From the NCBI RefSeq assembly GCF_001096185.1, contig NZ_CRPU01000002.1:62001-126000 (forward strand): 64,000 bases of DNA. Direction: 5' to 3'. The notes beneath the pieces were generated by a model that saw nothing but the letters and a program-made list of their open reading frames with translations, ran no database searches and was not told where the DNA came from. Numbering within the stretch: position 1 is the stretch's first letter; each line of letters begins with the position of its first letter. A program made the translations under genes and the position numbers. Below, one piece after another: positions 1 through 64,000 of the stretch. Source of the DNA: Streptococcus pneumoniae (GTDB lineage: Bacteria; Bacillota; Bacilli; Lactobacillales; Streptococcaceae).

Positions 1-1034
1 ACGCAAAAAATTTGACTCAGCATATCGGCGGAGCCAAGATTTATCTCAAACGTGAAGACCTCAACCATACAGGTGCCCACAAGATTAACAATGCCTTAGG
101 ACAAGTTTTGCTTGCCAAACGCATGGGTAAAAAGAAAATTATTGCTGAAACAGGTGCTGGTCAGCACGGTGTGGCAACAGCAACAGCTGCAGCCCTCTTT
201 AACATGGAATGTACCATCTATATGGGTGAAGAGGATGTTAAACGCCAAGCTCTCAATGTGTTCCGAATGGAGCTTTTGGGAGCCAAGGTCGAGGCTGTAA
301 CAGATGGTTCGCGCGTGCTCAAGGACGCAGTCAATGCGGCCCTTCGTTCATGGGTAGCTAATATCGATGATACCCACTATATCCTTGGTTCTGCCTTGGG
401 ACCTCATCCATTCCCAGAAATCGTTCGTGACTTCCAAAGTGTCATCGGTAGAGAAGCTAAACAACAGTACCGTGACTTAACAGGTCAAGATTTACCAGAT
501 GCCCTAGTAGCTTGTGTTGGTGGTGGTTCTAACGCTATCGGTCTCTTCCATCCATTTGTAGAAGATGAGTCTGTAGCTATGTATGGGGCTGAAGCGGCTG
601 GACTTGGTGTGGATACAGAGCATCACGCAGCTACCTTGACCAAGGGTCGTCCAGGTGTCCTTCACGGTTCACTCATGGATGTGCTCCAAGATGCCCATGG
701 TCAAATTCTTGAAGCCTTCTCTATCTCAGCAGGTTTGGACTATCCTGGTATCGGTCCAGAACATTCTCACTACCACGATATCAAGCGTGCTAGCTATGTT
801 CCTGTGACTGACGAGGAAGCCTTGGAAGGATTCCAACTCTTGTCTCGCGTGGAAGGGATTATACCAGCCTTGGAATCTAGCCATGCTATCGCCTTTGCGG
901 TGAAATTAGCCAAAGAACTTGGACCAGAAAAGTCTATGATTGTCTGCCTATCAGGTCGTGGGGATAAGGATGTGGTTCAAGTCAAGGACCGCTTGGAAGC
1001 AGATGCAGCAAAGAAGGGAGAAGCTCATGCCTAA
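1..1034 (+). CDS. trpB: Tryptophan synthase beta chain, 5' end outside window
   Basis: The beta subunit of tryptophan synthase condenses indole with L-serine, using PLP, in the last step of tryptophan synthesis. The reading frame is open from the first base, so the true start lies upstream; about 343 of the roughly 400 residues usual for the family are present. Visible motifs are [10 protein letters not shown], whose lysine holds PLP, and the phosphate-binding [12 protein letters not shown] at position 12 would be a false start, because the frame reads [10 protein letters not shown] through it. The gene overlaps trpA by 8 bases, which fits translational coupling of the two subunits. Confidence 0.97.
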
Positions 1035-1803
1035 GACACTAACAGAAAAATTAAACGCTATTAAAGCAGCTGGAAAAGGAATTTTCGTTCCCTATATCAT
1101 GGCTGGAGACCATGATATAGGTTTGGATGGTCTCGGAGAAACAATCCACTTTTTAGAAGATTTGGGTGTCTCTGCCATTGAAGTGGGTATTCCCTTTTCA
1201 GACCCTGTTGCAGATGGACCTGTTATCGAAGAAGCTGGCTTGCGCAGTCTAGCCCACGGGACCTCTACCCAGGCTCTGGTTGAAAACTTGAAAACCATTG
1301 AAACAGAGATTCCACTTGTCATCATGACCTACTTTAACCCCATCTTTCAGTACGGTGTGGAGAACTTTGTCAAAGATTTGGCACATACAGCGGTTAAGGG
1401 CTTGATTATTCCAGACCTTCCTCATGAGCATGCCAACTTTGTAGAGCCATTTTTGGCAGACACAGACATCGCCTTGATTCCTCTAGTTAGTTTGACGACA
1501 GGGATTGAGCGCCAGAAAGAATTGATTACAGGGGCAGAAGGTTTTGTCTATGCCGTTGCTATCAATGGGGTGACAGGGAAATCAGGCAATTACCGCGCAG
1601 ATTTGGACAAGCACTTGGCACAATTGCATCAAGTAGCCGACATCCCAGTCTTGACAGGTTTTGGTGTATCTAGTCAAGCTGATGTAGAACGCTTCAATGC
1701 GGTGTCAGATGGCGTCATTGTTGGTTCGAAAATAGTAAAAGCTCTCCACCAAGGAGAGTCGATTCAGGACTTTATCAAACAAGCAGTAGCTTACCAAAAA
1801 TAA
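1027..1803 (+). CDS. trpA: Tryptophan synthase alpha chain
   Basis: The alpha subunit cleaves indole-3-glycerol phosphate to indole, which is channelled to TrpB. The 258-residue protein begins [18 protein letters not shown]. The catalytic acids lie in [16 protein letters not shown], and the phosphate-binding loop near the C-terminus reads [10 protein letters not shown] followed by [13 protein letters not shown] chose the ATG at 1027, inside the end of trpB, rather than an in-frame upstream start at 940 because it gives the family's normal length and N-terminus. Its last 29 bases overlap the 3' end of the convergent prepilin peptidase gene. Confidence 0.97.
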
Positions 1804-2434
1804 TTAAACAAGCAGCGAGCAGGAGGAAAGGCACAAAAGGAAGTCTTTCCTTTTTCTTTTGTAGGAGAAAGGCTAGAATCCCCATCGTCGAAGCAAACTG
1901 AATCAAGATGAGTAATTCGGTTGCGCTAAAGACGAGAGCACAAGAAGCTAAAAAGAGGAAATCCCCTGCTCCCATTCGGATATCGATAAAATGAGCCAAA
2001 ATTCCAAGGACAAGGAAGAAGAACATGACCAGATTCCAGCCAGAGCAGACCATTAGGAGTAGATGAAAGACAATCCAGACCAGTAAGGGGTATTCCTGAT
2101 GGCGCAAGTCGTAGATACCCAAGGTCAAACCAGTAGTGATTAGGATAACTTGTCCCAAGGAAAGAAAACCCCAAGAGCAAACCAGAAAAAGGAGACCTAA
2201 ACCTAGTTCAAAAAGGGCATACCAGACTGGATAAGGTGCCTTGCAGTAGCGACAGCGAAAGCGATTGAGCACCTGCGACAGAATCGGAATCAAATCTAAT
2301 GGCCGCAAGCGAGTCTGACAGGCATCGCAGTGGCTAGCTGGTAGGATAATGGATTGCTCTGGAAAACGGTCAATGACCAGACCAAGAAAGGAAGCGAGAA
2401 TACTCCCGATAAGAAAAAAATAAATATCAATCAT
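1775..2434 (-). CDS. cclA: Type IV prepilin peptidase of the competence system
   Basis: This membrane aspartyl protease cuts the leader of type IV pilin-like proteins; in pneumococcus it processes the ComG pilins used for DNA uptake. The 219 residues are strongly hydrophobic with several membrane spans. Four zinc-type cysteines (36, 39, 61, 64) form two CxxC pairs in the N-terminal cytoplasmic loop, as in PilD. The catalytic aspartates are D109 (GIYDLRHQ) and D158 (the GxGD motif GAGD). A ComX box lies only 7 bases before the start codon, so expression should be restricted to competence. The 3' end overlaps trpA. Confidence 0.93.
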
Positions 2435-2441
2435 ACTTATC

Positions 2442-2449
2442 TATTCGTA
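2442..2449 (-). promoter_or_regulatory. cin-box (ComX/SigX -10 element) of cclA
   Basis: The minus strand reads TACGAATA, the exact consensus recognised by the competence sigma factor ComX in streptococci. It ends 7 bases before the cclA ATG. If transcription starts the usual 5 to 8 bases downstream, the mRNA has almost no 5' leader. No good Shine-Dalgarno sequence fits in the gap. Confidence 0.85.
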
Positions 2450-2503
2450 AAAAATGGAAGAAGTAGTATAATGGAGAAACATAAACAAGATAGTGAGGTC
2501 AAG

Positions 2504-2959
2504 ATGACAATTCTTTTTGAAGAAAAGGTGAGCACAGAAAATGCTCAGCTCGTATGCCAATGGTCTAACTCTCTTGGCAAATCCTTTCAAGAACAATGGA
2601 TGGGTCCAAAGATTCCTTTTCCCTTAACAATTCAAGTCTTGCAAGACTTGGAAGGAATCTTTTCAATCTTTGATGGACAAGAGTTTGTGGGACTTATCCA
2701 GAAAATTAGGCTAGAAGACAGTAATCTTCATATCGGGAGATTTTTTATCAATCCCCAGAAACAGGGGCAGGGCTTAGGTAGCCAGGCTTTAAGGAAATTT
2801 GTTAGTTTGGCCTTTGAAAATGAAGACATAGATACTATTTCTTTAAATGTCTTCGGGGCAAATCAAACAGCTTACAATCTTTACCAAAAAGAAGGATTTG
2901 AAATCGTTCAAATAGTTGAAGAACCTGAACGGAAATACGTTATGAAGAAGGGCAGATAG
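2504..2959 (+). CDS. GNAT family N-acetyltransferase
   Basis: This 151-residue protein of the GNAT fold transfers an acetyl group from acetyl-CoA to an unknown amine. The acetyl-CoA loop is QKQGQGLGSQ at residues 85-94, followed by a helix and the typical late segment NQTAYNLYQKEGFE. I chose the ATG at 2504 because GAGG lies 7 bases upstream; an earlier in-frame ATG at 2471 sits inside a TATAAT promoter element (2467-2472) and has no ribosome binding site. The gene is divergent from cclA and ends in a bidirectional terminator. Substrate is unknown. Confidence 0.85.
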   Translation: MTILFEEKVSTENAQLVCQWSNSLGKSFQEQWMGPKIPFPLTIQVLQDLEGIFSIFDGQEFVGLIQKIRLEDSNLHIGRFFINPQKQGQGLGSQALRKFVSLAFENEDIDTISLNVFGANQTAYNLYQKEGFEIVQIVEEPERKYVMKKGR

Positions 2960-2981
2960 AAGTTTAATTCCAAATATAAAG

Positions 2982-3034
2982 AAAGCGAACAAAACAGAAT
3001 TCTGATTTTCAGAAAACAAGTTTGTTCGCTTTTT
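2982..3034. terminator. Bidirectional intrinsic terminator
   Basis: AAAGCGAACAAA (2982-2993) pairs with TTTGTTCGCTTT (3021-3032), with A and T tracts on the outer sides. It separates the acetyltransferase from the convergent ROK gene. The arm sequence is shared with the element near 20155. Confidence 0.85.
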
Positions 3035-3081
3035 ATGATATACTCCCTCTTTTTAGTCTATTTATTAAATGTAATAGAAAA

Positions 3082-4260
3082 TTAGGAATGTAGAATTGTA
3101 TGATACAAACAAAGTGCAATAGCTGAGTGTGCAGCTGTAAAATCATTATAAGGTTCAATAATGACTTCAGGTAGGCGATTATAGAGCAATTTGGGTTTGT
3201 AGTTCATTTCACTATATAGTTTTTGGATGATGTGTTGATTTGTTAGTAAAGGACTATGTAGGTAGATTTTTTGAGAGTCAATCATCATACTGATATTTAA
3301 AATGGTTTGACTAAGATAGAGTAAGGCTTGATGGATAAGTGTGATTATTCCAGTGTCACCTAATTGATAAGCGGTTAAAATAACTTGGATATCAATATCA
3401 TCGGCATTTTTGACTAAACTAGGAAGTAGAGAATAGGGAGATTGATGATATAGAATTTTTGATTTTTTGATTAACCAAGATTCTCCAGCAAAAGTTTGTA
3501 AGCATCCCTTGCGTCCACAACTACATTCTTCTCCCTCAGATGAAACTACTGTATGCCCTATTTCTCCAATCATTAGATTTCCTTTCCCATAAATGTTTCC
3601 GTCATAGATATAAGAGCAGTGCATACCTCTAGCAAAATGAAAATAAGCAAAATTAGGGTCATTCTGTTGGCGACTAAATAGTCGTTTACCAATAGCCATA
3701 CAGTTAACATTGTTAGAGAAAAATAAAGGTTTATCAAAGTGAGATTGAATCATTTCTAAGTCGATATGTTGCCATAAAGGATTGTTTGTTGTTATTTTAT
3801 AATCATCTAAATAGCGACCCGGTAGCGCAATTCCAATTGCTTCTATTTCATAATCAGAGCAGTTATTTAAGAATTGCTTTAGTGTCTGGCTAATGAGTTG
3901 ATTTCCCTTTTCTTGGATTAACTGTTTAGTGACAATTTCTTTCTCTTCTTTTAAGATATTTCCTAGATTATCTCCTAAAGAAAAAGTAAAGTGTTTTTCA
4001 GATAGTTCACAACCGATGTAGTAAAATCGTTTAGCTTGAATATCTAGCAGGATTTTTTTTCTTCCTACACTTGTATCGTGTTCGTCTTCACCAAGTTCTA
4101 AGAGAATATTTTCTTTAATCAGCTCATTTGTGATACTGCTGGTTGTTGCAGGTGTTATCCCTGTTTTGGTAGCAATTTCAATTCGTGAAATGGGTCCTAA
4201 TGTGTAAACTGTTTCCAGTATTTTAGCTCTTAGTTGTAATTGTTTCTTAGATAAGGTCAT
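3082..4260 (-). CDS. ROK family (NagC/XylR type) transcriptional regulator
   Basis: This 392-residue protein has an N-terminal winged helix (about residues 8-58, with ISRIEIATKTGITPATTSSI as the recognition unit) and a sugar-kinase-like ROK domain. The ROK zinc site is visible as H236 (GEIGHTVV) and C246, C248, C253 (CSCGRKGCLQ). Such proteins normally repress sugar operons and release DNA on binding a sugar or sugar phosphate. It is transcribed away from the PTS-sulfatase genes across a 405-base shared promoter region, so it is the probable regulator of that operon. The sugar ligand is unknown. Confidence 0.9.
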   Translation of the reverse strand: MTLSKKQLQLRAKILETVYTLGPISRIEIATKTGITPATTSSITNELIKENILLELGEDEHDTSVGRKKILLDIQAKRFYYIGCELSEKHFTFSLGDNLGNILKEEKEIVTKQLIQEKGNQLISQTLKQFLNNCSDYEIEAIGIALPGRYLDDYKITTNNPLWQHIDLEMIQSHFDKPLFFSNNVNCMAIGKRLFSRQQNDPNFAYFHFARGMHCSYIYDGNIYGKGNLMIGEIGHTVVSSEGEECSCGRKGCLQTFAGESWLIKKSKILYHQSPYSLLPSLVKNADDIDIQVILTAYQLGDTGIITLIHQALLYLSQTILNISMMIDSQKIYLHSPLLTNQHIIQKLYSEMNYKPKLLYNRLPEVIIEPYNDFTAAHSAIALCLYHTILHS

Positions 4261-4665
4261 ATTAGTTTTCTTCCTAGTTGTCAGATTCTTAAAATCCTAT
4301 GATTTTTTGCTATGGATAAATGTAGATGTTAATCTTTTTAAGCTTTTCATTTATTACTGGTCTCTTTTTATTATATATTGATAATAAAAAATAATCAAAT
4401 GTTTACACAAATCCTTGACAAGGCTTTCTTATAGTTGTAAAATATAAATAACAAAAGATAATCAAATAACAACTTGACGTCAAAAAATAAAGCTAATTGA
4501 TAACTTTTGATAATAAAATATATTTAAGAGGAAGTGCAACGGAAAATAATGGAAAGTAATTCACAAGATAGAAAATAGAGTAGTATGTGATGATAGGGGT
4601 TCTTGCTAACAATGATATAGAGCCTAGTTGTTACGAAAATATTTCAATCAGTTGGAGGATTGAGA
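4261..4665. promoter_or_regulatory. Divergent promoter region of the ROK gene and the PTS-sulfatase operon
   Basis: A strong plus-strand sigma-A promoter is visible: TTGACA at 4415-4420, a 17-base spacer and TAAAAT at 4438-4443. Around it lie operator-like repeats: TTGAT...ATCAA arms at 4378-4398, another AATCAAAT copy at 4460-4467, the perfect palindrome TTGACGTCAA at 4474-4483, and a TTGATAAC/TTGATAAT direct pair near 4497-4514. I infer binding by the adjacent ROK regulator. The mRNA leader would be about 215 bases; I see no clear riboswitch in it. Confidence 0.7.
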
Positions 4666-5562
4666 ATGAAACGTTTAATTAGTGCAAATCCATCTGAGAT
4701 ATTAGAGATGAATGCTGAAGAATTAAAACAAAGTATTTTAGCAAGTGAAGGTAGAGTTGTTCTATCTGAAAATGTAGCCACTCGTGAGACATTTGTTGGA
4801 GATATCACTAATTCTGAAATTGCTAGAGCTTTTGGAGCTGACATGATTTTATTGAATTGTGTTGATGTTTTTGAGCCTAAAATTTATGCTTTGGATAGTT
4901 CAGGTGATGATGTTATTCATCGCTTACACCAGCTCGTTGCTTGCCCAATTGGTGTAAATTTGGAACCGATTGACCCATCTGCAAAAATGCTAGAAGAAAC
5001 ACAAGAAATTGTTGCAGGTCGTGTTGCAAACAGAGATACCTTTAAGAGGATTGAAGAACTTGGGTTTGATTTTGTTTGTCTGACTGGAAATCCAGGTACA
5101 GGAGTTAGCAATCAAGAGATTATCAAAGCAGTTCAATCTGCTAAAGAGAATTTCTCAGGTTTGATTATAGCTGGTAAAATGCACGGCGCTGGTGTAAAGG
5201 AACCTGTCGCGGATATTTCCGTTGCGGAGCAGTTGCTTGAAGCAGGTGCAGATGTGATTTTGGTTCCAGCTGTTGGGACAGTTCCTTCTTTTAACGATGA
5301 AGAATTGCGTGCAGTGGTAGATTTAGTTCACAGTAAAGGTGGACTAGTGCTGAGTGCTATCGGGACTAGCCAAGAAACCTCTGATACGGAGACAATTAGA
5401 GAAATAGCGCTGAGAAATAAGATTTGTGGAGTTGATATTCAACATATAGGTGACGCAGGATATGGGGGACTGGCAACAGTTGATAATATCTATGCATTGA
5501 GCAAGGCAATTAGAGGAGTGAGACATACAGTATCTCGCTTAGCTAGATCAGTAAATAGGTGA
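4666..5562 (+). CDS. TIM-barrel-like protein of uncertain function (DUF7916-like)
   Basis: This is a 298-residue soluble protein. Glycine-rich turns such as LTGNPGTGVSNQEI, IIAGKMHGAGV, DVILVPAVGTVPSF and VLSAIGTSQE, and alternating predicted strands and helices, suggest a (beta/alpha)8 barrel. I recall proteins like it next to lactose/cellobiose-family PTS genes and being annotated as hydrolases or as a DUF7916 family, but I cannot verify an activity. The ATG at 4666 follows GGAGG at 4654-4658. As first gene of the operon it may act on the imported sugar phosphate. I assign no reaction. Confidence 0.7.
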   Translation: MKRLISANPSEILEMNAEELKQSILASEGRVVLSENVATRETFVGDITNSEIARAFGADMILLNCVDVFEPKIYALDSSGDDVIHRLHQLVACPIGVNLEPIDPSAKMLEETQEIVAGRVANRDTFKRIEELGFDFVCLTGNPGTGVSNQEIIKAVQSAKENFSGLIIAGKMHGAGVKEPVADISVAEQLLEAGADVILVPAVGTVPSFNDEELRAVVDLVHSKGGLVLSAIGTSQETSDTETIREIALRNKICGVDIQHIGDAGYGGLATVDNIYALSKAIRGVRHTVSRLARSVNR

Positions 5563-5576
5563 TAAAGGAGTAAGCT

Positions 5577-5894
5577 ATGGCTAAAGTAACAATTATGTTA
5601 GCATGTGCAGCAGGTATGAGTACAAGTCTGCTAGTGACAAAGATGCAAAAGGCAGCAGAAGATAAGGGGTTGGATGCAGAAATTTTTGCAGTTCCAGCTC
5701 CTGAAGCAGAAGAAATTGTAGCAACAAAAGAAGTAAATGTGTTGCTTTTAGGCCCTCAAGTTCGCTATTTACTAGGGGACTTTCAAGAAAAACTAAAAGA
5801 TAGACAGATTCCTGTGGCGGTTATTCCGATGACAGATTACGGAATGATGAATGGTTCTAAAGTCTTAGATTTAGCTGAAAGTTTATTAGACTAA
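5577..5894 (+). CDS. PTS lactose/cellobiose-family IIB component
   Basis: This 105-residue cytosolic phosphocarrier passes the phosphoryl group from IIA to the incoming sugar. The phosphocysteine is C10 in the loop MLACAAGMSTS, typical of the cellobiose/lactose IIB family. The remainder has the expected alternating fold (VNVLLLGPQVRYLL). It lies 14 bases after the preceding gene and is followed by IIA and IIC, making a complete permease split over three genes. Confidence 0.95.
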   Translation: MAKVTIMLACAAGMSTSLLVTKMQKAAEDKGLDAEIFAVPAPEAEEIVATKEVNVLLLGPQVRYLLGDFQEKLKDRQIPVAVIPMTDYGMMNGSKVLDLAESLLD

Positions 5895-5910
5895 GATCGA
5901 GGAGAATGCT

Positions 5911-6228
5911 ATGAATGAAAGTAATTTAGAATCTGTAATGGGGCTAATTATGTATGGTGGGGAAGCCAAAAGTAATGCTATGGAGGCTATTCAGGCAGCA
6001 AAAAAAGGTGATTTCTCAAAAGCCAATCAAAGATTAGCTGATGCGAATGCTGCCTTATTACAGGCGCATAAGGCTCAAACAGAAATGTTGACAAGAGAGG
6101 CACAGGGGGAAGAAACTTCAATTAGCCTCTTGATGGTACACGCGCAAGATCATTTAATGACGAGTCTGACCTTTGTTGACTTAGCAAAAGAAGTGGTAGA
6201 AGTGTACAAACGATTTGAAAAAAATTAG
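5911..6228 (+). CDS. PTS lactose/cellobiose-family IIA component
   Basis: This 105-residue helical protein accepts phosphate from HPr. The active-site segment is LLMVHAQDHLMTS, with H77 as the likely phosphohistidine and D80 as the conserved metal ligand of the trimeric IIA-Lac fold. The N-terminal MGLIMYGGEAKSNAMEAI also matches the family. GAGGA lies just upstream of the ATG. Gene order B-A-C is seen. Confidence 0.95.
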   Translation: MNESNLESVMGLIMYGGEAKSNAMEAIQAAKKGDFSKANQRLADANAALLQAHKAQTEMLTREAQGEETSISLLMVHAQDHLMTSLTFVDLAKEVVEVYKRFEKN

Positions 6229-6237
6229 GAGTTTGGT

Positions 6238-7593
6238 ATGAATACAATGTTGGATAAAATGCAAGAAAAACTTTCTCCAATTGCAATGAAAGTTGGGAAT
6301 CAGAAGTTTTTAGTTGCTTTACGTGATTCATTTGTGGGGACTATGCCTGTTATTATGACAGGTTCCATTGCTTTGTTATTAAATGCTTTTCTAGTGGATT
6401 TACCACAACAATTTCACCTAGAAAGTATTACGAAAACCTTTCAGTGGCTTGTTGACATCAATAATTTGGTATTCAAGGGAAGTATACCAATTGTTTCCTT
6501 GTTGTTCATCTATTGCTTGGGAGTGAATATCGCTAAGATTTACAAGGTTGATACAGTTTCTGCTGGTTTGGTATCACTTGCCTCGTTTGTCATTTCGATT
6601 GGAAGTACAGTTACAAAGAGTTTCCCTTTGGCAAATGTAGGAGATGTGAAATTAGATCAAATCTTACAAGGAATTGATAATCTAGCATTTGATGGTAAAA
6701 ATCTGATGGTAACTATTGGGAATGTGATTCCAGGAAACCATATCAATGCCAGAGGCTACTTTACAGCCATGATGATTGGATTTTTAGCCTCTATTATTTT
6801 CTGTAAAGTAATGAAAAAGAACTGGGTAATCAAGTTACCAGATTCAGTTCCCCCTGCGATTGCTAAGCCGTTCACTTCTATCATTCCAGGATTTATGGCG
6901 ATGTATGTAGTAGCTATTTTGACTTATATTTTCCATCTACTTAGCAATGACTTATTGATTGATTGGGTTTACAAGGTGTTACAAACGCCATTACTAGGTT
7001 TGTCTCAAAGTTTCTTTGCAGTTATTCTGATGATCTTTTTGAATAAGTTATTCTGGTTTTTTGGTCTCCATGGAGGAAATGTATTGGCTCCCATCATGGA
7101 AGGGCTATTTGGAGTTGCTATGTTAGCGAACTTGGATGCTTTCCAAAAAGGTGAACCGATTCCTTATATATGGACAAGTGGATCTTTTGGGGCGTTTGTC
7201 TGGTTTGGAGGATTAGGATTAGTACTTGCTATTTTAATTTTTTCAAGAAACAGTCATTATCGAAAAGTTGCCAAACTTGGTCTAGCACCAGTTCTGTTTA
7301 ATATTGGTGAGCCGGTCAATTATGGTTTACCAGTTGTCTTGAATCCTTTGCTATTTATACCATTTGTACTTAGCCCAGTTTTCATGGCAACGGTAGCTTA
7401 CTGGGCAACAAGCTGGGGTCTTGTTTCACCTGTTACGCAAAATGTTACTTGGGTAATGCCACCAATTTTATATGGTTTCTTCTCTACAGCATTTGATTGG
7501 CGTGCCATCATCTTATCAGTTGTTTGTTTGATTATTAGTGTCTTGACTTATTTCCCATTTGTGAAAATGGCAGATAAAACTGAATTGAGTTAA
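6238..7593 (+). CDS. PTS lactose/cellobiose-family IIC component
   Basis: This 451-residue integral membrane permease translocates and helps phosphorylate the sugar. There are about ten hydrophobic segments. Family motifs include FWFFGLHGGNVLAPIMEGL and FNIGEPVNYGLPVVLNP, the latter being the conserved substrate-binding loop. Length is normal. The only sugar clue comes from the neighbours: with a sulfatase downstream, a sulfated mono- or disaccharide is a reasonable inference, but specificity is not readable from the sequence. Confidence 0.95.
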   Translation: MNTMLDKMQEKLSPIAMKVGNQKFLVALRDSFVGTMPVIMTGSIALLLNAFLVDLPQQFHLESITKTFQWLVDINNLVFKGSIPIVSLLFIYCLGVNIAKIYKVDTVSAGLVSLASFVISIGSTVTKSFPLANVGDVKLDQILQGIDNLAFDGKNLMVTIGNVIPGNHINARGYFTAMMIGFLASIIFCKVMKKNWVIKLPDSVPPAIAKPFTSIIPGFMAMYVVAILTYIFHLLSNDLLIDWVYKVLQTPLLGLSQSFFAVILMIFLNKLFWFFGLHGGNVLAPIMEGLFGVAMLANLDAFQKGEPIPYIWTSGSFGAFVWFGGLGLVLAILIFSRNSHYRKVAKLGLAPVLFNIGEPVNYGLPVVLNPLLFIPFVLSPVFMATVAYWATSWGLVSPVTQNVTWVMPPILYGFFSTAFDWRAIILSVVCLIISVLTYFPFVKMADKTELS

Positions 7594-7915
7594 TGGTCTT
7601 ACTTGCATTTTTTGTGATAAAATAGAAATAGATTACGTGTAAGATGAGTTAGGTGTAGGATTTCTTATCTCCACTAAAATTGTTATTAGACAAAGGTTTA
7701 TAGTCTGTTGAAGTTAGAATAGTACACTGTAACTTCTAAAACAGTGCTAGAAAATGATTTGAATTTCCTAATTGATTTAGTCATATTTTAGTTCATTTTT
7801 CTATAAAACATAACAAGAATGTTATTGCTTTATATAGAGAGATTGATATAGAAAGGGGGGCAGTAAAGGTAGATATCTTCTTGTGCCTCTTTTGCCATAT
7901 TAGAAAGGAGATTTT
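7594..7915 (+). other. Intergenic stretch between PTS IIC and sulfatase
   Basis: These 322 bases hold no convincing gene. GATAAAAT at 7616-7623 and a weak TTGCTT-16-TATAGA pair (about 7826-7853) could be promoters, so sulfatase, FGE and exporter may be transcribed separately from the PTS genes. Imperfect inverted sequence near 7710-7745 (GAAGTTAGAA against TTCTAA) may be a repeat remnant. AGAAAGGAG before the sulfatase ATG is a good ribosome binding site. Confidence 0.4.
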
Positions 7916-9391
7916 ATGGTTCAGACAAAACAGCCAAATATTATTTTGATTGTTGTAGATCAAATGAGAGCAGACGCCTTATCCTTGAATAGTAAGGATA
8001 AGCTAGTTAGCACTCCAACATTAGATATGATGGCTAGTGTAGGTTATAATTTTGAAAATGCCTATTCTCCAGTTCCTTCTTGCGTTCCTGCTAGGGCAGC
8101 TTTATTGACTGGCTTAGACCAAGATAAAAGTGGACGTGTTGGTTATCAAGATGAGGTGCCTTGGAATTTTACTAATACTCTGCCAAAAGTCTTTAAAGAT
8201 ATGGGTTATCAAACAGAGTGTATTGGTAAGATGCATGTTTTTCCTTCCAGACAGAGACTTGGGTTTGATCATGTCTTACTTCACGATGGGTATCTACATG
8301 TTGATAGAAAGTATGACAAGGCTTATGGAAGTCAATTTGATTATGCTAGTGACTATCTAGCCTTTTTAAAGGGTAAAGTTGGTTATGATGTTGATTTGAT
8401 TGATGACGGAATGGATTGTAATTCTTGGGAAGCTAGACCTTGGGATAAAGATGAGAAGTTACACCCAACAAACTGGGTTGTGAGTGAGTCCATTTCATTT
8501 TTACAAAGAAGAGATCCAACTGTTCCTTTTTTTCTCAAAATGTCTTTTGAAAAACCACATGCTCCATTAAATCCCCCAAAATACTATTTTGATATGTATA
8601 TGGAACGTTTGCCTCAATGTCTCGATTTGCATATCGGGAATTGGGAAGTATTGGAAAAGCAAATTCCGTCTATTTATGCTTTAAGAGGGAAATTAAAGGA
8701 AGATGATCAAAGAAGAATGGTTGCTGCTTATTTTGGATTGATTACTCATATAGACCATCAAATTAGTCGCTTTTTGACTGTCCTAAAAGAATTCCGTCAT
8801 GATAAAGATACGATTATCTGGTTTGTCTCGGATCATGGAGATCAGCTTGGTGAACATTATCTGTTTAGAAAGGGATATCCTTATCAAGGAAGTATCCATA
8901 TTCCTTCGTTCATTTACGATCCGGCTGGATTGATAGCTGGTAATAGGGGAACAATCAAGCAATTAGTGAAAATTCAAGATATTTTTCCTTCACTCGTGGA
9001 TTTGGCAGGAGGAACTACTACAGATGAACTAGATGGACGGAGTGTTAAGAATTTATTATTTGGACAGTACGAGGGGTGGCGAACAGAATTTCATGGTGAA
9101 CATGCTTTAGGAAAAGATTCTAGTCAATATATCTTGACAGACCAGTGGAAATTTATCTGGTTTCCTGTTTTAAATCATTATCAGTTATTTGATATGAAAA
9201 AAGATCCGCATGAAATGAATGATTTGTATCCAAGTGAAAAATACCAACCTATTGTTCGTCAGATGAAGAAAAAATTAGTAGACTTTCTTAGATATAGAGA
9301 AGAAGGTTTTGTTGTGGATGAAGAGTTAGTTCCTGTTGAACTGTCTAAAATAACGCCAACTCTAACGAAAACGGGGGATAGTCAATCATGA
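7916..9391 (+). CDS. Cytosolic type I sulfatase (formylglycine-dependent)
   Basis: This 491-residue alkaline-phosphatase-superfamily sulfatase hydrolyses a sulfate ester. The key motif is SCVPARAALLTG: C56 is the residue oxidised to formylglycine and R60 its partner (CxPxR). Metal ligands are visible as D15 (VVDQMRAD) and D306-H307 (SDHGDQLGEH). There is no signal peptide, so it should act inside the cell, after PTS import of the sugar. It overlaps the formylglycine-generating enzyme gene by 4 bases (ATGA), coupling substrate and maturase. Substrate is unknown; glycosaminoglycan or mucin sugars are plausible. Confidence 0.93.
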   Translation: MVQTKQPNIILIVVDQMRADALSLNSKDKLVSTPTLDMMASVGYNFENAYSPVPSCVPARAALLTGLDQDKSGRVGYQDEVPWNFTNTLPKVFKDMGYQTECIGKMHVFPSRQRLGFDHVLLHDGYLHVDRKYDKAYGSQFDYASDYLAFLKGKVGYDVDLIDDGMDCNSWEARPWDKDEKLHPTNWVVSESISFLQRRDPTVPFFLKMSFEKPHAPLNPPKYYFDMYMERLPQCLDLHIGNWEVLEKQIPSIYALRGKLKEDDQRRMVAAYFGLITHIDHQISRFLTVLKEFRHDKDTIIWFVSDHGDQLGEHYLFRKGYPYQGSIHIPSFIYDPAGLIAGNRGTIKQLVKIQDIFPSLVDLAGGTTTDELDGRSVKNLLFGQYEGWRTEFHGEHALGKDSSQYILTDQWKFIWFPVLNHYQLFDMKKDPHEMNDLYPSEKYQPIVRQMKKKLVDFLRYREEGFVVDEELVPVELSKITPTLTKTGDSQS

Positions 9392-10236
9392 AGATGAAAA
9401 AAATCAAGGGTGGGACATTTATGATGGGAACAAATTCTGAAGAGGGCTTTTTAGATGATTTTGAAGGTCCTCAAGTCGCTGTTAGTGTAAAGGATTTCTC
9501 CATTGCGGATACTCCAGTTACGAATCAAGAATTTGCTCAATTTGTGAAAGAAACAGGCTATAAAACACTAGCTGAGCGACAAGAGTGGTCTTTTGTTTTT
9601 ATATTATTCGTTCCAGAGGCAGAAAGGGAGGGATATCCTCATCCTGCTGGGGCTCCGTGGTGGTTACAAGTTCCGAACGCTTGCTGGAAACATCCCTACG
9701 GTGAGAACAGTAATCTAGTGGGTTTAGAAGACCATCCAGTAGTTCATGTTGCTTTAGAAGATGCATTGGCTTTCTGTAATTGGAGCGGAATGTCTTTACC
9801 GACTGAAGCACAGTGGGAATATGCTGCTAGAGGAGGAAGACAATCTGAATATCCTTGGGGAGATACTCTTTTAGAAGGTGGATATTATCATGCCAATACT
9901 TGGCAAGGAAGATTTCCTTATGAAAATACTGGCTTAGATGGATTTATAGGAACGGCTCCTGTCTATGAATTTTTACCTAATGATTTTGGTATATATCAAA
10001 TGATTGGGAATGTTTGGGAATGGTGTCGCAATCCGAGATATACCTTATTAGCTAGTCTTAATGAAGATGACTATGAGTTGCCAAAATATGGGATACAAGA
10101 GGAGGAGTATGCTATCAGAGGAGGTTCCTTTTTATGTCATTGTTCTTATTGTAATCGATACCGAGTAGCTGCTAGAAATGGATGTATTTCTACTTCCACT
10201 AGTAGCCATCTAGGTTTTAGATGTTTGAAAGAATAG
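9388..10236 (+). CDS. Formylglycine-generating enzyme (sulfatase maturase)
   Basis: This 282-residue protein of the FGE/SUMF1 family oxidises the sulfatase cysteine to formylglycine, an oxygen- and copper-dependent reaction in known FGEs. Start (GGTFMMGTN), middle (VHVALEDALAFCNW, LPTEAQWEYAARGG), NVWEWC and the end (RGGSFL...LGFRC) all match. The catalytic pair corresponding to human Cys336/Cys341 is present as C250 and C255 in CHCSYC, so the enzyme should be active rather than a paralogue lacking cysteines. It overlaps the sulfatase gene by 4 bases. Confidence 0.93.
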   Translation: MKMKKIKGGTFMMGTNSEEGFLDDFEGPQVAVSVKDFSIADTPVTNQEFAQFVKETGYKTLAERQEWSFVFILFVPEAEREGYPHPAGAPWWLQVPNACWKHPYGENSNLVGLEDHPVVHVALEDALAFCNWSGMSLPTEAQWEYAARGGRQSEYPWGDTLLEGGYYHANTWQGRFPYENTGLDGFIGTAPVYEFLPNDFGIYQMIGNVWEWCRNPRYTLLASLNEDDYELPKYGIQEEEYAIRGGSFLCHCSYCNRYRVAARNGCISTSTSSHLGFRCLKE

Positions 10237-10250
10237 GATGGACTTAAAAA

Positions 10251-11021
10251 GTGGTTGAGATTATTTATTTTCTAATCATTATAATAGCTAGTGGTTTGGG
10301 TTCTATATCAGGCATGGGTGGTGGAATTATAATTAAGCCACTTATGGATAGTTTTGGATACCATTCGGTCAGTGACATTGCTTTTTATTCTAGTTTCTCT
10401 GTTTTTATAATGGCGATTATTTCAACAATCAAAAGATTTTCACAAAGTAAAGAGATAAAATGGAGATTGATTTTTACGGTATCCTTTTCTTCTGTTTTAG
10501 GAGGATTTCTAGGTCATCTTATTTTTCAAGTTTTGTTATCTCAATTATCAGTACGGCTAGTATCCATTGTTCAAATGATTTTACTATTTGTGATGCTACT
10601 TGTATCATTTGTTTTAGCAGATTTTAAAAAAACTTATCAATTTGATAAGATAGGATTCTATATGATTTGTGGTCTTCTATTGGGCTTGATTTCTAGTTTT
10701 TTAGGGATTGGTGGTGGTCCGCTCAATGTATCTTTATTGATGGTGTTTTTTTCTATTTCGATAAAAGAAGCAACGATGTATTCTCTTGCAATTATTTTCT
10801 TTTCTCAGCTGTCTCATTTGGCTACAATTGTTGTGGTTACAGGTTTAAATCAGTATCATTTAGCACCTGTTCCAGTTATTTTTCTTGCTTCTATATGCGG
10901 AGGGGTATTGGGGACGGTTGTATCAAAAGTCTTACCTGAAAATTGGGTAAGATACTGTTTTAAAGGGATGTTATTCTTTGTCATGGGAATGACTTTATAT
11001 AATTTATTTCATATTTTTTAA
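10251..11021 (+). CDS. TauE/SafE family membrane transporter
   Basis: This 256-residue protein has about eight membrane spans and glycine-rich family motifs in each half: GLGSISGMGGGIIIKPLM near the N-terminus and SSFLGIGGGPLNVSLLM in the middle. TauE/SafE proteins export sulfite, sulfoacetate or related anions. Placed 14 bases after the sulfatase maturase, it probably removes the sulfate released in the cytosol. The start is GTG at 10251, since the in-frame triplet at 10245 is a stop. An AGGATGG ribosome site precedes it. Confidence 0.85.
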   Translation: MVEIIYFLIIIIASGLGSISGMGGGIIIKPLMDSFGYHSVSDIAFYSSFSVFIMAIISTIKRFSQSKEIKWRLIFTVSFSSVLGGFLGHLIFQVLLSQLSVRLVSIVQMILLFVMLLVSFVLADFKKTYQFDKIGFYMICGLLLGLISSFLGIGGGPLNVSLLMVFFSISIKEATMYSLAIIFFSQLSHLATIVVVTGLNQYHLAPVPVIFLASICGGVLGTVVSKVLPENWVRYCFKGMLFFVMGMTLYNLFHIF

Positions 11022-11154
11022 TCTCGGAGAGAAAGCATGTAAAAATTCTTCCTTATGATAAGAAACATGCTTGATCTTAGGGACATAAGCATATTTTGTA
11101 CGAAAATTATTGATTAGCTATCCATTGGTAGACCAAAAGTAGAACAGATATGCA

Positions 11155-11180
11155 AAAAAGCCTTGATTTCAAGGCTTTTC
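11155..11180. terminator. Bidirectional terminator between exporter and tRNA-Lys
   Basis: AAGCCTTG/CAAGGCTT hairpin with an A-tract on the left and T residues on the right. On the minus strand the run of T after the stem makes it a good end for the tRNA transcript. Confidence 0.75.
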
Positions 11181-11193
11181 CTGTTGTATTAGA

Positions 11194-11266
11194 TGCCCCC
11201 TACAGGGATCGAACCTGTGACCCACGGATTAAGAGTCCGCTGCTCTGCCAGCTGAGCTAAGGAGGC
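11194..11266 (-). tRNA. tRNA-Lys(CTT)
   Basis: The minus strand folds as a 73-base cloverleaf. The acceptor GCCTCCT pairs with AGGGGGC, the D arm is GCTC/GAGC, the anticodon stem GCGGA/TCCGT holds the loop CTCTTAA with anticodon CTT (lysine codon AAG), and the T arm is ACAGG TTCGATC CCTGT. The discriminator base is A and the CCA end is not encoded. It lies only a few bases after the 6S RNA end. Confidence 0.96.
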
Positions 11267-11270
11267 AAAG

Positions 11271-11467
11271 AAAAAAGCTGTATTGGTGCCGAAACTTCAC
11301 GGTTTGTATTGAACCCGCGCAATTAAGCAGGTGGGCAACTCGCTCTAACTGAAGCTGTTTCCGTGTGAGACGGCCTACATGCTGTTAGAAGACTTTTGTT
11401 TCCCTAATAATATAAAAAATAGTCGGTCAACACTTAAGTGTGAAGTCGTACACCACAGCGTTTCTAT
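11271..11467 (-). ncRNA. ssrS: 6S RNA
   Basis: No ORF fits here, but the minus strand forms a long nearly self-complementary rod, as 6S RNA does when it mimics an open promoter and binds sigma-A RNA polymerase. The 5' segment GCTGTGGTG (from 11459) pairs with CACCAATACAGC near the 3' end, the next segments CGACTTC and GAAGTTTCG also pair, and the RNA ends in a T run at 11271-11276. A sigma-A promoter lies upstream: TTGATT, 16-base spacer, TATCAT at 11474-11479. Position next to rarA and tRNA-Lys supports the call. The exact 5' end is inferred. Confidence 0.82.
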
Positions 11468-11530
11468 GTTTATATGATACCACTTTTTCAAAAAAAATCA
11501 AGAGGAAAGTGCAATTTTTTGAAAAGGATT

Positions 11531-12802
11531 TCAGATTTTTCGCAAACGGTCGATAGCTTCCTTTCTTTGAGCCAAAGCCCGTTCATATTTACCAGTATCT
11601 TCTGCTTGGAAATAGTGATGATTGCGGATTTTTTCTGGCAGATAGTCTTGCTTGACCCAATTCCCAGGATAGTTGTGTGGATAGAGATAGTCTTGGGCAT
11701 TCCCTAGTTCCTTGCTTCCGCTGTAGTGCCCATCACGCAGGTGTCGCGGAATAGGCAAGTGCCCTGATGTTTTGAGGTCAGCAAGTGCCTTATCCATAGC
11801 TACATAGGCTGAGTTGGATTTTGGAGAAAGGGCCAAATCAATCACGATATTGGCAATGAGAATGCGGGCTTCGGGAAAACCAATCCTTTGTGCAGCATCC
11901 AGAGCAGTCACGGTGTGAATCTGGGCTTCAGGATTGGCCAAACCGATATCTTCATAGGCGATAACAGTCAAACGACGAGCGAGACTTGGCAAATCACCAG
12001 CCTCAATCAAGCGGGCAGCATAGTGAAGACTGGCATCCACATCTGAGCCACGGATAGACTTTTGCAGGGCAGATAGAACATCATAGTGACCGTCTCCATC
12101 CTTATCCATGGTAATATAGCTCCGCTGCAGGCTATTTTCCATGATGTCTAGAGTGATATGGCGGATGCCCTCGTCATTCTCAGGGGTAGAGAGAACTGCC
12201 AAATCCAGTGAGTTGAAGGCAGAACGCAGGTCTCCGTTTGTAGAGGTTGCGATGAAATCCAGCGCATCCTCTTCTAGTTCTACTGGAAAATCAAAACCAC
12301 GATCAGGGTTACTCAGAGCTATTTGAAGAGCCTCTTTGACGTCTTGGTTAGACAGAGGTTCCAACTCAAAAATTTGAACGCGGCTACGAATGGCAGGAGT
12401 GACAGAAAAGAAAGGATTTTCAGTCGTAGCGCCAATCATGATGACCAGTCCACTTTCCAAGAGAGGCAGGAGGAAGTCTTGCTTGGTTTTATCTAGTCTA
12501 TGAATCTCGTCTAGTAATAGGACGAGACCACCAGAGAATTTTGCTTCTTCAGCGATTTCTTGCAGTCGCTTTTTACTATCAACTGTCGCATTGAAAGTTC
12601 GAAAGGCATACTTGGTCGTTCCAGCGATGGCTGAGGCAATACTGGTTTTGCCGATTCCCGGAGGGCCATAGAGAATCATGGAGGAGAGGCGATTGGCTTC
12701 TACCATGCGGCGGATGATTTTTCCTTGTCCGACCAGATGTTCCTGACCAATGACCTGGTCGATGGTTTTAGGGCGCATGCGAAGCGCGAGATTGTCTGGC
12801 AT
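11531..12802 (-). CDS. rarA: Replication-associated recombination protein A (AAA+ ATPase)
   Basis: RarA (MgsA) is a clamp-loader-like AAA+ ATPase that acts at stalled replication forks. The 423 residues begin MPDNLALRMRPKTIDQVIGQ. Walker A is GPPGIGKT (residues 46-53), Walker B is LLLDEIHR, sensor 1 is GATTENP, and the C-terminal MgsA tetramerisation domain includes HLPIPRHLRDGHY. I chose the ATG at 12802, preceded by AAAGGA 7 bases upstream, over an in-frame ATG at 12835. The 6S RNA promoter begins just after its stop codon. Confidence 0.95.
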   Translation of the reverse strand: MPDNLALRMRPKTIDQVIGQEHLVGQGKIIRRMVEANRLSSMILYGPPGIGKTSIASAIAGTTKYAFRTFNATVDSKKRLQEIAEEAKFSGGLVLLLDEIHRLDKTKQDFLLPLLESGLVIMIGATTENPFFSVTPAIRSRVQIFELEPLSNQDVKEALQIALSNPDRGFDFPVELEEDALDFIATSTNGDLRSAFNSLDLAVLSTPENDEGIRHITLDIMENSLQRSYITMDKDGDGHYDVLSALQKSIRGSDVDASLHYAARLIEAGDLPSLARRLTVIAYEDIGLANPEAQIHTVTALDAAQRIGFPEARILIANIVIDLALSPKSNSAYVAMDKALADLKTSGHLPIPRHLRDGHYSGSKELGNAQDYLYPHNYPGNWVKQDYLPEKIRNHHYFQAEDTGKYERALAQRKEAIDRLRKI

Positions 12803-12968
12803 AGCAGTCCTTTCTAACGTGGATTTTAGTGTCATATTTTTTGAGCAGTATAACTCACCAAATGTATCTTACTATGTCCATTCTAGCCTATTAGTTGTGA
12901 TATTTCAATGGTTTTGTAACATTCCGGAAGCTTTTGACTATTTAATTTGATGAGGAGAGGTATCAGCA

Positions 12969-13070
12969 TGAGAGATTTGATTTTCCTTAAAGCTCAAAAT
13001 AGGATAGTTGAGTCTAAAGAAGTAGAAGTGCTGACTTGCGAAATAATATTGCTAAATGTTATTGCATGAA
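12969..13070 (+). CDS. Possible 33-residue small protein or gene remnant
   Basis: An ATG at 12969 follows an unusually good ribosome binding site (AGGAGAGG, 12954-12961) and opens a 33-codon frame starting MRDLIFLKAQNRIVESKEVE. I recognise no family. Its end overlaps the promoter of the next gene, so it may be the decayed N-terminus of an older gene rather than a functional peptide. Confidence 0.3.
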
Positions 13071-13077
13071 CTATAAT
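13049..13077 (+). promoter_or_regulatory. Sigma-A promoter of the 71-residue gene
   Basis: TTGCTA (13049-13054), 17-base spacer, TATAAT (13072-13077), followed by the ribosome site AGAGAGGTGAT before the ATG at 13098. Confidence 0.75.
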
Positions 13078-13097
13078 GAAAAGAGAGGTGATAAGCA

Positions 13098-13313
13098 ATG
13101 GAATTACCAAGTCAGGAAGTTTTGATTTTTACAAAACAAATTCGTCATTGGCTTCTTAGTGATCAAGTTATTTCAGGAAAAAGAAAATTTCTCTTCCGGG
13201 AAGATACTCCAAAAGAGATTTTGGATTTGTACGAAAACATTAAACCTAAACTTGATTTTGCTTACCGAGAAGTTCATTCTAATAATTATGAATTAGAAAA
13301 ATATGAAAAATAG
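13098..13313 (+). CDS. Small hypothetical protein, first of a coupled pair
   Basis: A 71-residue charged soluble protein beginning MELPSQEVLIFTKQIRHWLL, with GKRKFLFREDTPKEILDLYE in the middle. It has its own promoter and ribosome site, and its stop codon overlaps the start (13303) of a second small frame that is interrupted by a BOX repeat. The two-gene overlapping layout is like that of small toxin-antitoxin or regulatory pairs, but I recognise no family and assign no function. Confidence 0.6.
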   Translation: MELPSQEVLIFTKQIRHWLLSDQVISGKRKFLFREDTPKEILDLYENIKPKLDFAYREVHSNNYELEKYEK

Positions 13314-13703
13314 AATAATTGATGTTTTTAAAGTAGTAAATCGTCTCCTTGTAATAACTGTTGAAAATCCTGATTTCGAAGACTTGAGAGTTAATCATAC
13401 TCAATGAAAATCAAAGATCAAACTAGGAAACTAGCCGCAGGTTGCTCAAAACACTGTTTTGAGGTTGTAGATAAGACTGACGAAGTCAGTCACATATATA
13501 CGGCAAGGCGACGTTGACGTGGTTTGGATTTGATTTTCGAAGAGTATCAGTTTGTAAAAATTGGAGATAAAAAGTATAGGGTCCGCAGTGTTCCTATGAT
13601 TCATTCAACTCCGCCTCAGTCTGTCTTAAATCGAGATACTTTTACAATTGACTATACAGATGATGAATTGCTCGATAAAGAAGCAGTATTTACTACTCAA
13701 TAG
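13303..13703 (+). pseudogene. Small coding frame split by a BOX element
   Basis: The frame starts with ATG at 13303, overlapping the previous stop, and reads MKNRIIDVFKVVNRLLVITV...EDLRVN up to 13395. Then a BOX repeat brings a TGA at 13405. After the repeat an open frame resumes (QFVKIGDKKYRVRSVPMIHS) and runs to a stop at 13701-13703. Removing 152 bases (13396-13547) rejoins the halves in frame into one protein of about 82 residues. I read it as an intact small gene broken by repeat insertion. Family unknown. Confidence 0.65.
13397..13547 (-). repeat. BOX element, boxA-boxB-boxC
   Basis: A 151-base element bounded by ATACTC...GAGTAT inverted ends. Read on the minus strand it has boxA (containing the CGTCGCCTTGCCGT-type core used for BOX typing, seen on plus as ACGGCAAGGCGACGTTGACG), then boxB, then boxC (GCTCAAAACA to CATTGAGTAT). 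The length agrees with one copy each of A, B and C (about 154). It interrupts a small coding frame. Confidence 0.9.
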
Positions 13704-13784
13704 AAAATAGATATGAATAAATTGGCTTCCCTTAGAACCACATCTAGGGGCTTTTATGTATAAGAGAATAATAAGTATCACTCC

Positions 13785-13813
13785 TTTACAATACGTGTAG
13801 CACGTGTTATAAT
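13785..13813 (+). promoter_or_regulatory. hicAB promoter with operator-like palindrome
   Basis: TTTACA (13785-13790), exactly 17 bases, TATAAT (13808-13813). The spacer carries the inverted repeat ACGTG TAG CACGT (13793-13805), a plausible HicB operator that would block polymerase binding. Confidence 0.8.
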
Positions 13814-13838
13814 AGTGTTGTCAGGAGGTAAAAGCGCT

Positions 13839-14018
13839 ATGCCTATGACACAAAAAGAGATGGTTAAACTCCTTACGGCTCATGGTTGGATAAAGACTAG
13901 AGGCGGTAAAGGTTCCCATATTAAAATGGAGAAGCAAGGAGAAAGACCTATCACAATCCCTCACGGTGAGCTGAATAAATACACTGAAAGAGGGATAAGA
14001 AAGCAAGCTGGGTTGTAA
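13839..14018 (+). CDS. hicA: HicA toxin (mRNA interferase)
   Basis: HicA is a small double-stranded-RNA-binding-fold ribonuclease that cleaves mRNA when not bound by HicB. The 59 residues contain the family signature GGKGSHIKM, whose histidine is catalytic, and the C-terminal IPHGELNKYTERGIRKQAGL. The ATG at 13839 is preceded by AGGAGG (13823-13828). It is followed by hicB 36 bases later, the usual toxin-first order of this family. A HicBA pair is known from this chromosomal neighbourhood in pneumococcus. Confidence 0.93.
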   Translation: MPMTQKEMVKLLTAHGWIKTRGGKGSHIKMEKQGERPITIPHGELNKYTERGIRKQAGL

Positions 14019-14054
14019 AATTCAGCCCCTGCTTTTTGATATGGAGGTAGTGAA

Positions 14055-14507
14055 ATGTTAGTGACATATCCAGCTTTATTCTATTATGATGATACAGATG
14101 GAGCAGAAGCGACTTATTTTGTCCATTTTCCAGATTTTGAATTTTCAGCAACACAAGGCGAGGGGATTTCTGAGGCTTTGGCTATGGGTTCGGAGTGGTT
14201 AGGAATAACTGTCGCAGATTTGATAGAGAGTGATGGAGAGTTACCTCAGCCATCAGATATCAATAGCTTGTCTTTAATTGATAACGATCCATTTAAAGAT
14301 GATGAAGATTTTGAGTCAACTTACGATCTTGATAAATCTTTTATTTCTATGGTATCTGTTGATGTATCAGAATACCTAGGAAGTCAGGAGCCAATTAAAA
14401 AGACCTTGACCATACCAAGGTGGGCAGATAAGTTGGGACGAGAAATGGGACTTAACTTTTCTCAGACTTTGACAGAAGCTATTGCAGATAAGAAAATACA
14501 AGCATAA
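14055..14507 (+). CDS. hicB: HicB antitoxin
   Basis: HicB binds and inhibits HicA and represses the operon. The 150-residue protein has the N-terminal partial RNase-H-like fold (YPALFYYDDTDGAEATYFVHFPDF, GEGISEALAMGSEWLG) and a C-terminal DNA-binding part (TLTIPRWADKLGREMGLNFSQTLTEAI). Ribosome site GGAGG lies just before the ATG. A strong terminator follows at 14594. No damage is seen, so the pair should be functional. Confidence 0.93.
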   Translation: MLVTYPALFYYDDTDGAEATYFVHFPDFEFSATQGEGISEALAMGSEWLGITVADLIESDGELPQPSDINSLSLIDNDPFKDDEDFESTYDLDKSFISMVSVDVSEYLGSQEPIKKTLTIPRWADKLGREMGLNFSQTLTEAIADKKIQA

Positions 14508-14593
14508 GATTAAGTGTGACATCGTGGGAATAGTCAATAAAAAAGCACGTCCAATTGTGCTAGTTACTTGCTTATTGGTTTTATAGATTTCTT

Positions 14594-14614
14594 AGCCCTT
14601 TCGAGGGCTTTTTG
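14594..14614 (+). terminator. hicAB terminator
   Basis: AGCCCT TTCG AGGGCT followed by five T residues. Confidence 0.85.
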
Positions 14615-14798
14615 TGTTGAGTTTTTGGAAAAAATAAGGAAATCAACCGTTTAAGAAAATCACTGATAGCAAGGGTTTAAATGAGGTAATATGGTATAAT
14701 TAGGACATAAAATAATTTTGTGGTAAGATGGTAGTATCTATTTTAGCATATTTCCGAGTAATCGGGGCGATTTAAGAGTCGCATAGAAAGAGGAAAAA

Positions 14799-15269
14799 AT
14801 GGCAACTTACGGATTTTTAGATGTTTTAGAGGAAGAGTTGGAGAAGAACTTTCCCTTTGACTTTGAGATTAGTTGGGACAAGCGCAATCACGCGGTAGAA
14901 GTGAGTTTTCTATTAGAAGCTCAAAATGCTGCAGGTGTGGAAATGGTGGATGAGGACGGAGAGGTGTCATCAGATGACATTCTCTTTGAAGAAGCAGTGC
15001 TTTTTTACAATCCTGCCAAGTCAACAGTCAATGAGGAAGACTATTTGACTGTCATCCCTTACTTGCCTAAAAAAGGATTTTCTCGTGAATTTTTAGCTTA
15101 TTTTGCGCTATTCCTTAAAGATACTGCCGAGGTTGGACTAGATGCCCTCATAGACTTTTTGGAAGACCCAGAAGCAGAAGAATTCGTCATGGAATGGAAT
15201 CAAGAAGTCTTTGAAGAAGGAAAAGTTGGCTTGGAAGAGGGAGAGTTTTATCCTTATCCGAGATACTAG
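14799..15269 (+). CDS. DUF3013 family protein
   Basis: A 156-residue acidic soluble protein starting MATYGFLDVLEEELEKNFPF, matching the streptococcal DUF3013 family as I recall it. Aromatic and acidic residues dominate and there is no signal peptide, membrane span or recognised catalytic motif. An extended -10 (TGG TATAAT, 14695-14700) lies about 100 bases upstream, so the transcript has a leader of about 95 bases. It is followed closely by NUDIX and GIY-YIG genes, likely one transcript. Function unknown. Confidence 0.85.
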   Translation: MATYGFLDVLEEELEKNFPFDFEISWDKRNHAVEVSFLLEAQNAAGVEMVDEDGEVSSDDILFEEAVLFYNPAKSTVNEEDYLTVIPYLPKKGFSREFLAYFALFLKDTAEVGLDALIDFLEDPEAEEFVMEWNQEVFEEGKVGLEEGEFYPYPRY

Positions 15270-15278
15270 GAGTTTGAC

Positions 15279-15707
15279 ATGGAAATAGAGATTTCTGATT
15301 TCACAGGCTGCAAGATTGCTTTGTTTTGTGGGGATAAGCTTCTGACTATCTTACGCGATGATAAGTCAAACATTCCCTGGCCTAATATGTGGGAACTGCC
15401 CGGTGGGGGACGAGAGGAGGATGAAAGTCCTTTTGAGTGCGTGGTGCGTGAAGTTTATGAAGAACTGGGCATTCATCTGACTGAGGATTGTCTGCTTTGG
15501 AGTAGGGTTTATCCAAGTATGCTTTTTGCGGATAAACAATCTGTATTTCTAGTCGGTCAGTTGACACAGAATCAGTTTGACAGTATCGTATTTGGAGATG
15601 AAGGACAGGGCTATCAGTTAATGAATGTCGAGGAATTTCTTAGCTCCAGTCAAGTAGTTCCGCAGTTGCAGGGTAGATTGAGGGATTATTTGGAGGAAGT
15701 TCGATAA
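15279..15707 (+). CDS. NUDIX hydrolase
   Basis: This 142-residue enzyme hydrolyses a nucleoside diphosphate linked to another group. The Nudix box is complete: GGGREEDESPFECVVREVYEELGI, written here in two parts as GGGREEDESPFE then CVVREVYEELGI, carrying the REVYEE metal-binding core. The substrate cannot be told from the sequence; a sanitising role on oxidised or unusual nucleotides is possible. It starts 9 bases after the DUF3013 gene and its stop codon directly abuts the next ATG. Confidence 0.9.
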   Translation: MEIEISDFTGCKIALFCGDKLLTILRDDKSNIPWPNMWELPGGGREEDESPFECVVREVYEELGIHLTEDCLLWSRVYPSMLFADKQSVFLVGQLTQNQFDSIVFGDEGQGYQLMNVEEFLSSSQVVPQLQGRLRDYLEEVR

Positions 15708-16532
15708 ATGGAAAAGCGTAGCAAAAATATCAATATGTTTCTCATGGATGGTGAAGTGACTGGAAAAATCAAATGTACTTTGTCAAATTGGACGGGAGTG
15801 ATTTACAAAATACCTCGTATTCAGTTGGGAGATTTGAAGTCTCGTGATGAAATGAAACAAAGTGGTATTTATTTCTTATTTGGTCGAGATGAAGATAAAC
15901 AGAAAGATGTGACCTATATTGGTCAGGCGACAACTCGGAAAAATGGTGAAGGGGTATTGTTGCGAATTCAAGAGCATACCCGCGATACTCACGCAGATTA
16001 TTTTAATGATGTCATCATTCTAACAACTCAAAATAATTCTTTTGGTCCAACAGAAATTAGATATTTGGAAAATAAATTTACTCAACTTGCTAAAGAAGCT
16101 GGTCGCTACATTGTGAAAAATGGGAATGATCCAAATCCTGGTAATGTAACTGAGGAAAAGGAATCTGAACTGGATGAAATTGTTGAAAATACGCTAATGA
16201 TTATTGGAACTTTAGGTTATCGTGTTTTTGTTCCAATGACAAAGAAAGTTAGTCAAGATTTGACTGATAATCATTCAACTTATCTTTATTTAAAGCGTAA
16301 AACTAAGAAATCTAACAAAGTAATAGAAGCAACTTGTGAACGGACAACTGAAGGTTTTGTTGTTTTAGAAGGAAGTCAAGTAGAAATAATGGATTCTCCA
16401 TACCTTCCAGCAAGTTTAAAAGAAATGCGTCAGAATTTAATAGCTTCTCGGGTCATTCAAGATGGAGTGTTAAAAGAAAAACAACTCTTTTCTAGCCCTT
16501 CTTATGCAGCAGCTTTTTTGCTGGGTATGTAA
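15708..16532 (+). CDS. GIY-YIG nuclease-like protein with truncated DUF4357 tail
   Basis: The 274-residue product carries a GIY-YIG domain (SGIYFLFGRDEDKQ at about residues 47-60, then VTYIGQA, and RIQEHTR) and a C-terminal DUF4357-like region (SSPSYAAAFLLGM). A TAA at 16530 ends the frame, but the same frame continues open after it as TNGRTDWKDQDGRTLRELEE to a TGA at 16602-16604. Those residues are exactly the expected end of DUF4357 (NGxxxWK followed by a charged helix). One nonsense change (for example AAA to TAA) therefore removed the last 25 codons. The nuclease domain itself is intact; what the tail loss does is unknown. Confidence 0.8.
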   Translation: MEKRSKNINMFLMDGEVTGKIKCTLSNWTGVIYKIPRIQLGDLKSRDEMKQSGIYFLFGRDEDKQKDVTYIGQATTRKNGEGVLLRIQEHTRDTHADYFNDVIILTTQNNSFGPTEIRYLENKFTQLAKEAGRYIVKNGNDPNPGNVTEEKESELDEIVENTLMIIGTLGYRVFVPMTKKVSQDLTDNHSTYLYLKRKTKKSNKVIEATCERTTEGFVVLEGSQVEIMDSPYLPASLKEMRQNLIASRVIQDGVLKEKQLFSSPSYAAAFLLGM

Positions 16533-16619
16533 ACGAACGGTCGAACTGATTGGAAAGATCAGGATGGAAGAACTTTAAGAGAATTAGAAGAATTAATAGA
16601 TTGATAAGGAAAATACATA

Positions 16620-17570
16620 ATGGAAACATGGCAAGAGTTAAAAGTTACAGTGAAGCGTGAGGGGGAGGAATTGGTTTCCAATCTCTTGATCGAGCTGGGA
16701 GCGCAAGGCGTTGCGATTGAAGACAGCATGGACTATGTGGGAAATATTGACCGCTTTGGTGAGATTTTCCCAGAGGTCGAGCAGCAAGAAGAAATCGTTG
16801 TGACCGCCTACTACCCTGAAACGGTGGATGTGGCAGTGGTTGAAGCAGACTTGCAGGCCCGTCTCGCGGAACTAACTGATTTTATGGATTTGGGAGAGGT
16901 CAAGATGGGGACGACTGCCTTGGCTGAGGAAGACTGGGCAGACAACTGGAAGAAATACTATGAACCCGCTCGCATCACTCATGATTTGACTATCGTGCCG
17001 TCTTGGACAGACTATGAGGCGACTGCGGGAGAAAAGATTATCAAGCTGGATCCAGGTATGGCTTTTGGTACGGGGACCCATCCAACCACTAAGATGAGCC
17101 TCTTTGCCTTGGAGCAGGTCCTTCGTGGTGGCGAAACGGTGCTGGATGTGGGTACTGGATCAGGTGTCCTCTCTATCGCCAGCTCGCTGCTTGGTGCCAA
17201 GGAAATCTTTGCCTACGACCTGGATGATGTAGCAGTTCGAGTTGCTCAGGAAAATATTGAGCTAAACCTTGGTATGGAAAACATCCATGTAGCTGCAGGT
17301 GATTTGCTTAAGGGAGTTGAGATTGAGGCAGATGTCATCGTGGCTAATATCTTGGCGGATATCCTCATTCATCTGACGGATGATGCTTATCGCTTGGTCA
17401 AGGATGAAGGCTACCTCATCATGAGTGGAATTATTAAGGACAAGTGGGATATGGTGCGCGAGTCGGCTGAGTCAGCTGGATTTTTCCTTGAAACCCACAT
17501 GGTTCAAGGGGAATGGAATGCCTGTGTCTTTAAGAAAACCAAGGATATTTCAGGTCTGATTGGAGGCTAG
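16620..17570 (+). CDS. prmA: Ribosomal protein L11 methyltransferase
   Basis: PrmA trimethylates ribosomal protein L11 using S-adenosylmethionine. The 316 residues show the N-terminal substrate-recognition domain ([20 protein letters not shown]), the linker segment [20 protein letters not shown] motif [13 protein letters not shown] and the catalytic-site motif [10 protein letters not shown]. It is directly followed by rsmE with one base between stop and ATG, a pairing common in Firmicutes. Confidence 0.97.
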
Positions 17571-17571
17571 T

Positions 17572-18315
17572 ATGCAGCAGTATTTTGTCAAAGGCAGTGC
17601 TATCTCTCCTGTCACCATCGAGGACAAGGAAACCAGCAAGCATATGTTTCAGGTTATGCGCTTGAAGGAAGATGATGAGGTTACCTTAGTCTTTGATGAT
17701 GGGATTAAGCGCTTGGCGCGTGTGCTGGATGTGGAAGCTCGTCAGTTTGAGTTGATCCAAGAATTAGCTGACAATGTGGAACTGCCTATTCAAGTAACCA
17801 TCGCATCAGGCTTCCCCAAGGGAGACAAACTGGAGTTCATCGCTCAAAAGGTAACAGAACTCGGTGCCAGCCAAATCTGGGCCTTCCCTGCCGATTGGTC
17901 AGTTGCCAAGTGGGACGGTAAGAAACTAGGAAAGAAAGTTGAAAAACTAGAAAAAATTGCCCTTGGAGCGGCAGAACAAAGCAAGCGTAATATTGTTCCA
18001 AGTATTAAGCTTTTCGAGAAAAAAGCAGATTTTCTAGCTCAACTGGACCAGTTTGACTCTATTGTAGTGGCTTATGAAGAGTCGGCCAAAGAAGGTGAAG
18101 CTGCTGCGCTTTTACAAGCAGTTACTGGACTCGAGAAGGGAGCTAAATTGCTCTTTATCTTTGGTCCAGAAGGTGGTCTGTCACCAGCGGAAATCGAAAG
18201 TTTTGAAACTAAGGGAGCCGTTTTGGCAGGACTTGGTCCTCGCATTTTGCGAGCAGAAACAGCACCACTTTACACTTTATCAGCCCTTAGTGTTTTATTA
18301 GAATTAGAGAAATAA
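17572..18315 (+). CDS. rsmE: 16S rRNA (uracil-1498-N3)-methyltransferase
   Basis: RsmE methylates U1498 of 16S rRNA. The 247-residue protein has an N-terminal PUA-like domain (SKHMFQVMRLKEDDEV) and a C-terminal SPOUT knot (IFGPEGGLSPAEIESF and LGPRILRAETAPLYTLSAL). I use the ATG at 17572 (MQQYFVKG), after GGAGG at the end of prmA, instead of an in-frame start at 17560. It ends 10 bases before pepF. Confidence 0.96.
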   Translation: MQQYFVKGSAISPVTIEDKETSKHMFQVMRLKEDDEVTLVFDDGIKRLARVLDVEARQFELIQELADNVELPIQVTIASGFPKGDKLEFIAQKVTELGASQIWAFPADWSVAKWDGKKLGKKVEKLEKIALGAAEQSKRNIVPSIKLFEKKADFLAQLDQFDSIVVAYEESAKEGEAAALLQAVTGLEKGAKLLFIFGPEGGLSPAEIESFETKGAVLAGLGPRILRAETAPLYTLSALSVLLELEK

Positions 18316-18325
18316 GAGGAAGAAA

Positions 18326-20122
18326 ATGGAACAAAAACACCGTTCAGAATTTCCAGAGAAGGAACTCTGGGACTTAACATCCCTATACCAAGACCGTGAA
18401 GATTTCTTGCGTGCGATCGAGAAGGCTCGAGAAGACATCAACCAGTTTAGCCGTGATTACAAGGGTAATCTTCATACTTTTGAGGATTTTGAAAAGGCCT
18501 TTGCGGAATTGGAACAAATCTACATTCAGATGAGCCATATTGGCAACTATGGCTTTATGCCTCAGACGACAGACTATAGCAATGACGAATTTGCCAATAT
18601 TGCCCAAGCTGGGATGGAATTCGAAACAGATGCCAGTGTAGCCTTGACCTTCTTTGACGATGCCTTGGTGGAAGCTGATGAGGAAGTCTTAGACCGTTTG
18701 GGTAAATTGCCACATTTAACAGCTGCCATTCGTCAGGCTAAAATCAAAAAAGCCCACTACCTAGGAGCAGATGTGGAGAAAGCCTTGACCAATCTGGGTG
18801 AAGTTTTCTACAGTCCACAGGACATTTACACTAAGATGCGAGCTGGGGATTTTGAAATGGCCGACTTTGAAGCTCATGGTAAGGCCTACAAAAACAGCTT
18901 TGTGACTTATGAGAACTTCTACCAAAACCATGAGGACGCTGAGATTCGTGAGAAATCTTTCCGTTCCTTCTCAGAAGGACTTCGTAAGCACCAAAATACG
19001 GCTGCAGCAGCCTATCTAGCCCAAGTCAAGTCTGAAAAAATCTTGGCAGATATGAAGGGCTACGATTCAGTCTTTGACTATCTTCTAGCTGAACAGGAAG
19101 TAGACCGCACCATGTTTGATCGCCAGATTGACCTCATCATGAAGGATTTTGCGCCCGTTGCTCAGAGATACCTCAAGCATGTTGCCAAGGTAAATGGTCT
19201 TGAAAAGATGACCTTTGCAGACTGGAAATTGGACTTGGACAGCGTCCTGAATCCTCAAGTGACTATTGACGATGCCTATGATTTGGTCATGAAGTCGGTA
19301 GAACCTTTGGGGCAAGAATATTGTCAGGAAGTTGCTCGTTATCAAGAAGAGCGCTGGGTGGACTTTGCTGCCAATAGTGGCAAGGATTCTGGTGGATATG
19401 CGGCGGACCCATATCGCGTGCATCCTTATGTCCTCATGAGCTGGACAGGTCGTTTGAGCGATGTCTATACCTTGATTCATGAAATCGGGCATTCTGGTCA
19501 ATTCATCTTTTCAGACAATCATCAAAGTTACTTCAATGCCCATATGTCGACCTACTATGTCGAAGCGCCGTCAACTTTCAATGAATTACTCCTCAGTGAT
19601 TACTTGGAGCACCAGTCTGACGACCCTCGTCAAAAACGCTTCGCTCTTGCTCACCGCTTGACAGACACCTACTTCCATAACTTTATTACCCACCTCTTGG
19701 AAGCAGCTTTCCAGCGTAAGGTGTATACATTGATTGAAGAAGGGGAAACCTTTGGTGCAAGCAAGCTCAACAGCATTATGAAGGAAGTTTTGACGGATTT
19801 CTGGGGAGACGCTATTGAAATTGACGATGATGCAGCTTTGACTTGGATGCGCCAAGCTCACTACTACATGGGCTTGTATAGTTACACTTACTCAGCAGGA
19901 CTAGTTATCTCGACTGCAGGTTACCTCCATCTTAAAAATTCAGAAACTGGAGCTGAAGACTGGCTCAATCTCCTTAAATCAGGTGGTAGCAAGACACCGC
20001 TTGAGTCAGCTATGATTATCGGTGCTGATATTTCAACAGACAAACCACTCCGTGATACCATCCAATTCTTGTCAGACACGGTTGACCAGATTATCGCTTA
20101 CAGTGCCCAGTTGGGAGAGTAA
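18326..20122 (+). CDS. pepF: Oligoendopeptidase F (M3 metallopeptidase)
   Basis: This cytosolic zinc peptidase degrades oligopeptides. The 598-residue length is typical. The zinc motif is HEIGH with H385, E386 and H389 in LIHEIGHSGQF, and the third ligand lies in YYVEAPSTFNE. There is no signal peptide. A ribosome site AGAGGAAG precedes the ATG. It ends two bases before a small inverted-repeat element whose internal hairpin terminates it. Confidence 0.95.
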   Translation: MEQKHRSEFPEKELWDLTSLYQDREDFLRAIEKAREDINQFSRDYKGNLHTFEDFEKAFAELEQIYIQMSHIGNYGFMPQTTDYSNDEFANIAQAGMEFETDASVALTFFDDALVEADEEVLDRLGKLPHLTAAIRQAKIKKAHYLGADVEKALTNLGEVFYSPQDIYTKMRAGDFEMADFEAHGKAYKNSFVTYENFYQNHEDAEIREKSFRSFSEGLRKHQNTAAAAYLAQVKSEKILADMKGYDSVFDYLLAEQEVDRTMFDRQIDLIMKDFAPVAQRYLKHVAKVNGLEKMTFADWKLDLDSVLNPQVTIDDAYDLVMKSVEPLGQEYCQEVARYQEERWVDFAANSGKDSGGYAADPYRVHPYVLMSWTGRLSDVYTLIHEIGHSGQFIFSDNHQSYFNAHMSTYYVEAPSTFNELLLSDYLEHQSDDPRQKRFALAHRLTDTYFHNFITHLLEAAFQRKVYTLIEEGETFGASKLNSIMKEVLTDFWGDAIEIDDDAALTWMRQAHYYMGLYSYTYSAGLVISTAGYLHLKNSETGAEDWLNLLKSGGSKTPLESAMIIGADISTDKPLRDTIQFLSDTVDQIIAYSAQLGE

Positions 20123-20125
20123 ATT

Positions 20126-20287
20126 AAAAGAGTCTGGGACAAAAGTCTAACCTTAAATATAAAAAGCGAACAAAACGAGTTATCTGACACTCAGAATTCT
20201 GTCTTGTTCGCTTTTTTTCTAATCTATCGATTTTAAAAATTTATAATAAAGAATTCCTAAAATCAAAATTTTTTGTCCTGGCCTCTT
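20126..20287. mobile_element. Putative MITE sharing ends with the IS1182-family element
   Basis: A 162-base non-coding element with inverted ends: the left end (AAAAGAGTCTGGGACAAAAG...) and the right end (TTTTGTCCTGGCCTCTT) match at 14 of 17 inner positions when inverted. The left 23 bases (20126-20148) are identical to 59446-59468, the left end of the IS element in this window. The interior holds only a strong hairpin. I infer a non-autonomous miniature element, or a solo IS remnant, mobilised by an IS1182-type transposase. Confidence 0.6.
20160..20220. terminator. Bidirectional terminator inside the MITE-like element
   Basis: AAAAAGCGAACAAAAC pairs with GTCTTGTTCGCTTTTT with one mismatch, followed by T on plus and by A/T tracts on minus. 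It would end both pepF and the convergent SnoaL-like gene. The arm sequence matches the terminator at 2982. Confidence 0.8.
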
Positions 20288-20290
20288 AAA

Positions 20291-20680
20291 TTATCCCCAA
20301 AAGCTATCTTCTTCAGCTTGATCTGAAGAGAAGAGCCAAACTTCTTTGATTTTTCCGTCTTCAATGCGGAAGAGGTCAATCCCGTTCATATTGAGTTCAG
20401 TACCATCAGCCCGTGTTCCAAGAAAAGTAACATTGGCTGCGATTAAATCCTTATTGTCAGAAACCCAATTTGTTATCACCTTAAAGGTTCCATTAGTTTT
20501 CTCAGCAAATGTAGCCAGGTGAGTTCCTAGCTTGTCCTTACCAACAACTGTACCAGATATACTATGAGTACCAGGTTGATGCCAGATAATATCGTCTGCC
20601 ATCGTTTCAAAGACACCAGGAAAGTCACCAGCAATTAAAGCTTGGTTATAAGCGTTGAAAATTTCTAAGTTTGTTGACAT
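20291..20680 (-). CDS. SnoaL-like / NTF2-fold protein
   Basis: This 129-residue protein has the NTF2-like cone fold used by ketosteroid isomerases and SnoaL cyclases. Typical segments are EIFNAYNQALIAGDFPGVFE, DDIIWHQPGTHSISG and LFRIEDGKIKEVWLFSSD. The ATG at 20680 follows GGAG, whereas the longer frame to 20767 would run through the promoter. It is divergent from an HxlR regulator, a common pairing in which the regulator controls the neighbouring enzyme. Ligand unknown. Confidence 0.82.
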   Translation of the reverse strand: MSTNLEIFNAYNQALIAGDFPGVFETMADDIIWHQPGTHSISGTVVGKDKLGTHLATFAEKTNGTFKVITNWVSDNKDLIAANVTFLGTRADGTELNMNGIDLFRIEDGKIKEVWLFSSDQAEEDSFWG

Positions 20681-20711
20681 ATCTATTCTCCATTTCTTTT
20701 TTATGATATAA

Positions 20712-20788
20712 TTGTAACAGTTACAAACAAAAAAACAAGTAGACACTTTTTCGATAGCTGGTATCAAAAGTAGTACTATTATTGATAC
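20712..20788. promoter_or_regulatory. Operator-like palindromes between SnoaL-like and hxlR genes
   Basis: Two inverted repeats lie in the divergent promoter region: a perfect TTGTAAC A GTTACAA (20712-20726) and GTATCAA...TTGATAC (20761-20767 with 20782-20788). Both are symmetric, as expected for the dimeric HxlR regulator. The first lies about 30 bases upstream of the minus-strand start codon. Confidence 0.6.
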
Positions 20789-20829
20789 TAAAAGATAAAT
20801 TTTTTTAAAAAATAGAAAGAAGATATTTT

Positions 20830-21162
20830 ATGACAAATAAAGTGAGTGAGTATGGTATTTGTCCATTTGCGACAACGCAGAGGGTTTTAACGGGGAAATG
20901 GGCACTGGTAATCATTTATCAGTTGAGTACGGGTACCAAACGATTTAAAGAATTGCAGAGATTATTGCCTGGGATTACTCAAACTATTTTGACCCGTCAT
21001 CTCCGTCAATTAGAAAAGGATAAGATTGTTCAACGAAAGGTCTATTCCGAAGTTCCACCACGAGTTGAGTACAGCTTAACCGAAATGGGGCAGGAATTCA
21101 GAGTTGTTTTAGATGCTGTCGAGAAATGGGGTCTAGATTATATCAAGTTGCTAGAAATGTAG
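20830..21162 (+). CDS. HxlR family transcriptional regulator
   Basis: This 110-residue winged-helix protein begins with the family's typical CPFATTQRVLTGKWALVIIY, followed by the recognition region RFKELQRLLPGITQTILTRH and the wing PPRVEYSLTEMGQE. The N-terminal cysteine (about residue 11) is the one used for redox or electrophile sensing in some HxlR members; whether it senses here is inference. It is divergent from the SnoaL-like gene and sits 11 bases before a DUF2785 gene. Confidence 0.9.
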   Translation: MTNKVSEYGICPFATTQRVLTGKWALVIIYQLSTGTKRFKELQRLLPGITQTILTRHLRQLEKDKIVQRKVYSEVPPRVEYSLTEMGQEFRVVLDAVEKWGLDYIKLLEM

Positions 21163-21173
21163 AGGTACTGACC

Positions 21174-21965
21174 ATGTATCAAGAGTTACTAAGAAAAATA
21201 GCAGAAGAAAAACCAAGTTATCATGAGGAAGAAATCCAATGGTTGCTTGACCATTTGGGAGATCCTTCTCCAGAAATTCGTGATGACCTTGTTTTTACAA
21301 GCTTTGTTAGAGGGATTCAGGAAGAGCTATTTACACAGGAACAATTTTATTTCATTGCTGAAGAGATTTCATCTGATGGAGGGTTAGATAAAGAGATTGA
21401 TAAGGTAGGCCTGTCAACCCTTGAACGTTCTTTTAGGGCGCTTATTTATGCAAATCTCTTGTCTGCAGATGCCAACCAGCAATCGATTTTTTATCAGGAA
21501 TTAAATGCAGGAATTCGTAATGTCCTTTTAAATCAAGGTTTGTATTATCTTTCAAAAGAAAAGGATACAACGGGTTTTTCAAGTCAGTATGGTTGGGTTC
21601 ATGCTTTTGCACATGGAGCCGATTTACTGACAGAGGTGGTTTGTCATCCAGACTTTCCTAAAAACAGAGTTCATGAAGTATTTGATATACTTGGCCAACT
21701 ATTTAAAAGAATTTCGATTCGCTTTACAGATGATGAAGATTGGCATTTAGCCAGAGTGCTTTATGAACCGATTTTACAAGGGAAGTTAGCGCAAGAGCAA
21801 GTAGCTTCTTGGATAAAAACTGTTGACTTTCCGATAGAAGAAAGGGAAGATTTTTATAAATTTTCCAACTTCAGATCTTGTCTGTTGGAAGTCTATGTCC
21901 AACTTGACCAGAGAAATAGTTTACAAGATGACTTGAAAGAAGCTATCCAGTTTTTTCAATACTAG
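21174..21965 (+). CDS. DUF2785 family protein
   Basis: A 263-residue helical protein (MYQELLRKIAEEKPSYHEEE...) with the conserved DUF2785 stretches GDPSPEIRDDLVF, GWVHAFAHGADLLTEVVCHP and DDEDWHLARVLY. The HAFAHGADLL segment is the most conserved part, but no catalytic role is known to me. It probably shares a transcript with hxlR, from which it is separated by 11 bases. Confidence 0.82.
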   Translation: MYQELLRKIAEEKPSYHEEEIQWLLDHLGDPSPEIRDDLVFTSFVRGIQEELFTQEQFYFIAEEISSDGGLDKEIDKVGLSTLERSFRALIYANLLSADANQQSIFYQELNAGIRNVLLNQGLYYLSKEKDTTGFSSQYGWVHAFAHGADLLTEVVCHPDFPKNRVHEVFDILGQLFKRISIRFTDDEDWHLARVLYEPILQGKLAQEQVASWIKTVDFPIEEREDFYKFSNFRSCLLEVYVQLDQRNSLQDDLKEAIQFFQY

Positions 21966-21988
21966 AGATAAGCTAATAGTTATATGAT

Positions 21989-22021
21989 TTTCAAGAAAAT
22001 TTCCAATCAATTTTCTTGAAA
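21989..22021. promoter_or_regulatory. Perfect 13-base inverted repeat upstream of aquaporin gene
   Basis: TTTCAAGAAAATT (21989-22001), 7-base loop, AATTTTCTTGAAA (22009-22021). No T run follows, so it is not a standard terminator; it could be an operator or a processed hairpin. It lies 56 bases before the aquaporin ATG. Confidence 0.55.
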
Positions 22022-22076
22022 CCCTTTCCCTCTTTTGATAGACTAGTATCTAGTTTTTGAAAAAAGGAGAAAGAAA

Positions 22077-22745
22077 ATGAAAAAATTTGTCGCTGAGTTA
22101 ATCGGTACGTTCATGCTTGTGTTCATTGGGACAGGAGCTGTTGTTTTTGGAAATGGTCTTGATGGCCTTGGTCACCTTGGAATCGCCTTTGCCTTTGGTC
22201 TGGCAATCGTAGTCGCAGCCTACTCAATCGGAACTGTTTCAGGTGCTCACTTGAACCCAGCTGTTTCGATCGCTATGTTTGTTAACAAACGTTTGTCATC
22301 TTCAGAACTTGTAAACTACATCCTTGGACAAGTTGTTGGAGCTTTCATCGCTTCTGGCGCTGTCTTCTTCCTCTTGGCTAACTCAGGTATGTCAACTGCT
22401 AGTCTTGGTGAAAATGCCTTGGCAAACGGTGTAACTGTCTTTGGTGGTTTCTTGTTTGAAACAATCGCAACTTTCTTGTTTGTTTTGGTTATCATGACTG
22501 TAACATCAGCAAGCAAGGGCAATGGCGCGATTGCTGGTTTGGTAATCGGTTTGTCATTGATGGCGATGATTCTTGTGGGCTTGAACATTACTGGGCTTTC
22601 AGTAAACCCAGCTCGTAGCTTGGCACCAGCTGTTTTGGTAGGTGGCGCAGCCCTGCAACAAGTTTGGATTTTCATCCTTGCGCCAATTGTTGGTGGAGTT
22701 CTTGCAGCCCTCGTTGCGAAAAACTTTCTTGGAACAGAAGAATAA
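22077..22745 (+). CDS. Aquaporin (MIP family channel)
   Basis: A 222-residue membrane channel with six spans and two half-helices carrying the NPA motifs: HLNPAVS near residue 62 and SVNPARS near residue 178. Length and the short loops resemble water-selective AqpZ-type channels more than the longer glycerol facilitators, but selectivity is inference. It has its own ribosome site (AAAGGAGAAAG) and is followed by a strong terminator. Confidence 0.93.
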   Translation: MKKFVAELIGTFMLVFIGTGAVVFGNGLDGLGHLGIAFAFGLAIVVAAYSIGTVSGAHLNPAVSIAMFVNKRLSSSELVNYILGQVVGAFIASGAVFFLLANSGMSTASLGENALANGVTVFGGFLFETIATFLFVLVIMTVTSASKGNGAIAGLVIGLSLMAMILVGLNITGLSVNPARSLAPAVLVGGAALQQVWIFILAPIVGGVLAALVAKNFLGTEE

Positions 22746-22754
22746 TTGAAACTC

Positions 22755-22793
22755 AAAAAGCCTTGCTCCTCATCTTGAGGAACAGGGCTTTTT
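22755..22793 (+). terminator. Aquaporin gene terminator
   Basis: AAAAAGCC...TCCTCA pairs with TGAGGA...GGGCTTTTT; a long hairpin ending in five T residues. Confidence 0.88.
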
Positions 22794-22799
22794 CGTATG

Positions 22800-22912
22800 A
22801 TACTCTTCGAAAATCTCTTCAAACCACGTCAGCTTCATTTACAACCTCAAAGCAGTGCTTTGAGCAACCTGTGGCTAGCTTCCTAGTTTGCTTTTTGATT
22901 TTCATTGAGTAT
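22800..22912 (+). repeat. BOX element lacking boxB (boxA-boxC)
   Basis: 113 bases from ATACTCTTCGAAAATCTC to CATTGAGTAT. The boxA half is shortened after CCACGTCAGCTTC, and boxB is absent; the boxC half (TTTGAGCAACCTGTGGCTAG...) is complete. It is in the opposite orientation to the copy at 13397 and lies 4 bases beyond the queF stop codon. Confidence 0.88.
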
Positions 22913-22916
22913 GAGT

Positions 22917-23408
22917 TTAACGGTTGTCAACTTTCTCTGGGTAGAGGTCGTGTTGGAAGAGGCGTTGTTCTGCCAAGCCTTCATACTTAGTTCCTGGCTT
23001 ACCGTAGTTGTAATAAGGGTCGATTGAAATGCCACCGCGCGGAGTGAATTTTCCCCAAACCTCCAAATAGCGAGGGTCTAGCAAGTTGACCAAGTCTTTC
23101 CCGATGGTGTTGATACAGTTTTCGTGGAAATCTCCGTGGTTTCGGTAGCTAAAGAGGTAGAGTTTGAGAGATTTTGACTCGACACAGAGCTTGTCAGGAA
23201 TGTAGGAAATATAAATGGTCGCAAAGTCTGGCTGAGCAGTGATTGGGCAAAGCGAGGTAAATTCAGGGCAGTTGAATTTAATAAAATAGTCATTTTCCAC
23301 ATGACGATTGTCAAAGGATTCGAGGACTTCTGGTTGATATTCGAAAATGTAGTTGGTTTCTTTGTTGCCGAGGAGGCTTAGGTTTTTCATTTCTTCTTGT
23401 TGTGACAT
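22917..23408 (-). CDS. queF: NADPH-dependent 7-cyano-7-deazaguanine reductase
   Basis: QueF reduces preQ0 to preQ1, the last free-base step of queuosine synthesis. The 163-residue protein is the short (unimodular) type. The catalytic cysteine is C54 in [11 protein letters not shown] with D61 as the acid, and the QueF motif NCPEFTSL and HENC are present. It is the last of four minus-strand genes queC-queD-queE-queF. Confidence 0.96.
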
Positions 23409-23426
23409 GATTTTTTCTTTCTAATC

Positions 23427-24143
23427 TTAAACACCACGTTTGTTATCGTAGAGGAGAGTATGGAGTTGAGGAAGGACGCGGACATTGCCCCAGCTGTCGT
23501 CAGCAGCGACACGTTCCCAGAGTTCTTTGAGGCGATCCAATTGGTCTTGGACAATATTGCCTGAAGCCTTGGGCTCAGGATTTCCTGCTGATAAGAAGAG
23601 AACATCTGGTTGGTAGCGTTCTTGAATGCCTTTGGCAAAGGCCAAATCTGTATCGTCAAAGACAGGGATTTTAAAGGTGACCTTGTCTGGATCCAATTGG
23701 GAAACGATAAAGTCCAAGGTCTCAAAGTTGACTTCCATCTTGGATGAAGGAGGTTTGGGACTCAGAGTGACCTGGTCGATGTCTTTCAACCAATTTTGCC
23801 AGCGAGAGCCTTGAGTTTCAACAGCTAGAGTAACACCACGTTCCTTGAGTTTAGTGACGAGTTCAGCCATGTTGGCTGCTAGGATAGCAGGATTTCCCCC
23901 AGATAGGGTTACATAGTCGTAGCTCCCCAATTTATCCAAGGCAGCAATGACCTCGTCAGCAGTCATACGAGTTGGCTTTTCAGAGCCATCCCAAGTAAAG
24001 GCAGAATCGCACCAGTCGCAGTGGTAGTCGCAACCAGCAGTGCGGATAAACATGGTTTTCTGCCCGATTGCACGGCCTTCGCCTTGAAAGGTTGGGCCAA
24101 AAATTTCCAAAACTGGTAGTTTGAGGACACGTTCCCTAGTCAT
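23427..24143 (-). CDS. queE: 7-carboxy-7-deazaguanine synthase
   Basis: QueE is a radical-SAM enzyme that contracts 6-carboxytetrahydropterin to 7-carboxy-7-deazaguanine. The 238 residues start MTRERVLKLPVLEIFGPTFQ. The iron-sulfur cysteines C38, C42 and C45 form the usual CxxxCxxC (CDYHCDWC), and the glycine-rich SAM motif is VTLSGGNPAIL. Its start overlaps the end of queD by 8 bases. Confidence 0.96.
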   Translation of the reverse strand: MTRERVLKLPVLEIFGPTFQGEGRAIGQKTMFIRTAGCDYHCDWCDSAFTWDGSEKPTRMTADEVIAALDKLGSYDYVTLSGGNPAILAANMAELVTKLKERGVTLAVETQGSRWQNWLKDIDQVTLSPKPPSSKMEVNFETLDFIVSQLDPDKVTFKIPVFDDTDLAFAKGIQERYQPDVLFLSAGNPEPKASGNIVQDQLDRLKELWERVAADDSWGNVRVLPQLHTLLYDNKRGV

Positions 24144-24579
24144 CTAACCACTCCCGTCTAAACTCCGCAAAGGCAGTCGGAGTCTCATAGAGGCGAACAT
24201 ATTCCAAACGGAGACCACGCTCGTCTGGCAACTCTTGATTCATGGTTTGGAAAATCCAGTAAACCATATTTTCAGCAGTCGTGTTCATATAGGGAAGAGT
24301 TTCATTGAGATAGCGATGATCCAAGTGAGGCTCTAAGTAGTTCTTGTAGATCGCTTTGATATCTCCGAAATCGTAGGTCATGCCACGTTCATCTAAAAAT
24401 CCACTGACAGCAATCTGCAGATGATAGGTGTGACCATGAAGGGATTTGCATTTTCCCTCATAGTGAAAGAGGTGGTGGGCAGCATCAAAGGTAAATTCTT
24501 TTGATACCAAGGTTCTGTGAGGATTGTAGACAAGAGACTCCCCAGTTTCCTGTTTGATTTCTTTGGGTGCAAAAAACAT
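24136..24579 (-). CDS. queD: 6-carboxy-5,6,7,8-tetrahydropterin synthase
   Basis: QueD converts dihydroneopterin triphosphate to 6-carboxytetrahydropterin. The 147-residue protein has the zinc histidines in FDAAHHL and LHGHTYHL and the catalytic cysteine in GKCKSLHGH. I use the ATG at 24579, which overlaps the queC stop codon (TAATG) and is preceded by GGAGAGG. Confidence 0.96.
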   Translation of the reverse strand: MFFAPKEIKQETGESLVYNPHRTLVSKEFTFDAAHHLFHYEGKCKSLHGHTYHLQIAVSGFLDERGMTYDFGDIKAIYKNYLEPHLDHRYLNETLPYMNTTAENMVYWIFQTMNQELPDERGLRLEYVRLYETPTAFAEFRREWLDD

Positions 24580-25232
24580 TAGTCCTCTCCTTTCTGTGAG
24601 AGATAAACATCTAGTCCATGTTGCCGTAGGTGGCAGGCTGGGCAATCTCCACAGCCACTTCCGATAATCCCGTTGTAGCAGGTCAAGGTCTTTTCACGAA
24701 CATAGTCAAAGGCACCGAGTTGGTCAGCTAACTCCCAAGTTTCAGCCTTGTCTAGCCACATGAGAGGTGTTTGGACAACAAAGTTGTAATCCATGGCAAG
24801 GTTGAGGGTAACATTAAGGGATTTGACAAAGACATCCCGACAGTCAGGATAGCCTGAGAAGTCTGTTTCGCAGACACCTGTCACGATGTCTTTAATGCCC
24901 CGTTGCTTGGCAAGAACTGCCGCAAAGGATAGAAAGAGGTGGTTGCGACCGTCAACAAAGGTATTGGGAACCTCTCCCTCTTTTTGCTCAATCTCCATAT
25001 CAGAGGTCAGGGCATTTTCAGTGATTTGTCCCAGCAGAGACATATCGAGGATATGGTGGCGAATCCCCTGTTCCTTAGCTATTTCTTGGGCAACTTGAAT
25101 TTCGAGATGATGACGTTGACCGTAGGCAAAGGTGACAGCTTCGACTGTTTCATAGTGTTCTTTAGCCCAAAAGAGGCAGGTTGTAGAATCTTGACCGCCA
25201 CTAAAGACGACCAAGGCTGATTGACGTTTCAT
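24579..25232 (-). CDS. queC: 7-cyano-7-deazaguanine synthase
   Basis: QueC uses ATP and ammonia to turn 7-carboxy-7-deazaguanine into preQ0. The 217-residue protein starts [20 protein letters not shown], with the PP-loop SGGQDS, and ends with the zinc cysteines in [12 protein letters not shown] plus an upstream CYNG. The ATG at 25232 follows AAGGAG. First gene of the operon and directly downstream of the preQ1 riboswitch terminator. Confidence 0.96.
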
Positions 25233-25268
25233 AGTACTCCTTCCAAAATGGGAAATGTTCAGAGCACG

Positions 25269-25291
25269 CAAAAAGCTCCCTTGAGGGAGCT
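25269..25291 (-). terminator. Regulated terminator of the queCDEF leader
   Basis: On the minus strand AGCTCCC TCAA GGGAGCT is followed by TTTTTG. Part of its left arm and loop (TCAAGG, 25279-25284) can instead pair with CCTTGA (25305-25310) just upstream, which would dissolve the hairpin. Confidence 0.85.
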
Positions 25292-25304
25292 AAAAAATAC
25301 CAAG

Positions 25305-25343
25305 TCAAGGTTTTTTTTAGCGATGGCATGTCCCAAACATCGT
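25305..25343 (-). promoter_or_regulatory. preQ1-I type riboswitch aptamer of queCDEF
   Basis: Minus strand: stem CGATG (25342-25338) with CATCG (25325-25321), loop TTTGGGACATGC, then the A-rich tail CTAAAAAAAACC. Loop GGG can pair with tail CC(T) to form the H-type pseudoknot of class I preQ1 aptamers. Ligand binding would hold CC(TTGA) and so free the downstream terminator, switching the operon off when preQ1 is plentiful. The call rests on fold and gene context; I could not run a covariance search. Confidence 0.75.
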
Positions 25344-25433
25344 AATATTCTACTTATAGTCTAGCATATTTTTTGAAAAATGGCAAAGGGCAAGAAAAAA
25401 GAGACCAAAGCAAGTACTTGGTCTCTAGTGCGA

Positions 25434-25748
25434 TTAGCTCAATTCAGCAACGATGGCCTTGATTTGGTCTGCTGTGTGAACACCAGCAACTTGTTTGACA
25501 ACTTGGCCGTCTTTTTTGAAGAGAAGAGTTGGGATAGACATGATTCCAAAAGCACGAGCTGTGTTTGGATTTTCATCAACGTCCATTTTAACGATTTTCA
25601 AGACATCTTCTGAAAGTTCTTCAGACAATTTATCCAAGATTGGACCTTGCATACGACATGGACCACACCAAGTTGCCCAGAAGTCTACCAAGACCAAACC
25701 GTCTTTTGTTTCTTGTTCGAATGTTGCATCTGTAATTGCTTTTGCCAT
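25434..25748 (-). CDS. trxA: Thioredoxin
   Basis: A 104-residue thiol-disulfide carrier with the active site WCGPC (C28 and C31), the cis-proline region MSIPTLLFKKDG and the normal length of bacterial thioredoxin. It is the second gene of a short minus-strand transcript after a DUF4649 gene, with AAGGAG before the ATG. Confidence 0.96.
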   Translation of the reverse strand: MAKAITDATFEQETKDGLVLVDFWATWCGPCRMQGPILDKLSEELSEDVLKIVKMDVDENPNTARAFGIMSIPTLLFKKDGQVVKQVAGVHTADQIKAIVAELS

Positions 25749-25764
25749 TGTATTTCTCCTTTTT

Positions 25765-25986
25765 TTAGTTATATTGGCTTAAATCTTGTTTCATGAGATA
25801 GAAGAAGACATCTCCATAAGTCCCATGATAGTCCAAATCATAACCCTTGTAAGTTAATTTTTGGACAGGGTAGTAGTCTGCGACGCCGATAAGGCAAGCT
25901 TGTTGCGAACGATCAAAGTCTTCATAAGACTCGAAAGTCACAGTTCTTTCGTTCTTGCTGGCATCTAAATAGGTGATTTCAATCAT
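25765..25986 (-). CDS. DUF4649 family small protein
   Basis: A 73-residue acidic, tyrosine-rich protein (MIEITYLDASKNERTVTFES...GYDLDYHGTYGDVFFYLMKQ), which I recall as the streptococcal DUF4649 family. The ATG at 25986 follows AAAGGAG; the longer frame to 26067 would include the promoter. It sits 16 bases ahead of trxA and probably shares its promoter. Function unknown. Confidence 0.8.
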   Translation of the reverse strand: MIEITYLDASKNERTVTFESYEDFDRSQQACLIGVADYYPVQKLTYKGYDLDYHGTYGDVFFYLMKQDLSQYN

Positions 25987-26017
25987 GTTAAAAACTCCTT
26001 TGCTTAATGATGACTTT

Positions 26018-26067
26018 ATTTTACTCCTTGTAAAAGAGAATGTCAAGAAAAATGATTGCGCATGCAA
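26018..26067 (-). promoter_or_regulatory. Promoter of DUF4649-trxA with upstream operator-like site
   Basis: Minus strand: TTGACA (26046-26041), 17-base spacer, TAAAAT (26023-26018). Just upstream of the -35 lies TTGCATGCGCAA (26056-26067), a TTGC-N4-GCAA inverted repeat identical to one in the marR promoter at 26539-26550. Confidence 0.75.
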
Positions 26068-26084
26068 CTTTTTTAAAAATCATC

Positions 26085-26465
26085 TTAAATCAAGAAATCC
26101 AAACCAGTTTCCAAGCTTGCTTCGACAGCCTTTTGTAGAGAGGCCAGTGTTTTTTGCCCATCACTTGTCAGGCAGATAAAACTAGAGCGTCTATCTTGAT
26201 GGCAACACATGCGACTGAGCAGACCGCAATTTTTAGCTTCCAAGCGAGCCACCATCCGAGAAACAGCGCTCGGGCTCAGATGAAGTTTATCTGGCAGGTC
26301 AATCTGGCGTAGAGATTTTTCTTCAGCCAAGTCTAGATAGTAGAGGAGGTAAAACTCTTTCAAGGTCAGACTTTGCTCGCTCTGCTGGGCAATAGTCTCT
26401 TCCAAGAGACTTTCAATTTCTTTCTGACGCCGATTGAAGTCAAACCATTTTTCCAAATAGGTCAT
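26085..26465 (-). CDS. MarR family transcriptional regulator
   Basis: This 126-residue winged-helix protein has the MarR core LRQIDLPDKLHLSPSAVSRM for DNA recognition and the wing DRRSSFICLTSDGQ. It carries three cysteines around the wing (NCGLLSRMCC), unusual and possibly redox- or metal-responsive, which is inference. The ATG at 26465 follows AGGAG. The promoter upstream contains a palindrome also found before DUF4649-trxA, suggesting autoregulation and control of thioredoxin. Confidence 0.88.
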   Translation of the reverse strand: MTYLEKWFDFNRRQKEIESLLEETIAQQSEQSLTLKEFYLLYYLDLAEEKSLRQIDLPDKLHLSPSAVSRMVARLEAKNCGLLSRMCCHQDRRSSFICLTSDGQKTLASLQKAVEASLETGLDFLI

Positions 26466-26538
26466 GGTATCTCCTTTCTTTTTAGAGTTGTAAATAGAAG
26501 AATGTCCATTCACGGACAGTATCTGCATCACAAGATGA

Positions 26539-26581
26539 TTGCGCATGCAATAATTATACTACTTTTCAAAAGAGCTGGCAA
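26539..26581 (-). promoter_or_regulatory. marR promoter with downstream operator-like site
   Basis: Minus strand: TTGCCA (26581-26576), 17-base spacer, TATAAT (26558-26553). The inverted repeat TTGCATGCGCAA (26550-26539) begins just after the -10 and covers the start region, a typical repressor position. Confidence 0.78.
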
Positions 26582-26607
26582 GCTCTGTTTTTTAGTGGTT
26601 TTCTTTT

Positions 26608-27561
26608 TTACTGTCCATATTTTTGGTAAAAATCAACTTTTACTTGGATAAAGGTTTTGGCTTCACGTAAGAGTTGGAGAAGGGTGGCGCGGGTTTCAAA
26701 TTCGTCTCTTGTCTTGGGCAGACTGCGGTTGCGGAAGACTGCCAGATAGCGTTCGATTTCATCTAGTAAATCAGAAGCAGGATTGGTCTGGCTCAGTTGA
26801 CCGGCAATTTTTGAAAAGAGTTGGGCCAAAATCAGGCTCTCACTGGCAGCTAGGTGACAGGTGTTGATTTGCTGGGCCATATTTCGCAGGATACGACTTT
26901 GTCGCTGTCTCATCTCAAAGTAGTGGATATGGTAGTCGGTCTGGTGAAAGAGGTGGTCAGAGTGATCCAAATAGACCAGTCTGAGAGCTTCTTCCAAAAG
27001 CGTGTCTAATTCTTCCACCAGCTGTGCTCGGTTGCGTCCATCCCCTCTGGATAAATAATATTTGAAGCGCTGGAGGATATCTTTTAACTTTTCTTCCACC
27101 AGTGTGTGGTAGTGCTGGATTTCCTCTTCTCGTGAAGGCATGTAGAGATTGACCAGTAAAGCAAATCCTGTACCGATTGCAAAGAGAAGGAGTTCATTGA
27201 CTAGAAGGTCTGGAGAGGTTGACTCTTGAATCAAGAGATGGCTAACCAAAACAGTGCTTGGTGTGATGCCAATTTCCCAGCCCATCTTGTAGGCTAGGGG
27301 CACATAGAAGGCAAGATAGAGGCCAAGGCTCCAGATATGAAATCCGCTCAGGTGAAAAGCTAGAACACCGATAGCCAGAGCTAGGAGCATGGAAAAGAGT
27401 CGATTGCAAGCCAGTTTTAAGGTACTTCTACGCGTATCAGATAGGCTCAAGAGAGCGATAATTCCAGCTGAAACTGCTGAGGAAAGATTGAGAAAATAAG
27501 CAAGAAAACAGGCAAGACAGGTAGCTAAGATGAGCTTGGTCGTACGTTGGCTAATAGACAT
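26608..27561 (-). CDS. Aromatic acid exporter (ArAE) family membrane protein
   Basis: A 317-residue protein: four or more membrane spans in the first 140 residues (LILATCLACFLAYFLNLSSA, the motif SDTRRSTLKLACNR, LLLFAIGTGFALLVNLYMPS) and a long helical cytoplasmic domain (REEEIQHYHTLVEEKLKDIL...). This is the layout of Gram-positive ArAE_1 proteins related to FUSC/AaeB exporters. Substrate unknown. It is upstream of the MarR gene on the same strand. Confidence 0.82.
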   Translation of the reverse strand: MSISQRTTKLILATCLACFLAYFLNLSSAVSAGIIALLSLSDTRRSTLKLACNRLFSMLLALAIGVLAFHLSGFHIWSLGLYLAFYVPLAYKMGWEIGITPSTVLVSHLLIQESTSPDLLVNELLLFAIGTGFALLVNLYMPSREEEIQHYHTLVEEKLKDILQRFKYYLSRGDGRNRAQLVEELDTLLEEALRLVYLDHSDHLFHQTDYHIHYFEMRQRQSRILRNMAQQINTCHLAASESLILAQLFSKIAGQLSQTNPASDLLDEIERYLAVFRNRSLPKTRDEFETRATLLQLLREAKTFIQVKVDFYQKYGQ

Positions 27562-27628
27562 AAGAATTTCCTGATAAGTTAGAATAAAAGCGTAAAAGAC
27601 AAGACCTGAGCAGGCTTGCCTTTATGTC

Positions 27629-28834
27629 TTATTTTTTACGGGCTGCTGCGTATTCGGCAACGGCGGTAAAGAGGACATCTGTAGAAGAGTTAAGGGCTGT
27701 TTCACATGAGTCTTGGATGACCCCAATCACAAATCCAACCCCAACAACTTGCATGGCAATATCGTTAGAAATACCGAAAAGGCTACAAGCAACTGGGATA
27801 AGAAGGAGGGAACCTCCGGCAATACCTGAAGCACCACAGGCTGAGATAGCTGCTACCACACTGAGAACAAAGGCTGTGGCAAAGTCAACAGGAATTCCAA
27901 GAGTGTTAACTGCAGCAAGGGTCAAAACGTTAATGGTAATCGCTGCCCCTGCCATGTTGATAGTAGAACCAAGTGGGATAGAAACAGAATAGGTATCTGG
28001 GTTGAGTCCAAGGTCATGGCAGAGTTTCATGTTGACAGGAATGTTAGCCGCAGAACTACGGGTGAAGAAGGCCGTTACACCGCTGACACGGAGGCAGTTC
28101 CAAACTAGAGGGTAAGGATTGCGTCTCATAAAGAAGAAGGCAATCAAAGGGTTGACCACAAGGGCAACAAAAAGCATAGTTGTTACTAATAGAACCAATA
28201 AAATACCGTAGTTGGCAAGGCTTCCGATTCCCTTGTCAGAAATGGTTTTAAAAACAAGACCAAGGATTCCAAATGGAGCCAGATTGATGATCCATTCGAC
28301 AATTTTAGAAGTCACATCAGCGATAGTTTTTAGTAATTCTTTACTATTTTTGCTGGCCTCTCTCATAGCAATCCCGAAAACAACTGCCCAAGATAGGATA
28401 CCGATGTAGTTAGCAGTAATGAGGGCATTGACTGGATTGTCAACCAGTTTGAGCAAGAGGTTGCTGAGGACTTGTCCAATCCCATCTGGTGGTGCAATTT
28501 CAGTATTGGCACTATTTAGGGTGATTTCAATAGGGACGATGAAACTTGCTAGTACAGCTACAAGAGCAGCAGCAAAAGTTCCTAGGATATACAAGAAAAC
28601 AACAGTTTTCATATTGCTATCTTGTCCCTTTTGGTGTTGGGATAGTGCATTGGCAACGAGGGCAAAGACTAGGATAGGAGCAACAGCTTTTAGACCTCCG
28701 ACGAATAAATCCCCGAGTAGACCGATGCCTGAGAGATTAGGAAGGGTCAGTCCTAGGATTCCCCCACAAAGCATACCAATCAAGATACGCTTGACAAGGC
28801 TTGCCTTGTTCCAAGCATGAATGATTCTTTTCAT
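27629..28834 (-). CDS. sstT: Serine/threonine:sodium symporter
   Basis: A 401-residue DAACS-family transporter for serine and threonine uptake with sodium. Family signatures include the serine-rich loop [17 protein letters not shown], the sodium/substrate motif [15 protein letters not shown] and [16 protein letters not shown]. The length and N-terminal [20 protein letters not shown] match SstT. It is a single gene with AAGGAG before the ATG. Confidence 0.93.
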
Positions 28835-28972
28835 AATAATCTCCTTTTTGTGTAGTGATTATGATTATAGTATAAATGATAGACAAAATCAAGAATTTTC
28901 TGTCTATTTTTTGAATATTTATGGAGAATGAGACTGATGAAAATATGGTATAATGAAATAAAGGAGTTTTAT

Positions 28973-29533
28973 ATGCAAAAATTTATTCAAGCTTATATTG
29001 AAAAGCTAGATGTGACAACCATTATCGAGAATATTCTAACCAAGGTCATTTCTCTTTTACTGCTTTTGATTGTATTTTATATTGCAAAAAAAATGCTTCA
29101 TACCATGGTGCAGAGAATTGCCAAACCTTCTCTAAAAATGTCTCATCATGATGTCGGGCGCCAAAAAACCATCTTACGTTTACTAGAAAATGTGTTTAAT
29201 TATACGCTATATTTCTTTTTACTTTACTGCATTTTGTCGATTTTAGGCTTACCTGTATCTAGTTTGCTGGCTGGAGCTGGTATTGCTGGGGTGGCGATTG
29301 GGATGGGAGCCCAAGGTTTTCTGTCTGATGTTATCAATGGCTTTTTCATCCTCTTTGAACGTCAACTGGATGTGGGAGATGAGGTCGTTCTGACAAATGG
29401 CCCCATTACTGTATCGGGCAAGGTGGTTAGTGTGGGAATTCGTACGACCCAGCTTCGTAGTGAGGAGCAAGCCCTTCACTTTGTCCCTAACCGAAATATC
29501 ACGGTTGTTAGCAATTTCTCACGCACAGACTAG
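28973..29533 (+). CDS. Short MscS family mechanosensitive channel
   Basis: A 186-residue membrane protein: one or two N-terminal spans, the glycine/alanine-rich pore helix (LLAGAGIAGVAIGMGAQGFL) and the beta domain (FERQLDVGDEVVLTNG, FVPNRNITVVSNFSR). It stops right after NFSRTD, so the C-terminal alpha/beta domain found in most MscS proteins (about 270-290 residues) is missing. It may open pressure-sensitively or act with reduced gating control. Start at 28973 after AAGGAG and an extended -10 TGG TATAAT (28949-28954). Confidence 0.85.
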   Translation: MQKFIQAYIEKLDVTTIIENILTKVISLLLLLIVFYIAKKMLHTMVQRIAKPSLKMSHHDVGRQKTILRLLENVFNYTLYFFLLYCILSILGLPVSSLLAGAGIAGVAIGMGAQGFLSDVINGFFILFERQLDVGDEVVLTNGPITVSGKVVSVGIRTTQLRSEEQALHFVPNRNITVVSNFSRTD

Positions 29534-29590
29534 ACCTGTTATTTTAAGTAATTTGTGGTACAATAGAGAGAGTTTGATAAAGGAGAAAAG

Positions 29591-30499
29591 ATGGTTTTAG
29601 AAAAGCAGTTGGGCAATGGTTGTACCTGGATAGACCTAGACCTCGGAAAGTTGAATAAACTAGAAGATTTGTCAGAAATCTACGGCTTGGACAAGGAAAC
29701 CATTGAGTACGCACTGGATAGAAACGAGCGTGCCCACATGGACTATCACCGTGAAAGTGGGACGGTTACCTTTATCTATAATGTCCTAGACGTAAAAAAG
29801 GACAAGGCCTACTATGAGACTTTTCCCATGACCTTTATCGTGGAGCATCGTCGCCTGATTACCATTAGTAATACCAAGAACGCCTATGTCATTGAACAGA
29901 TGACTCGTTATCTGGAGAGCCATGACACGCTTTCGATTTACAAGTTTCTCTTTGCCAGTCTGGAAATTATCAGTAATGCCTACTATCCTGTCATTGAGCA
30001 GATGGACAAGAGTAGGGACGAGGTCAATGGCCTCTTGCGTCAGCGGACGACTAAGAAAAACCTCTTTGCCCTGTCTGATTTGGAGACTGGTATGGTTTAT
30101 CTGACGGCAGCTGCTAAACAAAATCGGATTTTGTTGGAACATATTCAAGGGCACGCCCTCTATCGTAGTTTTGATGAGATTGAGAGAGAGCAGTTTGATG
30201 ATGCCATGATTGAGGCTCATCAGCTGGTATCCATGACAGATCTAATCTCTCAGATTTTACAGCAGCTTTCAGCCTCTTACAACAACATCCTAAACAACAA
30301 TCTGAATGATAATTTGACAACCTTGACTATCATTTCAGTCTTGCTAGCTGTTTTGGCAGTCGTGACAGGCTTTTTCGGAATGAATGTTCCCCTACCTTTA
30401 ACAGATGAGCCCCATGCTTGGCTCTACATCAGTTTGGCTAGTATAGGTTTGTGGATTGTTTTATCCTTGTTACTAAGGAAAATTGCGAAAAAAAGTTAA
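29591..30499 (+). CDS. CorA family magnesium transporter
   Basis: A 302-residue protein with a large cytosolic domain and two C-terminal membrane helices. The selectivity motif is GMN in FFGMNVPLPL at the end of the first helix (TIISVLLAVLAVVTGFFGMN), followed by the last span SLASIGLWIVLSLLL. It transports Mg2+ and perhaps other divalent metals. TACAAT preceded by GTGG, about 20 bases upstream, is a likely extended -10. Confidence 0.92.
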   Translation: MVLEKQLGNGCTWIDLDLGKLNKLEDLSEIYGLDKETIEYALDRNERAHMDYHRESGTVTFIYNVLDVKKDKAYYETFPMTFIVEHRRLITISNTKNAYVIEQMTRYLESHDTLSIYKFLFASLEIISNAYYPVIEQMDKSRDEVNGLLRQRTTKKNLFALSDLETGMVYLTAAAKQNRILLEHIQGHALYRSFDEIEREQFDDAMIEAHQLVSMTDLISQILQQLSASYNNILNNNLNDNLTTLTIISVLLAVLAVVTGFFGMNVPLPLTDEPHAWLYISLASIGLWIVLSLLLRKIAKKS

Positions 30500-30513
30500 G
30501 AAAAGGAGCCAGA

Positions 30514-31041
30514 ATGGCGATTGAAAACTATATGCCAGATTTTGCTGTGGAAGCAGTCTATGATTTGACAGTTCCAAGCCTGCAGGCGCAGGGAATCAAG
30601 GCTGTTTTGGTCGATTTGGATAATACCCTCATTGCTTGGAACAACCCTGATGGGACATCAGAGATGAAGCAATGGCTACATGATCTTCGGGACGCGGGCA
30701 TTCGCATTATCGTAGTCTCAAATAACACTAAGAAACGCGTCCAACGAGCAGTTGAGAAGTTTGGGATTGATTACGTTTATTGGGCTCTGAAGCCCTTCAC
30801 ATTTGGGATTGACCGTGCCATGAAGGAATTTCACTATGAGAAAAGCGAAGTGGTCATGGTTGGCGACCAGCTCATGACCGATATACGAGCAGCCCACCGT
30901 GCAGGTATTCGCTCAATCTTGGTCAAGCCCTTGGTCCAACACGACTCGATCAAGACGCAGATTAACCGAGCTCGTGAGCGCCGTGTCATGCGAAAAATCA
31001 CTGAAAAGTACGGACCGATTACATATAAAAAAGGAATTTAA
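30514..31041 (+). CDS. yqeG: YqeG family HAD phosphatase
   Basis: A 175-residue HAD-IIIA phosphatase with motif I VLVDLDNTLI (D34 nucleophile, D36 acid), motif II VVSNN and motif III VGDQLMTDI. In Firmicutes it heads the conserved yqeG-yqeH-yhbY-nadD-yqeK-rsfS cluster, as here. The start at 30514 follows AAAAGGAGCC; a longer in-frame start would overlap corA. Confidence 0.93.
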   Translation: MAIENYMPDFAVEAVYDLTVPSLQAQGIKAVLVDLDNTLIAWNNPDGTSEMKQWLHDLRDAGIRIIVVSNNTKKRVQRAVEKFGIDYVYWALKPFTFGIDRAMKEFHYEKSEVVMVGDQLMTDIRAAHRAGIRSILVKPLVQHDSIKTQINRARERRVMRKITEKYGPITYKKGI

Positions 31042-31043
31042 CT

Positions 31044-32150
31044 ATGGAAGAAATTCTCTGTATTGGTTGTGGAGCAACCATTCAGACGACAGACAAGGCT
31101 GGACTTGGTTTTACCCCCCAGTCGGCACTTGAAAAAGGTTTGGAGACTGGCGAAGTCTATTGCCAACGCTGTTTCCGTCTCCGTCATTACAATGAAATCA
31201 CGGATGTCCAGTTGACAGACGATGATTTCCTCAAGCTCTTACACGAGGTGGGAGACAGTGATGCTTTGGTAGTCAATGTCATTGATATCTTTGATTTTAA
31301 TGGTTCTGTCATCCCAGGCTTGCTACGTTTTGTATCAGGCAATGATGTCCTCTTGGTTGGAAATAAAAAGGATATCCTACCCAAGTCTGTTAAACCAGGC
31401 AAGATTAGCCAGTGGCTGATGGAGCGTGCCCACGAAGAAGGTCTTCGTCCAGTTGATGTCGTCCTAACTTCAGCCCAAAACAAACATGCCATAAAGGAAG
31501 TCATTGACAAGATTGAACACTACCGTAAGGGCCGCGATGTCTATGTGGTCGGTGTGACCAACGTTGGAAAATCAACTCTAATCAATGCCATTATCCAAGA
31601 AATCACGGGTGATCAGAATGTCATTACGACTTCGCGTTTCCCAGGGACAACCTTGGACAAGATCGAGATTCCGCTTGATGACGGATCTTATATCTACGAT
31701 ACGCCGGGAATTATCCACCGTCACCAGATGGCTCATTACTTGACGGCCAAAAACCTCAAGTATGTCAGCCCCAAAAAGGAAATCAAGCCTAAAACCTATC
31801 AGCTCAATCCTGAACAAACCCTGTTTTTAGGAGGTCTCGGACGCTTTGATTTCATTGCAGGTGAAAAGCAAGGTTTCACAGCCTTCTTTGACAATGAACT
31901 CAAATTGCATCGTACCAAATTAGAAGGAGCTAGTGCCTTTTACGATAAGCACGTCGGAACCCTTCTGACGCCTCCAAACAGCAAGGAAAAAGAAGACTTT
32001 CCAAAACTAGTCCAACATGTCTTTAATATCAAGGAAAAGACAGACCTAGTGATTTCAGGCCTCGGCTGGATCCGCGTAACAGGCACCGCCAAAGTCGCCG
32101 TCTGGGCACCAGAAGGCGTTGCCGTCGTCACACGAAAAGCAATTATTTAA
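31044..32150 (+). CDS. yqeH: YqeH, circularly permuted ribosome biogenesis GTPase
   Basis: A 368-residue GTPase needed for 30S subunit assembly. An N-terminal zinc finger (CIGCGATIQ and YCQRCFRLRHY) precedes the permuted GTPase motifs, which occur in the order G4 (GNKKDILP), G5 (TSAQNK), G1 (GVTNVGKSTLIN), G2 and G3 (YDTPGI). It starts 2 bases after the yqeG stop codon. Confidence 0.96.
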   Translation: MEEILCIGCGATIQTTDKAGLGFTPQSALEKGLETGEVYCQRCFRLRHYNEITDVQLTDDDFLKLLHEVGDSDALVVNVIDIFDFNGSVIPGLLRFVSGNDVLLVGNKKDILPKSVKPGKISQWLMERAHEEGLRPVDVVLTSAQNKHAIKEVIDKIEHYRKGRDVYVVGVTNVGKSTLINAIIQEITGDQNVITTSRFPGTTLDKIEIPLDDGSYIYDTPGIIHRHQMAHYLTAKNLKYVSPKKEIKPKTYQLNPEQTLFLGGLGRFDFIAGEKQGFTAFFDNELKLHRTKLEGASAFYDKHVGTLLTPPNSKEKEDFPKLVQHVFNIKEKTDLVISGLGWIRVTGTAKVAVWAPEGVAVVTRKAII

Positions 32151-32206
32151 ACAAAGAAAGGAAAGGGTTGTCTGAATTCGGGCGAGCAAGGCGAGCCCCA
32201 TAGAGA

Positions 32207-32339
32207 ATACTTTTCGCTGTGGTGTTAGTTGGTACAAGTGCTTGTACCAACTGCGGAAAATTTGAGACCTTAGGCTCAAATTTTAGTCATGAAAGTCCGA
32301 AGGATTTTGCTGACGTCCGTCACCACTTCAGAAAAGTAT
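32207..32339. repeat. Multi-hairpin structured element of unknown family
   Basis: Outer arms ATACTTTTC+GTGGTG (32207-32224) and CACCAC+GAAAAGTAT (32321-32339) enclose four hairpins: AGTTGGTACAAG TG CTTGTACCAACT (32227-32252, perfect 12 bp), AAAATTTGAG/CTCAAATTTT (32257-32284), TCC/GGA (32296-32304) and TGACG TC CGTCA (32311-32322). The cloverleaf shape with closed ends looks like a dispersed repeat or a structured RNA. It may be a SPRITE, one of the three known pneumococcal repeat families, but I cannot confirm that. Confidence 0.6.
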
Positions 32340-32364
32340 AAAAAGAAACTCTTTTAAAGAAATT

Positions 32365-32676
32365 ATGCCATTAACATCAAAACAACGTGCCTTCCTCAAC
32401 AGCCAGGCACACACCCTCAAACCCATCATCCAAATCGGGAAAAATGGACTCAACGACCAAATCAAAACCAGTGTCCGTCAGGCTCTTGACGCCCGCGAAT
32501 TGATTAAAGTAACGCTCTTGCAAAACACAGATGAAAATATCCACGAAGTAGCTGAAATCTTGGAAGAAGAAATCGGTGTGGATACAGTCCAAAAAATCGG
32601 ACGCATCTTGATTTTGTTTAAACAGTCTAGCAAGAAAGAGAATCGCAAGATTTCTAAAAAAGTCAAAGAAATCTAG
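32365..32676 (+). CDS. yhbY: YhbY ribosome assembly RNA-binding protein
   Basis: A 103-residue CRS1/YhbY-domain protein binding pre-50S RNA. Family features are LTSKQRAFLNSQAHTLKPII, the GxxG loop GKNGLNDQI, and IGRILILFKQSS at the end. It keeps its place between yqeH and nadD, although separated from yqeH by the structured 215-base gap. Confidence 0.95.
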   Translation: MPLTSKQRAFLNSQAHTLKPIIQIGKNGLNDQIKTSVRQALDARELIKVTLLQNTDENIHEVAEILEEEIGVDTVQKIGRILILFKQSSKKENRKISKKVKEI

Positions 32677-32727
32677 GAAACCTACTCCAAATAACTGTTT
32701 TTACAGAGAAATAAAGGAGACTAGCCT

Positions 32728-33357
32728 ATGGCAATCGAACTATTGACTCCCTTTACCAAGGTAGAGTTGGAGCCAGAAATCAAGAAGAAAAAACGTAAAC
32801 AAGTCGGGATTTTAGGGGGGAATTTTAACCCTGTTCACAATGCCCATCTCATTGTTGCGGATCAAGTGCGCCAGCAGTTGGGACTAGATCAAGTTCTGCT
32901 CATGCCTGAATACCAACCTCCTCATGTAGATAAAAAGGAAACAATCCCTGAACACCATCGTCTCAAGATGCTTGAGTTGGCGATTGAGGGGATTGAAGGT
33001 CTGGACATTGAAACTATTGAGTTGGAGCGCAAGGGTATTTCCTATACCTACGACACTATGAAGATTTTAACAGAGAAGAATCCAGATACGGATTATTACT
33101 TTATCATCGGGGCCGACATGGTGGACTACCTACCTAAGTGGTATAGAATTGATGAACTGGTTGACATGGTTCAGTTTGTGGGGGTTCAGCGCCCACGCTA
33201 CAAGGCTGGAACTTCTTACCCAGTTATCTGGGTGGATGTGCCTCTCATGGATATCTCGTCTAGCATGGTGCGTGACTTCCTTGCCCAAGGTCGGAAACCC
33301 AACTTTCTCCTACCTCAGCCTGTGCTAGACTATATCGAGAAGGAGGGGCTCTACTGA
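32728..33357 (+). CDS. nadD: Nicotinate-nucleotide adenylyltransferase
   Basis: NadD joins ATP and nicotinate mononucleotide in NAD synthesis. The 209-residue protein has the nucleotidyl-transferase motif [12 protein letters not shown] and the distal [11 protein letters not shown] (the ISSTxIR-type motif). A lysine-rich N-terminal extension of about 25 residues precedes the core, as is usual in streptococci. Its stop overlaps the yqeK start by one base. Confidence 0.95.
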
Positions 33358-33950
33358 TGGCATATCAAGACTATATCAACTGCTCCCGTGAGGCTTTGTT
33401 GGAAAAAATGGCAGAGCTTCTACCTGAAAAACGCTTAACCCATTGCTTGGGTGTAGAGCGTGCAGCCATAGAACTGGCCCAGCGATTTGGGGTCGATAGT
33501 GAGAAAGCAGGATTAGCAGGTCTTCTTCATGACTATGCTAAAAAGCTGTCAGATCAGGATTTTCTAGACTTGATTGACCGTTATCAACTGGATTCTGACC
33601 TCAAAAACTGGGGCAATAATGTCTGGCATGGTATGGTCGGAATTTACAAGATTCAGGAAGATTTGGATTTGCATGATTCAGAAATCCTGCGAGCCATTGA
33701 AATCCATACAGTTGGGGCTGGTCAGATGACAAGCCTAGATAAGGTTATCTATGTAGCAGACTATATCGAGCACAATCGTGCCTTTCCGGGAGTGGACCAG
33801 GCGCGTAAAATTGCAAGTCTATCGCTCAATAAGGCGGTGGCCTATGAAACAGCTCGAACCGTGGAGCATCTAGCTTATCAGGGATTCCCCATCTATCCCC
33901 AAACCCTTGAAACCTATAACGCCTTTGTGCACTATTTGAAAGAGGACTAA
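33357..33950 (+). CDS. yqeK: YqeK, HD-domain diadenosine tetraphosphatase
   Basis: A 197-residue HD-domain hydrolase; Firmicute YqeK proteins cleave Ap4A symmetrically. Metal ligands are H in [13 protein letters not shown] in [11 protein letters not shown], and later H residues in VWHGMVG and [10 protein letters not shown]. The ATG at 33357 shares its A with the nadD TGA (TGATG), so translation is coupled. Confidence 0.94.
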
Positions 33951-34304
<354 letters not shown>

Positions 34305-34310
34305 AAGGTG

Positions 34311-34341
34311 AACTCAGTTGTAGTCAACTGGGTTTCTTTGC
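34311..34341 (+). terminator. Terminator after rsfS
   Basis: AACTCAGTTG TAGT CAACTGGGTT followed by TCTTTG. Ten base pairs with one G-T. Confidence 0.75.
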
Positions 34342-34412
34342 TTATTTTAGAAAATTGATGGAAAGGTAAAGAGCGAGTGGTGTTTGCCATGGAGGCTCTT
34401 GGTATCATGATT

Positions 34413-35153
34413 ATGGCAACTTATGAAACCTTTGCGGCGGTCTATGATGCGGTCATGGATGACAGTTTATACGACAAATGGACTGATTTTTCTCTGCGTC
34501 ACTTGCCTAAGACCAAGGAGAGAAAGAAACTTTTGGAATTGGCTTGTGGGACAGGTATACAGTCTGTGCGCTTTTCTCAGGCTGGTTTTGATGTGACTGG
34601 ACTGGACTTGAGTGGGGATATGTTGAAGATTGCTGAGAAGAGAGCTTCTTCAGCTAAACAAAAGATTGACTTTATTGAAGGCAATATGCTGGATTTGTCC
34701 AAGGCAGGTCAATATGATTTTGTCACTTGTTATTCGGACTCAATCTGCTACATGCAGGATGAGGTGGAAGTAGGGGACGTCTTTAAGGAAGTCTATAATG
34801 CTCTCAACGAAGATGGTGTCTTTATCTTTGATGTGCATTCGACCTACCAGACAGATGAGGTCTTTCCAGGCTATTCTTACCATGAAAATGCGGAAGATTT
34901 TGCCATGCTCTGGGATACCTATGAGGATGAAGCGCCTCACTCCATCGTGCATGAGTTGACCTTCTTTATTAAGGAGGCTGACGGCTCCTTTAGTCGTCAC
35001 GATGAAGTGCATGAGGAGCGGACTTATGAGGTCTTGACCTATGATATTTTGCTGGAGCAGGCTGGATTTAAGTCTTTCAAACTCTATGCAGACTTTGAGG
35101 ACAAGGAACCGACAGAGACAAGTACCCGTTGGTTTTTTGTCGCGCAGAAGTAG
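34413..35153 (+). CDS. Class I SAM-dependent methyltransferase
   Basis: A 246-residue methyltransferase with SAM motif LLELACGTGIQSVRF, acidic loop GLDLSGDMLKIA and DFVTCYSDSICYM. Substrate unknown; it lies 9 bases before tmcAL, a pairing seen in other streptococci. The start could be 34407 or 34413; I prefer MATYETFAAVYDAVM at 34413 because that N-terminus is the family form, though GGAGG at 34391 is rather far upstream. Confidence 0.85.
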   Translation: MATYETFAAVYDAVMDDSLYDKWTDFSLRHLPKTKERKKLLELACGTGIQSVRFSQAGFDVTGLDLSGDMLKIAEKRASSAKQKIDFIEGNMLDLSKAGQYDFVTCYSDSICYMQDEVEVGDVFKEVYNALNEDGVFIFDVHSTYQTDEVFPGYSYHENAEDFAMLWDTYEDEAPHSIVHELTFFIKEADGSFSRHDEVHEERTYEVLTYDILLEQAGFKSFKLYADFEDKEPTETSTRWFFVAQK

Positions 35154-35162
35154 GAGATTAGC

Positions 35163-36260
35163 ATGACCATCACAGGTATTATCGCGGAGTTCAATCCTTT
35201 TCATAATGGCCATAAATACCTGCTGGAACAGGCAGAGGGACTGAAAATTGTTGCCATGTCAGGGAATTTCATGCAGCGTGGAGAGCCTGCTATTGTGGAT
35301 AAGTGGACAAGGGCCCAGATGGCGCTGGAAAATGGCGCAGACTTGGTAGTGGAATTGCCCTTTTTAGTCAGTGTTCAGGCAGCTGATTTCTTTGGTCAAG
35401 GAGCTGTGAATATCTTGGATCGCTTGGGCATTGATAGTCTAGTTTTTGGGACAGAGGAAGTTCGAGATTATCAGAAAATCGCTGACTTATGCACAGAGAA
35501 AGGTGCTGAGATGGAGAAATTTGTGGAAAATCTGCCTGATTCCCTTTCCTATCCCCAGAAAACCCAAGCTATGTGGAAGGAATTTGCTGGTCTTGATTTT
35601 TCAGGTAATACCCCCAATCATGTTCTTGCTCTGGCCTATGCCAAGGCGGTTGCAGGACGAAATATCAAGCTGCATCCGATTCAGCGTCAGGGGGCAGGTT
35701 ACCATTCTGTAAATAAAGATGTGGACTTTGCCTCGGCGACAGCCCTCCGTCAGCACCAAAGGGACAAAGATTTCTTGGAACGCTTTATGCCTTCTGTTGC
35801 CCTATTTGAGCAGGCCAGTAAGGTGAGCTGGGAAGACTATTTTCCCTTGCTCCGCTATCAAATCTTGTCCAATCCAGACCTAACCACTATCTGTCAGGTC
35901 AATCAGGAAATGGCAGTGCGCATCAAGGATGCCATCAAGACAGCCCAGTCTGTGGAAGACTTGGTTGAGGCGGTTGCGACCAAACGTTACACCAAGGCGC
36001 GTGTCAGACGCCTCTTGACCTATATCTTGGTGCAAGCTAGAGAAGGTGACTTGCCAGAAGCCATTCATGTCCTTGGATTTACCGAAAAAGGCAGACAACA
36101 TCTCAAGTCTCTGAAAGGACAGGTCCATCTAGTCAGCCGAATTGGCAAAGAACCTTGGGATGTCATGACTCAAAAGGCAGACCAGATTTACCAACTAGGA
36201 AATCCAAGTATAGCAGAACAGAATTTTGGAAGAGTACCGATTAGAATAGAAACAAACTAA
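35163..36260 (+). CDS. tmcAL: tRNA(Met) cytidine acetate ligase
   Basis: TmcAL forms acetyl-AMP and acetylates the wobble cytidine of elongator tRNA-Met. The 365-residue protein starts [20 protein letters not shown], with the nucleotidylyl-transferase HxGH motif (HNGH), followed by [20 protein letters not shown] and [14 protein letters not shown]. The stop codon lies within a terminator sequence that is repeated after yoeB. Confidence 0.93.
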
Positions 36261-36283
36261 GTCTACTGAAAAGTAGGCTTTTT
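36256..36283 (+). terminator. Terminator of tmcAL, left copy of a direct repeat
   Basis: GTCTACT GAAA AGTAGGC followed by five T. The 28-base unit, which begins at the gene stop codon, recurs at 36900-36927 with 26 of 28 bases identical. Confidence 0.85.
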
Positions 36284-36292
36284 GAGATTTTT

Positions 36293-36300
36293 TACGAATA
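36293..36300 (+). promoter_or_regulatory. Possible cin-box upstream of yefM
   Basis: TACGAATA preceded by a T-rich tract, matching the ComX box exactly. It is 92 bases before the yefM ATG and could add competence control to the toxin-antitoxin operon. A chance 8-base match in an AT-rich 64 kb window is quite possible. Confidence 0.35.
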
Positions 36301-36319
36301 AATAGATAGAAAAGAAAAT

Positions 36320-36361
36320 CTTGTACAAGTTCCTGACAATTTCTTTCTTTTTGTGTATAAT
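36320..36361 (+). promoter_or_regulatory. yefM-yoeB promoter and operator
   Basis: CTGACA (36333-36338), 17-base spacer, TATAAT (36356-36361). The palindrome CTTGTACAAG (36320-36329), with the TGTACA core bound by YefM-family antitoxins, lies just upstream of the -35. No BOX-derived second promoter, as described for some pneumococcal strains, is present. Confidence 0.82.
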
Positions 36362-36391
36362 AGTGGAAAAGAGGTAAAACGAGGTATGGTT

Positions 36392-36646
36392 ATGGAAGCA
36401 GTTCTTTACTCAACGTTCCGAAATCATTTAAAAGACTACATGAAGAAGGTAAACGATGAATTTGAGCCTTTGACGGTGGTCAATAAAAATCCAGACGAGG
36501 ACATTGTAGTTCTTTCAAAGAGCGAATGGGACAGTATTCAGGAAACCTTGAGAATCGCTCAAAATAAGGAGTTATCAGACAAGGTTTTGCGAGGAATGGC
36601 TCAAGTCCGTGCTGGAAGCACTCAAGTCCATGTTATTGAGGAGTGA
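36392..36646 (+). CDS. yefM: YefM antitoxin
   Basis: An 84-residue Phd/YefM antitoxin that neutralises YoeB and represses the operon. The N-terminal part (MEAVLYSTFRNHLKDYMKKV) is the DNA-binding fold; the C-terminal part (ELSDKVLRGMAQVRAGSTQV) wraps the toxin. I use ATG 36392, with GAGG 7 bases upstream; 36386 would add two residues. Three bases separate it from yoeB. This pair is characterised in S. pneumoniae. Confidence 0.95.
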   Translation: MEAVLYSTFRNHLKDYMKKVNDEFEPLTVVNKNPDEDIVVLSKSEWDSIQETLRIAQNKELSDKVLRGMAQVRAGSTQVHVIEE

Positions 36647-36649
36647 GGA

Positions 36650-36904
36650 ATGCTGCTCAAGTTTACAGTAGATGCCTGGGCAGATTATTGCTACTGGCAA
36701 ACTCAGGACAAGAAAACGTTAAAAAGAATCAATAAACTAATCAAGGATATTCAACGTGATCCCTTTACAGGAATAGGTAAGCCAGAACCACTCAAGTATG
36801 ACTACCAAGGAGCCTGGTCTCGTCGCATTGACGCAGAAAATCGCTTGATTTATATGATGGATGGAGATAGCGTGGCTTTCTTGTCCTTTAAAGATCATTA
36901 CTAA
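36650..36904 (+). CDS. yoeB: YoeB toxin (ribosome-dependent mRNA interferase)
   Basis: An 84-residue RelE-fold toxin that cleaves mRNA in the ribosomal A site. Conserved features are WADYCYWQTQDKKTLKRINK, DPFTGIGKPEPLKY, the catalytic region SRRIDAENRLIY and the C-terminal SFKDHY with its histidine and tyrosine. All expected catalytic residues are present, so it should be active. Confidence 0.95.
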   Translation: MLLKFTVDAWADYCYWQTQDKKTLKRINKLIKDIQRDPFTGIGKPEPLKYDYQGAWSRRIDAENRLIYMMDGDSVAFLSFKDHY

Positions 36905-36927
36905 GTCTACTGCGAAGTAGGCTTTTT
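36900..36927 (+). terminator. Terminator of yefM-yoeB, right copy of a direct repeat
   Basis: GTCTACT GCGA AGTAGGC followed by five T. Repeats the tmcAL terminator 644 bases downstream, again beginning at a stop codon. Confidence 0.85.
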
Positions 36928-37074
36928 ATTTTTTAAATTTTTATTAGTAAGTTTAAGATAAAGTTTTTTGGAAAATGACAGAAGCCCTAGTACAAAAGAC
37001 AAAAACTCAGTAAAGAAATTTAGTATATGAACTTCGATCTTTACCCTTGAATACGCTTTATAACTCGTATTTTG

Positions 37075-37083
37075 TGGTATAAT
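37075..37083 (+). promoter_or_regulatory. Extended -10 promoter of the hsd operon
   Basis: TGG TATAAT (-10 at 37078-37083), 36 bases before the hsdM ATG. No good -35 is seen at the right distance, as is common for extended -10 promoters in streptococci. Confidence 0.6.
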
Positions 37084-37119
37084 GAAGAGAATTGTTAATA
37101 ATAAAAACAGGGGAAGTAA

Positions 37120-39228
37120 ATGTCTAATTTCAAAGAAAAATTACCACTATTCCAAGCAAATGACATCCAAATCTCTAATGATGTCAATACGGTTTGGTCT
37201 ATCGCTAACACTCTTAGAGGAGCTTATCGAGCAGATAAGTATCGCGATGTCATTATTCCAATGTTTGTCCTGACTCGTTTAGAGGCTGCCTTGCTGCCAA
37301 CCAAGGATCAGGTGGTAGCACAATACAAAGCAAATCCCAATACACCTGAGAAAGTGTTGGAGAAACTTTCAGGCTATCGTTACTACAATGTTAGTCCTTT
37401 TACGTTGGAAAATCTTCAAAACGATCCAAATGCAATCGAGGAGAATTTTATAGCCTATCTGGATGGCTATTCTTGTCGTGTCAAGGATATCATTGAAAAC
37501 CTAAAATTTAAAGAGCAAGTCCGTACCCTAGCCCAGAGTGGTCGCCTTTTCACGGTTATTAAAAAGTTCTCTCAAATTGATTTATCTCCAAGTTCAGTTG
37601 ACTCTATGCGTATGGGATACATGTTTGAGGATATCATCCGTCGATTTTCTGAAAATGAGGAAGCGGGGTCTCACTATACCCCTCGTGAAGTTATTGCTCT
37701 GATGGTCAACCTTCTCTTGATTGAGGCAGACGAAGAACTTTTTGTTGATAAAAAAGAGTTGAAAATACTAGACATGGCGGCTGGAACTGGGGGAATGCTG
37801 GCTACAGCTAAAAGCTATATCCGTCAGTTGAATACAGGAGCCACTGTCCGTCTCTTTGGTCAGGAAGTTTTGCCTGAAACCTTTGGGATTGGTCGTGCAG
37901 ATATGCTAATTCGTCAGGAAGACTCGGACTATTTTGTGAAGGTGGATACTTTAAAAGATCCAGATCCTTTCCCAGATACTAAGATGAGCTTTGTCATCGC
38001 TAACCCTCCCTTCGGTCAAGCTTGGGGTGGTAAGGATGCGGATGATGGGGTTGAGGATGCAGTTAAGAAAGATTATCAACTCTTTGATAAAACAGAAGGT
38101 CGTCAAGGTCGTTTTGTTGCGACTCCAGGAACTGGAGATGCTCAACTACTCTTCCATCTTCATGCTCTTGCAAAATTAGAAGAAAATGGTCGTGCAGCCA
38201 TCATTTCAAATGGGTCTCCCCTCTTTTCAGGTGGGACATCATCGGGAGAAAGTCAGATTCGCCGTTATATCCTTGAGAATGATTTGCTAGAAGCTATAGT
38301 CGCCCTTCCAGGTCAATTTTTCTATAACACAGGAATTGGGATTTATATCTGGATTTATAATAAAAACAAGTCTCCTGAGCGCCAGAACAAGGTTCAGTTT
38401 ATCGATGCGACGGAGGAGTTTATTCCTCTACGTAAATCTCTAGGTCAAAAACGCCGTGAGTTGTCCCAAGATAATATCCGTCAGATCCTTCGCTGGTACG
38501 ATGATTTTCAAGAAAATGACCATGTAAAAATCTTTGACAATCAAGAGTTTCTCTATCGAGAGTTTACAGTTATGCAACCTCTGCAACGTCGTGGCCATAT
38601 AAGCGAAGAAACAATTGAGAAAGCGAAAAGCGTTCCTTTCCTAGCTAAACTATTTGATGAATACAAGTACCAAGAATTACTAGAGATGGAACCACGTTCA
38701 GCCAAGGATGAGAAAAAATTACAGGACTTTGTAGCTGGCAAGACCAAGCAAGAAGCTATCCTGACAGCTCTTTCTAAGGGAAGCTCTGACAAGACTTATC
38801 CTAACTTTGAGAACTTTGTCCAAGTCATCAAGGACTTGCTGGGAGAGTTTAAGCTTACGCCTGCCAATGTCAATGCGCTAGCCTTAGCTATGAGTGAAAT
38901 GGACAAAACAGCAGAAGTTATCCGAACCAAGAGGAAAGACAAGGCAAATGAGATTGCCGATGGGATTGTCTATGATAAGACAACCAAGGACAGTGAAATC
39001 GTTAAGCTGACAGAGGATGTGGAAACCTACTTTGCGCGTGAGGTCTATCCCCATGTACCTGACGCCCACTACTGGTTTGATGAGGAAAAAGGCTATGGAG
39101 CAGAGATTCCTTTTACCCGCTATTTCTATCAATACCAAGCACCAGAAAGTGCAGAAAAGCTCTTGGCAGAGTTTTATGACTTGGAAGCAGAATTACAGAC
39201 TCTCTTGGAGGAACTCAAACATGACTAG
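37120..39228 (+). CDS. hsdM: Type I restriction-modification DNA methyltransferase subunit
   Basis: HsdM methylates adenine at the N6 position within the sequence chosen by HsdS. The 702-residue protein has an N-terminal HsdM_N helical region, the SAM motif LDMAAGTGGMLATAK (D218) and the catalytic NPPF at residues 295-298 (VIANPPFGQAWGG). It is about 200 residues longer than common HsdM proteins; the extra C-terminal part (after about 480) is charged and helical. GGGGAAG precedes the ATG. It overlaps hsdS by 8 bases. Confidence 0.95.
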   Translation: MSNFKEKLPLFQANDIQISNDVNTVWSIANTLRGAYRADKYRDVIIPMFVLTRLEAALLPTKDQVVAQYKANPNTPEKVLEKLSGYRYYNVSPFTLENLQNDPNAIEENFIAYLDGYSCRVKDIIENLKFKEQVRTLAQSGRLFTVIKKFSQIDLSPSSVDSMRMGYMFEDIIRRFSENEEAGSHYTPREVIALMVNLLLIEADEELFVDKKELKILDMAAGTGGMLATAKSYIRQLNTGATVRLFGQEVLPETFGIGRADMLIRQEDSDYFVKVDTLKDPDPFPDTKMSFVIANPPFGQAWGGKDADDGVEDAVKKDYQLFDKTEGRQGRFVATPGTGDAQLLFHLHALAKLEENGRAAIISNGSPLFSGGTSSGESQIRRYILENDLLEAIVALPGQFFYNTGIGIYIWIYNKNKSPERQNKVQFIDATEEFIPLRKSLGQKRRELSQDNIRQILRWYDDFQENDHVKIFDNQEFLYREFTVMQPLQRRGHISEETIEKAKSVPFLAKLFDEYKYQELLEMEPRSAKDEKKLQDFVAGKTKQEAILTALSKGSSDKTYPNFENFVQVIKDLLGEFKLTPANVNALALAMSEMDKTAEVIRTKRKDKANEIADGIVYDKTTKDSEIVKLTEDVETYFAREVYPHVPDAHYWFDEEKGYGAEIPFTRYFYQYQAPESAEKLLAEFYDLEAELQTLLEELKHD

Positions 39229-40492
39229 GATGAAAGAGAGTGGTATCGACTGGATCGGACAGATACCAGAAGAGTGGGAGATGTCTAAAATAAGATATTT
39301 AGTAACTACTAGAAGTGAAAAAAGAATAACAGACTCTTCTGTACCTTATATAGGATTAGAAAATATAGAAAGTCAAACTGGGAAATTTGTTAAAACTGGT
39401 ATACAAGTTGATAAGAGTGAAAATATTGTAGTCGAAATTGGAGATGTTTTATTTGGGAAGTTAAGACCATATTTAAGAAAATATTGGCGAGCCACATTCA
39501 CTTCAACGGTTAGCTCAGAATTTCTTGTATTTCAATCTTCAGAATTAGATATGAATTTTTTATACTATGCTATTCAAAGTGATAGTTTTATTGAAGAAGT
39601 TAATACTTCAACTTATGGTAGTAAAATGCCTAGAGCAAGTTGGGAATATATAAAAAATATGAGAATTGCTTTTCCAACAAGTCTTGTTGAACAACAAAAA
39701 ATTGCTGATTTCCTAGACAAGAAAACAGCTCAGTTAGATAAGGTTAAAGCCCTATTGGAAGAGCAGATTCAAAAACTCAGAGACTACCGCGCTAGCTTGA
39801 TTTATGAAACGGTCACAAAAGGACTGGATAAAACAGTTCCTATGAAGGATTCAGGAATCGACTGGATCGGACAGGTGCCTCAAGGGTGGGGAGTGAATCG
39901 ACTAAAGTACCTGGCAAATAAAATTGGAAGTGGTAAGACTCCATTGGGAGGATCTGAAATTTTTGAAGAAACGGGAATATTATTTATACGAAGTCAAAAT
40001 ATTTATAATGGATTAATACTTTTAGAAGATAAAGCAACTTATATTAATAGAAATATTCATCAACAGATGATTGGAACTTGCGTTAAAAAAAATGATATTT
40101 TATTAAATATAACAGGAGCTTCTATTGGAAGAGTAGCAAAATATGATTTAGATATAGAGGCAAATGTTAATCAACATGTTTGCATTATTAGAAGTAATAG
40201 GTATGTATTACCAGATTATTTAATGTATTTTATTATGTCTGAATTCGGACAGTTTATGATTAAAACTCATCAAATTAGCGGAAATAGGGAAGGATTGAGT
40301 TTTGAGAATATTGGAAATTTTAAAATAATTGCTCCAGGATTAGACTATCAGTATGAAATTAGTCAGTATTTAAACAAAAAAATGTTGACAATTAATCAGA
40401 TGATAAAAACAAAAGAGCAACAAATTGAAAATATTAATAAACAACGACAAACTCTTATTTATGATTATGTAACAGGGAAGAGGAGGGTGTAG
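39221..40492 (+). CDS. hsdS: Type I restriction-modification specificity subunit
   Basis: HsdS recognises the bipartite DNA target. The 423 residues contain two target-recognition domains, each opened by nearly the same motif: MKESGIDWIGQIPEEWEMSK (residue 4 on) and MKDSGIDWIGQVPQGW (about residue 208). Each is followed by a helical spacer (ADFLDKKTAQLDKVKALLEE and SQYLNKKMLTINQMIKTKEQ). I chose ATG 39221, with GGAGGA 8 bases upstream, over the much longer frame overlapping hsdM. The two recognition domains are AT-rich compared with the spacers, as expected from exchange between strains. Confidence 0.94.
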   Translation: MTRMKESGIDWIGQIPEEWEMSKIRYLVTTRSEKRITDSSVPYIGLENIESQTGKFVKTGIQVDKSENIVVEIGDVLFGKLRPYLRKYWRATFTSTVSSEFLVFQSSELDMNFLYYAIQSDSFIEEVNTSTYGSKMPRASWEYIKNMRIAFPTSLVEQQKIADFLDKKTAQLDKVKALLEEQIQKLRDYRASLIYETVTKGLDKTVPMKDSGIDWIGQVPQGWGVNRLKYLANKIGSGKTPLGGSEIFEETGILFIRSQNIYNGLILLEDKATYINRNIHQQMIGTCVKKNDILLNITGASIGRVAKYDLDIEANVNQHVCIIRSNRYVLPDYLMYFIMSEFGQFMIKTHQISGNREGLSFENIGNFKIIAPGLDYQYEISQYLNKKMLTINQMIKTKEQQIENINKQRQTLIYDYVTGKRRV

Positions 40493-40493
40493 G

Positions 40494-41135
40494 ATGTTTT
40501 TTGGGACAAACTTTTTATTTAAGATATGTTATTTTTGGACGGCAATGCTTCCTGCATATATCATTATTTTATTAAAGAAACACGATGAGCTAAAATGTTT
40601 AAGTTTAAACTTTTTTAATATTTCAATTTCTATAGAAGCAATTTTATTGCCTGTATTCATAATTTTTACTTTATTTTCTCTTTTCTATTTACTCTGTAAG
40701 ATAAAAAGAACAGAAGAGAGGAAAACAGGGCAACTAGAAATAACAATAAATTTTAATGTAGAAAAAGATAAAAACGATACGGTGGATAATTATGGATTTT
40801 ATACTGTTAATCCAAATTTAATGGAATATCTATTGAGTATTGTAGTTACTTCGGGGATTACATCATTAGATTTATCTCAATCTTTGTATATTCAACTTTT
40901 TATTTTTGTTGTTGTTCAAATTTTATTATTGCTATATGTATTAAATAGTAGTGATCCTATTCCTAATTTATTATTAGTGATATGTAGAAAAGATATTGTA
41001 TCTGTTGAGGATAAATTATTTATAATATGCGATAGAAGTATATTGAAACAAAGATTATATGGTTTTAAAAAAATAATACCATTTTCATCTAGAGATGCCA
41101 GAAATAGATTATTTGTGTTTAAAAAGGAAGGATAA
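40494..41135 (+). CDS. Membrane protein of a probable defence pair, KwaA-like
   Basis: A 213-residue protein with four predicted membrane spans in two pairs (about residues 8-26, 46-68, 112-128 and 133-155), a cytosolic or outer loop FNVEKDKNDTVDNYGFYTVNP between the pairs and a charged C-terminal tail. This topology, the FYTVNP and DPIPNLLL segments, and the partner gene suggest a KwaA-like protein of the Kiwa anti-phage system, which senses phage at the membrane. It follows hsdS by one base and precedes its partner by 9. GC is low: hand counts of two 60-base lines (40501 and 40861) give 32% and 22%. Resemblance is from memory, not from a search. Confidence 0.45.
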   Translation: MFFGTNFLFKICYFWTAMLPAYIIILLKKHDELKCLSLNFFNISISIEAILLPVFIIFTLFSLFYLLCKIKRTEERKTGQLEITINFNVEKDKNDTVDNYGFYTVNPNLMEYLLSIVVTSGITSLDLSQSLYIQLFIFVVVQILLLLYVLNSSDPIPNLLLVICRKDIVSVEDKLFIICDRSILKQRLYGFKKIIPFSSRDARNRLFVFKKEG

Positions 41136-41144
41136 TTATTTTAT

Positions 41145-42194
41145 ATGCAAGAATTAAAAAATATATACTTGATTGCATGGAAGAACCAAAAGTTTTTTGA
41201 CAGGAATGATAATCCAATTGGTAGCATTTTATTGCCAGATCAAACGGCAGAGTTTTCTAAGATATGGAATAATATGAAATTTGGAGATTTTGCTACTTAC
41301 GAGGAAGCAAAAGAGGGACTAGAAGAGTTTTCGGGAGGTATTATAAAGCAAAGTGTTCCTTATAGACAGAACTTAAATTCCAATCAAAATAGTTATTTTA
41401 AGGAAGAATTTGAAATCCTATCTAATATACGTCGAGCAACAACAATGCCAACGGCAAGAGCGTCGAATGTAACTAGTGAAGGTGGTGATGAGGACTTAAG
41501 TGGTTTTCGATTTTATGTACTAGAGTCTAGCGATGACAACGAGCAAACTACAGTGTATCATTTCGCAAGATTTAGGCCGAGATATCATATATTGAAAAAT
41601 AAAAACCTACTTCGTACTCATCTAGAGACTATAGATACCATCCATTCTAATGCCTCCTTCTCTTTAGATTCAGTGATTTTGATAGAGTCGTCAGTATTTG
41701 CATCTGCAATTTACACTGAAAATGACTCAGAAACTAATATACAAATTTTTGTTCATAAACCAGAAGAATATGAAAATGCTTTTGTTTTAAAAAATTCATA
41801 TTTTGAATATGCCAAAAAAACTTTTGATAGATTTAGAACTAATGATGTTACTGTTAAAAGAACTATTTCTATGCAGGGAGTTTCTGTAAATTGGAATGAT
41901 GAAGAATTTAATCCAAATGAATTTTTTAATCAAAAAAATGTTAATATTGCTAAAAAATTTGCTAGAGATTCAGAAGATGATAAAAATTATGGTATTAATC
42001 GAATCGTAGAGGCTAATGACAAATTGGAAAATAATGTTAGGAAAGGTAATAAACCTCTGGAAGTACTAAAGTCAGAAGAGGGAATTGTTGTAGGATTGTT
42101 AGTAAATGAATCTTCAGTAGCGACACTTGCAGCTATAATGGATGGGCAAATTTGGACTAATGAAATCCATCAGGAGACACAAACAAACATTTAA
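41145..42194 (+). CDS. Soluble partner of a probable defence pair, KwaB/DUF4868-like
   Basis: A 349-residue soluble protein without signal peptide or membrane span. Segments such as DSVILIESSVFASAIY, IQIFVHKPEEYENAFVLKNS, YFEYAKKTFDRF and NVNIAKKFARDSEDDKNYGI recall the DUF4868 domain of KwaB, the DNA-binding effector of Kiwa, which is about 315 residues. No nuclease or NTPase motif is visible. Codon use and AT-richness match the preceding membrane gene and differ from hsdM and hsdR, so the two probably arrived together. Alternative: an unrelated two-gene phage-exclusion module. Confidence 0.45.
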   Translation: MQELKNIYLIAWKNQKFFDRNDNPIGSILLPDQTAEFSKIWNNMKFGDFATYEEAKEGLEEFSGGIIKQSVPYRQNLNSNQNSYFKEEFEILSNIRRATTMPTARASNVTSEGGDEDLSGFRFYVLESSDDNEQTTVYHFARFRPRYHILKNKNLLRTHLETIDTIHSNASFSLDSVILIESSVFASAIYTENDSETNIQIFVHKPEEYENAFVLKNSYFEYAKKTFDRFRTNDVTVKRTISMQGVSVNWNDEEFNPNEFFNQKNVNIAKKFARDSEDDKNYGINRIVEANDKLENNVRKGNKPLEVLKSEEGIVVGLLVNESSVATLAAIMDGQIWTNEIHQETQTNI

Positions 42195-42305
42195 ATAACT
42201 ATTTCTATACCTTAGATTTTTAATAACTTTTAAAATTTTTAAGGAATGATTATTGTAAATTTTTAAATTGAAATGAAAAGAGCTAATATTAGAAAGTGAG
42301 AAGCT

Positions 42306-45284
42306 ATGGCAAATTTGGGTCTGAAGGAGCGCTATGATTTCCAGCAGTGGATTATCAAAGACTTGAAAGAAAAAAATGGCTATATCGAGCGGGACGCTAC
42401 TTGCTACGATCCTAGATTAGCCATGGATGTGGAACTCCTATGGGATTTTCTGATGGAGACTCAGGAAGAGACCATGGACTATCTCCTTAAAAAGCTTAGC
42501 AAGGAGACAATCGTCAATCTGATTAATAAAGAAATCGTCAAGGGTGGCTTGTTATTCGCCTTGAAAGAAGGAGTTTTTATTGAAAATAAACAACTTCGTC
42601 TTCTCTATCGTAAACCTGCGACTAGTTTTAATGAAAAGGCTGTTCAACAATACCAAGCCAACTGTCTATCTGTTATGGAAGAAGTGGTTTACGAGGAGAG
42701 CGACCGTATTGACCTAGTTATCTTTATCAATGGATTAGCACTATTTGCTATCGAACTTAAGTTTAATCCCAGTGGTCAGTCTGTTCAGGATGCTATCAAG
42801 CAGTTAAAGGGGCGCAATCCTCAGAATCGTCTTTTCCGTTTTGAACAGGGAGTCTTGGCTTCCTTTGCAGTGGATACACTAGAAGTCTATATGACGACGC
42901 AATTGAAAGGACAAGAAACCTATTTCCTACCTTTTAATGTGGGGAAAGGGGAAAGTATTGAGATGGGAAGTGGTAACCCTCACAACCCTGATGGTGTCGA
43001 TACAGACTACTTGTGGCTTGATGTCTTGACCAAGGATAGTATTCTCCAGTTAATAGAGAGTTTTATCTTTTTTGAGATGGATAAGCATAATTCTAAAAAG
43101 AAGACCCTGATTTTCCCGAGATACCATCAGCGAAGAGCAGTTAGCCGTCTCCTAGAGGACATGAAAGTCAACCATACTGACAGCAATTATCTGATTCAGC
43201 ATTCGGCTGGTTCTGGTAAAACCAATACCATAGCATGGTTGGCCCACAGCTTAGTTTCTCTTCATGATGATCAGAATCAAAACATCGTAGATACTGTATT
43301 AATCGTTACAGACCGTATCGTAGTTGACCGTCAATTGCAAGAAGCAGTCAAGGAAATCTCCCACAAGCATGGTGTAGTTAAGGTAATGGGAGATAAAGAA
43401 ACCTCCAGTGACTTAGCGGATGCGATTGCAGGAAATACAAAAATCATAGCTACGACTATTCATAAGTTTGCCCAAATCAACCAATCTAACTGGATGTTTG
43501 TAGGGAACACTGCGAAAAAGAAATTTGCCATCCTGATTGATGAAGCCCACAGTTCAACGACAGGATCCTATATGAGTTCGGTTAGTCAAGTCTTGACAGA
43601 AACAGATACAGAAGATGGAACTATCGATGAGATTCAAGAAGTAAGTGTTGCGGATGCTATTGAGCAGGAGATTGCACGGACAGGTAAGCAGGACAATGTC
43701 TCAATCATTGCCTTTACCGCAACTCCCAAGGCGACAACTCTACAGCTATTTGGTACAACCCAAGCAGATGGTTCTAAAGTTCCTTTTGATGTTTATAGTA
43801 TGAAGCAAGCTATTGAGGAAGGTTTTATCTTAGATGTCTTAGATAACTATACGACTTATAAGACCTATTACAAGCTCAATAAAGCAGTCGAAGAAGATCC
43901 TGAGCTAAAAACAACTCTTGCTAAGCGTAAGATTGCAAAGTTTGTAGAATTATCTGATGAAAATATCAATCAAAAGGTTGAAATTATCATGGATCACTTT
44001 ATCAGTCATGATATTATGGCTGAATTGGGTGGTCAAGGTAAGGCTATGATTGTGACTTCGGGTCGTGAGGCAGCAGTTAAGTATCAATTGGCCTTTCAAA
44101 AGTACTTCAAAGACCACAGCATCACTAGTATTGGAACCCTGATTGCCTTTTCTGGCAAGGTTGATTATCAAGGTAGTGAATATACTGAGTCGCAAATGAA
44201 TCAGGTCAAGGAAGATTATTTGAAAGATCATTTTGATACGGAAGACTACCAAATCCTGATTGTGGCAAATAAGTATCAGACAGGGTTTGACCAACCAAAA
44301 CTGGTTGCTATGTATGTAGATAAAAAGTTGCGAAGTGTTGCTGCGGTGCAAACATTGTCTCGTTTGAATCGTATCTATAGAGGCTACAACAAGAAGACCT
44401 TTATCCTTGATTTTAAAAATACTTATGACGATATTCGCTCAGCTTTTTCTCCCTACTACCGTGAGACTATATTAGCAGATACAGTCACACCTAGCGATGT
44501 CTTGACCTTGGATCGGAAAATTGATGAGTATGGTATCTTGGACAGTGATGTTGTTCATGAGTTTAATCAATTCTTATACCAAGAAAAGAGAAACAGCAGA
44601 GAAAAACAAAAGATGGTTTCTCTGTTAAATCAAGGTTATGATAGAGTTAGACGGTTTGATGAGAAAGAACAACTTTCTATTCGAAAGGTTATTCGAGGTT
44701 TTCTTAGAATGTATACTTTCTTGATTCAGGCAACTGCTTATCAAAATGAAGTTCTACACGAACGTTATAATTATCTGCAAAGCCTTGTCAAGATGATTGA
44801 TGTTCGCATTGGAGGAGATGATTTTACAATAGCAGATAAGATCGTAGTGGACTATATGAAACATAAGCAAACAGGTTCCTTCAGGTCAGTTTCTGAATTG
44901 GAATATCATCCAGAGTTAATACTTACCAAGCCAAATACTGGAGGTGTTACGACTGACCAGGAGAAGCGCTTATCTGAAATCTTAGATGAAATTAACGAAC
45001 AGTTGGATTTGGATATTGATCACCAAGTCGGTCTAAGTGGAGCGGTATCCATTCGTGAATTGATGAAAAAGAATCCAAGACTAAAGCAATCTGCTCGTGT
45101 CAACTCCAGAGAAGACTTCGTTTTTGCTTTTGAAGAAGAGATTGACAATGCTCTTATAGAAGGATACTCTCAGAGTCAAGATTTATTTGGTGCTCTATTA
45201 AATAATGATTCTTTCAAGAAGAGATTAGCAGATATATTTATTGATGATGTATTCAAAAGTTTGAAGGGATCCGAAGAAGTGTAA
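42306..45284 (+). CDS. hsdR: Type I restriction endonuclease subunit
   Basis: HsdR translocates and cuts unmethylated DNA. The 992-residue protein has the PD-(D/E)xK nuclease site D136 (IDLVIF) and E150-x-K152 (AIELKF), Walker A GSGKT with K305, the helicase DEAH box at 412-415 (LIDEAHSS) and later helicase motifs (ANKYQTGFDQPKL, VQTLSRLNRIYRG). All motifs are intact, so the system should restrict. A 111-base AT-rich gap separates it from the inserted pair; AAGTGAGAAG is a weak ribosome site. Confidence 0.95.
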   Translation: MANLGLKERYDFQQWIIKDLKEKNGYIERDATCYDPRLAMDVELLWDFLMETQEETMDYLLKKLSKETIVNLINKEIVKGGLLFALKEGVFIENKQLRLLYRKPATSFNEKAVQQYQANCLSVMEEVVYEESDRIDLVIFINGLALFAIELKFNPSGQSVQDAIKQLKGRNPQNRLFRFEQGVLASFAVDTLEVYMTTQLKGQETYFLPFNVGKGESIEMGSGNPHNPDGVDTDYLWLDVLTKDSILQLIESFIFFEMDKHNSKKKTLIFPRYHQRRAVSRLLEDMKVNHTDSNYLIQHSAGSGKTNTIAWLAHSLVSLHDDQNQNIVDTVLIVTDRIVVDRQLQEAVKEISHKHGVVKVMGDKETSSDLADAIAGNTKIIATTIHKFAQINQSNWMFVGNTAKKKFAILIDEAHSSTTGSYMSSVSQVLTETDTEDGTIDEIQEVSVADAIEQEIARTGKQDNVSIIAFTATPKATTLQLFGTTQADGSKVPFDVYSMKQAIEEGFILDVLDNYTTYKTYYKLNKAVEEDPELKTTLAKRKIAKFVELSDENINQKVEIIMDHFISHDIMAELGGQGKAMIVTSGREAAVKYQLAFQKYFKDHSITSIGTLIAFSGKVDYQGSEYTESQMNQVKEDYLKDHFDTEDYQILIVANKYQTGFDQPKLVAMYVDKKLRSVAAVQTLSRLNRIYRGYNKKTFILDFKNTYDDIRSAFSPYYRETILADTVTPSDVLTLDRKIDEYGILDSDVVHEFNQFLYQEKRNSREKQKMVSLLNQGYDRVRRFDEKEQLSIRKVIRGFLRMYTFLIQATAYQNEVLHERYNYLQSLVKMIDVRIGGDDFTIADKIVVDYMKHKQTGSFRSVSELEYHPELILTKPNTGGVTTDQEKRLSEILDEINEQLDLDIDHQVGLSGAVSIRELMKKNPRLKQSARVNSREDFVFAFEEEIDNALIEGYSQSQDLFGALLNNDSFKKRLADIFIDDVFKSLKGSEEV

Positions 45285-45353
45285 TCTTAAAATTCACGCT
45301 AATTTCCCCAAAACATATTCTATTTTAGGTTTGTGAAAATCACTTTTTTATGG

Positions 45354-45359
45354 TAGAAT
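45354..45359 (+). promoter_or_regulatory. Extended -10 promoter of rny
   Basis: TGG TAGAAT (-10 at 45354-45359), 49 bases before the rny ATG. A weak GTGA AAA TCAC hairpin with a T run (45333-45350) just upstream may end the hsd transcript. Confidence 0.55.
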
Positions 45360-45407
45360 GTAAAAGAATGTATGTCATTCGGAATAACAATAAAATGAGG
45401 TAAAAAC

Positions 45408-47021
45408 ATGGAAATCATGTCGATTGCGATTGCTGTTTTTGCCGTCATCATTGGTTTAGTCATTGGATATGTCAGCATCTCAGCTAAGATGAAATCATCT
45501 CAGGAAGCTGCGGAGTTGATGCTTTTAAATGCTGAACAAGAAGCAACTAATTTACGTGGACAAGCTGAGCGTGAAGCGGATTTACTTGTTAATGAAGCCA
45601 AGCGTGAAAGCAAGTCTCTTAAAAAAGAAGCACTATTGGAGGCCAAAGAAGAAGCCAGAAAATACCGTGAAGAAGTGGACGCTGAATTCAAATCAGAACG
45701 TCAAGAACTCAAACAAATCGAAAGTCGTTTGACAGAGAGAGCTACAAGTCTCGACCGTAAGGACGACAATTTGACGAGTAAAGAACAAACACTTGAACAA
45801 AAAGAACAAAGTATTTCTGATAGAGCGAAAAACCTTGATGCGCGTGAAGAGCAATTAGAGGAAGTCGAAAGACAAAAAGAAGCAGAGTTAGAGCGTATTG
45901 GTGCCCTGTCTCAGGCGGAAGCACGAGATATTATCTTGGCTCAGACAGAGGAAAACTTGACAAAGGAGATTGCTAGCCGTATTCGCGAAGCTGAGCAAGA
46001 GGTCAAGGAACGTTCTGACAAAATGGCCAAGGACATCCTGGTTCAAGCTATGCAACGTATTGCTGGTGAATATGTAGCAGAGTCAACAAACTCAACGGTT
46101 CATCTGCCAGATGATACTATGAAGGGACGCATTATTGGTCGTGAAGGTCGTAACATTCGTACCTTTGAAAGTTTGACAGGGGTCGATGTGATTATCGACG
46201 ATACACCAGAAGTGGTGACCTTGTCAGGTTTTGACCCGATTCGTCGCGAGATTGCCCGTATGACTATGGAAATGTTGCTCAAGGATGGTCGTATCCACCC
46301 AGCTCGTATCGAAGAGTTGGTTGAGAAAAACCGTCAAGAGATTGATAATAAGATCCGTGAATATGGTGAGGCAGCAGCCTATGAGATTGGTGCGCCAAAC
46401 CTTCATCCAGACTTGATGAAAATCATGGGTCGCTTGCAGTTCCGTACTTCATATGGACAAAATGTCTTACGTCATTCGATTGAGGTTGCTAAGTTGGCTG
46501 GTATCATGGCCAGCGAACTTGGTGAAAATGCGGCTCTTGCCCGTCGTGCTGGATTCCTTCACGATATCGGAAAAGCCATTGACCGCGAGGTTGAAGGTAG
46601 CCACGTTGAAATCGGTATGGAACTGGCACATAAGTACAAGGAACATCCAGTTGTAGTGAATACGATTGCTAGTCACCACGGCGATGTAGAACCTGAAAGC
46701 GTCATTGCAGTGATCGTTGCTGCAGCAGATGCCTTGAGCGCAGCCCGTCCAGGTGCTCGTAGTGAGTCTCTTGAAAGCTATATCAAGCGTCTTCATGATT
46801 TAGAAGAAATTGCGAATGGCTTTGAAGGGGTACAAAATAGCTTTGCCCTTCAAGCAGGACGTGAAATCCGTATCATGGTCAATCCAGGACAAATCAAGGA
46901 CGACAAAGTCACAATCTTGGCTCACAAAGTTCGTGAGAAAATTGAAAACAATCTCGATTACCCAGGAAATATCAAGGTAACCGTGATTCGCGAGCTTCGT
47001 GCAGTAGATTATGCTAAATAA
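45408..47021 (+). CDS. rny: Ribonuclease Y
   Basis: RNase Y is the membrane-anchored endoribonuclease that starts mRNA decay. The 537 residues show one N-terminal span ([19 protein letters not shown]), a long coiled coil to about residue 200, a KH domain ([20 protein letters not shown]) and an HD domain with H385-D386 ([10 protein letters not shown]). Length is normal. In related genomes it lies close to yefM-yoeB; here the hsd-defence block sits between them. Confidence 0.97.
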
Positions 47022-47030
47022 ATAAGAAAG

Positions 47031-47056
47031 AGCAGTTGAAAAATTACTGCTTTTTT
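47031..47056 (+). terminator. rny terminator
   Basis: AGCAGT ... ACTGCT followed by six T residues. Confidence 0.8.
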
Positions 47057-47135
47057 GTTACACTAGATAGAAAGACTGTAAAGGATAATCTGGCTTTTTG
47101 CCATTATTCTAGGGAAATGTTATTTCACAGACTGA

Positions 47136-47777
<642 letters not shown>

Positions 47778-47801
47778 AATTTAGAAAATAGGTACAAGCA
47801 A

Positions 47802-48116
47802 ATGATGTTAAAACCCTCTATTGATACCTTGCTCGACAAGGTTCCTTCAAAATATTCACTCGTAATCTTGGAAGCAAAACGTGCCCACGAATTGGAAGCA
47901 GGTGCGCCAGCAACTCAAGGTTTCAAGTCTGAAAAATCAACTCTTCGCGCTTTAGAAGAAATCGAATCAGGAAACGTAACAATTCACCCAGATCCAGAAG
48001 GGAAACGTGAAGCAGTGCGTCGCCGTATCGAAGAAGAAAAACGCCGCAAAGAAGAAGAAGAAAAGAAAATCAAAGAGCAAATTGCTAAAGAAAAAGAAGA
48101 TGGTGAAAAAATTTAA
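47802..48116 (+). CDS. rpoZ: RNA polymerase omega subunit
   Basis: A 104-residue omega subunit helping RNA polymerase assembly. It starts [20 protein letters not shown], with the conserved [16 protein letters not shown], and ends in a strongly charged lysine/glutamate tail typical of streptococci. Confidence 0.96.
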
Positions 48117-48181
48117 GGTTGGGGGGACTCAATCTTATTTTTTCTATTGCAAGAATGTACTGACAAGGAGGAGGTGAGAAG

Positions 48182-50578
48182 ATGGCCATAGCCAAGATTA
48201 TTGTAGATGTGCCCTTGATGCAGACGGACCAGCCCTATAGTTACAGGATTCCTAAGGAATTTGAGGGAATGCTAGAAGTTGGGATGCGGGTTCATGTGCC
48301 TTTTGGTAAGGGCAATCGCCTGATTCAAGGGATTGTTCTTGGTTTGGAGTCCCAACCAGATGAAGAAGAGATGGAGCAAGATTTAAAAGATGTTGCCGAG
48401 GTGTTGGATTTTTCACCTGTTCTCACCCAAGAACAACTCTGGCTAGCTGAAGAGCTCCGCAAGTCCGTCTTTTCCTATAAAATCTCTATCCTCAAGGCTA
48501 TGTTACCGGGATTTCTAAACTCCAGCTATGACAAGATTCTCTATCCTCTGGAAGGCCTAAGTCAGGAAGACCGAGAGCGCTTGTTTGGTTCAGAAGATTC
48601 ACTTGCCTTTTCTTCTCTAGATTTAGGTAAGCAAGCTGAAATGATGCGTTTGACTAGAAAAGGCCTGCTTGGTCTAGAATATCAGGCGATTGATCAAAAG
48701 AAGGTCAAGACCCAGTCTTGGTATGAGGTAGACCTTGTTCAGTTAGAAGGGGTTGAAATATCTGCGCGCGCCAAGAAAAAGTTGGAATTGAGAGACTATT
48801 TATTGTCTCATCCTGAGAGTGCTTCCTTGGCCAGTTTGTTAGAGTCCTACTCGCGGGAGCAAGTCAACTTCTTTGTGGAACAAGGTGCTGTGACCATAGT
48901 CCAAAAGGAAGTTCAACGCTCGGCCGCTTATTTTGAAGATATTGAGGCAAGTCAACCTTTAGAGTTGAATCCAGAACAAAGACAGGCGCGAGATGCGGTT
49001 GTCAGTGCGATTGGCAGTCATCAGCCTCCCTTCCTCCTTCAAGGGATTACAGGAAGTGGGAAGACCGAGGTTTACTTGCAGATTATCCAAGGGGCCTTGG
49101 ACAAGGGCAAGACAGCTATTTTGCTGGTGCCTGAGATTTCCTTGACTCCGCAAATGACAGAGCGTTTTATTGCCCGTTTTGGTGAGAAAGTGGCCATTCT
49201 TCACTCAGGTCTATCCAATGGTGAAAAGTATGACGAATGGCGCAAGGTCGAGCGTGGAGACGCTCAAGTTGTGGTTGGAGCCAGATCAGCCATCTTTGCT
49301 CCGCTGAAAAATCTAGGTGTCATGATTATCGATGAGGAGCATGAAGCGACTTATAAGCAGGACAGCAATCCCCGTTATCATGCTAGAGAGGTGGCTATTT
49401 TACGGGCCCAGTACAATCAAGCTGCCCTGGTACTTGGTTCAGCAACTCCTAGTTTGGAAAGCCGTGCGCGGGCTGGAAAAGGCGTCTATCAACATTTACG
49501 TCTGACCCAACGAGCCAATCCTTTAGCTAGGATCCCTGAGGTTCAAGTGATTGACTTTCGAGACTATATCGGACAAAATGAGACGTCAAACTTTACGCCT
49601 CCTTTACTAGAGGCTATCCAAGACCGTCTGGTTAAAAAAGAGCAGGTGGTTCTCATGCTCAATCGCCGTGGTTATTCTAGCTTTGTCATGTGTCGGGAGT
49701 GTGGGACGGTGGATACTTGTCCCAACTGTGATATTTCTCTAACATTGCACATGGATACCAAGAACATGAACTGCCATTATTGTGGTTTTTCGAAGGATAT
49801 TCCTCAGGTCTGTCCTAACTGTAAGAGCCGCAGTATTCGTTACTATGGGACGGGGACTCAAAAGGCTTATGACGAGCTAGCAGAACTCTTTCCCCAGGCC
49901 CGCATTTTGCGGATGGATGTGGACACGACTCGTAAGAAAGGGAGTCACCAAGCTCTACTTGACCAGTTTGGACGAGGGGAAGCGGATATTTTGCTTGGAA
50001 CTCAGATGATTGCTAAGGGATTGGATTTTCCCAATGTGACCCTAGTCGGAGTGCTCAATGCGGATACGGCCTTGAATTTGCCTGATTTCCGTTCTTCTGA
50101 GAGAACCTTCCAGCTTTTGACTCAGGTGGCAGGTCGTGCAGGTCGGGCTGAAAAAGCAGGTCAGGTCTTGATACAGTCCTACAATCCGCAGCACTATGCT
50201 ATCCGATTTGCTAAGGATCAGGACTACGAAGGCTTTTACGCTTATGAAATGGGAATCAGACGACAACTTGGTTATCCACCTTACTATTTCACCATTGGCA
50301 TTACCCTTTCTCACAAGAAAGAAGAAGAGGTTGTCAAACGTGCCTATGAAGTCATGAACATTTTGCGGTCAGGTTTGTCCGAAACCAGTAACATCCTTGG
50401 GCCGACGCCAAAACCGATTGCTCGTACCCACAACCTCTATCATTACCAGATTTTAATTAAATACCGTTTAGAAGATGAGCTGGGGCCAACTCTAAATCAG
50501 GTTCTGGCCTTGACTCAAGAACGGGAAAATAGTGAGCTCCGTCTCAGCATTGACCATGAGCCACAGCAATTTTTATAA
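48182..50578 (+). CDS. priA: Primosomal protein N' (replication restart helicase)
   Basis: PriA recognises stalled forks and reloads the replicative helicase. The 798 residues include Walker A GITGSGKTEVYL, the DEEH box IIDEEHEATYKQD and a zinc-binding insertion with eight cysteines from CRECGTVDTCPNC to CHYCGFS and CPNC. Helicase motifs GTQMIAKGLDFPNV and QVAGRAGRAEK follow. Strong ribosome site GGAGGTGAG. Confidence 0.97.
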   Translation: MAIAKIIVDVPLMQTDQPYSYRIPKEFEGMLEVGMRVHVPFGKGNRLIQGIVLGLESQPDEEEMEQDLKDVAEVLDFSPVLTQEQLWLAEELRKSVFSYKISILKAMLPGFLNSSYDKILYPLEGLSQEDRERLFGSEDSLAFSSLDLGKQAEMMRLTRKGLLGLEYQAIDQKKVKTQSWYEVDLVQLEGVEISARAKKKLELRDYLLSHPESASLASLLESYSREQVNFFVEQGAVTIVQKEVQRSAAYFEDIEASQPLELNPEQRQARDAVVSAIGSHQPPFLLQGITGSGKTEVYLQIIQGALDKGKTAILLVPEISLTPQMTERFIARFGEKVAILHSGLSNGEKYDEWRKVERGDAQVVVGARSAIFAPLKNLGVMIIDEEHEATYKQDSNPRYHAREVAILRAQYNQAALVLGSATPSLESRARAGKGVYQHLRLTQRANPLARIPEVQVIDFRDYIGQNETSNFTPPLLEAIQDRLVKKEQVVLMLNRRGYSSFVMCRECGTVDTCPNCDISLTLHMDTKNMNCHYCGFSKDIPQVCPNCKSRSIRYYGTGTQKAYDELAELFPQARILRMDVDTTRKKGSHQALLDQFGRGEADILLGTQMIAKGLDFPNVTLVGVLNADTALNLPDFRSSERTFQLLTQVAGRAGRAEKAGQVLIQSYNPQHYAIRFAKDQDYEGFYAYEMGIRRQLGYPPYYFTIGITLSHKKEEEVVKRAYEVMNILRSGLSETSNILGPTPKPIARTHNLYHYQILIKYRLEDELGPTLNQVLALTQERENSELRLSIDHEPQQFL

Positions 50579-50590
50579 GAAGGAGAAGAT

Positions 50591-51526
50591 ATGACAAAAC
50601 TAATCTTTATGGGGACACCCGACTTTTCAGCAACAGTCTTAAAAGGGCTTTTGACAGATGACCGTTACGAAATTCTAGCCGTTGTGACCCAGCCAGACCG
50701 TGCCGTTGGCCGTAAAAAAGTTATCCAGGAAACCCCAGTTAAACAAGCTGCCAAGGAAGCGGGTCTTCCAATCTACCAACCTGAAAAATTATCTGGAAGT
50801 CCAGAGATGGAAGCTATTATGAAGCTAGGAGCGGATGGAATTGTGACTGCTGCTTTTGGGCAGTTTCTTCCAAGTAAACTCCTTGATAGCATGGACTTTG
50901 CGGTCAACGTTCATGCCTCTCTTCTTCCTAAACACCGTGGTGGTGCGCCTATCCATTATGCCTTGATTCAAGGGGATGAGGAAGCTGGTGTGACCATTAT
51001 GGAAATGGTTAAGGAAATGGATGCAGGTGATATGATTTCTCGTCGCAGCATTCCTATCACGGATGAGGACAATGTCGGCACCTTGTTTGAGAAATTGGCG
51101 CTAGTTGGTCGTGATTTGCTTTTGGATACTTTGCCTGCCTATATTGCTGGGGAAATTCAACCTGAACCGCAGGATCCAAGCCAGGTTACTTTCTCGCCAA
51201 ATATCAAGCCAGAGGAAGAAAAACTGGACTGGAGCAAAACCAATCGTCAACTCTTCAACCAAATCCGTGGTATGAACCCCTGGCCTGTTGCCCATACTTT
51301 CCTTAAGGGCGACCGCTTTAAGATTTATGAAGCCCTAGCAGTAGAAGGTCAGGGAAATCCAGGTGAGATCATTTCTATTGGTAAGAAAGAATTGATTGTC
51401 GCAACGGCAGAAGGTGCTCTATCCCTTAAACAAGTGCAGCCAGCGGGTAAACCTAAGATGGACATTGCTTCCTTCCTCAACGGAGTTGGACGTACATTGA
51501 CTGTAGGAGAACGATTTGGTGACTAA
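50591..51526 (+). CDS. fmt: Methionyl-tRNA formyltransferase
   Basis: Formylates initiator Met-tRNA with 10-formyl-tetrahydrofolate. The 311-residue protein has the catalytic region [20 protein letters not shown] (Asn-His-Asp active site) and the C-terminal OB domain. AGAAGGAGAAG precedes the ATG. It overlaps rsmB by 8 bases. Confidence 0.97.
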
Positions 51527-52832
51527 AGTAGAAACGGCTAGAAGTTTAGCCCTAGCAGTATTAGAGGATGTTTTTATCAATCAAGCATACTCAAATATTG
51601 CCTTAAATAAGCATCTCAAGGGAAGTCAACTTTCGGCAGCAGACAAGGGCTTGGTGACCGAGCTGGTCTATGGAACGGTAGCCCGTAAACTGACTCTGGA
51701 ATGGTACCTATCCCACTTTATCGAAGACAGAGACCAGTTAGACAGTTGGCTTTATGTCCTTCTTCTCATGAGTGCCTACCAGCTCCGCTATTTGAACAAG
51801 ATTCCAGATCATGCTGTAGTCAATGAAGCAGTGGAATTGGCCAAAGTCCGTAAAAAAGGCAGTGAAAAATTGGTCAACGCTGTCCTTCGCCGTATCTTGC
51901 GTGAAGGCTGGCCAGATATCACCAGCATCAAACGAAAAAATAAGCGTGACTCCATTGCCTATTCCCTTCCGGTTTGGCTAGTTGCCAAGCTCAAGGAAGA
52001 ATACGGTGAAGAGAGAGCACAAGCCATCTTTGAAAGCCTGTTAGTGCGAAACAAGGCCAGTATTCGTGTGACTGATTTAAGTCGAAAAGAGGAAATCCAA
52101 ACCTTGTTGGAGGCTAGTGATTCACCTTTGTCTGTTTCTGGTCTCGTCAAGGAGCAGGGGCATTTTGCAGGCCATGATTTGTTTGCGGATGGAACCATTA
52201 CCATCCAAGACGAGTCCAGTCAGCTGGTTGCTCCGACGCTTGATTTGCAGGGAGATGAACGAGTGCTTGATGCCTGTGCGGCTCCAGGTGGGAAAACAGC
52301 CCATATTGCCTCTTATCTCACGACAGGTCAGGTTACTGCTCTGGACTTGTACGACCACAAGTTGGACTTGATTCAAGAAAATGCTCAACGTCTGGGAGTT
52401 GCAGATCGGGTTCAAACGCAAAAATTAGATGCTAGAAAGGTGCATGAGTTTTTTGGTCAGGATTCATTTGATAAGATTTTAGTGGATGCTCCCTGTTCAG
52501 GAATCGGTCTTTTGCGCCGAAAACCAGATATCAAATACAATAAAGAAACGGCAGATTTCGCGTCCTTACAGGAAATTCAGCTAGAAATATTAGGTAGTGT
52601 TTGTCAAACACTAGGCAAAGGTGGTATAATAACTTATAGTACCTGTACTATTGTCTCAGAGGAGAATTTTCAAGTCGTTGAGGCGTTTTTAGAAAGTCAT
52701 CCTGAGTTCGAGCAGGTAAGACTAGAACATGAATGTAAGGATATCATGAAAGACGGCTGTATTCTCATTACACCTGAACTGTATGGAAGTGATGGATTCT
52801 TTATCAGTCAATTTCGCAAGATATCGGATTAG
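51519..52832 (+). CDS. rsmB: 16S rRNA (cytosine-967-C5)-methyltransferase
   Basis: RsmB (Sun) methylates C967 of 16S rRNA. The 437 residues have an N-terminal NusB-like RNA-binding domain and a SAM domain with [34 protein letters not shown] (catalytic Cys) and TYSTCTI (second Cys). I use the GTG at 51519, preceded by AGGAGA at 9 bases, within the end of fmt; an adjacent in-frame TTG at 51516 is less likely. Confidence 0.95.
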
Positions 52833-52846
52833 GAAGGAACTGACAC

Positions 52847-53587
52847 ATGGAAATTTCATTATTAACAGATGTTGGTCAGAAACGAACAAATAACCAAGAC
52901 TATGTCAACCACTATGTCAATAGAGCTGGACGTACTATGATTATTTTAGCTGATGGGATGGGAGGTCATCGCGCAGGGAATATTGCTAGTGAAATGGCGG
53001 TAACAGACCTAGGTATAGCTTGGGTTGATACCCAAATCGATACAGTCAATGAAGTGCGTGAATGGTTCGCCCATTACCTAGAAATTGAAAATCAAAAGAT
53101 TCACCAGCTTGGTCAGGATGAAGCTTACAGAGGCATGGGAACTACTTTGGAAGTCCTTGCTATTATTGGCAATCAAGCTATCTATGCTCATATTGGTGAT
53201 TCGCGTATCGGCTTGATTCGTGGAGAAGAATACCATCAGTTAACGAGCGACCATTCTTTGGTCAATGAATTGCTCAAGGCTGGTCAATTGACACCAGAAG
53301 AGGCAGAAGCTCATCCTCAAAAAAATATTATCACCCAGTCTATTGGGCAAAAAGATGAAATTCAGCCTGATTTTGGGACAGTTATCCTTGAGTCAGGTGA
53401 CTATCTCTTGCTCAATAGTGACGGCTTGACCAACATGATTTCAGGCAGTGAGATTCGTGATATTGTAACCAGTGATATTCCTTTAGCAGATAAAACGGAG
53501 ACACTTATTCGTTTTGCTAACAATGCAGGAGGTTTAGACAACATTACGGTTGCCCTTGTTTCTATGAACGAGGAGGATGCAGAATGA
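52847..53587 (+). CDS. phpP: PP2C-type serine/threonine phosphatase
   Basis: PhpP dephosphorylates StkP and its targets. The 246-residue Mn/Mg-dependent enzyme has all PP2C motifs: [39 protein letters not shown] and the C-terminal [10 protein letters not shown]. It overlaps stkP by 4 bases (ATGA), coupling phosphatase and kinase. Confidence 0.97.
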
Positions 53588-55563
53588 TCCAAATCGGCAA
53601 GATTTTTGCCGGACGCTATCGGATTGTCAAACAGATTGGTCGAGGAGGCATGGCGGATGTCTACCTAGCCAAAGACTTAATCTTAGATGGGGAAGAAGTG
53701 GCAGTGAAGGTTCTGAGAACCAACTACCAGACAGACCCGATAGCTGTAGCTCGTTTTCAGCGTGAAGCGAGAGCTATGGCAGATTTAGACCATCCTCATA
53801 TCGTTCGGATAACAGATATTGGCGAGGAAGACGGTCAACAGTACCTCGCTATGGAGTATGTGGCTGGACTTGACCTTAAACGCTATATCAAGGAACATTA
53901 TCCTCTTTCTAATGAAGAAGCCGTCCGTATTATGGGACAAATCCTCCTAGCCATGCGCTTGGCTCATACCAGAGGAATTGTTCACCGGGACTTGAAACCT
54001 CAAAACATCCTCTTGACACCAGATGGGACTGTCAAGGTTACAGACTTTGGGATTGCAGTAGCCTTTGCTGAGACGAGTCTGACTCAGACTAACTCGATGC
54101 TGGGTTCAGTTCATTACTTGTCACCAGAGCAGGCGCGTGGTTCGAAGGCGACTGTACAAAGTGATATCTATGCCATGGGGATTATCTTCTATGAGATGCT
54201 GACAGGTCATATTCCTTACGATGGAGATAGTGCGGTGACCATCGCCCTTCAGCATTTCCAGAAACCACTGCCATCGGTTATAGCTGAAAATCCATCTGTG
54301 CCTCAGGCATTGGAGAATGTTGTTATCAAGGCAACTGCTAAGAAATTGACAGATCGTTATAAATCAGTAGCTGAAATGTATGTGGACTTGTCTAGTAGTT
54401 TGTCTTATAATCGTCGTAATGAACCAAAGCTGGTCTTTGACGATGCGACTAAGGCGGACACCAAGACTCTACCAAAAGTATCCCAGAGCACCTTGACTTC
54501 GATTCCTAAGGTTCAAGCGCAGACAGAACACAAACCAATCAAAAAACCAAGCCAGGCTGTGACAGAGGAACCTTACCAACCACAAGCACCGAAAAAACGT
54601 AGATTTAAGATGCGTTACCTGATTTTTTTGGCCAGCATTGTATTGGTGGCAGCTTCTCTTATTTGGATACTATCCAGAACTCCTGCAACCATTGCCATTC
54701 CAGATGTGGCAGGTCAGACAGTTGCGGAGGCCAAGGAAACGCTCAAGAAAGCCAATTTTGAGATTGGTGAGGAGAAGACAGAGGCTAGTGAAAAGGTGGA
54801 AGAAGGGCGGATTATCCGTACAGATCCTGGCGCTGGAACTGGTCGAAAAGAAGGAACTAAAATCAATTTGGTTGTCTCATCAGGCAAACAATCCTTCCAA
54901 ATTAGTAATTATGTAGGTCGGAAATCCTCTGATGTTATTGCGGAATTAAAAGAGAAAAAAGTTCCAGATAATTTGATTAAAATTGAGGAAGAAGAGTCCA
55001 ATGAGAGTGAGGCTGGAACGGTCATGAAGCAAAGTCTACCAGAAGGTACGACCTATGACTTGAGCAAGGCAACTCAAATCGTCTTGACAGTAGCTAAAAA
55101 AGCTACGACGATTCAATTAGGGAACTATATTGGACGGAACTCTACAGAAGTCATCTCAGAACTCAAGCAGAAGAAGGTTCCTGAGAATTTGATTAAGATA
55201 GAGGAAGAAGAGTCCAGCGAAAGCGAACCAGGAACGATTATGAAACAAAGTCCAGGTGCAGGTGTTCCTTATGATTTGAGTAAACCTACTCAAATCGTCT
55301 TGACAGTAGCTAAAAAAGTTACAAGTGTTGCCATGCCGAGCTACATTGGTTCCAGCTTGGAGTTTACTAAGAATAATTTGATTCAAATTGTTGGGATTAA
55401 GGAAGCCAATATAGAAGTTGTAGAAGTGACGAAAGCGCCTGCAGGTAGTGCAGAAGGCATGGTTGTTGAACAAAGTCCTAGAGCAGGTGAAAAGGTAGAC
55501 CTCAATAAGACTAGAGTCAAGATTTCAATCTACAAACCTAAAACAAGTTCAGCTACTCCTTAA
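53584..55563 (+). CDS. stkP: Serine/threonine protein kinase with PASTA repeats
   Basis: StkP senses cell-wall fragments and controls division and wall synthesis. The 659 residues comprise a kinase domain (K42 in VAVKVL, D136 in [11 protein letters not shown]154 in VTDFGIA), a juxtamembrane segment, one span near residue 340-362 ([19 protein letters not shown]) and four extracellular PASTA repeats to the end. PASTA repeats 2 and 3 are unusually alike (both contain [10 protein letters not shown]). Length and layout equal pneumococcal StkP. Confidence 0.97.
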
Positions 55564-55592
55564 AATCAGATGGATAATCAAAATGAGTAATC

Positions 55593-55629
55593 AATCTTTG
55601 TCATGATTTCATGGCAAAGATTTTTTTTG
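55593..55629 (+). terminator. stkP terminator
   Basis: AATCTTTG...CAAAGATT with an inner CATG/CATG pair, followed by a run of eight T. Confidence 0.88.
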
Positions 55630-55677
55630 ACTCCAGATTTGTGATAGAATAGAAGGAGTTGATAAAAGGAGGAAAGC

Positions 55678-56436
55678 ATGGAAGAATCAAAAGAATTAAA
55701 TGCCGTTATTGATGTGATTATGTTAGCTGGAACCATTCTCCTCAAAAGTGGTTCAGAGATTCATCGCGTAGAAGATACCATGATTCGTATTGCGCATTCG
55801 CAGGGGATTGTGGATTGTAATGTTCTTGCCATGCCTGCCGCTATATTTTTCTCCATTGAAAATACCAATATTTCGCGTATGAAGCGCGTGACCTCCTCTT
55901 CTTATAACATCGAAAAAGTCTGCGATGTCAACCAGATTTCTCGTCAGTTGGTAGGAGGAAATCTTGATTTAGAGACAGCCTTCAAGCAATTGAAGGCCTT
56001 GCAAGCCCAGCCGCTTCCTTATACTAAGTTGCAGGTAACTTTGGCTGCGACCTTTAGTGCCCCTTTCTTTTCAGTTATGTTTAGTGGAAACATCTACGAC
56101 GCACTTGGGGCAGGAGTGGCGACCTTATTTGGTTTTGCCTTTTCCCTCTATGTGGAAAAGTTTATCCGAATTCCCTTTGTAACAGCCTTTGCTGGAGCCT
56201 TTGTCTTTGGGATGATAGCTCAGTTTTGGGCTCGCTACACAGGCTTTCCCTCAACGGCAGATTTGATTATAGCAGGAGCCGTCATGCCTTTTGTACCAGG
56301 GATTGCCTTGACCAATGCGGTTCGTGATATTATGACCAACCACATAAACTCTGGTATGAGTAAGATGTTTGAATCTCTACTCATTACCCTTGCTTTAGGG
56401 GCAGGAACTTCTGTCGCCTTAGTATTGATGAACTAA
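55678..56436 (+). CDS. Threonine/serine exporter ThrE, N-terminal-domain protein
   Basis: A 252-residue protein with the ThrE-type N-terminal catalytic-like segment (GTILLKSGSEIHRVEDTM, VLAMPAAIFFSIE) and about five membrane spans. In ThrE it forms one polypeptide with the DUF3815 domain encoded by the next gene; here the exporter is split in two adjacent genes separated by one base. Likely role is amino-acid export or homeostasis; substrate inferred from family only. Confidence 0.87.
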   Translation: MEESKELNAVIDVIMLAGTILLKSGSEIHRVEDTMIRIAHSQGIVDCNVLAMPAAIFFSIENTNISRMKRVTSSSYNIEKVCDVNQISRQLVGGNLDLETAFKQLKALQAQPLPYTKLQVTLAATFSAPFFSVMFSGNIYDALGAGVATLFGFAFSLYVEKFIRIPFVTAFAGAFVFGMIAQFWARYTGFPSTADLIIAGAVMPFVPGIALTNAVRDIMTNHINSGMSKMFESLLITLALGAGTSVALVLMN

Positions 56437-56437
56437 T

Positions 56438-56887
56438 ATGACACTAACAACCTTTTTATTACAAGCAGTAGCAAGTCTTCTTGCTATTATCACTTTTCTA
56501 ATCGTACTCAATGTGCAACGCTCTATGCTCTTACCTGGAGGGATTTTGGGCATGGCTGTCTGGCTAATCTATCTCTTGCTCAAGGAACCGACCAATGTTA
56601 TTGTTGCTACCTTCATTGCCGCCATTATCGGTTCATGTGTCAGCCAGATTTTAAGTATTCTTTATAAGACACCTGCCGTGGTCTTTATCTTGGCCATCTT
56701 GGCACCGCTGGTTCCGGGTTATCTTTCTTATCGAACAACTGCCTTTTTTGTGACGGGGGATTATAATAAAGCACTGGCAAGTGCAACATTAGTTGTTATG
56801 CTGGCTTTGGTCATTTCCATTGGAATGGCTAGCGGAACAGTGATTCTTAGACTTTATTCTTACTTACGAAAACAGCATAAAAATTAG
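56438..56887 (+). CDS. Threonine/serine exporter, DUF3815 membrane subunit
   Basis: A 149-residue, highly hydrophobic protein with about five spans (LLQAVASLLAIITFLIVLNV, VIVATFIAAIIGSCVSQI, VFILAILAPLVPGYLSYR). It corresponds to the C-terminal half of ThrE and should form the exporter with the preceding protein. A terminator follows at 56898. Confidence 0.85.
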   Translation: MTLTTFLLQAVASLLAIITFLIVLNVQRSMLLPGGILGMAVWLIYLLLKEPTNVIVATFIAAIIGSCVSQILSILYKTPAVVFILAILAPLVPGYLSYRTTAFFVTGDYNKALASATLVVMLALVISIGMASGTVILRLYSYLRKQHKN

Positions 56888-56897
56888 ATTCATAAGA

Positions 56898-56927
56898 GGC
56901 TTGATTTGGTGAATCAAGTCTTTTTTC
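56898..56927 (+). terminator. Terminator after the ThrE-like pair
   Basis: GGCTTGATT TGGTG AATCAAGTC followed by six T. Confidence 0.85.
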
Positions 56928-56999
56928 TCTCTTTTACTGCCATTTGTGATAAAATAGTAATGAACGATTTTTTACATGAATGATAAAACAGAGGTAAAT

Positions 57000-58172
57000 A
57001 TGACAATCGGTATTGATAAGATTGGTTTTGCGACCAGTCAATATGTCTTGAAATTACAAGACTTAGCAGAAGCGAGGGGAATTGACCCTGAAAAATTAAG
57101 CAAAGGACTCTTGCTCGAGGAATTGAGTATTGCGCCCCTAACTGAGGATATTGTGACCTTGGCGGCCAGTGCGAGTGACTCTATTTTAACCGAGCAAGAA
57201 AGACAAGAAATCGATATGGTCATTGTGGCTACCGAGTCAGGAATTGACCAGAGTAAGGCTGCGGCCGTCTTTGTGCATGGATTGTTGGGGATCCAGCCCT
57301 TTGCTCGTAGTTTCGAGATTAAGGAAGCCTGCTACGGAGCGACAGCTGCCCTCCATTATGCCAAACTGCATGTGGAAAATTCTCCAGAGTCCAAAGTCTT
57401 AGTCATCGCTAGTGACATTGCCAAGTACGGTATTGAAACTCCAGGAGAACCAACTCAGGGTGCTGGAAGTGTAGCCATGTTGATTACACAAAATCCACGC
57501 ATGATGGCCTTTAATAATGACAATGTAGCTCAGACTCGTGACATCATGGATTTCTGGCGTCCAAATTACTCAACAACACCTTATGTAAATGGTGTCTATT
57601 CTACCCAACAATATTTGGATAGTTTGAAAACGACTTGGCTTGAATACCAAAAACGCTATCAGCTTACCTTAGATGATTTTGCGGCTGTTTGTTTCCACTT
57701 GCCTTATCCTAAATTAGCGCTAAAAGGCTTGAAAAAAATCATGGATAAGAGCTTGCCTCAAGAGAAAAAAGACCTCTTACAAAAGCATTTTGATCAGTCT
57801 ATTCTTTACAGTCAAAAGGTGGGGAATATCTATACAGGTTCCCTCTTCCTCGGACTCTTGTCTCTCTTAGAAAATACAGATAGCTTGAAGGCTGGGGATA
57901 AAATCGCCCTTTATAGTTACGGAAGTGGGGCTGTGGCTGAGTTCTTCAGTGGTGAATTGGTTGAAGGATATGAAGCTTATTTGGATAAAGACCGCTTGAA
58001 CAAGCTCAACCAACGAACTGCCCTGTCTGTTGCAGACTATGAAAAGGTCTTCTTTGAGGAAGTAGACTTGGATGAAACAAACTCTGCCCAGTTTGCTGGC
58101 TATGAAAATCAAGATTTTGCCTTGGTTGAAATTGTTGACCACCAACGCCGTTATAGCAAGGTTGAAAAATAA
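57000..58172 (+). CDS. mvaS: Hydroxymethylglutaryl-CoA synthase
   Basis: MvaS condenses acetyl-CoA and acetoacetyl-CoA to HMG-CoA in the mevalonate pathway used by streptococci for isoprenoids. The 390-residue protein has the catalytic cysteine in FEIKEACYGATAALHYA, the glutamate in IVATESGIDQSKAAA and the histidine in CFHLPYPKLALKG. The ATG at 57000 (MTIGIDKIGFAT) follows GAGG; an ATG at 56976 would add eight residues. It shares one base with mvaA. Confidence 0.95.
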   Translation: MTIGIDKIGFATSQYVLKLQDLAEARGIDPEKLSKGLLLEELSIAPLTEDIVTLAASASDSILTEQERQEIDMVIVATESGIDQSKAAAVFVHGLLGIQPFARSFEIKEACYGATAALHYAKLHVENSPESKVLVIASDIAKYGIETPGEPTQGAGSVAMLITQNPRMMAFNNDNVAQTRDIMDFWRPNYSTTPYVNGVYSTQQYLDSLKTTWLEYQKRYQLTLDDFAAVCFHLPYPKLALKGLKKIMDKSLPQEKKDLLQKHFDQSILYSQKVGNIYTGSLFLGLLSLLENTDSLKAGDKIALYSYGSGAVAEFFSGELVEGYEAYLDKDRLNKLNQRTALSVADYEKVFFEEVDLDETNSAQFAGYENQDFALVEIVDHQRRYSKVEK

Positions 58173-59446
58173 TGAAGATAAGTTGGAATGGATTTTCTAA
58201 AAAATCATACCAAGAGCGCCTCGAGTTGTTACAAGCTCAGGCGCTCCTTAGTACTGAAAAACAAACCAGTCTGGAGCAGGATGAACAGATGAGTGTGACT
58301 GTGGCAGACCAGTTGAGTGAGAATGTAGTGGGAACTTTTTCTCTGCCTTATTCGTTGGTTCCAGAGGTCCTCGTCAACGGTCAGGAATACACCATTCCTT
58401 ATGTGACAGAAGAGCCCTCTGTGGTTGCTGCGGCCAGCTATGCCAGCAAAATTATCAAGCGAGCAGGTGGCTTTACTGCTCAAGTGCATGAGCGTCAGAT
58501 GATTGGACAGGTAGCCCTTTATCAAGTTGTTGAACCTGAACAAGCCCAAGAGAAGATTGCCAGCAAGAAAGCAGAACTCTTGGAGCTTGCCAATCAAGCC
58601 TATCCTTCTATCGTTAAACGAGGAGGTGGGGCGCGTGATTTACATGTAGAGCAGATCAAAGGTGAAACGGACTTTCTCGTTGTTTATCTTCATGTCGATA
58701 CCCAGGAAGCCATGGGTGCTAATATGCTCAACACCATGCTGGAGGCCTTGAAACCAGTCTTAGAAGAACTCAGTCAGGGTCAGAGTCTTATGGGGATTCT
58801 TTCTAATTACGCGACCGATTCTCTGGTGACAGCTAGCTGTCGCATCGCCTTTCGCTATTTGAGCCGCCAAAAGGATCAGGGACGAGAAATTGCGGAGAAG
58901 ATAGCTCTGGCTAGCCAGTTTGCGCAGGCTGATCCTTATCGAGCAGCTACCCACAATAAAGGGATTTTTAATGGTATTGATGCCATTTTGATTGCCACTG
59001 GTAATGACTGGCGTGCCATTGAGGCGGGAGATCATGCTTTTGCCAGTCGAAATGGACATTACCAAGGTCTTAGTCAATGGACGCTGGATCTTGAAAGAGA
59101 AGAATTGGTTGGTGAGATGACCCTGCCCATGCCTGTGGCGACCAAGGGTGGCTCTATCGGCCTCAACCCTCGTGTAGCCCTCAGTCATGAACTACTAGGA
59201 AATCCTTCTGCCAAGGAATTAGCACAGCTTATCGTTTCTATCGGACTTGCCCAAAACTTTGCTGCCCTCAAAGCCTTGGTGAGCACAGGAATCCAGCAAG
59301 GCCACATGAAATTGCAGGCTAAATCCTTAGCTCTCCTTGCTGGGGCTAGTGAATCTGAGGTTGCTCTCCTAGTTGAGCGCCTTATAGCTGAGAAAACATT
59401 TAACTTAGAGACAGCCCAGCGTTATCTCGAAAGCTTAAGGTCATAA
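58172..59446 (+). CDS. mvaA: Hydroxymethylglutaryl-CoA reductase
   Basis: MvaA reduces HMG-CoA to mevalonate. The 424 residues match class II (bacterial) enzymes: VTEEPSVVAAASYASK with the catalytic glutamate, TQEAMGANMLN, ATGNDWRAIEAGDHAF with the catalytic aspartate and lysine region, and TKGGSIGLNPRVALS. Its ATG overlaps the mvaS stop. The left end of an IS element begins immediately after its stop codon, so its native terminator is displaced or lost. Confidence 0.95.
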   Translation: MKISWNGFSKKSYQERLELLQAQALLSTEKQTSLEQDEQMSVTVADQLSENVVGTFSLPYSLVPEVLVNGQEYTIPYVTEEPSVVAAASYASKIIKRAGGFTAQVHERQMIGQVALYQVVEPEQAQEKIASKKAELLELANQAYPSIVKRGGGARDLHVEQIKGETDFLVVYLHVDTQEAMGANMLNTMLEALKPVLEELSQGQSLMGILSNYATDSLVTASCRIAFRYLSRQKDQGREIAEKIALASQFAQADPYRAATHNKGIFNGIDAILIATGNDWRAIEAGDHAFASRNGHYQGLSQWTLDLEREELVGEMTLPMPVATKGGSIGLNPRVALSHELLGNPSAKELAQLIVSIGLAQNFAALKALVSTGIQQGHMKLQAKSLALLAGASESEVALLVERLIAEKTFNLETAQRYLESLRS

Positions 59447-59477
59447 AAAGAGTCTGGGACAAAAGTCTCCCATCTCC

Positions 59478-59509
59478 AAAAAAAGCAACGGATTTGCCGT
59501 TGCTTTTTT
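59478..59509. terminator. Terminator in the left end of the IS element
   Basis: AAAAAAGCAACGG ATTTG CCGTTGCTTTTTT; works in both directions. It would stop read-through from mvaA into the transposase gene and may now be the mvaA terminator. Confidence 0.88.
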
Positions 59510-59572
59510 GCATGGTTGCGATAGTCTTGGTAAAATAGAATTGCTTAATAAACCATTTAGAAAGGCTATCCC

Positions 59573-61099
59573 ATGCATATTCACTATAACACAAATCAAA
59601 CAATTTTACCACTAGAAATCAGTTCTTTCTTGCCACAAGACCATCTCGTCTTTACTATTGAAAGAGTGGTAAATACCTTGGAGGATTGTCATTTCCACGC
59701 CTTCTATCATGCCTTTGGTCGCCCGTCTTATCACCCTAAAATGCTTGTATCTGCTCTTCTATTTGCCTATTCACAAGGGATTTTCTCTGGACGAAAAATT
59801 GAAAAAATGATGGTTGAAAATCTGGCTATGCAGTACCTAACAGGACAGTTAGTTGTCAGCTACCGCACCATCAATCGTTTTCGAGTCGCTGAAGGGATGG
59901 AAGAACTCATTCGTAATCTTTTCATCGACCTCAATCTTCGTTTAAAAATGGAAGAATTAGTGACTTTAGATTGTCTGTTTATTGACGGGACTAAGATTGA
60001 AGCTAATGCCAACAAGTATAGTTTTGTGTGGAAGAAAGCGACAGAGAAATTCTCCGCCAAACTTCAAGAACAGATACAGATCTATTTTCAAGAAGAAATC
60101 ACACCCCTTATCCATCAGGCTATTAAGCTGGATGAAGAAGAACCAATTTCTTCAGAGCAGTTGCTTGCATTCGCTCAAGTCCTTGAAGAAGAATTGGACA
60201 AACTGAGCCAAGATATTGAGGAGACACCCGTTAAAGGAAAGGATAAACGTAAAACCCAACGTCGTAAACTTAAGAAAGTCTTGCGTAAAGTCAAGGATGA
60301 TTTTTCAGTACGTACTGAAAAATATGAGAGCTATCAGGAGATATTTGAAGGGCGTAACAGTTTTTCCAAAACCGATCCAGATGCCACTTTTATGCGCATG
60401 AAGGAAGATCATATGAAAAATGGCCAACTCAAGGCTGCTTATAATCTTCAAATCGCTACGGAAAACCAATTTGTTCTTCACTATGATGTCTTTTCAAATC
60501 CGACAGATACCAAGACTCTTCTCCCCTTCCTTGAAACCTATCCGCATGACTTGAAGACAGTTGTCGCAGATGCTGGATATGGAAGTGAAGAGAACCTCCT
60601 TCGTTTAGATGAAAAGCAGGTAAACCATCTGATTAAATATGCCGTGTTTGATAAGGAACAAAAGAGAAGGTATAAACAGTCAGCTAAAAACTTATCGAAT
60701 TGGCACTATAATGACAAGGAGGATAGCTACACACATCCTGATAGCTGGTGCTATCGTTTTCACCATACCAAACATCAGAAAACACAGACGGACTTTCAAC
60801 AGGAAATCAAGGTTTACTATGCTGATGAACCTAAATCAGCCCCTCAAAAGGGACTGTATATGAACGAACGCTATCAAAACTTGAAAGCTAAAGAATGTCA
60901 GGCGCTTTTATCTCCTGAAGGTAGACAGATTTTCGCTCAACGTAAGATTGATGTGGAACCTGTCTTTGGGCAGATAAAGGCTTGTTTGGGTTACAAGAGA
61001 TGTAATCTGAGGGGCAAGCGTCAAGTGAGAATTGACATGGGATTGGTACTTATGGCTAATAACCTCTTAAAATACAATAAGAGAACGACTCAAAATTAA
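59573..61099 (+). CDS. IS1182-family transposase
   Basis: A 508-residue DDE transposase. The N-terminal region (FHAFYHAFGRPSYHPKMLVS, YRTINRFR) is DNA-binding; catalytic residues are the Asp in CLFIDGTKIEANANKY, the Asp in TVVADAGYGSEENL and the Glu in KIDVEPVFGQIKACLGYKR. The frame is uninterrupted, with AGAAAGG before the ATG, so the element may still move. Confidence 0.92.
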   Translation: MHIHYNTNQTILPLEISSFLPQDHLVFTIERVVNTLEDCHFHAFYHAFGRPSYHPKMLVSALLFAYSQGIFSGRKIEKMMVENLAMQYLTGQLVVSYRTINRFRVAEGMEELIRNLFIDLNLRLKMEELVTLDCLFIDGTKIEANANKYSFVWKKATEKFSAKLQEQIQIYFQEEITPLIHQAIKLDEEEPISSEQLLAFAQVLEEELDKLSQDIEETPVKGKDKRKTQRRKLKKVLRKVKDDFSVRTEKYESYQEIFEGRNSFSKTDPDATFMRMKEDHMKNGQLKAAYNLQIATENQFVLHYDVFSNPTDTKTLLPFLETYPHDLKTVVADAGYGSEENLLRLDEKQVNHLIKYAVFDKEQKRRYKQSAKNLSNWHYNDKEDSYTHPDSWCYRFHHTKHQKTQTDFQQEIKVYYADEPKSAPQKGLYMNERYQNLKAKECQALLSPEGRQIFAQRKIDVEPVFGQIKACLGYKRCNLRGKRQVRIDMGLVLMANNLLKYNKRTTQN

Positions 61100-61137
61100 A
61101 AAGCTAGAGTTCCGCAATTGGAAATCTCTAGCTTTTT
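61098..61137. terminator. Terminator at the right end of the IS element
   Basis: AAAAAGCTAGAG ... CTCTAGCTTTTT, a 12-base-pair stem with T and A tracts, also placed to end the minus-strand scrB-scrR transcript. Confidence 0.88.
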
Positions 61138-61176
61138 GTGGTCGAGAACTATTTTGTCTCAGGCTCTTTCTTGTGT

Positions 61177-62142
61177 TTAAATACTTTTTCCTGGTAATAA
61201 TGTAACTGGTAAAAAGTAACCAGTTGTTGCGACTTCCTTGCCTTCAATCTTTTGCAAGAGTAGATCAACAGTGAGGCAGGCAATCTCTTCCAAAGGTTGC
61301 TTGATAGTAGCCAGTTGGGGGTAGTAATTCTCGATAAAGTAGGTCCCATCATATCCGATGACCTTGAGCTCTTCAGGGACAGAAATACCCAGTTCTTGAG
61401 CAATTTTAATGACCAGAATAGCTGTCAAATCATCTGAAGCAAAAATGGCATCTGGTCTTTGTCGAGTCAAGATATTCTTGATTTCCATTTCTTTTCTGAC
61501 AGGAGAAAAGTCACTGGAAACATTGATAATAGGAGCTTTTGGAAGTACGGATGCAAAACCAGCGTGGCGTAGTCCAGTTGGCGAATTAGAATTGTCATTC
61601 CCTGTAATCATGATGATAGACTGGGCACCTGTCTTAACCAAAGTCTGGGCAGCAAGAACCCCACCAGCATAGTTGTCAGAGGAAACGACAGGAATGTCTG
61701 GTGACAAGTTTCGGTCAAAGGAAATAATCGGCGCTGTCACGCGATTGTAGTCTTCGATTCCCAAGTTGTGACTACCAGAAATGATGCCGTCTACCTGATT
61801 GGCTTCCAACATTTCGATGTATTCGCGTTCCTTTTCAGAATCGTGCTCACTGTTGCAGATGATGGTCTTATAACCATTTTTGAAGAGTTGGTGTTCCAGC
61901 TTATCGATCAATTCTGCATAGAAAACGTTAGAAATATTGGGGAAAATCAAACCGATTAACTTAGCTGATTTTCCTTGTAGACTGCGAGCTAGGTTGTTGG
62001 GTTTATAGCCCAGTTCTCGCATGGCTTCATTGACCTTTTGAATGGTTTTTTCAGATAGATAGCCTTTTTTATTGATAACCCGAGAAACGGTAGTAGGGCT
62101 GACGCCTGCAAGTTTGGCGACATCAGTTAGTTTTGCGACCAT
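61177..62142 (-). CDS. scrR: Sucrose operon repressor (LacI family)
   Basis: A 321-residue LacI-type repressor. The N-terminal helix-turn-helix is KLTDVAKLAGVSPTTVSRVI followed by the hinge NNLARSLQGKS; the rest is a sugar-binding periplasmic-protein-like domain. It is transcribed after scrB, overlapping it by 20 bases, and should repress scrA and scrB in the absence of sucrose or its derivative. The IS element ends only 8 bases beyond its stop codon. Confidence 0.95.
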   Translation of the reverse strand: MVAKLTDVAKLAGVSPTTVSRVINKKGYLSEKTIQKVNEAMRELGYKPNNLARSLQGKSAKLIGLIFPNISNVFYAELIDKLEHQLFKNGYKTIICNSEHDSEKEREYIEMLEANQVDGIISGSHNLGIEDYNRVTAPIISFDRNLSPDIPVVSSDNYAGGVLAAQTLVKTGAQSIIMITGNDNSNSPTGLRHAGFASVLPKAPIINVSSDFSPVRKEMEIKNILTRQRPDAIFASDDLTAILVIKIAQELGISVPEELKVIGYDGTYFIENYYPQLATIKQPLEEIACLTVDLLLQKIEGKEVATTGYFLPVTLLPGKSI

Positions 62143-63577
62143 AATCTAATTCATAGTAAGTTCCAGTTGGGTTTCCAGATTTAATCAGGATCCCATTTTG
62201 GTCCGCATGTGGGAAGACACGACCAGAAAATACTTTTTCTCCTTTATCGATGAAAATTTCAAAGACAGAGTTATCGATAAAGATTGTAGCAGTAGTAGCC
62301 TGATTCTCGATAGGGCAAGAACGTGTAGTTCCAAATTCTTGGGCATACTGTTCTCCAGCCTGGCTACGATCCACTGTCACTTGACCATTTACAAGGTCAA
62401 AGTTGATGGAAAGTCCCTTGTCTTCTTGATCAGCAAGTAAGACAATCTCGCTCTGGCTATTAGTTTCCAAGCTGAGTTCAAGTTCGTAAGTGTTCTTAGT
62501 TTGGGCACGATTTGAGAAGGCTTCTTCAGAGGCACGAAGGTCCTTGACAGCTGCGACTGGGAATTGGTAGAGTTTACCGTCTTTGATAGTGAGTTCTTTG
62601 ACCAAAGAGAAGGTTCCTTGGTGGTCAAAACGGTCAGATGGATATGAAACATCAGGCAAGCCAAGCCAGCTAACAGCTAGAGCACGTCCATCAGGAGCGT
62701 TGAAGGCTTGAGTTGCATAGGCTTCGAAACCATAGTCCATGTTTTGAAGTTGAGATACATCTACCATTTTGGCATTTTCAGGGTCAAAGGAAGCCCCAAT
62801 CTTATACATATTTGGATAGATATTATCGTAGTTTAGAACCTTCTTATCCAATCCCTGTGGGCAGTAGAGAAGGACAGGTTGCTCCCCTACAAAGACCAGA
62901 TTTGGGCATTCCATCATGTAGGCAGTGCGGTCGTTAGCAAAGTCAAGGTCGCCAACGGCTTGCCAGTTTGTGTAGTCGTTGTCTACAGACTTGTAGAGAC
63001 GGACGAAGCCTTTTTTCTCCAAGTCCTGTCCACCGACGATAGCATAGTATTGGCCCTTGAAGTTAAAAATTTGCGGATCACGGAAGTGATCAGTAGAGTC
63101 AGCTGGCTGGTCAATCAAGATATTATCAATCTTGGTAATCTTGCCATCCTTATCCATCAAAGCCCCAATCTGGTATGGGTGACGGATCCAGTTTTCATCG
63201 CGGACATTTCCTGTATAAAATAGGAACAAGTTATCACCAAACTGCATGGCAGAACCAGAATAGGCACCGTGACTATCTAATGGAGTATCAGGTAAAACTT
63301 TGACTCCAGTTTCTGTGAAGTGAACCAAGTCCTCACTTTCCAATTGCACCCAAGATTTCAAACCGTGGGCTGCACCAAAAGGAAAGTTCTGATAAAAAAC
63401 AATCCATTTCCCATCAAAGTAAGAAAAGCCATTTGGGTCGTTGAGAAGTCCTGTTTTTGGCTCAACATGGTAATGAGTATGCCATGGAGATTGTGCCATA
63501 TTTTCTTTTATATGTTGAATTTCTTCTTGCGTCCAATCTTGATAAAGTCTGTAACGACGCTCAGTTGTCCATTCCAT
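62123..63577 (-). CDS. scrB: Sucrose-6-phosphate hydrolase (GH32)
   Basis: Cleaves sucrose-6-phosphate from the PTS into glucose-6-phosphate and fructose. The 484-residue protein has the three GH32 motifs: LLNDPNGFSYF (nucleophile Asp), FRDPQIF and MECPNLVF (acid/base Glu), and a C-terminal beta-sandwich (FIDNSVFEIFIDKGEKVFS). No signal peptide. Also called sacA. Divergent from scrA. Confidence 0.96.
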   Translation of the reverse strand: MEWTTERRYRLYQDWTQEEIQHIKENMAQSPWHTHYHVEPKTGLLNDPNGFSYFDGKWIVFYQNFPFGAAHGLKSWVQLESEDLVHFTETGVKVLPDTPLDSHGAYSGSAMQFGDNLFLFYTGNVRDENWIRHPYQIGALMDKDGKITKIDNILIDQPADSTDHFRDPQIFNFKGQYYAIVGGQDLEKKGFVRLYKSVDNDYTNWQAVGDLDFANDRTAYMMECPNLVFVGEQPVLLYCPQGLDKKVLNYDNIYPNMYKIGASFDPENAKMVDVSQLQNMDYGFEAYATQAFNAPDGRALAVSWLGLPDVSYPSDRFDHQGTFSLVKELTIKDGKLYQFPVAAVKDLRASEEAFSNRAQTKNTYELELSLETNSQSEIVLLADQEDKGLSINFDLVNGQVTVDRSQAGEQYAQEFGTTRSCPIENQATTATIFIDNSVFEIFIDKGEKVFSGRVFPHADQNGILIKSGNPTGTYYELDYGRKTN

Positions 63578-63960
63578 TCATTCATTCCTCCAAAAATCTT
63601 ATCACTTTTAATAGTAACCGTTTTCGGAAAAAAAAGCAAGCCTTTTATGTTAAAAAAGAGAAAAAGCTGTCAAACGTTTATCATAAAATAAATGCAGGAA
63701 ATCGATCAAATTTTCACGAAAATGTGAAAGATCATGAAATGAAACCCTTTTTAATCATGATTTTAAACTTATTTTTTCAAGGAATACCTGATAAAATAGT
63801 AAAAAACAATCAATCTAAAGCGTGTCCACTAAGTGGATAGAATATTTTTCCTGCAAAACGCTTGACATATTTCTAAAACATGATAAAATAATAGTCGTAA
63901 GGGCGGATAAAATCGCTTTCAAACAAGAACAAAAATTTTATATAAGGAGATTTTTGCAAA
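63578..63960. promoter_or_regulatory. Divergent scrB/scrA promoter region
   Basis: The scrA promoter is TTGACA (63862-63867), 16 bases, TAAAAT (63884-63889). Both promoters carry AAACG(T/C)TTGACA: on plus at 63856-63867 and on minus at 63679-63668, so the likely ScrR operator overlaps each -35. cre-like catabolite sites are seen on minus: TTGAAAGCGATTTTA (63922-63908, 14 of 15 to consensus) in the scrA leader and CCGAAAACGGTTACT (63627-63613, 13 of 15) near scrB. No coding gene is convincing here. Confidence 0.75.
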
Positions 63961-64000
63961 TGAACAATCAGGAAATTGCAAAAAAAGTCATCGATGCCTT
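63961..64000 (+). CDS. scrA: Sucrose PTS transporter, 5' end only
   Basis: Only the first 13 codons (MNNQEIAKKVIDA) are in the window, after the ribosome site AAGGAG. The N-terminus fits the IIB domain of a sucrose-type PTS permease, and the divergent scrB-scrR pair and promoter support the assignment. The rest lies beyond the window. Confidence 0.8.

Follow-up and report, generated by a model that had tools for sequence, protein, structure and literature searches.

What are the two AT-rich genes that lie between hsdS and hsdR in a type I restriction-modification operon of Streptococcus pneumoniae, a mitis-group streptococcus, and why are they found at that junction? In the window (the whole stretch of 64,000 nucleotides that was analysed), the ORF list and Pfam matches give the order hsdM-hsdS-gene A-gene B-hsdR, all on the + strand and adjoining an intact yefM-yoeB pair, with defence-type genes standing between hsd genes in the same orientation. 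The restriction genes are intact by ORFs, PADLOC and Pfam: hsdM (37120..39228, +; Pfam N6_Mtase 1.2e-58 and HsdM_N 5e-20, PADLOC MTase_I 3.8e-212), hsdS (39221..40492, +; Pfam Methylase_S 7.9e-19) and hsdR (42306..45284, +; Pfam HSDR_N 2.6e-12 and SWI2_SNF2 1.7e-21, with TIGR00348 at 1.2e-66, under its cut-off). The start of hsdS at 39221 overlaps hsdM by 8 bases; by coordinates, gene A (40494..41135, +) follows hsdS after 1 base, gene B (41145..42194, +) follows gene A after 9 and hsdR follows gene B after 111. Genes A and B have a GC content of 24.0% and 31.7%; that of the window is 41%, of hsdR 39% and of the gene beyond it 44.5%. An earlier note on this DNA had described the hsdM/hsdS overlap, an AT-rich pair embedded in the operon in a single orientation with gaps of 1 and 9 bases, and an intact yefM-yoeB alongside, and each of these descriptions is borne out.

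The toxin-antitoxin pair on the left consists of yefM (36392..36646, +; Pfam PhdYeFM_antitox 4.5e-16), whose ATG at 36392 lies inside a longer ORF, and yoeB (36650..36904, +; Pfam YoeB_toxin 1.6e-40). Upstream is a promoter-like site, a consensus match only (CTGACA-17-TATAAT, 11/12; 36333..36361, +), and at the end of yoeB a terminator-like hairpin (36903-36924). Across the region such sites occur near the frequency in shuffled sequence, with 35 promoter-like sites against a shuffle mean of 29.2 (sd 4.4) and six hairpins against a mean of 4.9; promoters may also lie within the operon. The right flank of the island is a gene that we take to be rny (45408..47021, +), matched in 59/59 relatives at 99-53% identity (the window's own excepted).

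Gene A encodes a 213-residue membrane protein of the PDC-M39A family, one half of the PADLOC phage defence candidate PDC-M39 (M39A + M39B). PADLOC matches it to PDC-M39A at 1.5e-20 (PDLC04626 1.5e-20, PDLC04625 6.7e-14) and to KwaA at 4.3e-3, and a leave-out M39A profile finds it at 2.7e-22. The four membrane spans proposed in the earlier note are plausible: simple hydropathy has three peaks above threshold (residues 8-26, 50-68 and 131-149), and an AlphaFold model of very low confidence (mean pLDDT 34.5; window and S. mitis DD26 sequences as input) has four helices within residues 1-151.

The 349-residue soluble product of gene B is a distant PDC-M39B member, found at 9.3e-11 by a leave-out M39B profile of nine sequences (window and DD26 left out) and aligned by hhalign to five M39B proteins over 207 columns (E 2.6e-4, Prob 42). 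Its identity is 17-20% with the five proteins matching the PADLOC M39B model, and 14-20% with all aligned relatives except that of DD26. PADLOC, M39B models included, returned no family for gene B at E up to 1; the M39B model PDLC04628 had no match in the window genome, and the PDC-M39B model matched 0/329 genomes of a phylum sample that included the window's own, a Lactococcus lactis control being matched. Gene B had no Pfam match, KwaB/DUF4868 (PF16162) included, and the window genome has no match to that family. The AlphaFold model of gene B, from the same two-sequence input, has a mean pLDDT of 31.7. Two other leads were dropped: the NCBIfam model CLIBASIA_04065 (16 bits, the cut-off being 450) and a class-level match of 38 residues at E 0.007, regarded as chance.

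With PDC-M39 the pair shares its strong gene A match, the profile match of gene B, and the order of an adjacent membrane gene and soluble gene, here 9 bases apart; it differs in that gene B is distant from the model-matching M39B proteins and itself goes unmatched by PADLOC's model. With Kiwa (KwaA-KwaB) it shares a KwaA-related membrane protein at profile level and similar gene sizes, as well as the same slot in two other streptococci (L055 and L058), but not a detectable DUF4868/KwaB domain.

The membrane half of that relation is the firmer. PDC-M39A and KwaA profiles align by hhalign over 179 columns (Prob 97.6, E 4e-12), with a score of 78.7, where none of 42 other membrane ORFs exceeded 26.2 (47 single sequences were run, five of them M39A-like themselves), and single M39A proteins also match PADLOC KwaA (L067 1.7e-9, L023 5.8e-8). 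Gene A alone reached 8.1 bits (E 0.089) with our own KwaA profile. M39B against KwaB outscored all 174 other clusters (176 run, two of them M39B members), yet the similarity is weak, E ranging from 8e-5 to 2e-3 with the alignment; in both comparisons the control clusters came from ORFs in the retrieved loci, and some of those ORFs are spurious. Gene B itself, as the window and DD26 sequences only, gave E 0.081 and Prob 0.7 against three KwaB proteins, and 6.0 bits (E 0.2) with our own KwaB profile. A PDB sequence search with A and B singly gave 0 matches, and one with the PDC-M39A and M39B alignments gave unrelated matches at E 0.018 or worse without reaching the solved KwaA or KwaB chains.

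It could be argued that this is Kiwa in the strict sense, A being KwaA and B a KwaB too diverged for the models, with a KwaA tetramer at the membrane and KwaB dimers that bind injected DNA. A KwaA-related membrane protein does adjoin a soluble one whose length is close to that of KwaB, true Kiwa is found in this slot at two loci, and both the KwaA signals and the M39B-KwaB score point the same way; but gene A scores far higher with PDC-M39A than with KwaA, and neither PADLOC, Pfam nor the KwaB comparisons recover gene B. We regard this reading, which overlaps with our own, as unlikely. The 'divergent Kiwa' of the earlier note, and the profile and PADLOC checks proposed with it, hold for the membrane protein, which leads to PDC-M39A and through it to KwaA, and not for gene B. 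Because gene B is unmatched by KwaB models and its KwaB link is weak, we prefer to call the pair, as far as its sequences can tell, a divergent member of PDC-M39 and a sister of Kiwa, not Kiwa itself.

Other streptococci bear on why the pair sits where it does. Searching 279 Streptococcus genomes, we found the space between hsdS and hsdR occupied in 14/14 operons whose HsdR is at least 77% identical, by six types of cargo: the present pair, true Kiwa, PDC-M67, a soluble-plus-membrane pair without family, SIR2-like genes and PDC-S42. Five of the six match PADLOC models; the remaining type, at 6/14 loci, matches none. Soluble-plus-membrane pairs fill 11 of the 14 slots; six of the pairs have no PADLOC match for either gene. 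The KwaB cut-off of Pfam was passed by 2/247 Streptococcus genomes, and in both KwaB sits in this slot. The junction is an exchange slot, its cargo varying between strains with near-identical flanks. The exchangeable cassette here (40493..42284, +) runs from the hsdS stop to the hsdR leader: in blastn alignments to six loci that carry other cargo at the same site, identity breaks off at 40491/40492, in the hsdS stop codon, and returns at 42281-42291, 15-25 bases upstream of hsdR, in 6/6. Between cargos of different type 0-3% of DNA is shared, or 38-44% where both carry an extra gene of Fic type; the coverage of hsdR is 95-100%. A conserved hsdR leader, about AGAAAGTGAGAARCT (42285..42305, +), marks the right edge of the slot in eight same-site loci; L058-L063 have a different sequence at that position.

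At the left edge, cargo starts within 6 bases of hsdS in 12/14 loci and about 53 bases on in L053 and L054, these spacings being estimates since each ORF was begun at the first start codon to follow a stop. In the window a Shine-Dalgarno-like AGGAGG (40481..40486, +) lies within the final hsdS codons, with 7 bases between it and the start codon of gene A; among the 14 loci the hsdS end carries AGGAGG in seven, AGGAGA in four, GGAGG in one and none of these in two (L053 and L055). DNA identity blocks show the centre and 3' end of hsdS conserved among strains, and the target-recognition domains (roughly 39297-39687 and 39897-40370) differing. The HsdS target domains appear to reassort separately from the cargo.

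Since related streptococci have other, mostly defence-type genes at this position, the operon looks like a socket into which different anti-phage modules can be swapped. A more specific proposal, which we judge about evenly balanced, is that the streptococcal junction is a dedicated socket in which the end of hsdS would serve as both ribosome-binding site and one homology arm, the hsdR leader and gene as the other, and natural transformation would swap whole defence systems (Kiwa, PDC-M39, PDC-M67, SIR2-like, PDC-S42) independently of the HsdS target domains, one operon shuffling both specificity and backup defence.

The pair itself is rare, being present in 2/284 Streptococcus genomes, the window's own counted; it is therefore no universal housekeeping pair, and the nested order sought by the earlier note in other streptococci does recur, in S. 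mitis DD26, where the same cassette occupies the same place (window 40403-48000, 97% identical DNA), so that the arrangement is no mere accident. Both genes are intact in both strains. Gene B differs between them at 26 bases (pS 0.074, pN 0.0125), and the clustering of these differences suggests recombination. Elsewhere, PDC-M39 pairs in A-B order occur at L020-L023, L028, L065 and L067, and PDC-M39 genes lie without a type I gene in the stretch read at L023, L064, L065 and L066. Toxin-antitoxin genes are found near the L065 and L066 copies. A scan of viral contigs turned up no relative of A, of B or of PDC-M39B, and there was no match to plasmids by tblastn with A and B, to phages by tblastn with one PDC-M39B, or to plasmids with the L055 KwaB.

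We consider it likely that A and B form a candidate two-protein anti-phage module of PDC-M39 type, a sister of Kiwa, and that the conserved hsdS-hsdR slot holds it as a cassette. Protein A would sit in the membrane and sense phage attachment or DNA injection, holding protein B as a cytoplasmic partner that may, like KwaB, act on DNA as it enters, or stop infection otherwise. The two would be translated from the hsdMSR message behind the ribosome-binding site inside hsdS, and so be made together with restriction, for which the module may serve as a backup when phage DNA evades cleavage. The swapping of cassettes would proceed by homologous recombination via the conserved hsdS 3' end and hsdR, apart from the target domains.

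The same shared operon, the 1-base gap to hsdS and the ribosome-binding motif inside it could mean that the pair serves the restriction enzyme and is no separate defence, B regulating restriction and A acting as a membrane anchor or gate for HsdR or HsdS. Close HsdR relatives are indeed never cargo-free (14/14 occupied), and 11/14 cargos are soluble-plus-membrane pairs; yet beside the same HsdR the cargo is replaced by families with no relation to it, SIR2-like and PDC-S42 among them, and the PDC-M39 genes at L023, L064, L065 and L066 have no type I gene in the stretch read, which makes such a role improbable. It is similarly improbable that A is a membrane toxin and B its soluble partner, forming a toxin-antitoxin or abortive-infection unit that stabilises the island. 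The pairing of a small, AT-rich membrane protein with a soluble one would suit this, as would the toxin-antitoxin pair flanking the island and such genes near two other PDC-M39 copies, but gene A is related to KwaA and neither gene matched a toxin family in PADLOC, Pfam or NCBIfam. That the genes are passengers, trapped at a recombination spot and without a role in defence, might be read from the clustered gene B differences and from the one cargo type that matches no defence model, but is very improbable given two genes intact in two strains, a pN below pS in gene B and PADLOC matches for the other five cargo types.

The preferred reading, a PDC-M39 module in an exchange slot, has published precedents in kind. 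Defence genes nested between hsdS and hsdR have already been described, as with DarTG2 in EPEC, in the RptR island (PMC12255303). The E. coli island likewise holds a two-gene defence module between hsdS and hsdR, but its genes are unrelated and an RptR repressor stands at the front; the streptococcal slot adds six cargo types and mapped edges within one genus. TgvAB (PMC11411939) is also a pair of defence genes lying within a type I operon, in VPI-2 of Vibrio cholerae, but acts by modification-dependent restriction through proteins unrelated to A and B. In the published literature we found no paper on the present slot. Tying the PDC-M39 candidate family to Kiwa through its membrane subunit would give it a predicted mechanism and widen the Kiwa group past present KwaB models, and the contents of the streptococcal slot offer a practical route to new defence systems. 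The arrangement further suggests a coupling, within restriction operons, between shifts in DNA specificity and shifts in a second line of defence.

Some smaller points concern the other cargos and loci. PDC-M67 and L052-type pairs were considered as further Kiwa relatives and rejected (hhalign Prob 0.1-9.2), as was the L052 type as plain PDC-M67, a profile built without L059 failing to find L059; DUF6731 matches of the L052 type, in L062 and L061, are sub-cut-off only. The upstream side of rny was read for 30 loci, on both strands. The hsdS of L061 and of L062 is open in one frame, and the hsdS stretch of L063 is 100% covered by that of L062.

The window carries an intact plus-strand island of yefM-yoeB, hsdM, hsdS, gene A (40494-41135, a 213-residue membrane protein), gene B (41145-42194, 349 residues, soluble) and hsdR (42306-45284), directly upstream of rny; we take the flanking genes to be tmcAL, rny and gmk. 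The earlier note had described A and B as a divergent Kiwa-like pair nested between hsdS and hsdR, a finding that is real and largely correct overall, with island gene coordinates that were right in each one checked. Overlap of hsdM with hsdS is 8 bases, followed by gaps of 1 base (hsdS-A), 9 bases (A-B) and 111 bases (B-hsdR), a spacing that suggests co-expression of A and B with hsdMS. Promoter-like and terminator-like sites are about as numerous in the island region as in shuffled sequence; the best promoter match lies upstream of yefM, and there is a hairpin 3' of yoeB. GC content is 24.0% in gene A and 31.7% in gene B, against 41% for the window.

The junction of hsdS and hsdR appears to be a slot whose occupants vary. 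Of 279 Streptococcus genomes, 19 have an HsdR match at E <=1e-100. Fourteen of these, the window's own counted, have an HsdR with 77% identity or more across the aligned stretch (the copy in L063 is broken). All 14 operons were examined, and every one holds cargo between hsdS and hsdR: the A-B pair in the window and in S. mitis DD26; KwaB-KwaA in L055 and L058; PDC-M67A-B, from a PADLOC phage defence candidate family, in L059; a 281-286 residue soluble protein with a ~160 residue membrane protein in L052, L056 and L060-L063; SIR2-like, ThsA-related proteins in L053 and L054; and PDC-S42, another PADLOC candidate, in L057. Soluble-plus-membrane pairs thus make up 11 of the 14 cargos. Both Streptococcus genomes (of 247) with a match above the cut-off of the Pfam KwaB model carry it in this slot (L055, L058), two more matching below the cut-off at 6e-4. 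The 281-286/~160 residue pair, which has no PADLOC match in any of its six loci, is possibly an undescribed two-gene defence; its copies in L061 and L062 show a weak DUF6731 match below cut-off. An extra gene of 301-305 residues lies just 5' of hsdR in L058-L063, and encodes a Fic protein that begins with a helix-turn-helix in all three copies scanned (L058-L060). Cargos of different type have 0-3% of their DNA in common, or 38-44% where both include the extra gene, to which we attribute the overlap; hsdR coverage is 95-100% in every locus pair compared.

Eight of the 14 loci, with five cargo types, occupy the same chromosomal place (tmcAL-yefM-yoeB ... rny), and in the six of these with other cargo DNA identity to the window stops at the hsdS stop codon (40491 or 40492) and resumes at 42281-42291, 15-25 bases 5' of hsdR. 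Cargo starts -4 to +6 bases from the hsdS stop in 12 of 14 loci and ~53 bases further on in L053 and L054. The 3' end of hsdS is nearly invariant across the 14 and contains AGGAGG (7/14), GGAGG (1/14) or AGGAGA (4/14), none of the three being present in L053 and L055. HsdS target domains and cargo are unlinked: DD26 and the window have the cassette in common and different target domains, while L053 and the window have the second target domain in common (96% over 805 bases) and different cassettes. Gene B differs from its DD26 copy (L003 8001-9050) at 26 bases, 24 of them between gene bases 848 and 1005, a stretch that looks as if it had recombined. In the SIR2-like cargo of L053 an in-frame stop falls near the start (~7376-7480), the L054 relative being open, and the L053 copy may be broken.

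Comparison of the 1.5 kb upstream of rny in 29 relatives found tmcAL adjoining rny, with no island, in seven (L069, L071, L073, L074, L076, L078, L079), tmcAL-yefM-yoeB-rny without the restriction operon in one (L077), and neither arrangement in 21. L077 illustrates that the toxin-antitoxin pair can occur independently of the other island genes. The pattern is different from that of the 14 in five HsdR loci that are more distant (39-45% identical): L101 has no gene between hsdS and hsdR, and in the other four (L098, L099, L100, L102) a single constant gene of 380 residues overlaps the two, with no match in Pfam or PADLOC for the copy scanned (L099).

Gene A matches no Pfam family; in PADLOC it matches PDC-M39A (E 1.5e-20), a further phage defence candidate family, and KwaA weakly (E 4.3e-3). 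The four membrane spans described earlier are plausible, with three hydropathy peaks and, in a poor model, four helices within the first 151 residues. Among 395 genomes of the order, 15 match the PDC-M39A model, one of them being that of the window, and gene neighbourhoods were read in wider stretches for 11 of the 14 others, plus DD26. A soluble gene of ~300 residues adjoins the membrane gene in 8 of the 11, matching PDC-M39B in L020-L023 and L028 and KwaB (Pfam and PADLOC) in L026, L027 and L029. L031 looks like a chance match. In L024 (9271-9867) and L025 (9206-9835) a membrane gene of the PDC-M39A/KwaA kind is solitary, lacking a gene-B partner, and adjoins what by eye is an apparent response-regulator gene.

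A profile of seven M39A sequences, excluding the window and DD26, recovers gene A at 2.7e-22; of five KwaA proteins it finds three at <=6.6e-5 and the others at 2.5e-4 and 0.15. In profile-profile comparison (hhalign) M39A matches KwaA with Prob 97.6 and E 4e-12 (other alignments give Prob 96.8 and 97.4) and a score of 78.7, against at most 26.2 for 42 control membrane ORFs, these being single sequences and KwaA a profile; 47 ORFs were run, of which five proved M39A-like. Two M39A proteins bridge the families, that of L067 (PDC-M39A 1.5e-14, KwaA 1.7e-9) and that of L023 (9.1e-49 and 5.8e-8). Counting against the link, gene A alone reaches no more than 8.1 bits (E 0.089) against the KwaA profile, and a PDB sequence search with the M39A family alignment did not reach the solved KwaA.

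Gene B matches no PADLOC or Pfam model at E up to 1, its single weak NCBIfam match being far below that model's cut-off. A profile of nine PDC-M39B relatives, again without the window and DD26, detects gene B (E 9.3e-11) among 680 ORFs plus family members, the next non-relative ORF at 0.042. The M39B family's link to KwaB is weak. Four alignment versions give hhalign E-values of 8.2e-5, 5.3e-4, 1.1e-3 and 2e-3, and KwaB outranks each of 174 other clusters (of the 176 run, two were M39B members). However, E is 0.081 when just the window and DD26 proteins are compared and 0.2 for gene B against the KwaB profile, and a PDB search with the family alignment did not find KwaB. The reading as a divergent Kiwa is partly supported: gene A is related to KwaA by profiles, and gene B has no Pfam or PADLOC match to KwaB. 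Because the M39B-KwaB link is weak, we file the A-B pair under PDC-M39, as a sister of Kiwa and not as Kiwa.

According to a review (PMC12904381), KwaA forms membrane tetramers with KwaB dimers bound and accumulates where injection takes place; KwaB attaches to the phage DNA and inhibits its replication and late transcription without cleaving it. By analogy, gene A would play the role of KwaA, and gene B that of KwaB or a different effector; support is stronger for the membrane half of the scheme than for the DNA half.

The occurrence of PDC-M39 in type I operons may well be listed already in a preprint by Payne et al. (2024). The nested arrangement is already of a known kind. Looking for genes embedded in defence operons is an established way of finding defence genes, and PADLOC's PDC families derive from such 'guilt-by-embedding' (PMC10855318); EPEC carries DarTG2 between hsdS and hsdR, at a site termed a potential recombination hotspot (PMC12255303), TgvAB inside a V. 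cholerae type I cluster (PMC11411939), and in S. thermophilus 90730 a Kiwa active against lactococcal phages sits in a defence island holding restriction systems (PMC11514479). In Bacillus cereus PDC-M39 is among candidates whose proteins DefenseFinder names otherwise (PMC11811056), so PDC-M39 may already have been connected with a published system, possibly Kiwa. Our literature search found no description of the streptococcal slot or of a PDC-M39-Kiwa link, and the divergent PDC-M39/Kiwa-related pair together with a mapped socket of varied cargo is, as far as we have seen, new.

Gene B itself is rare: of 284 Streptococcus genomes two contain it, that of the window and that of S. mitis DD26, and a class sample of 398 adds only one chance-level match to the window's own. 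Type I genes are often near PDC-M39 pairs of other genomes. In L020 and L021 an HsdR gene is followed by type IV (Mrr) and helicase genes (identified by domain scan of L020 only) and then the pair, an arrangement similar by eye in L022; on an Enterococcus raffinosus plasmid (L067) the pair is upstream of HsdR and HsdM genes, and L028 has an hsdM fragment nearby. No type I gene was seen in the examined stretch of L023 or of plasmids L064, L065 and L066. The PDC-M39A-like genes of L064 and L065 carry the annotation 'antibiotic resistance protein VanZ', which is probably a misnomer for a KwaA-related membrane protein.
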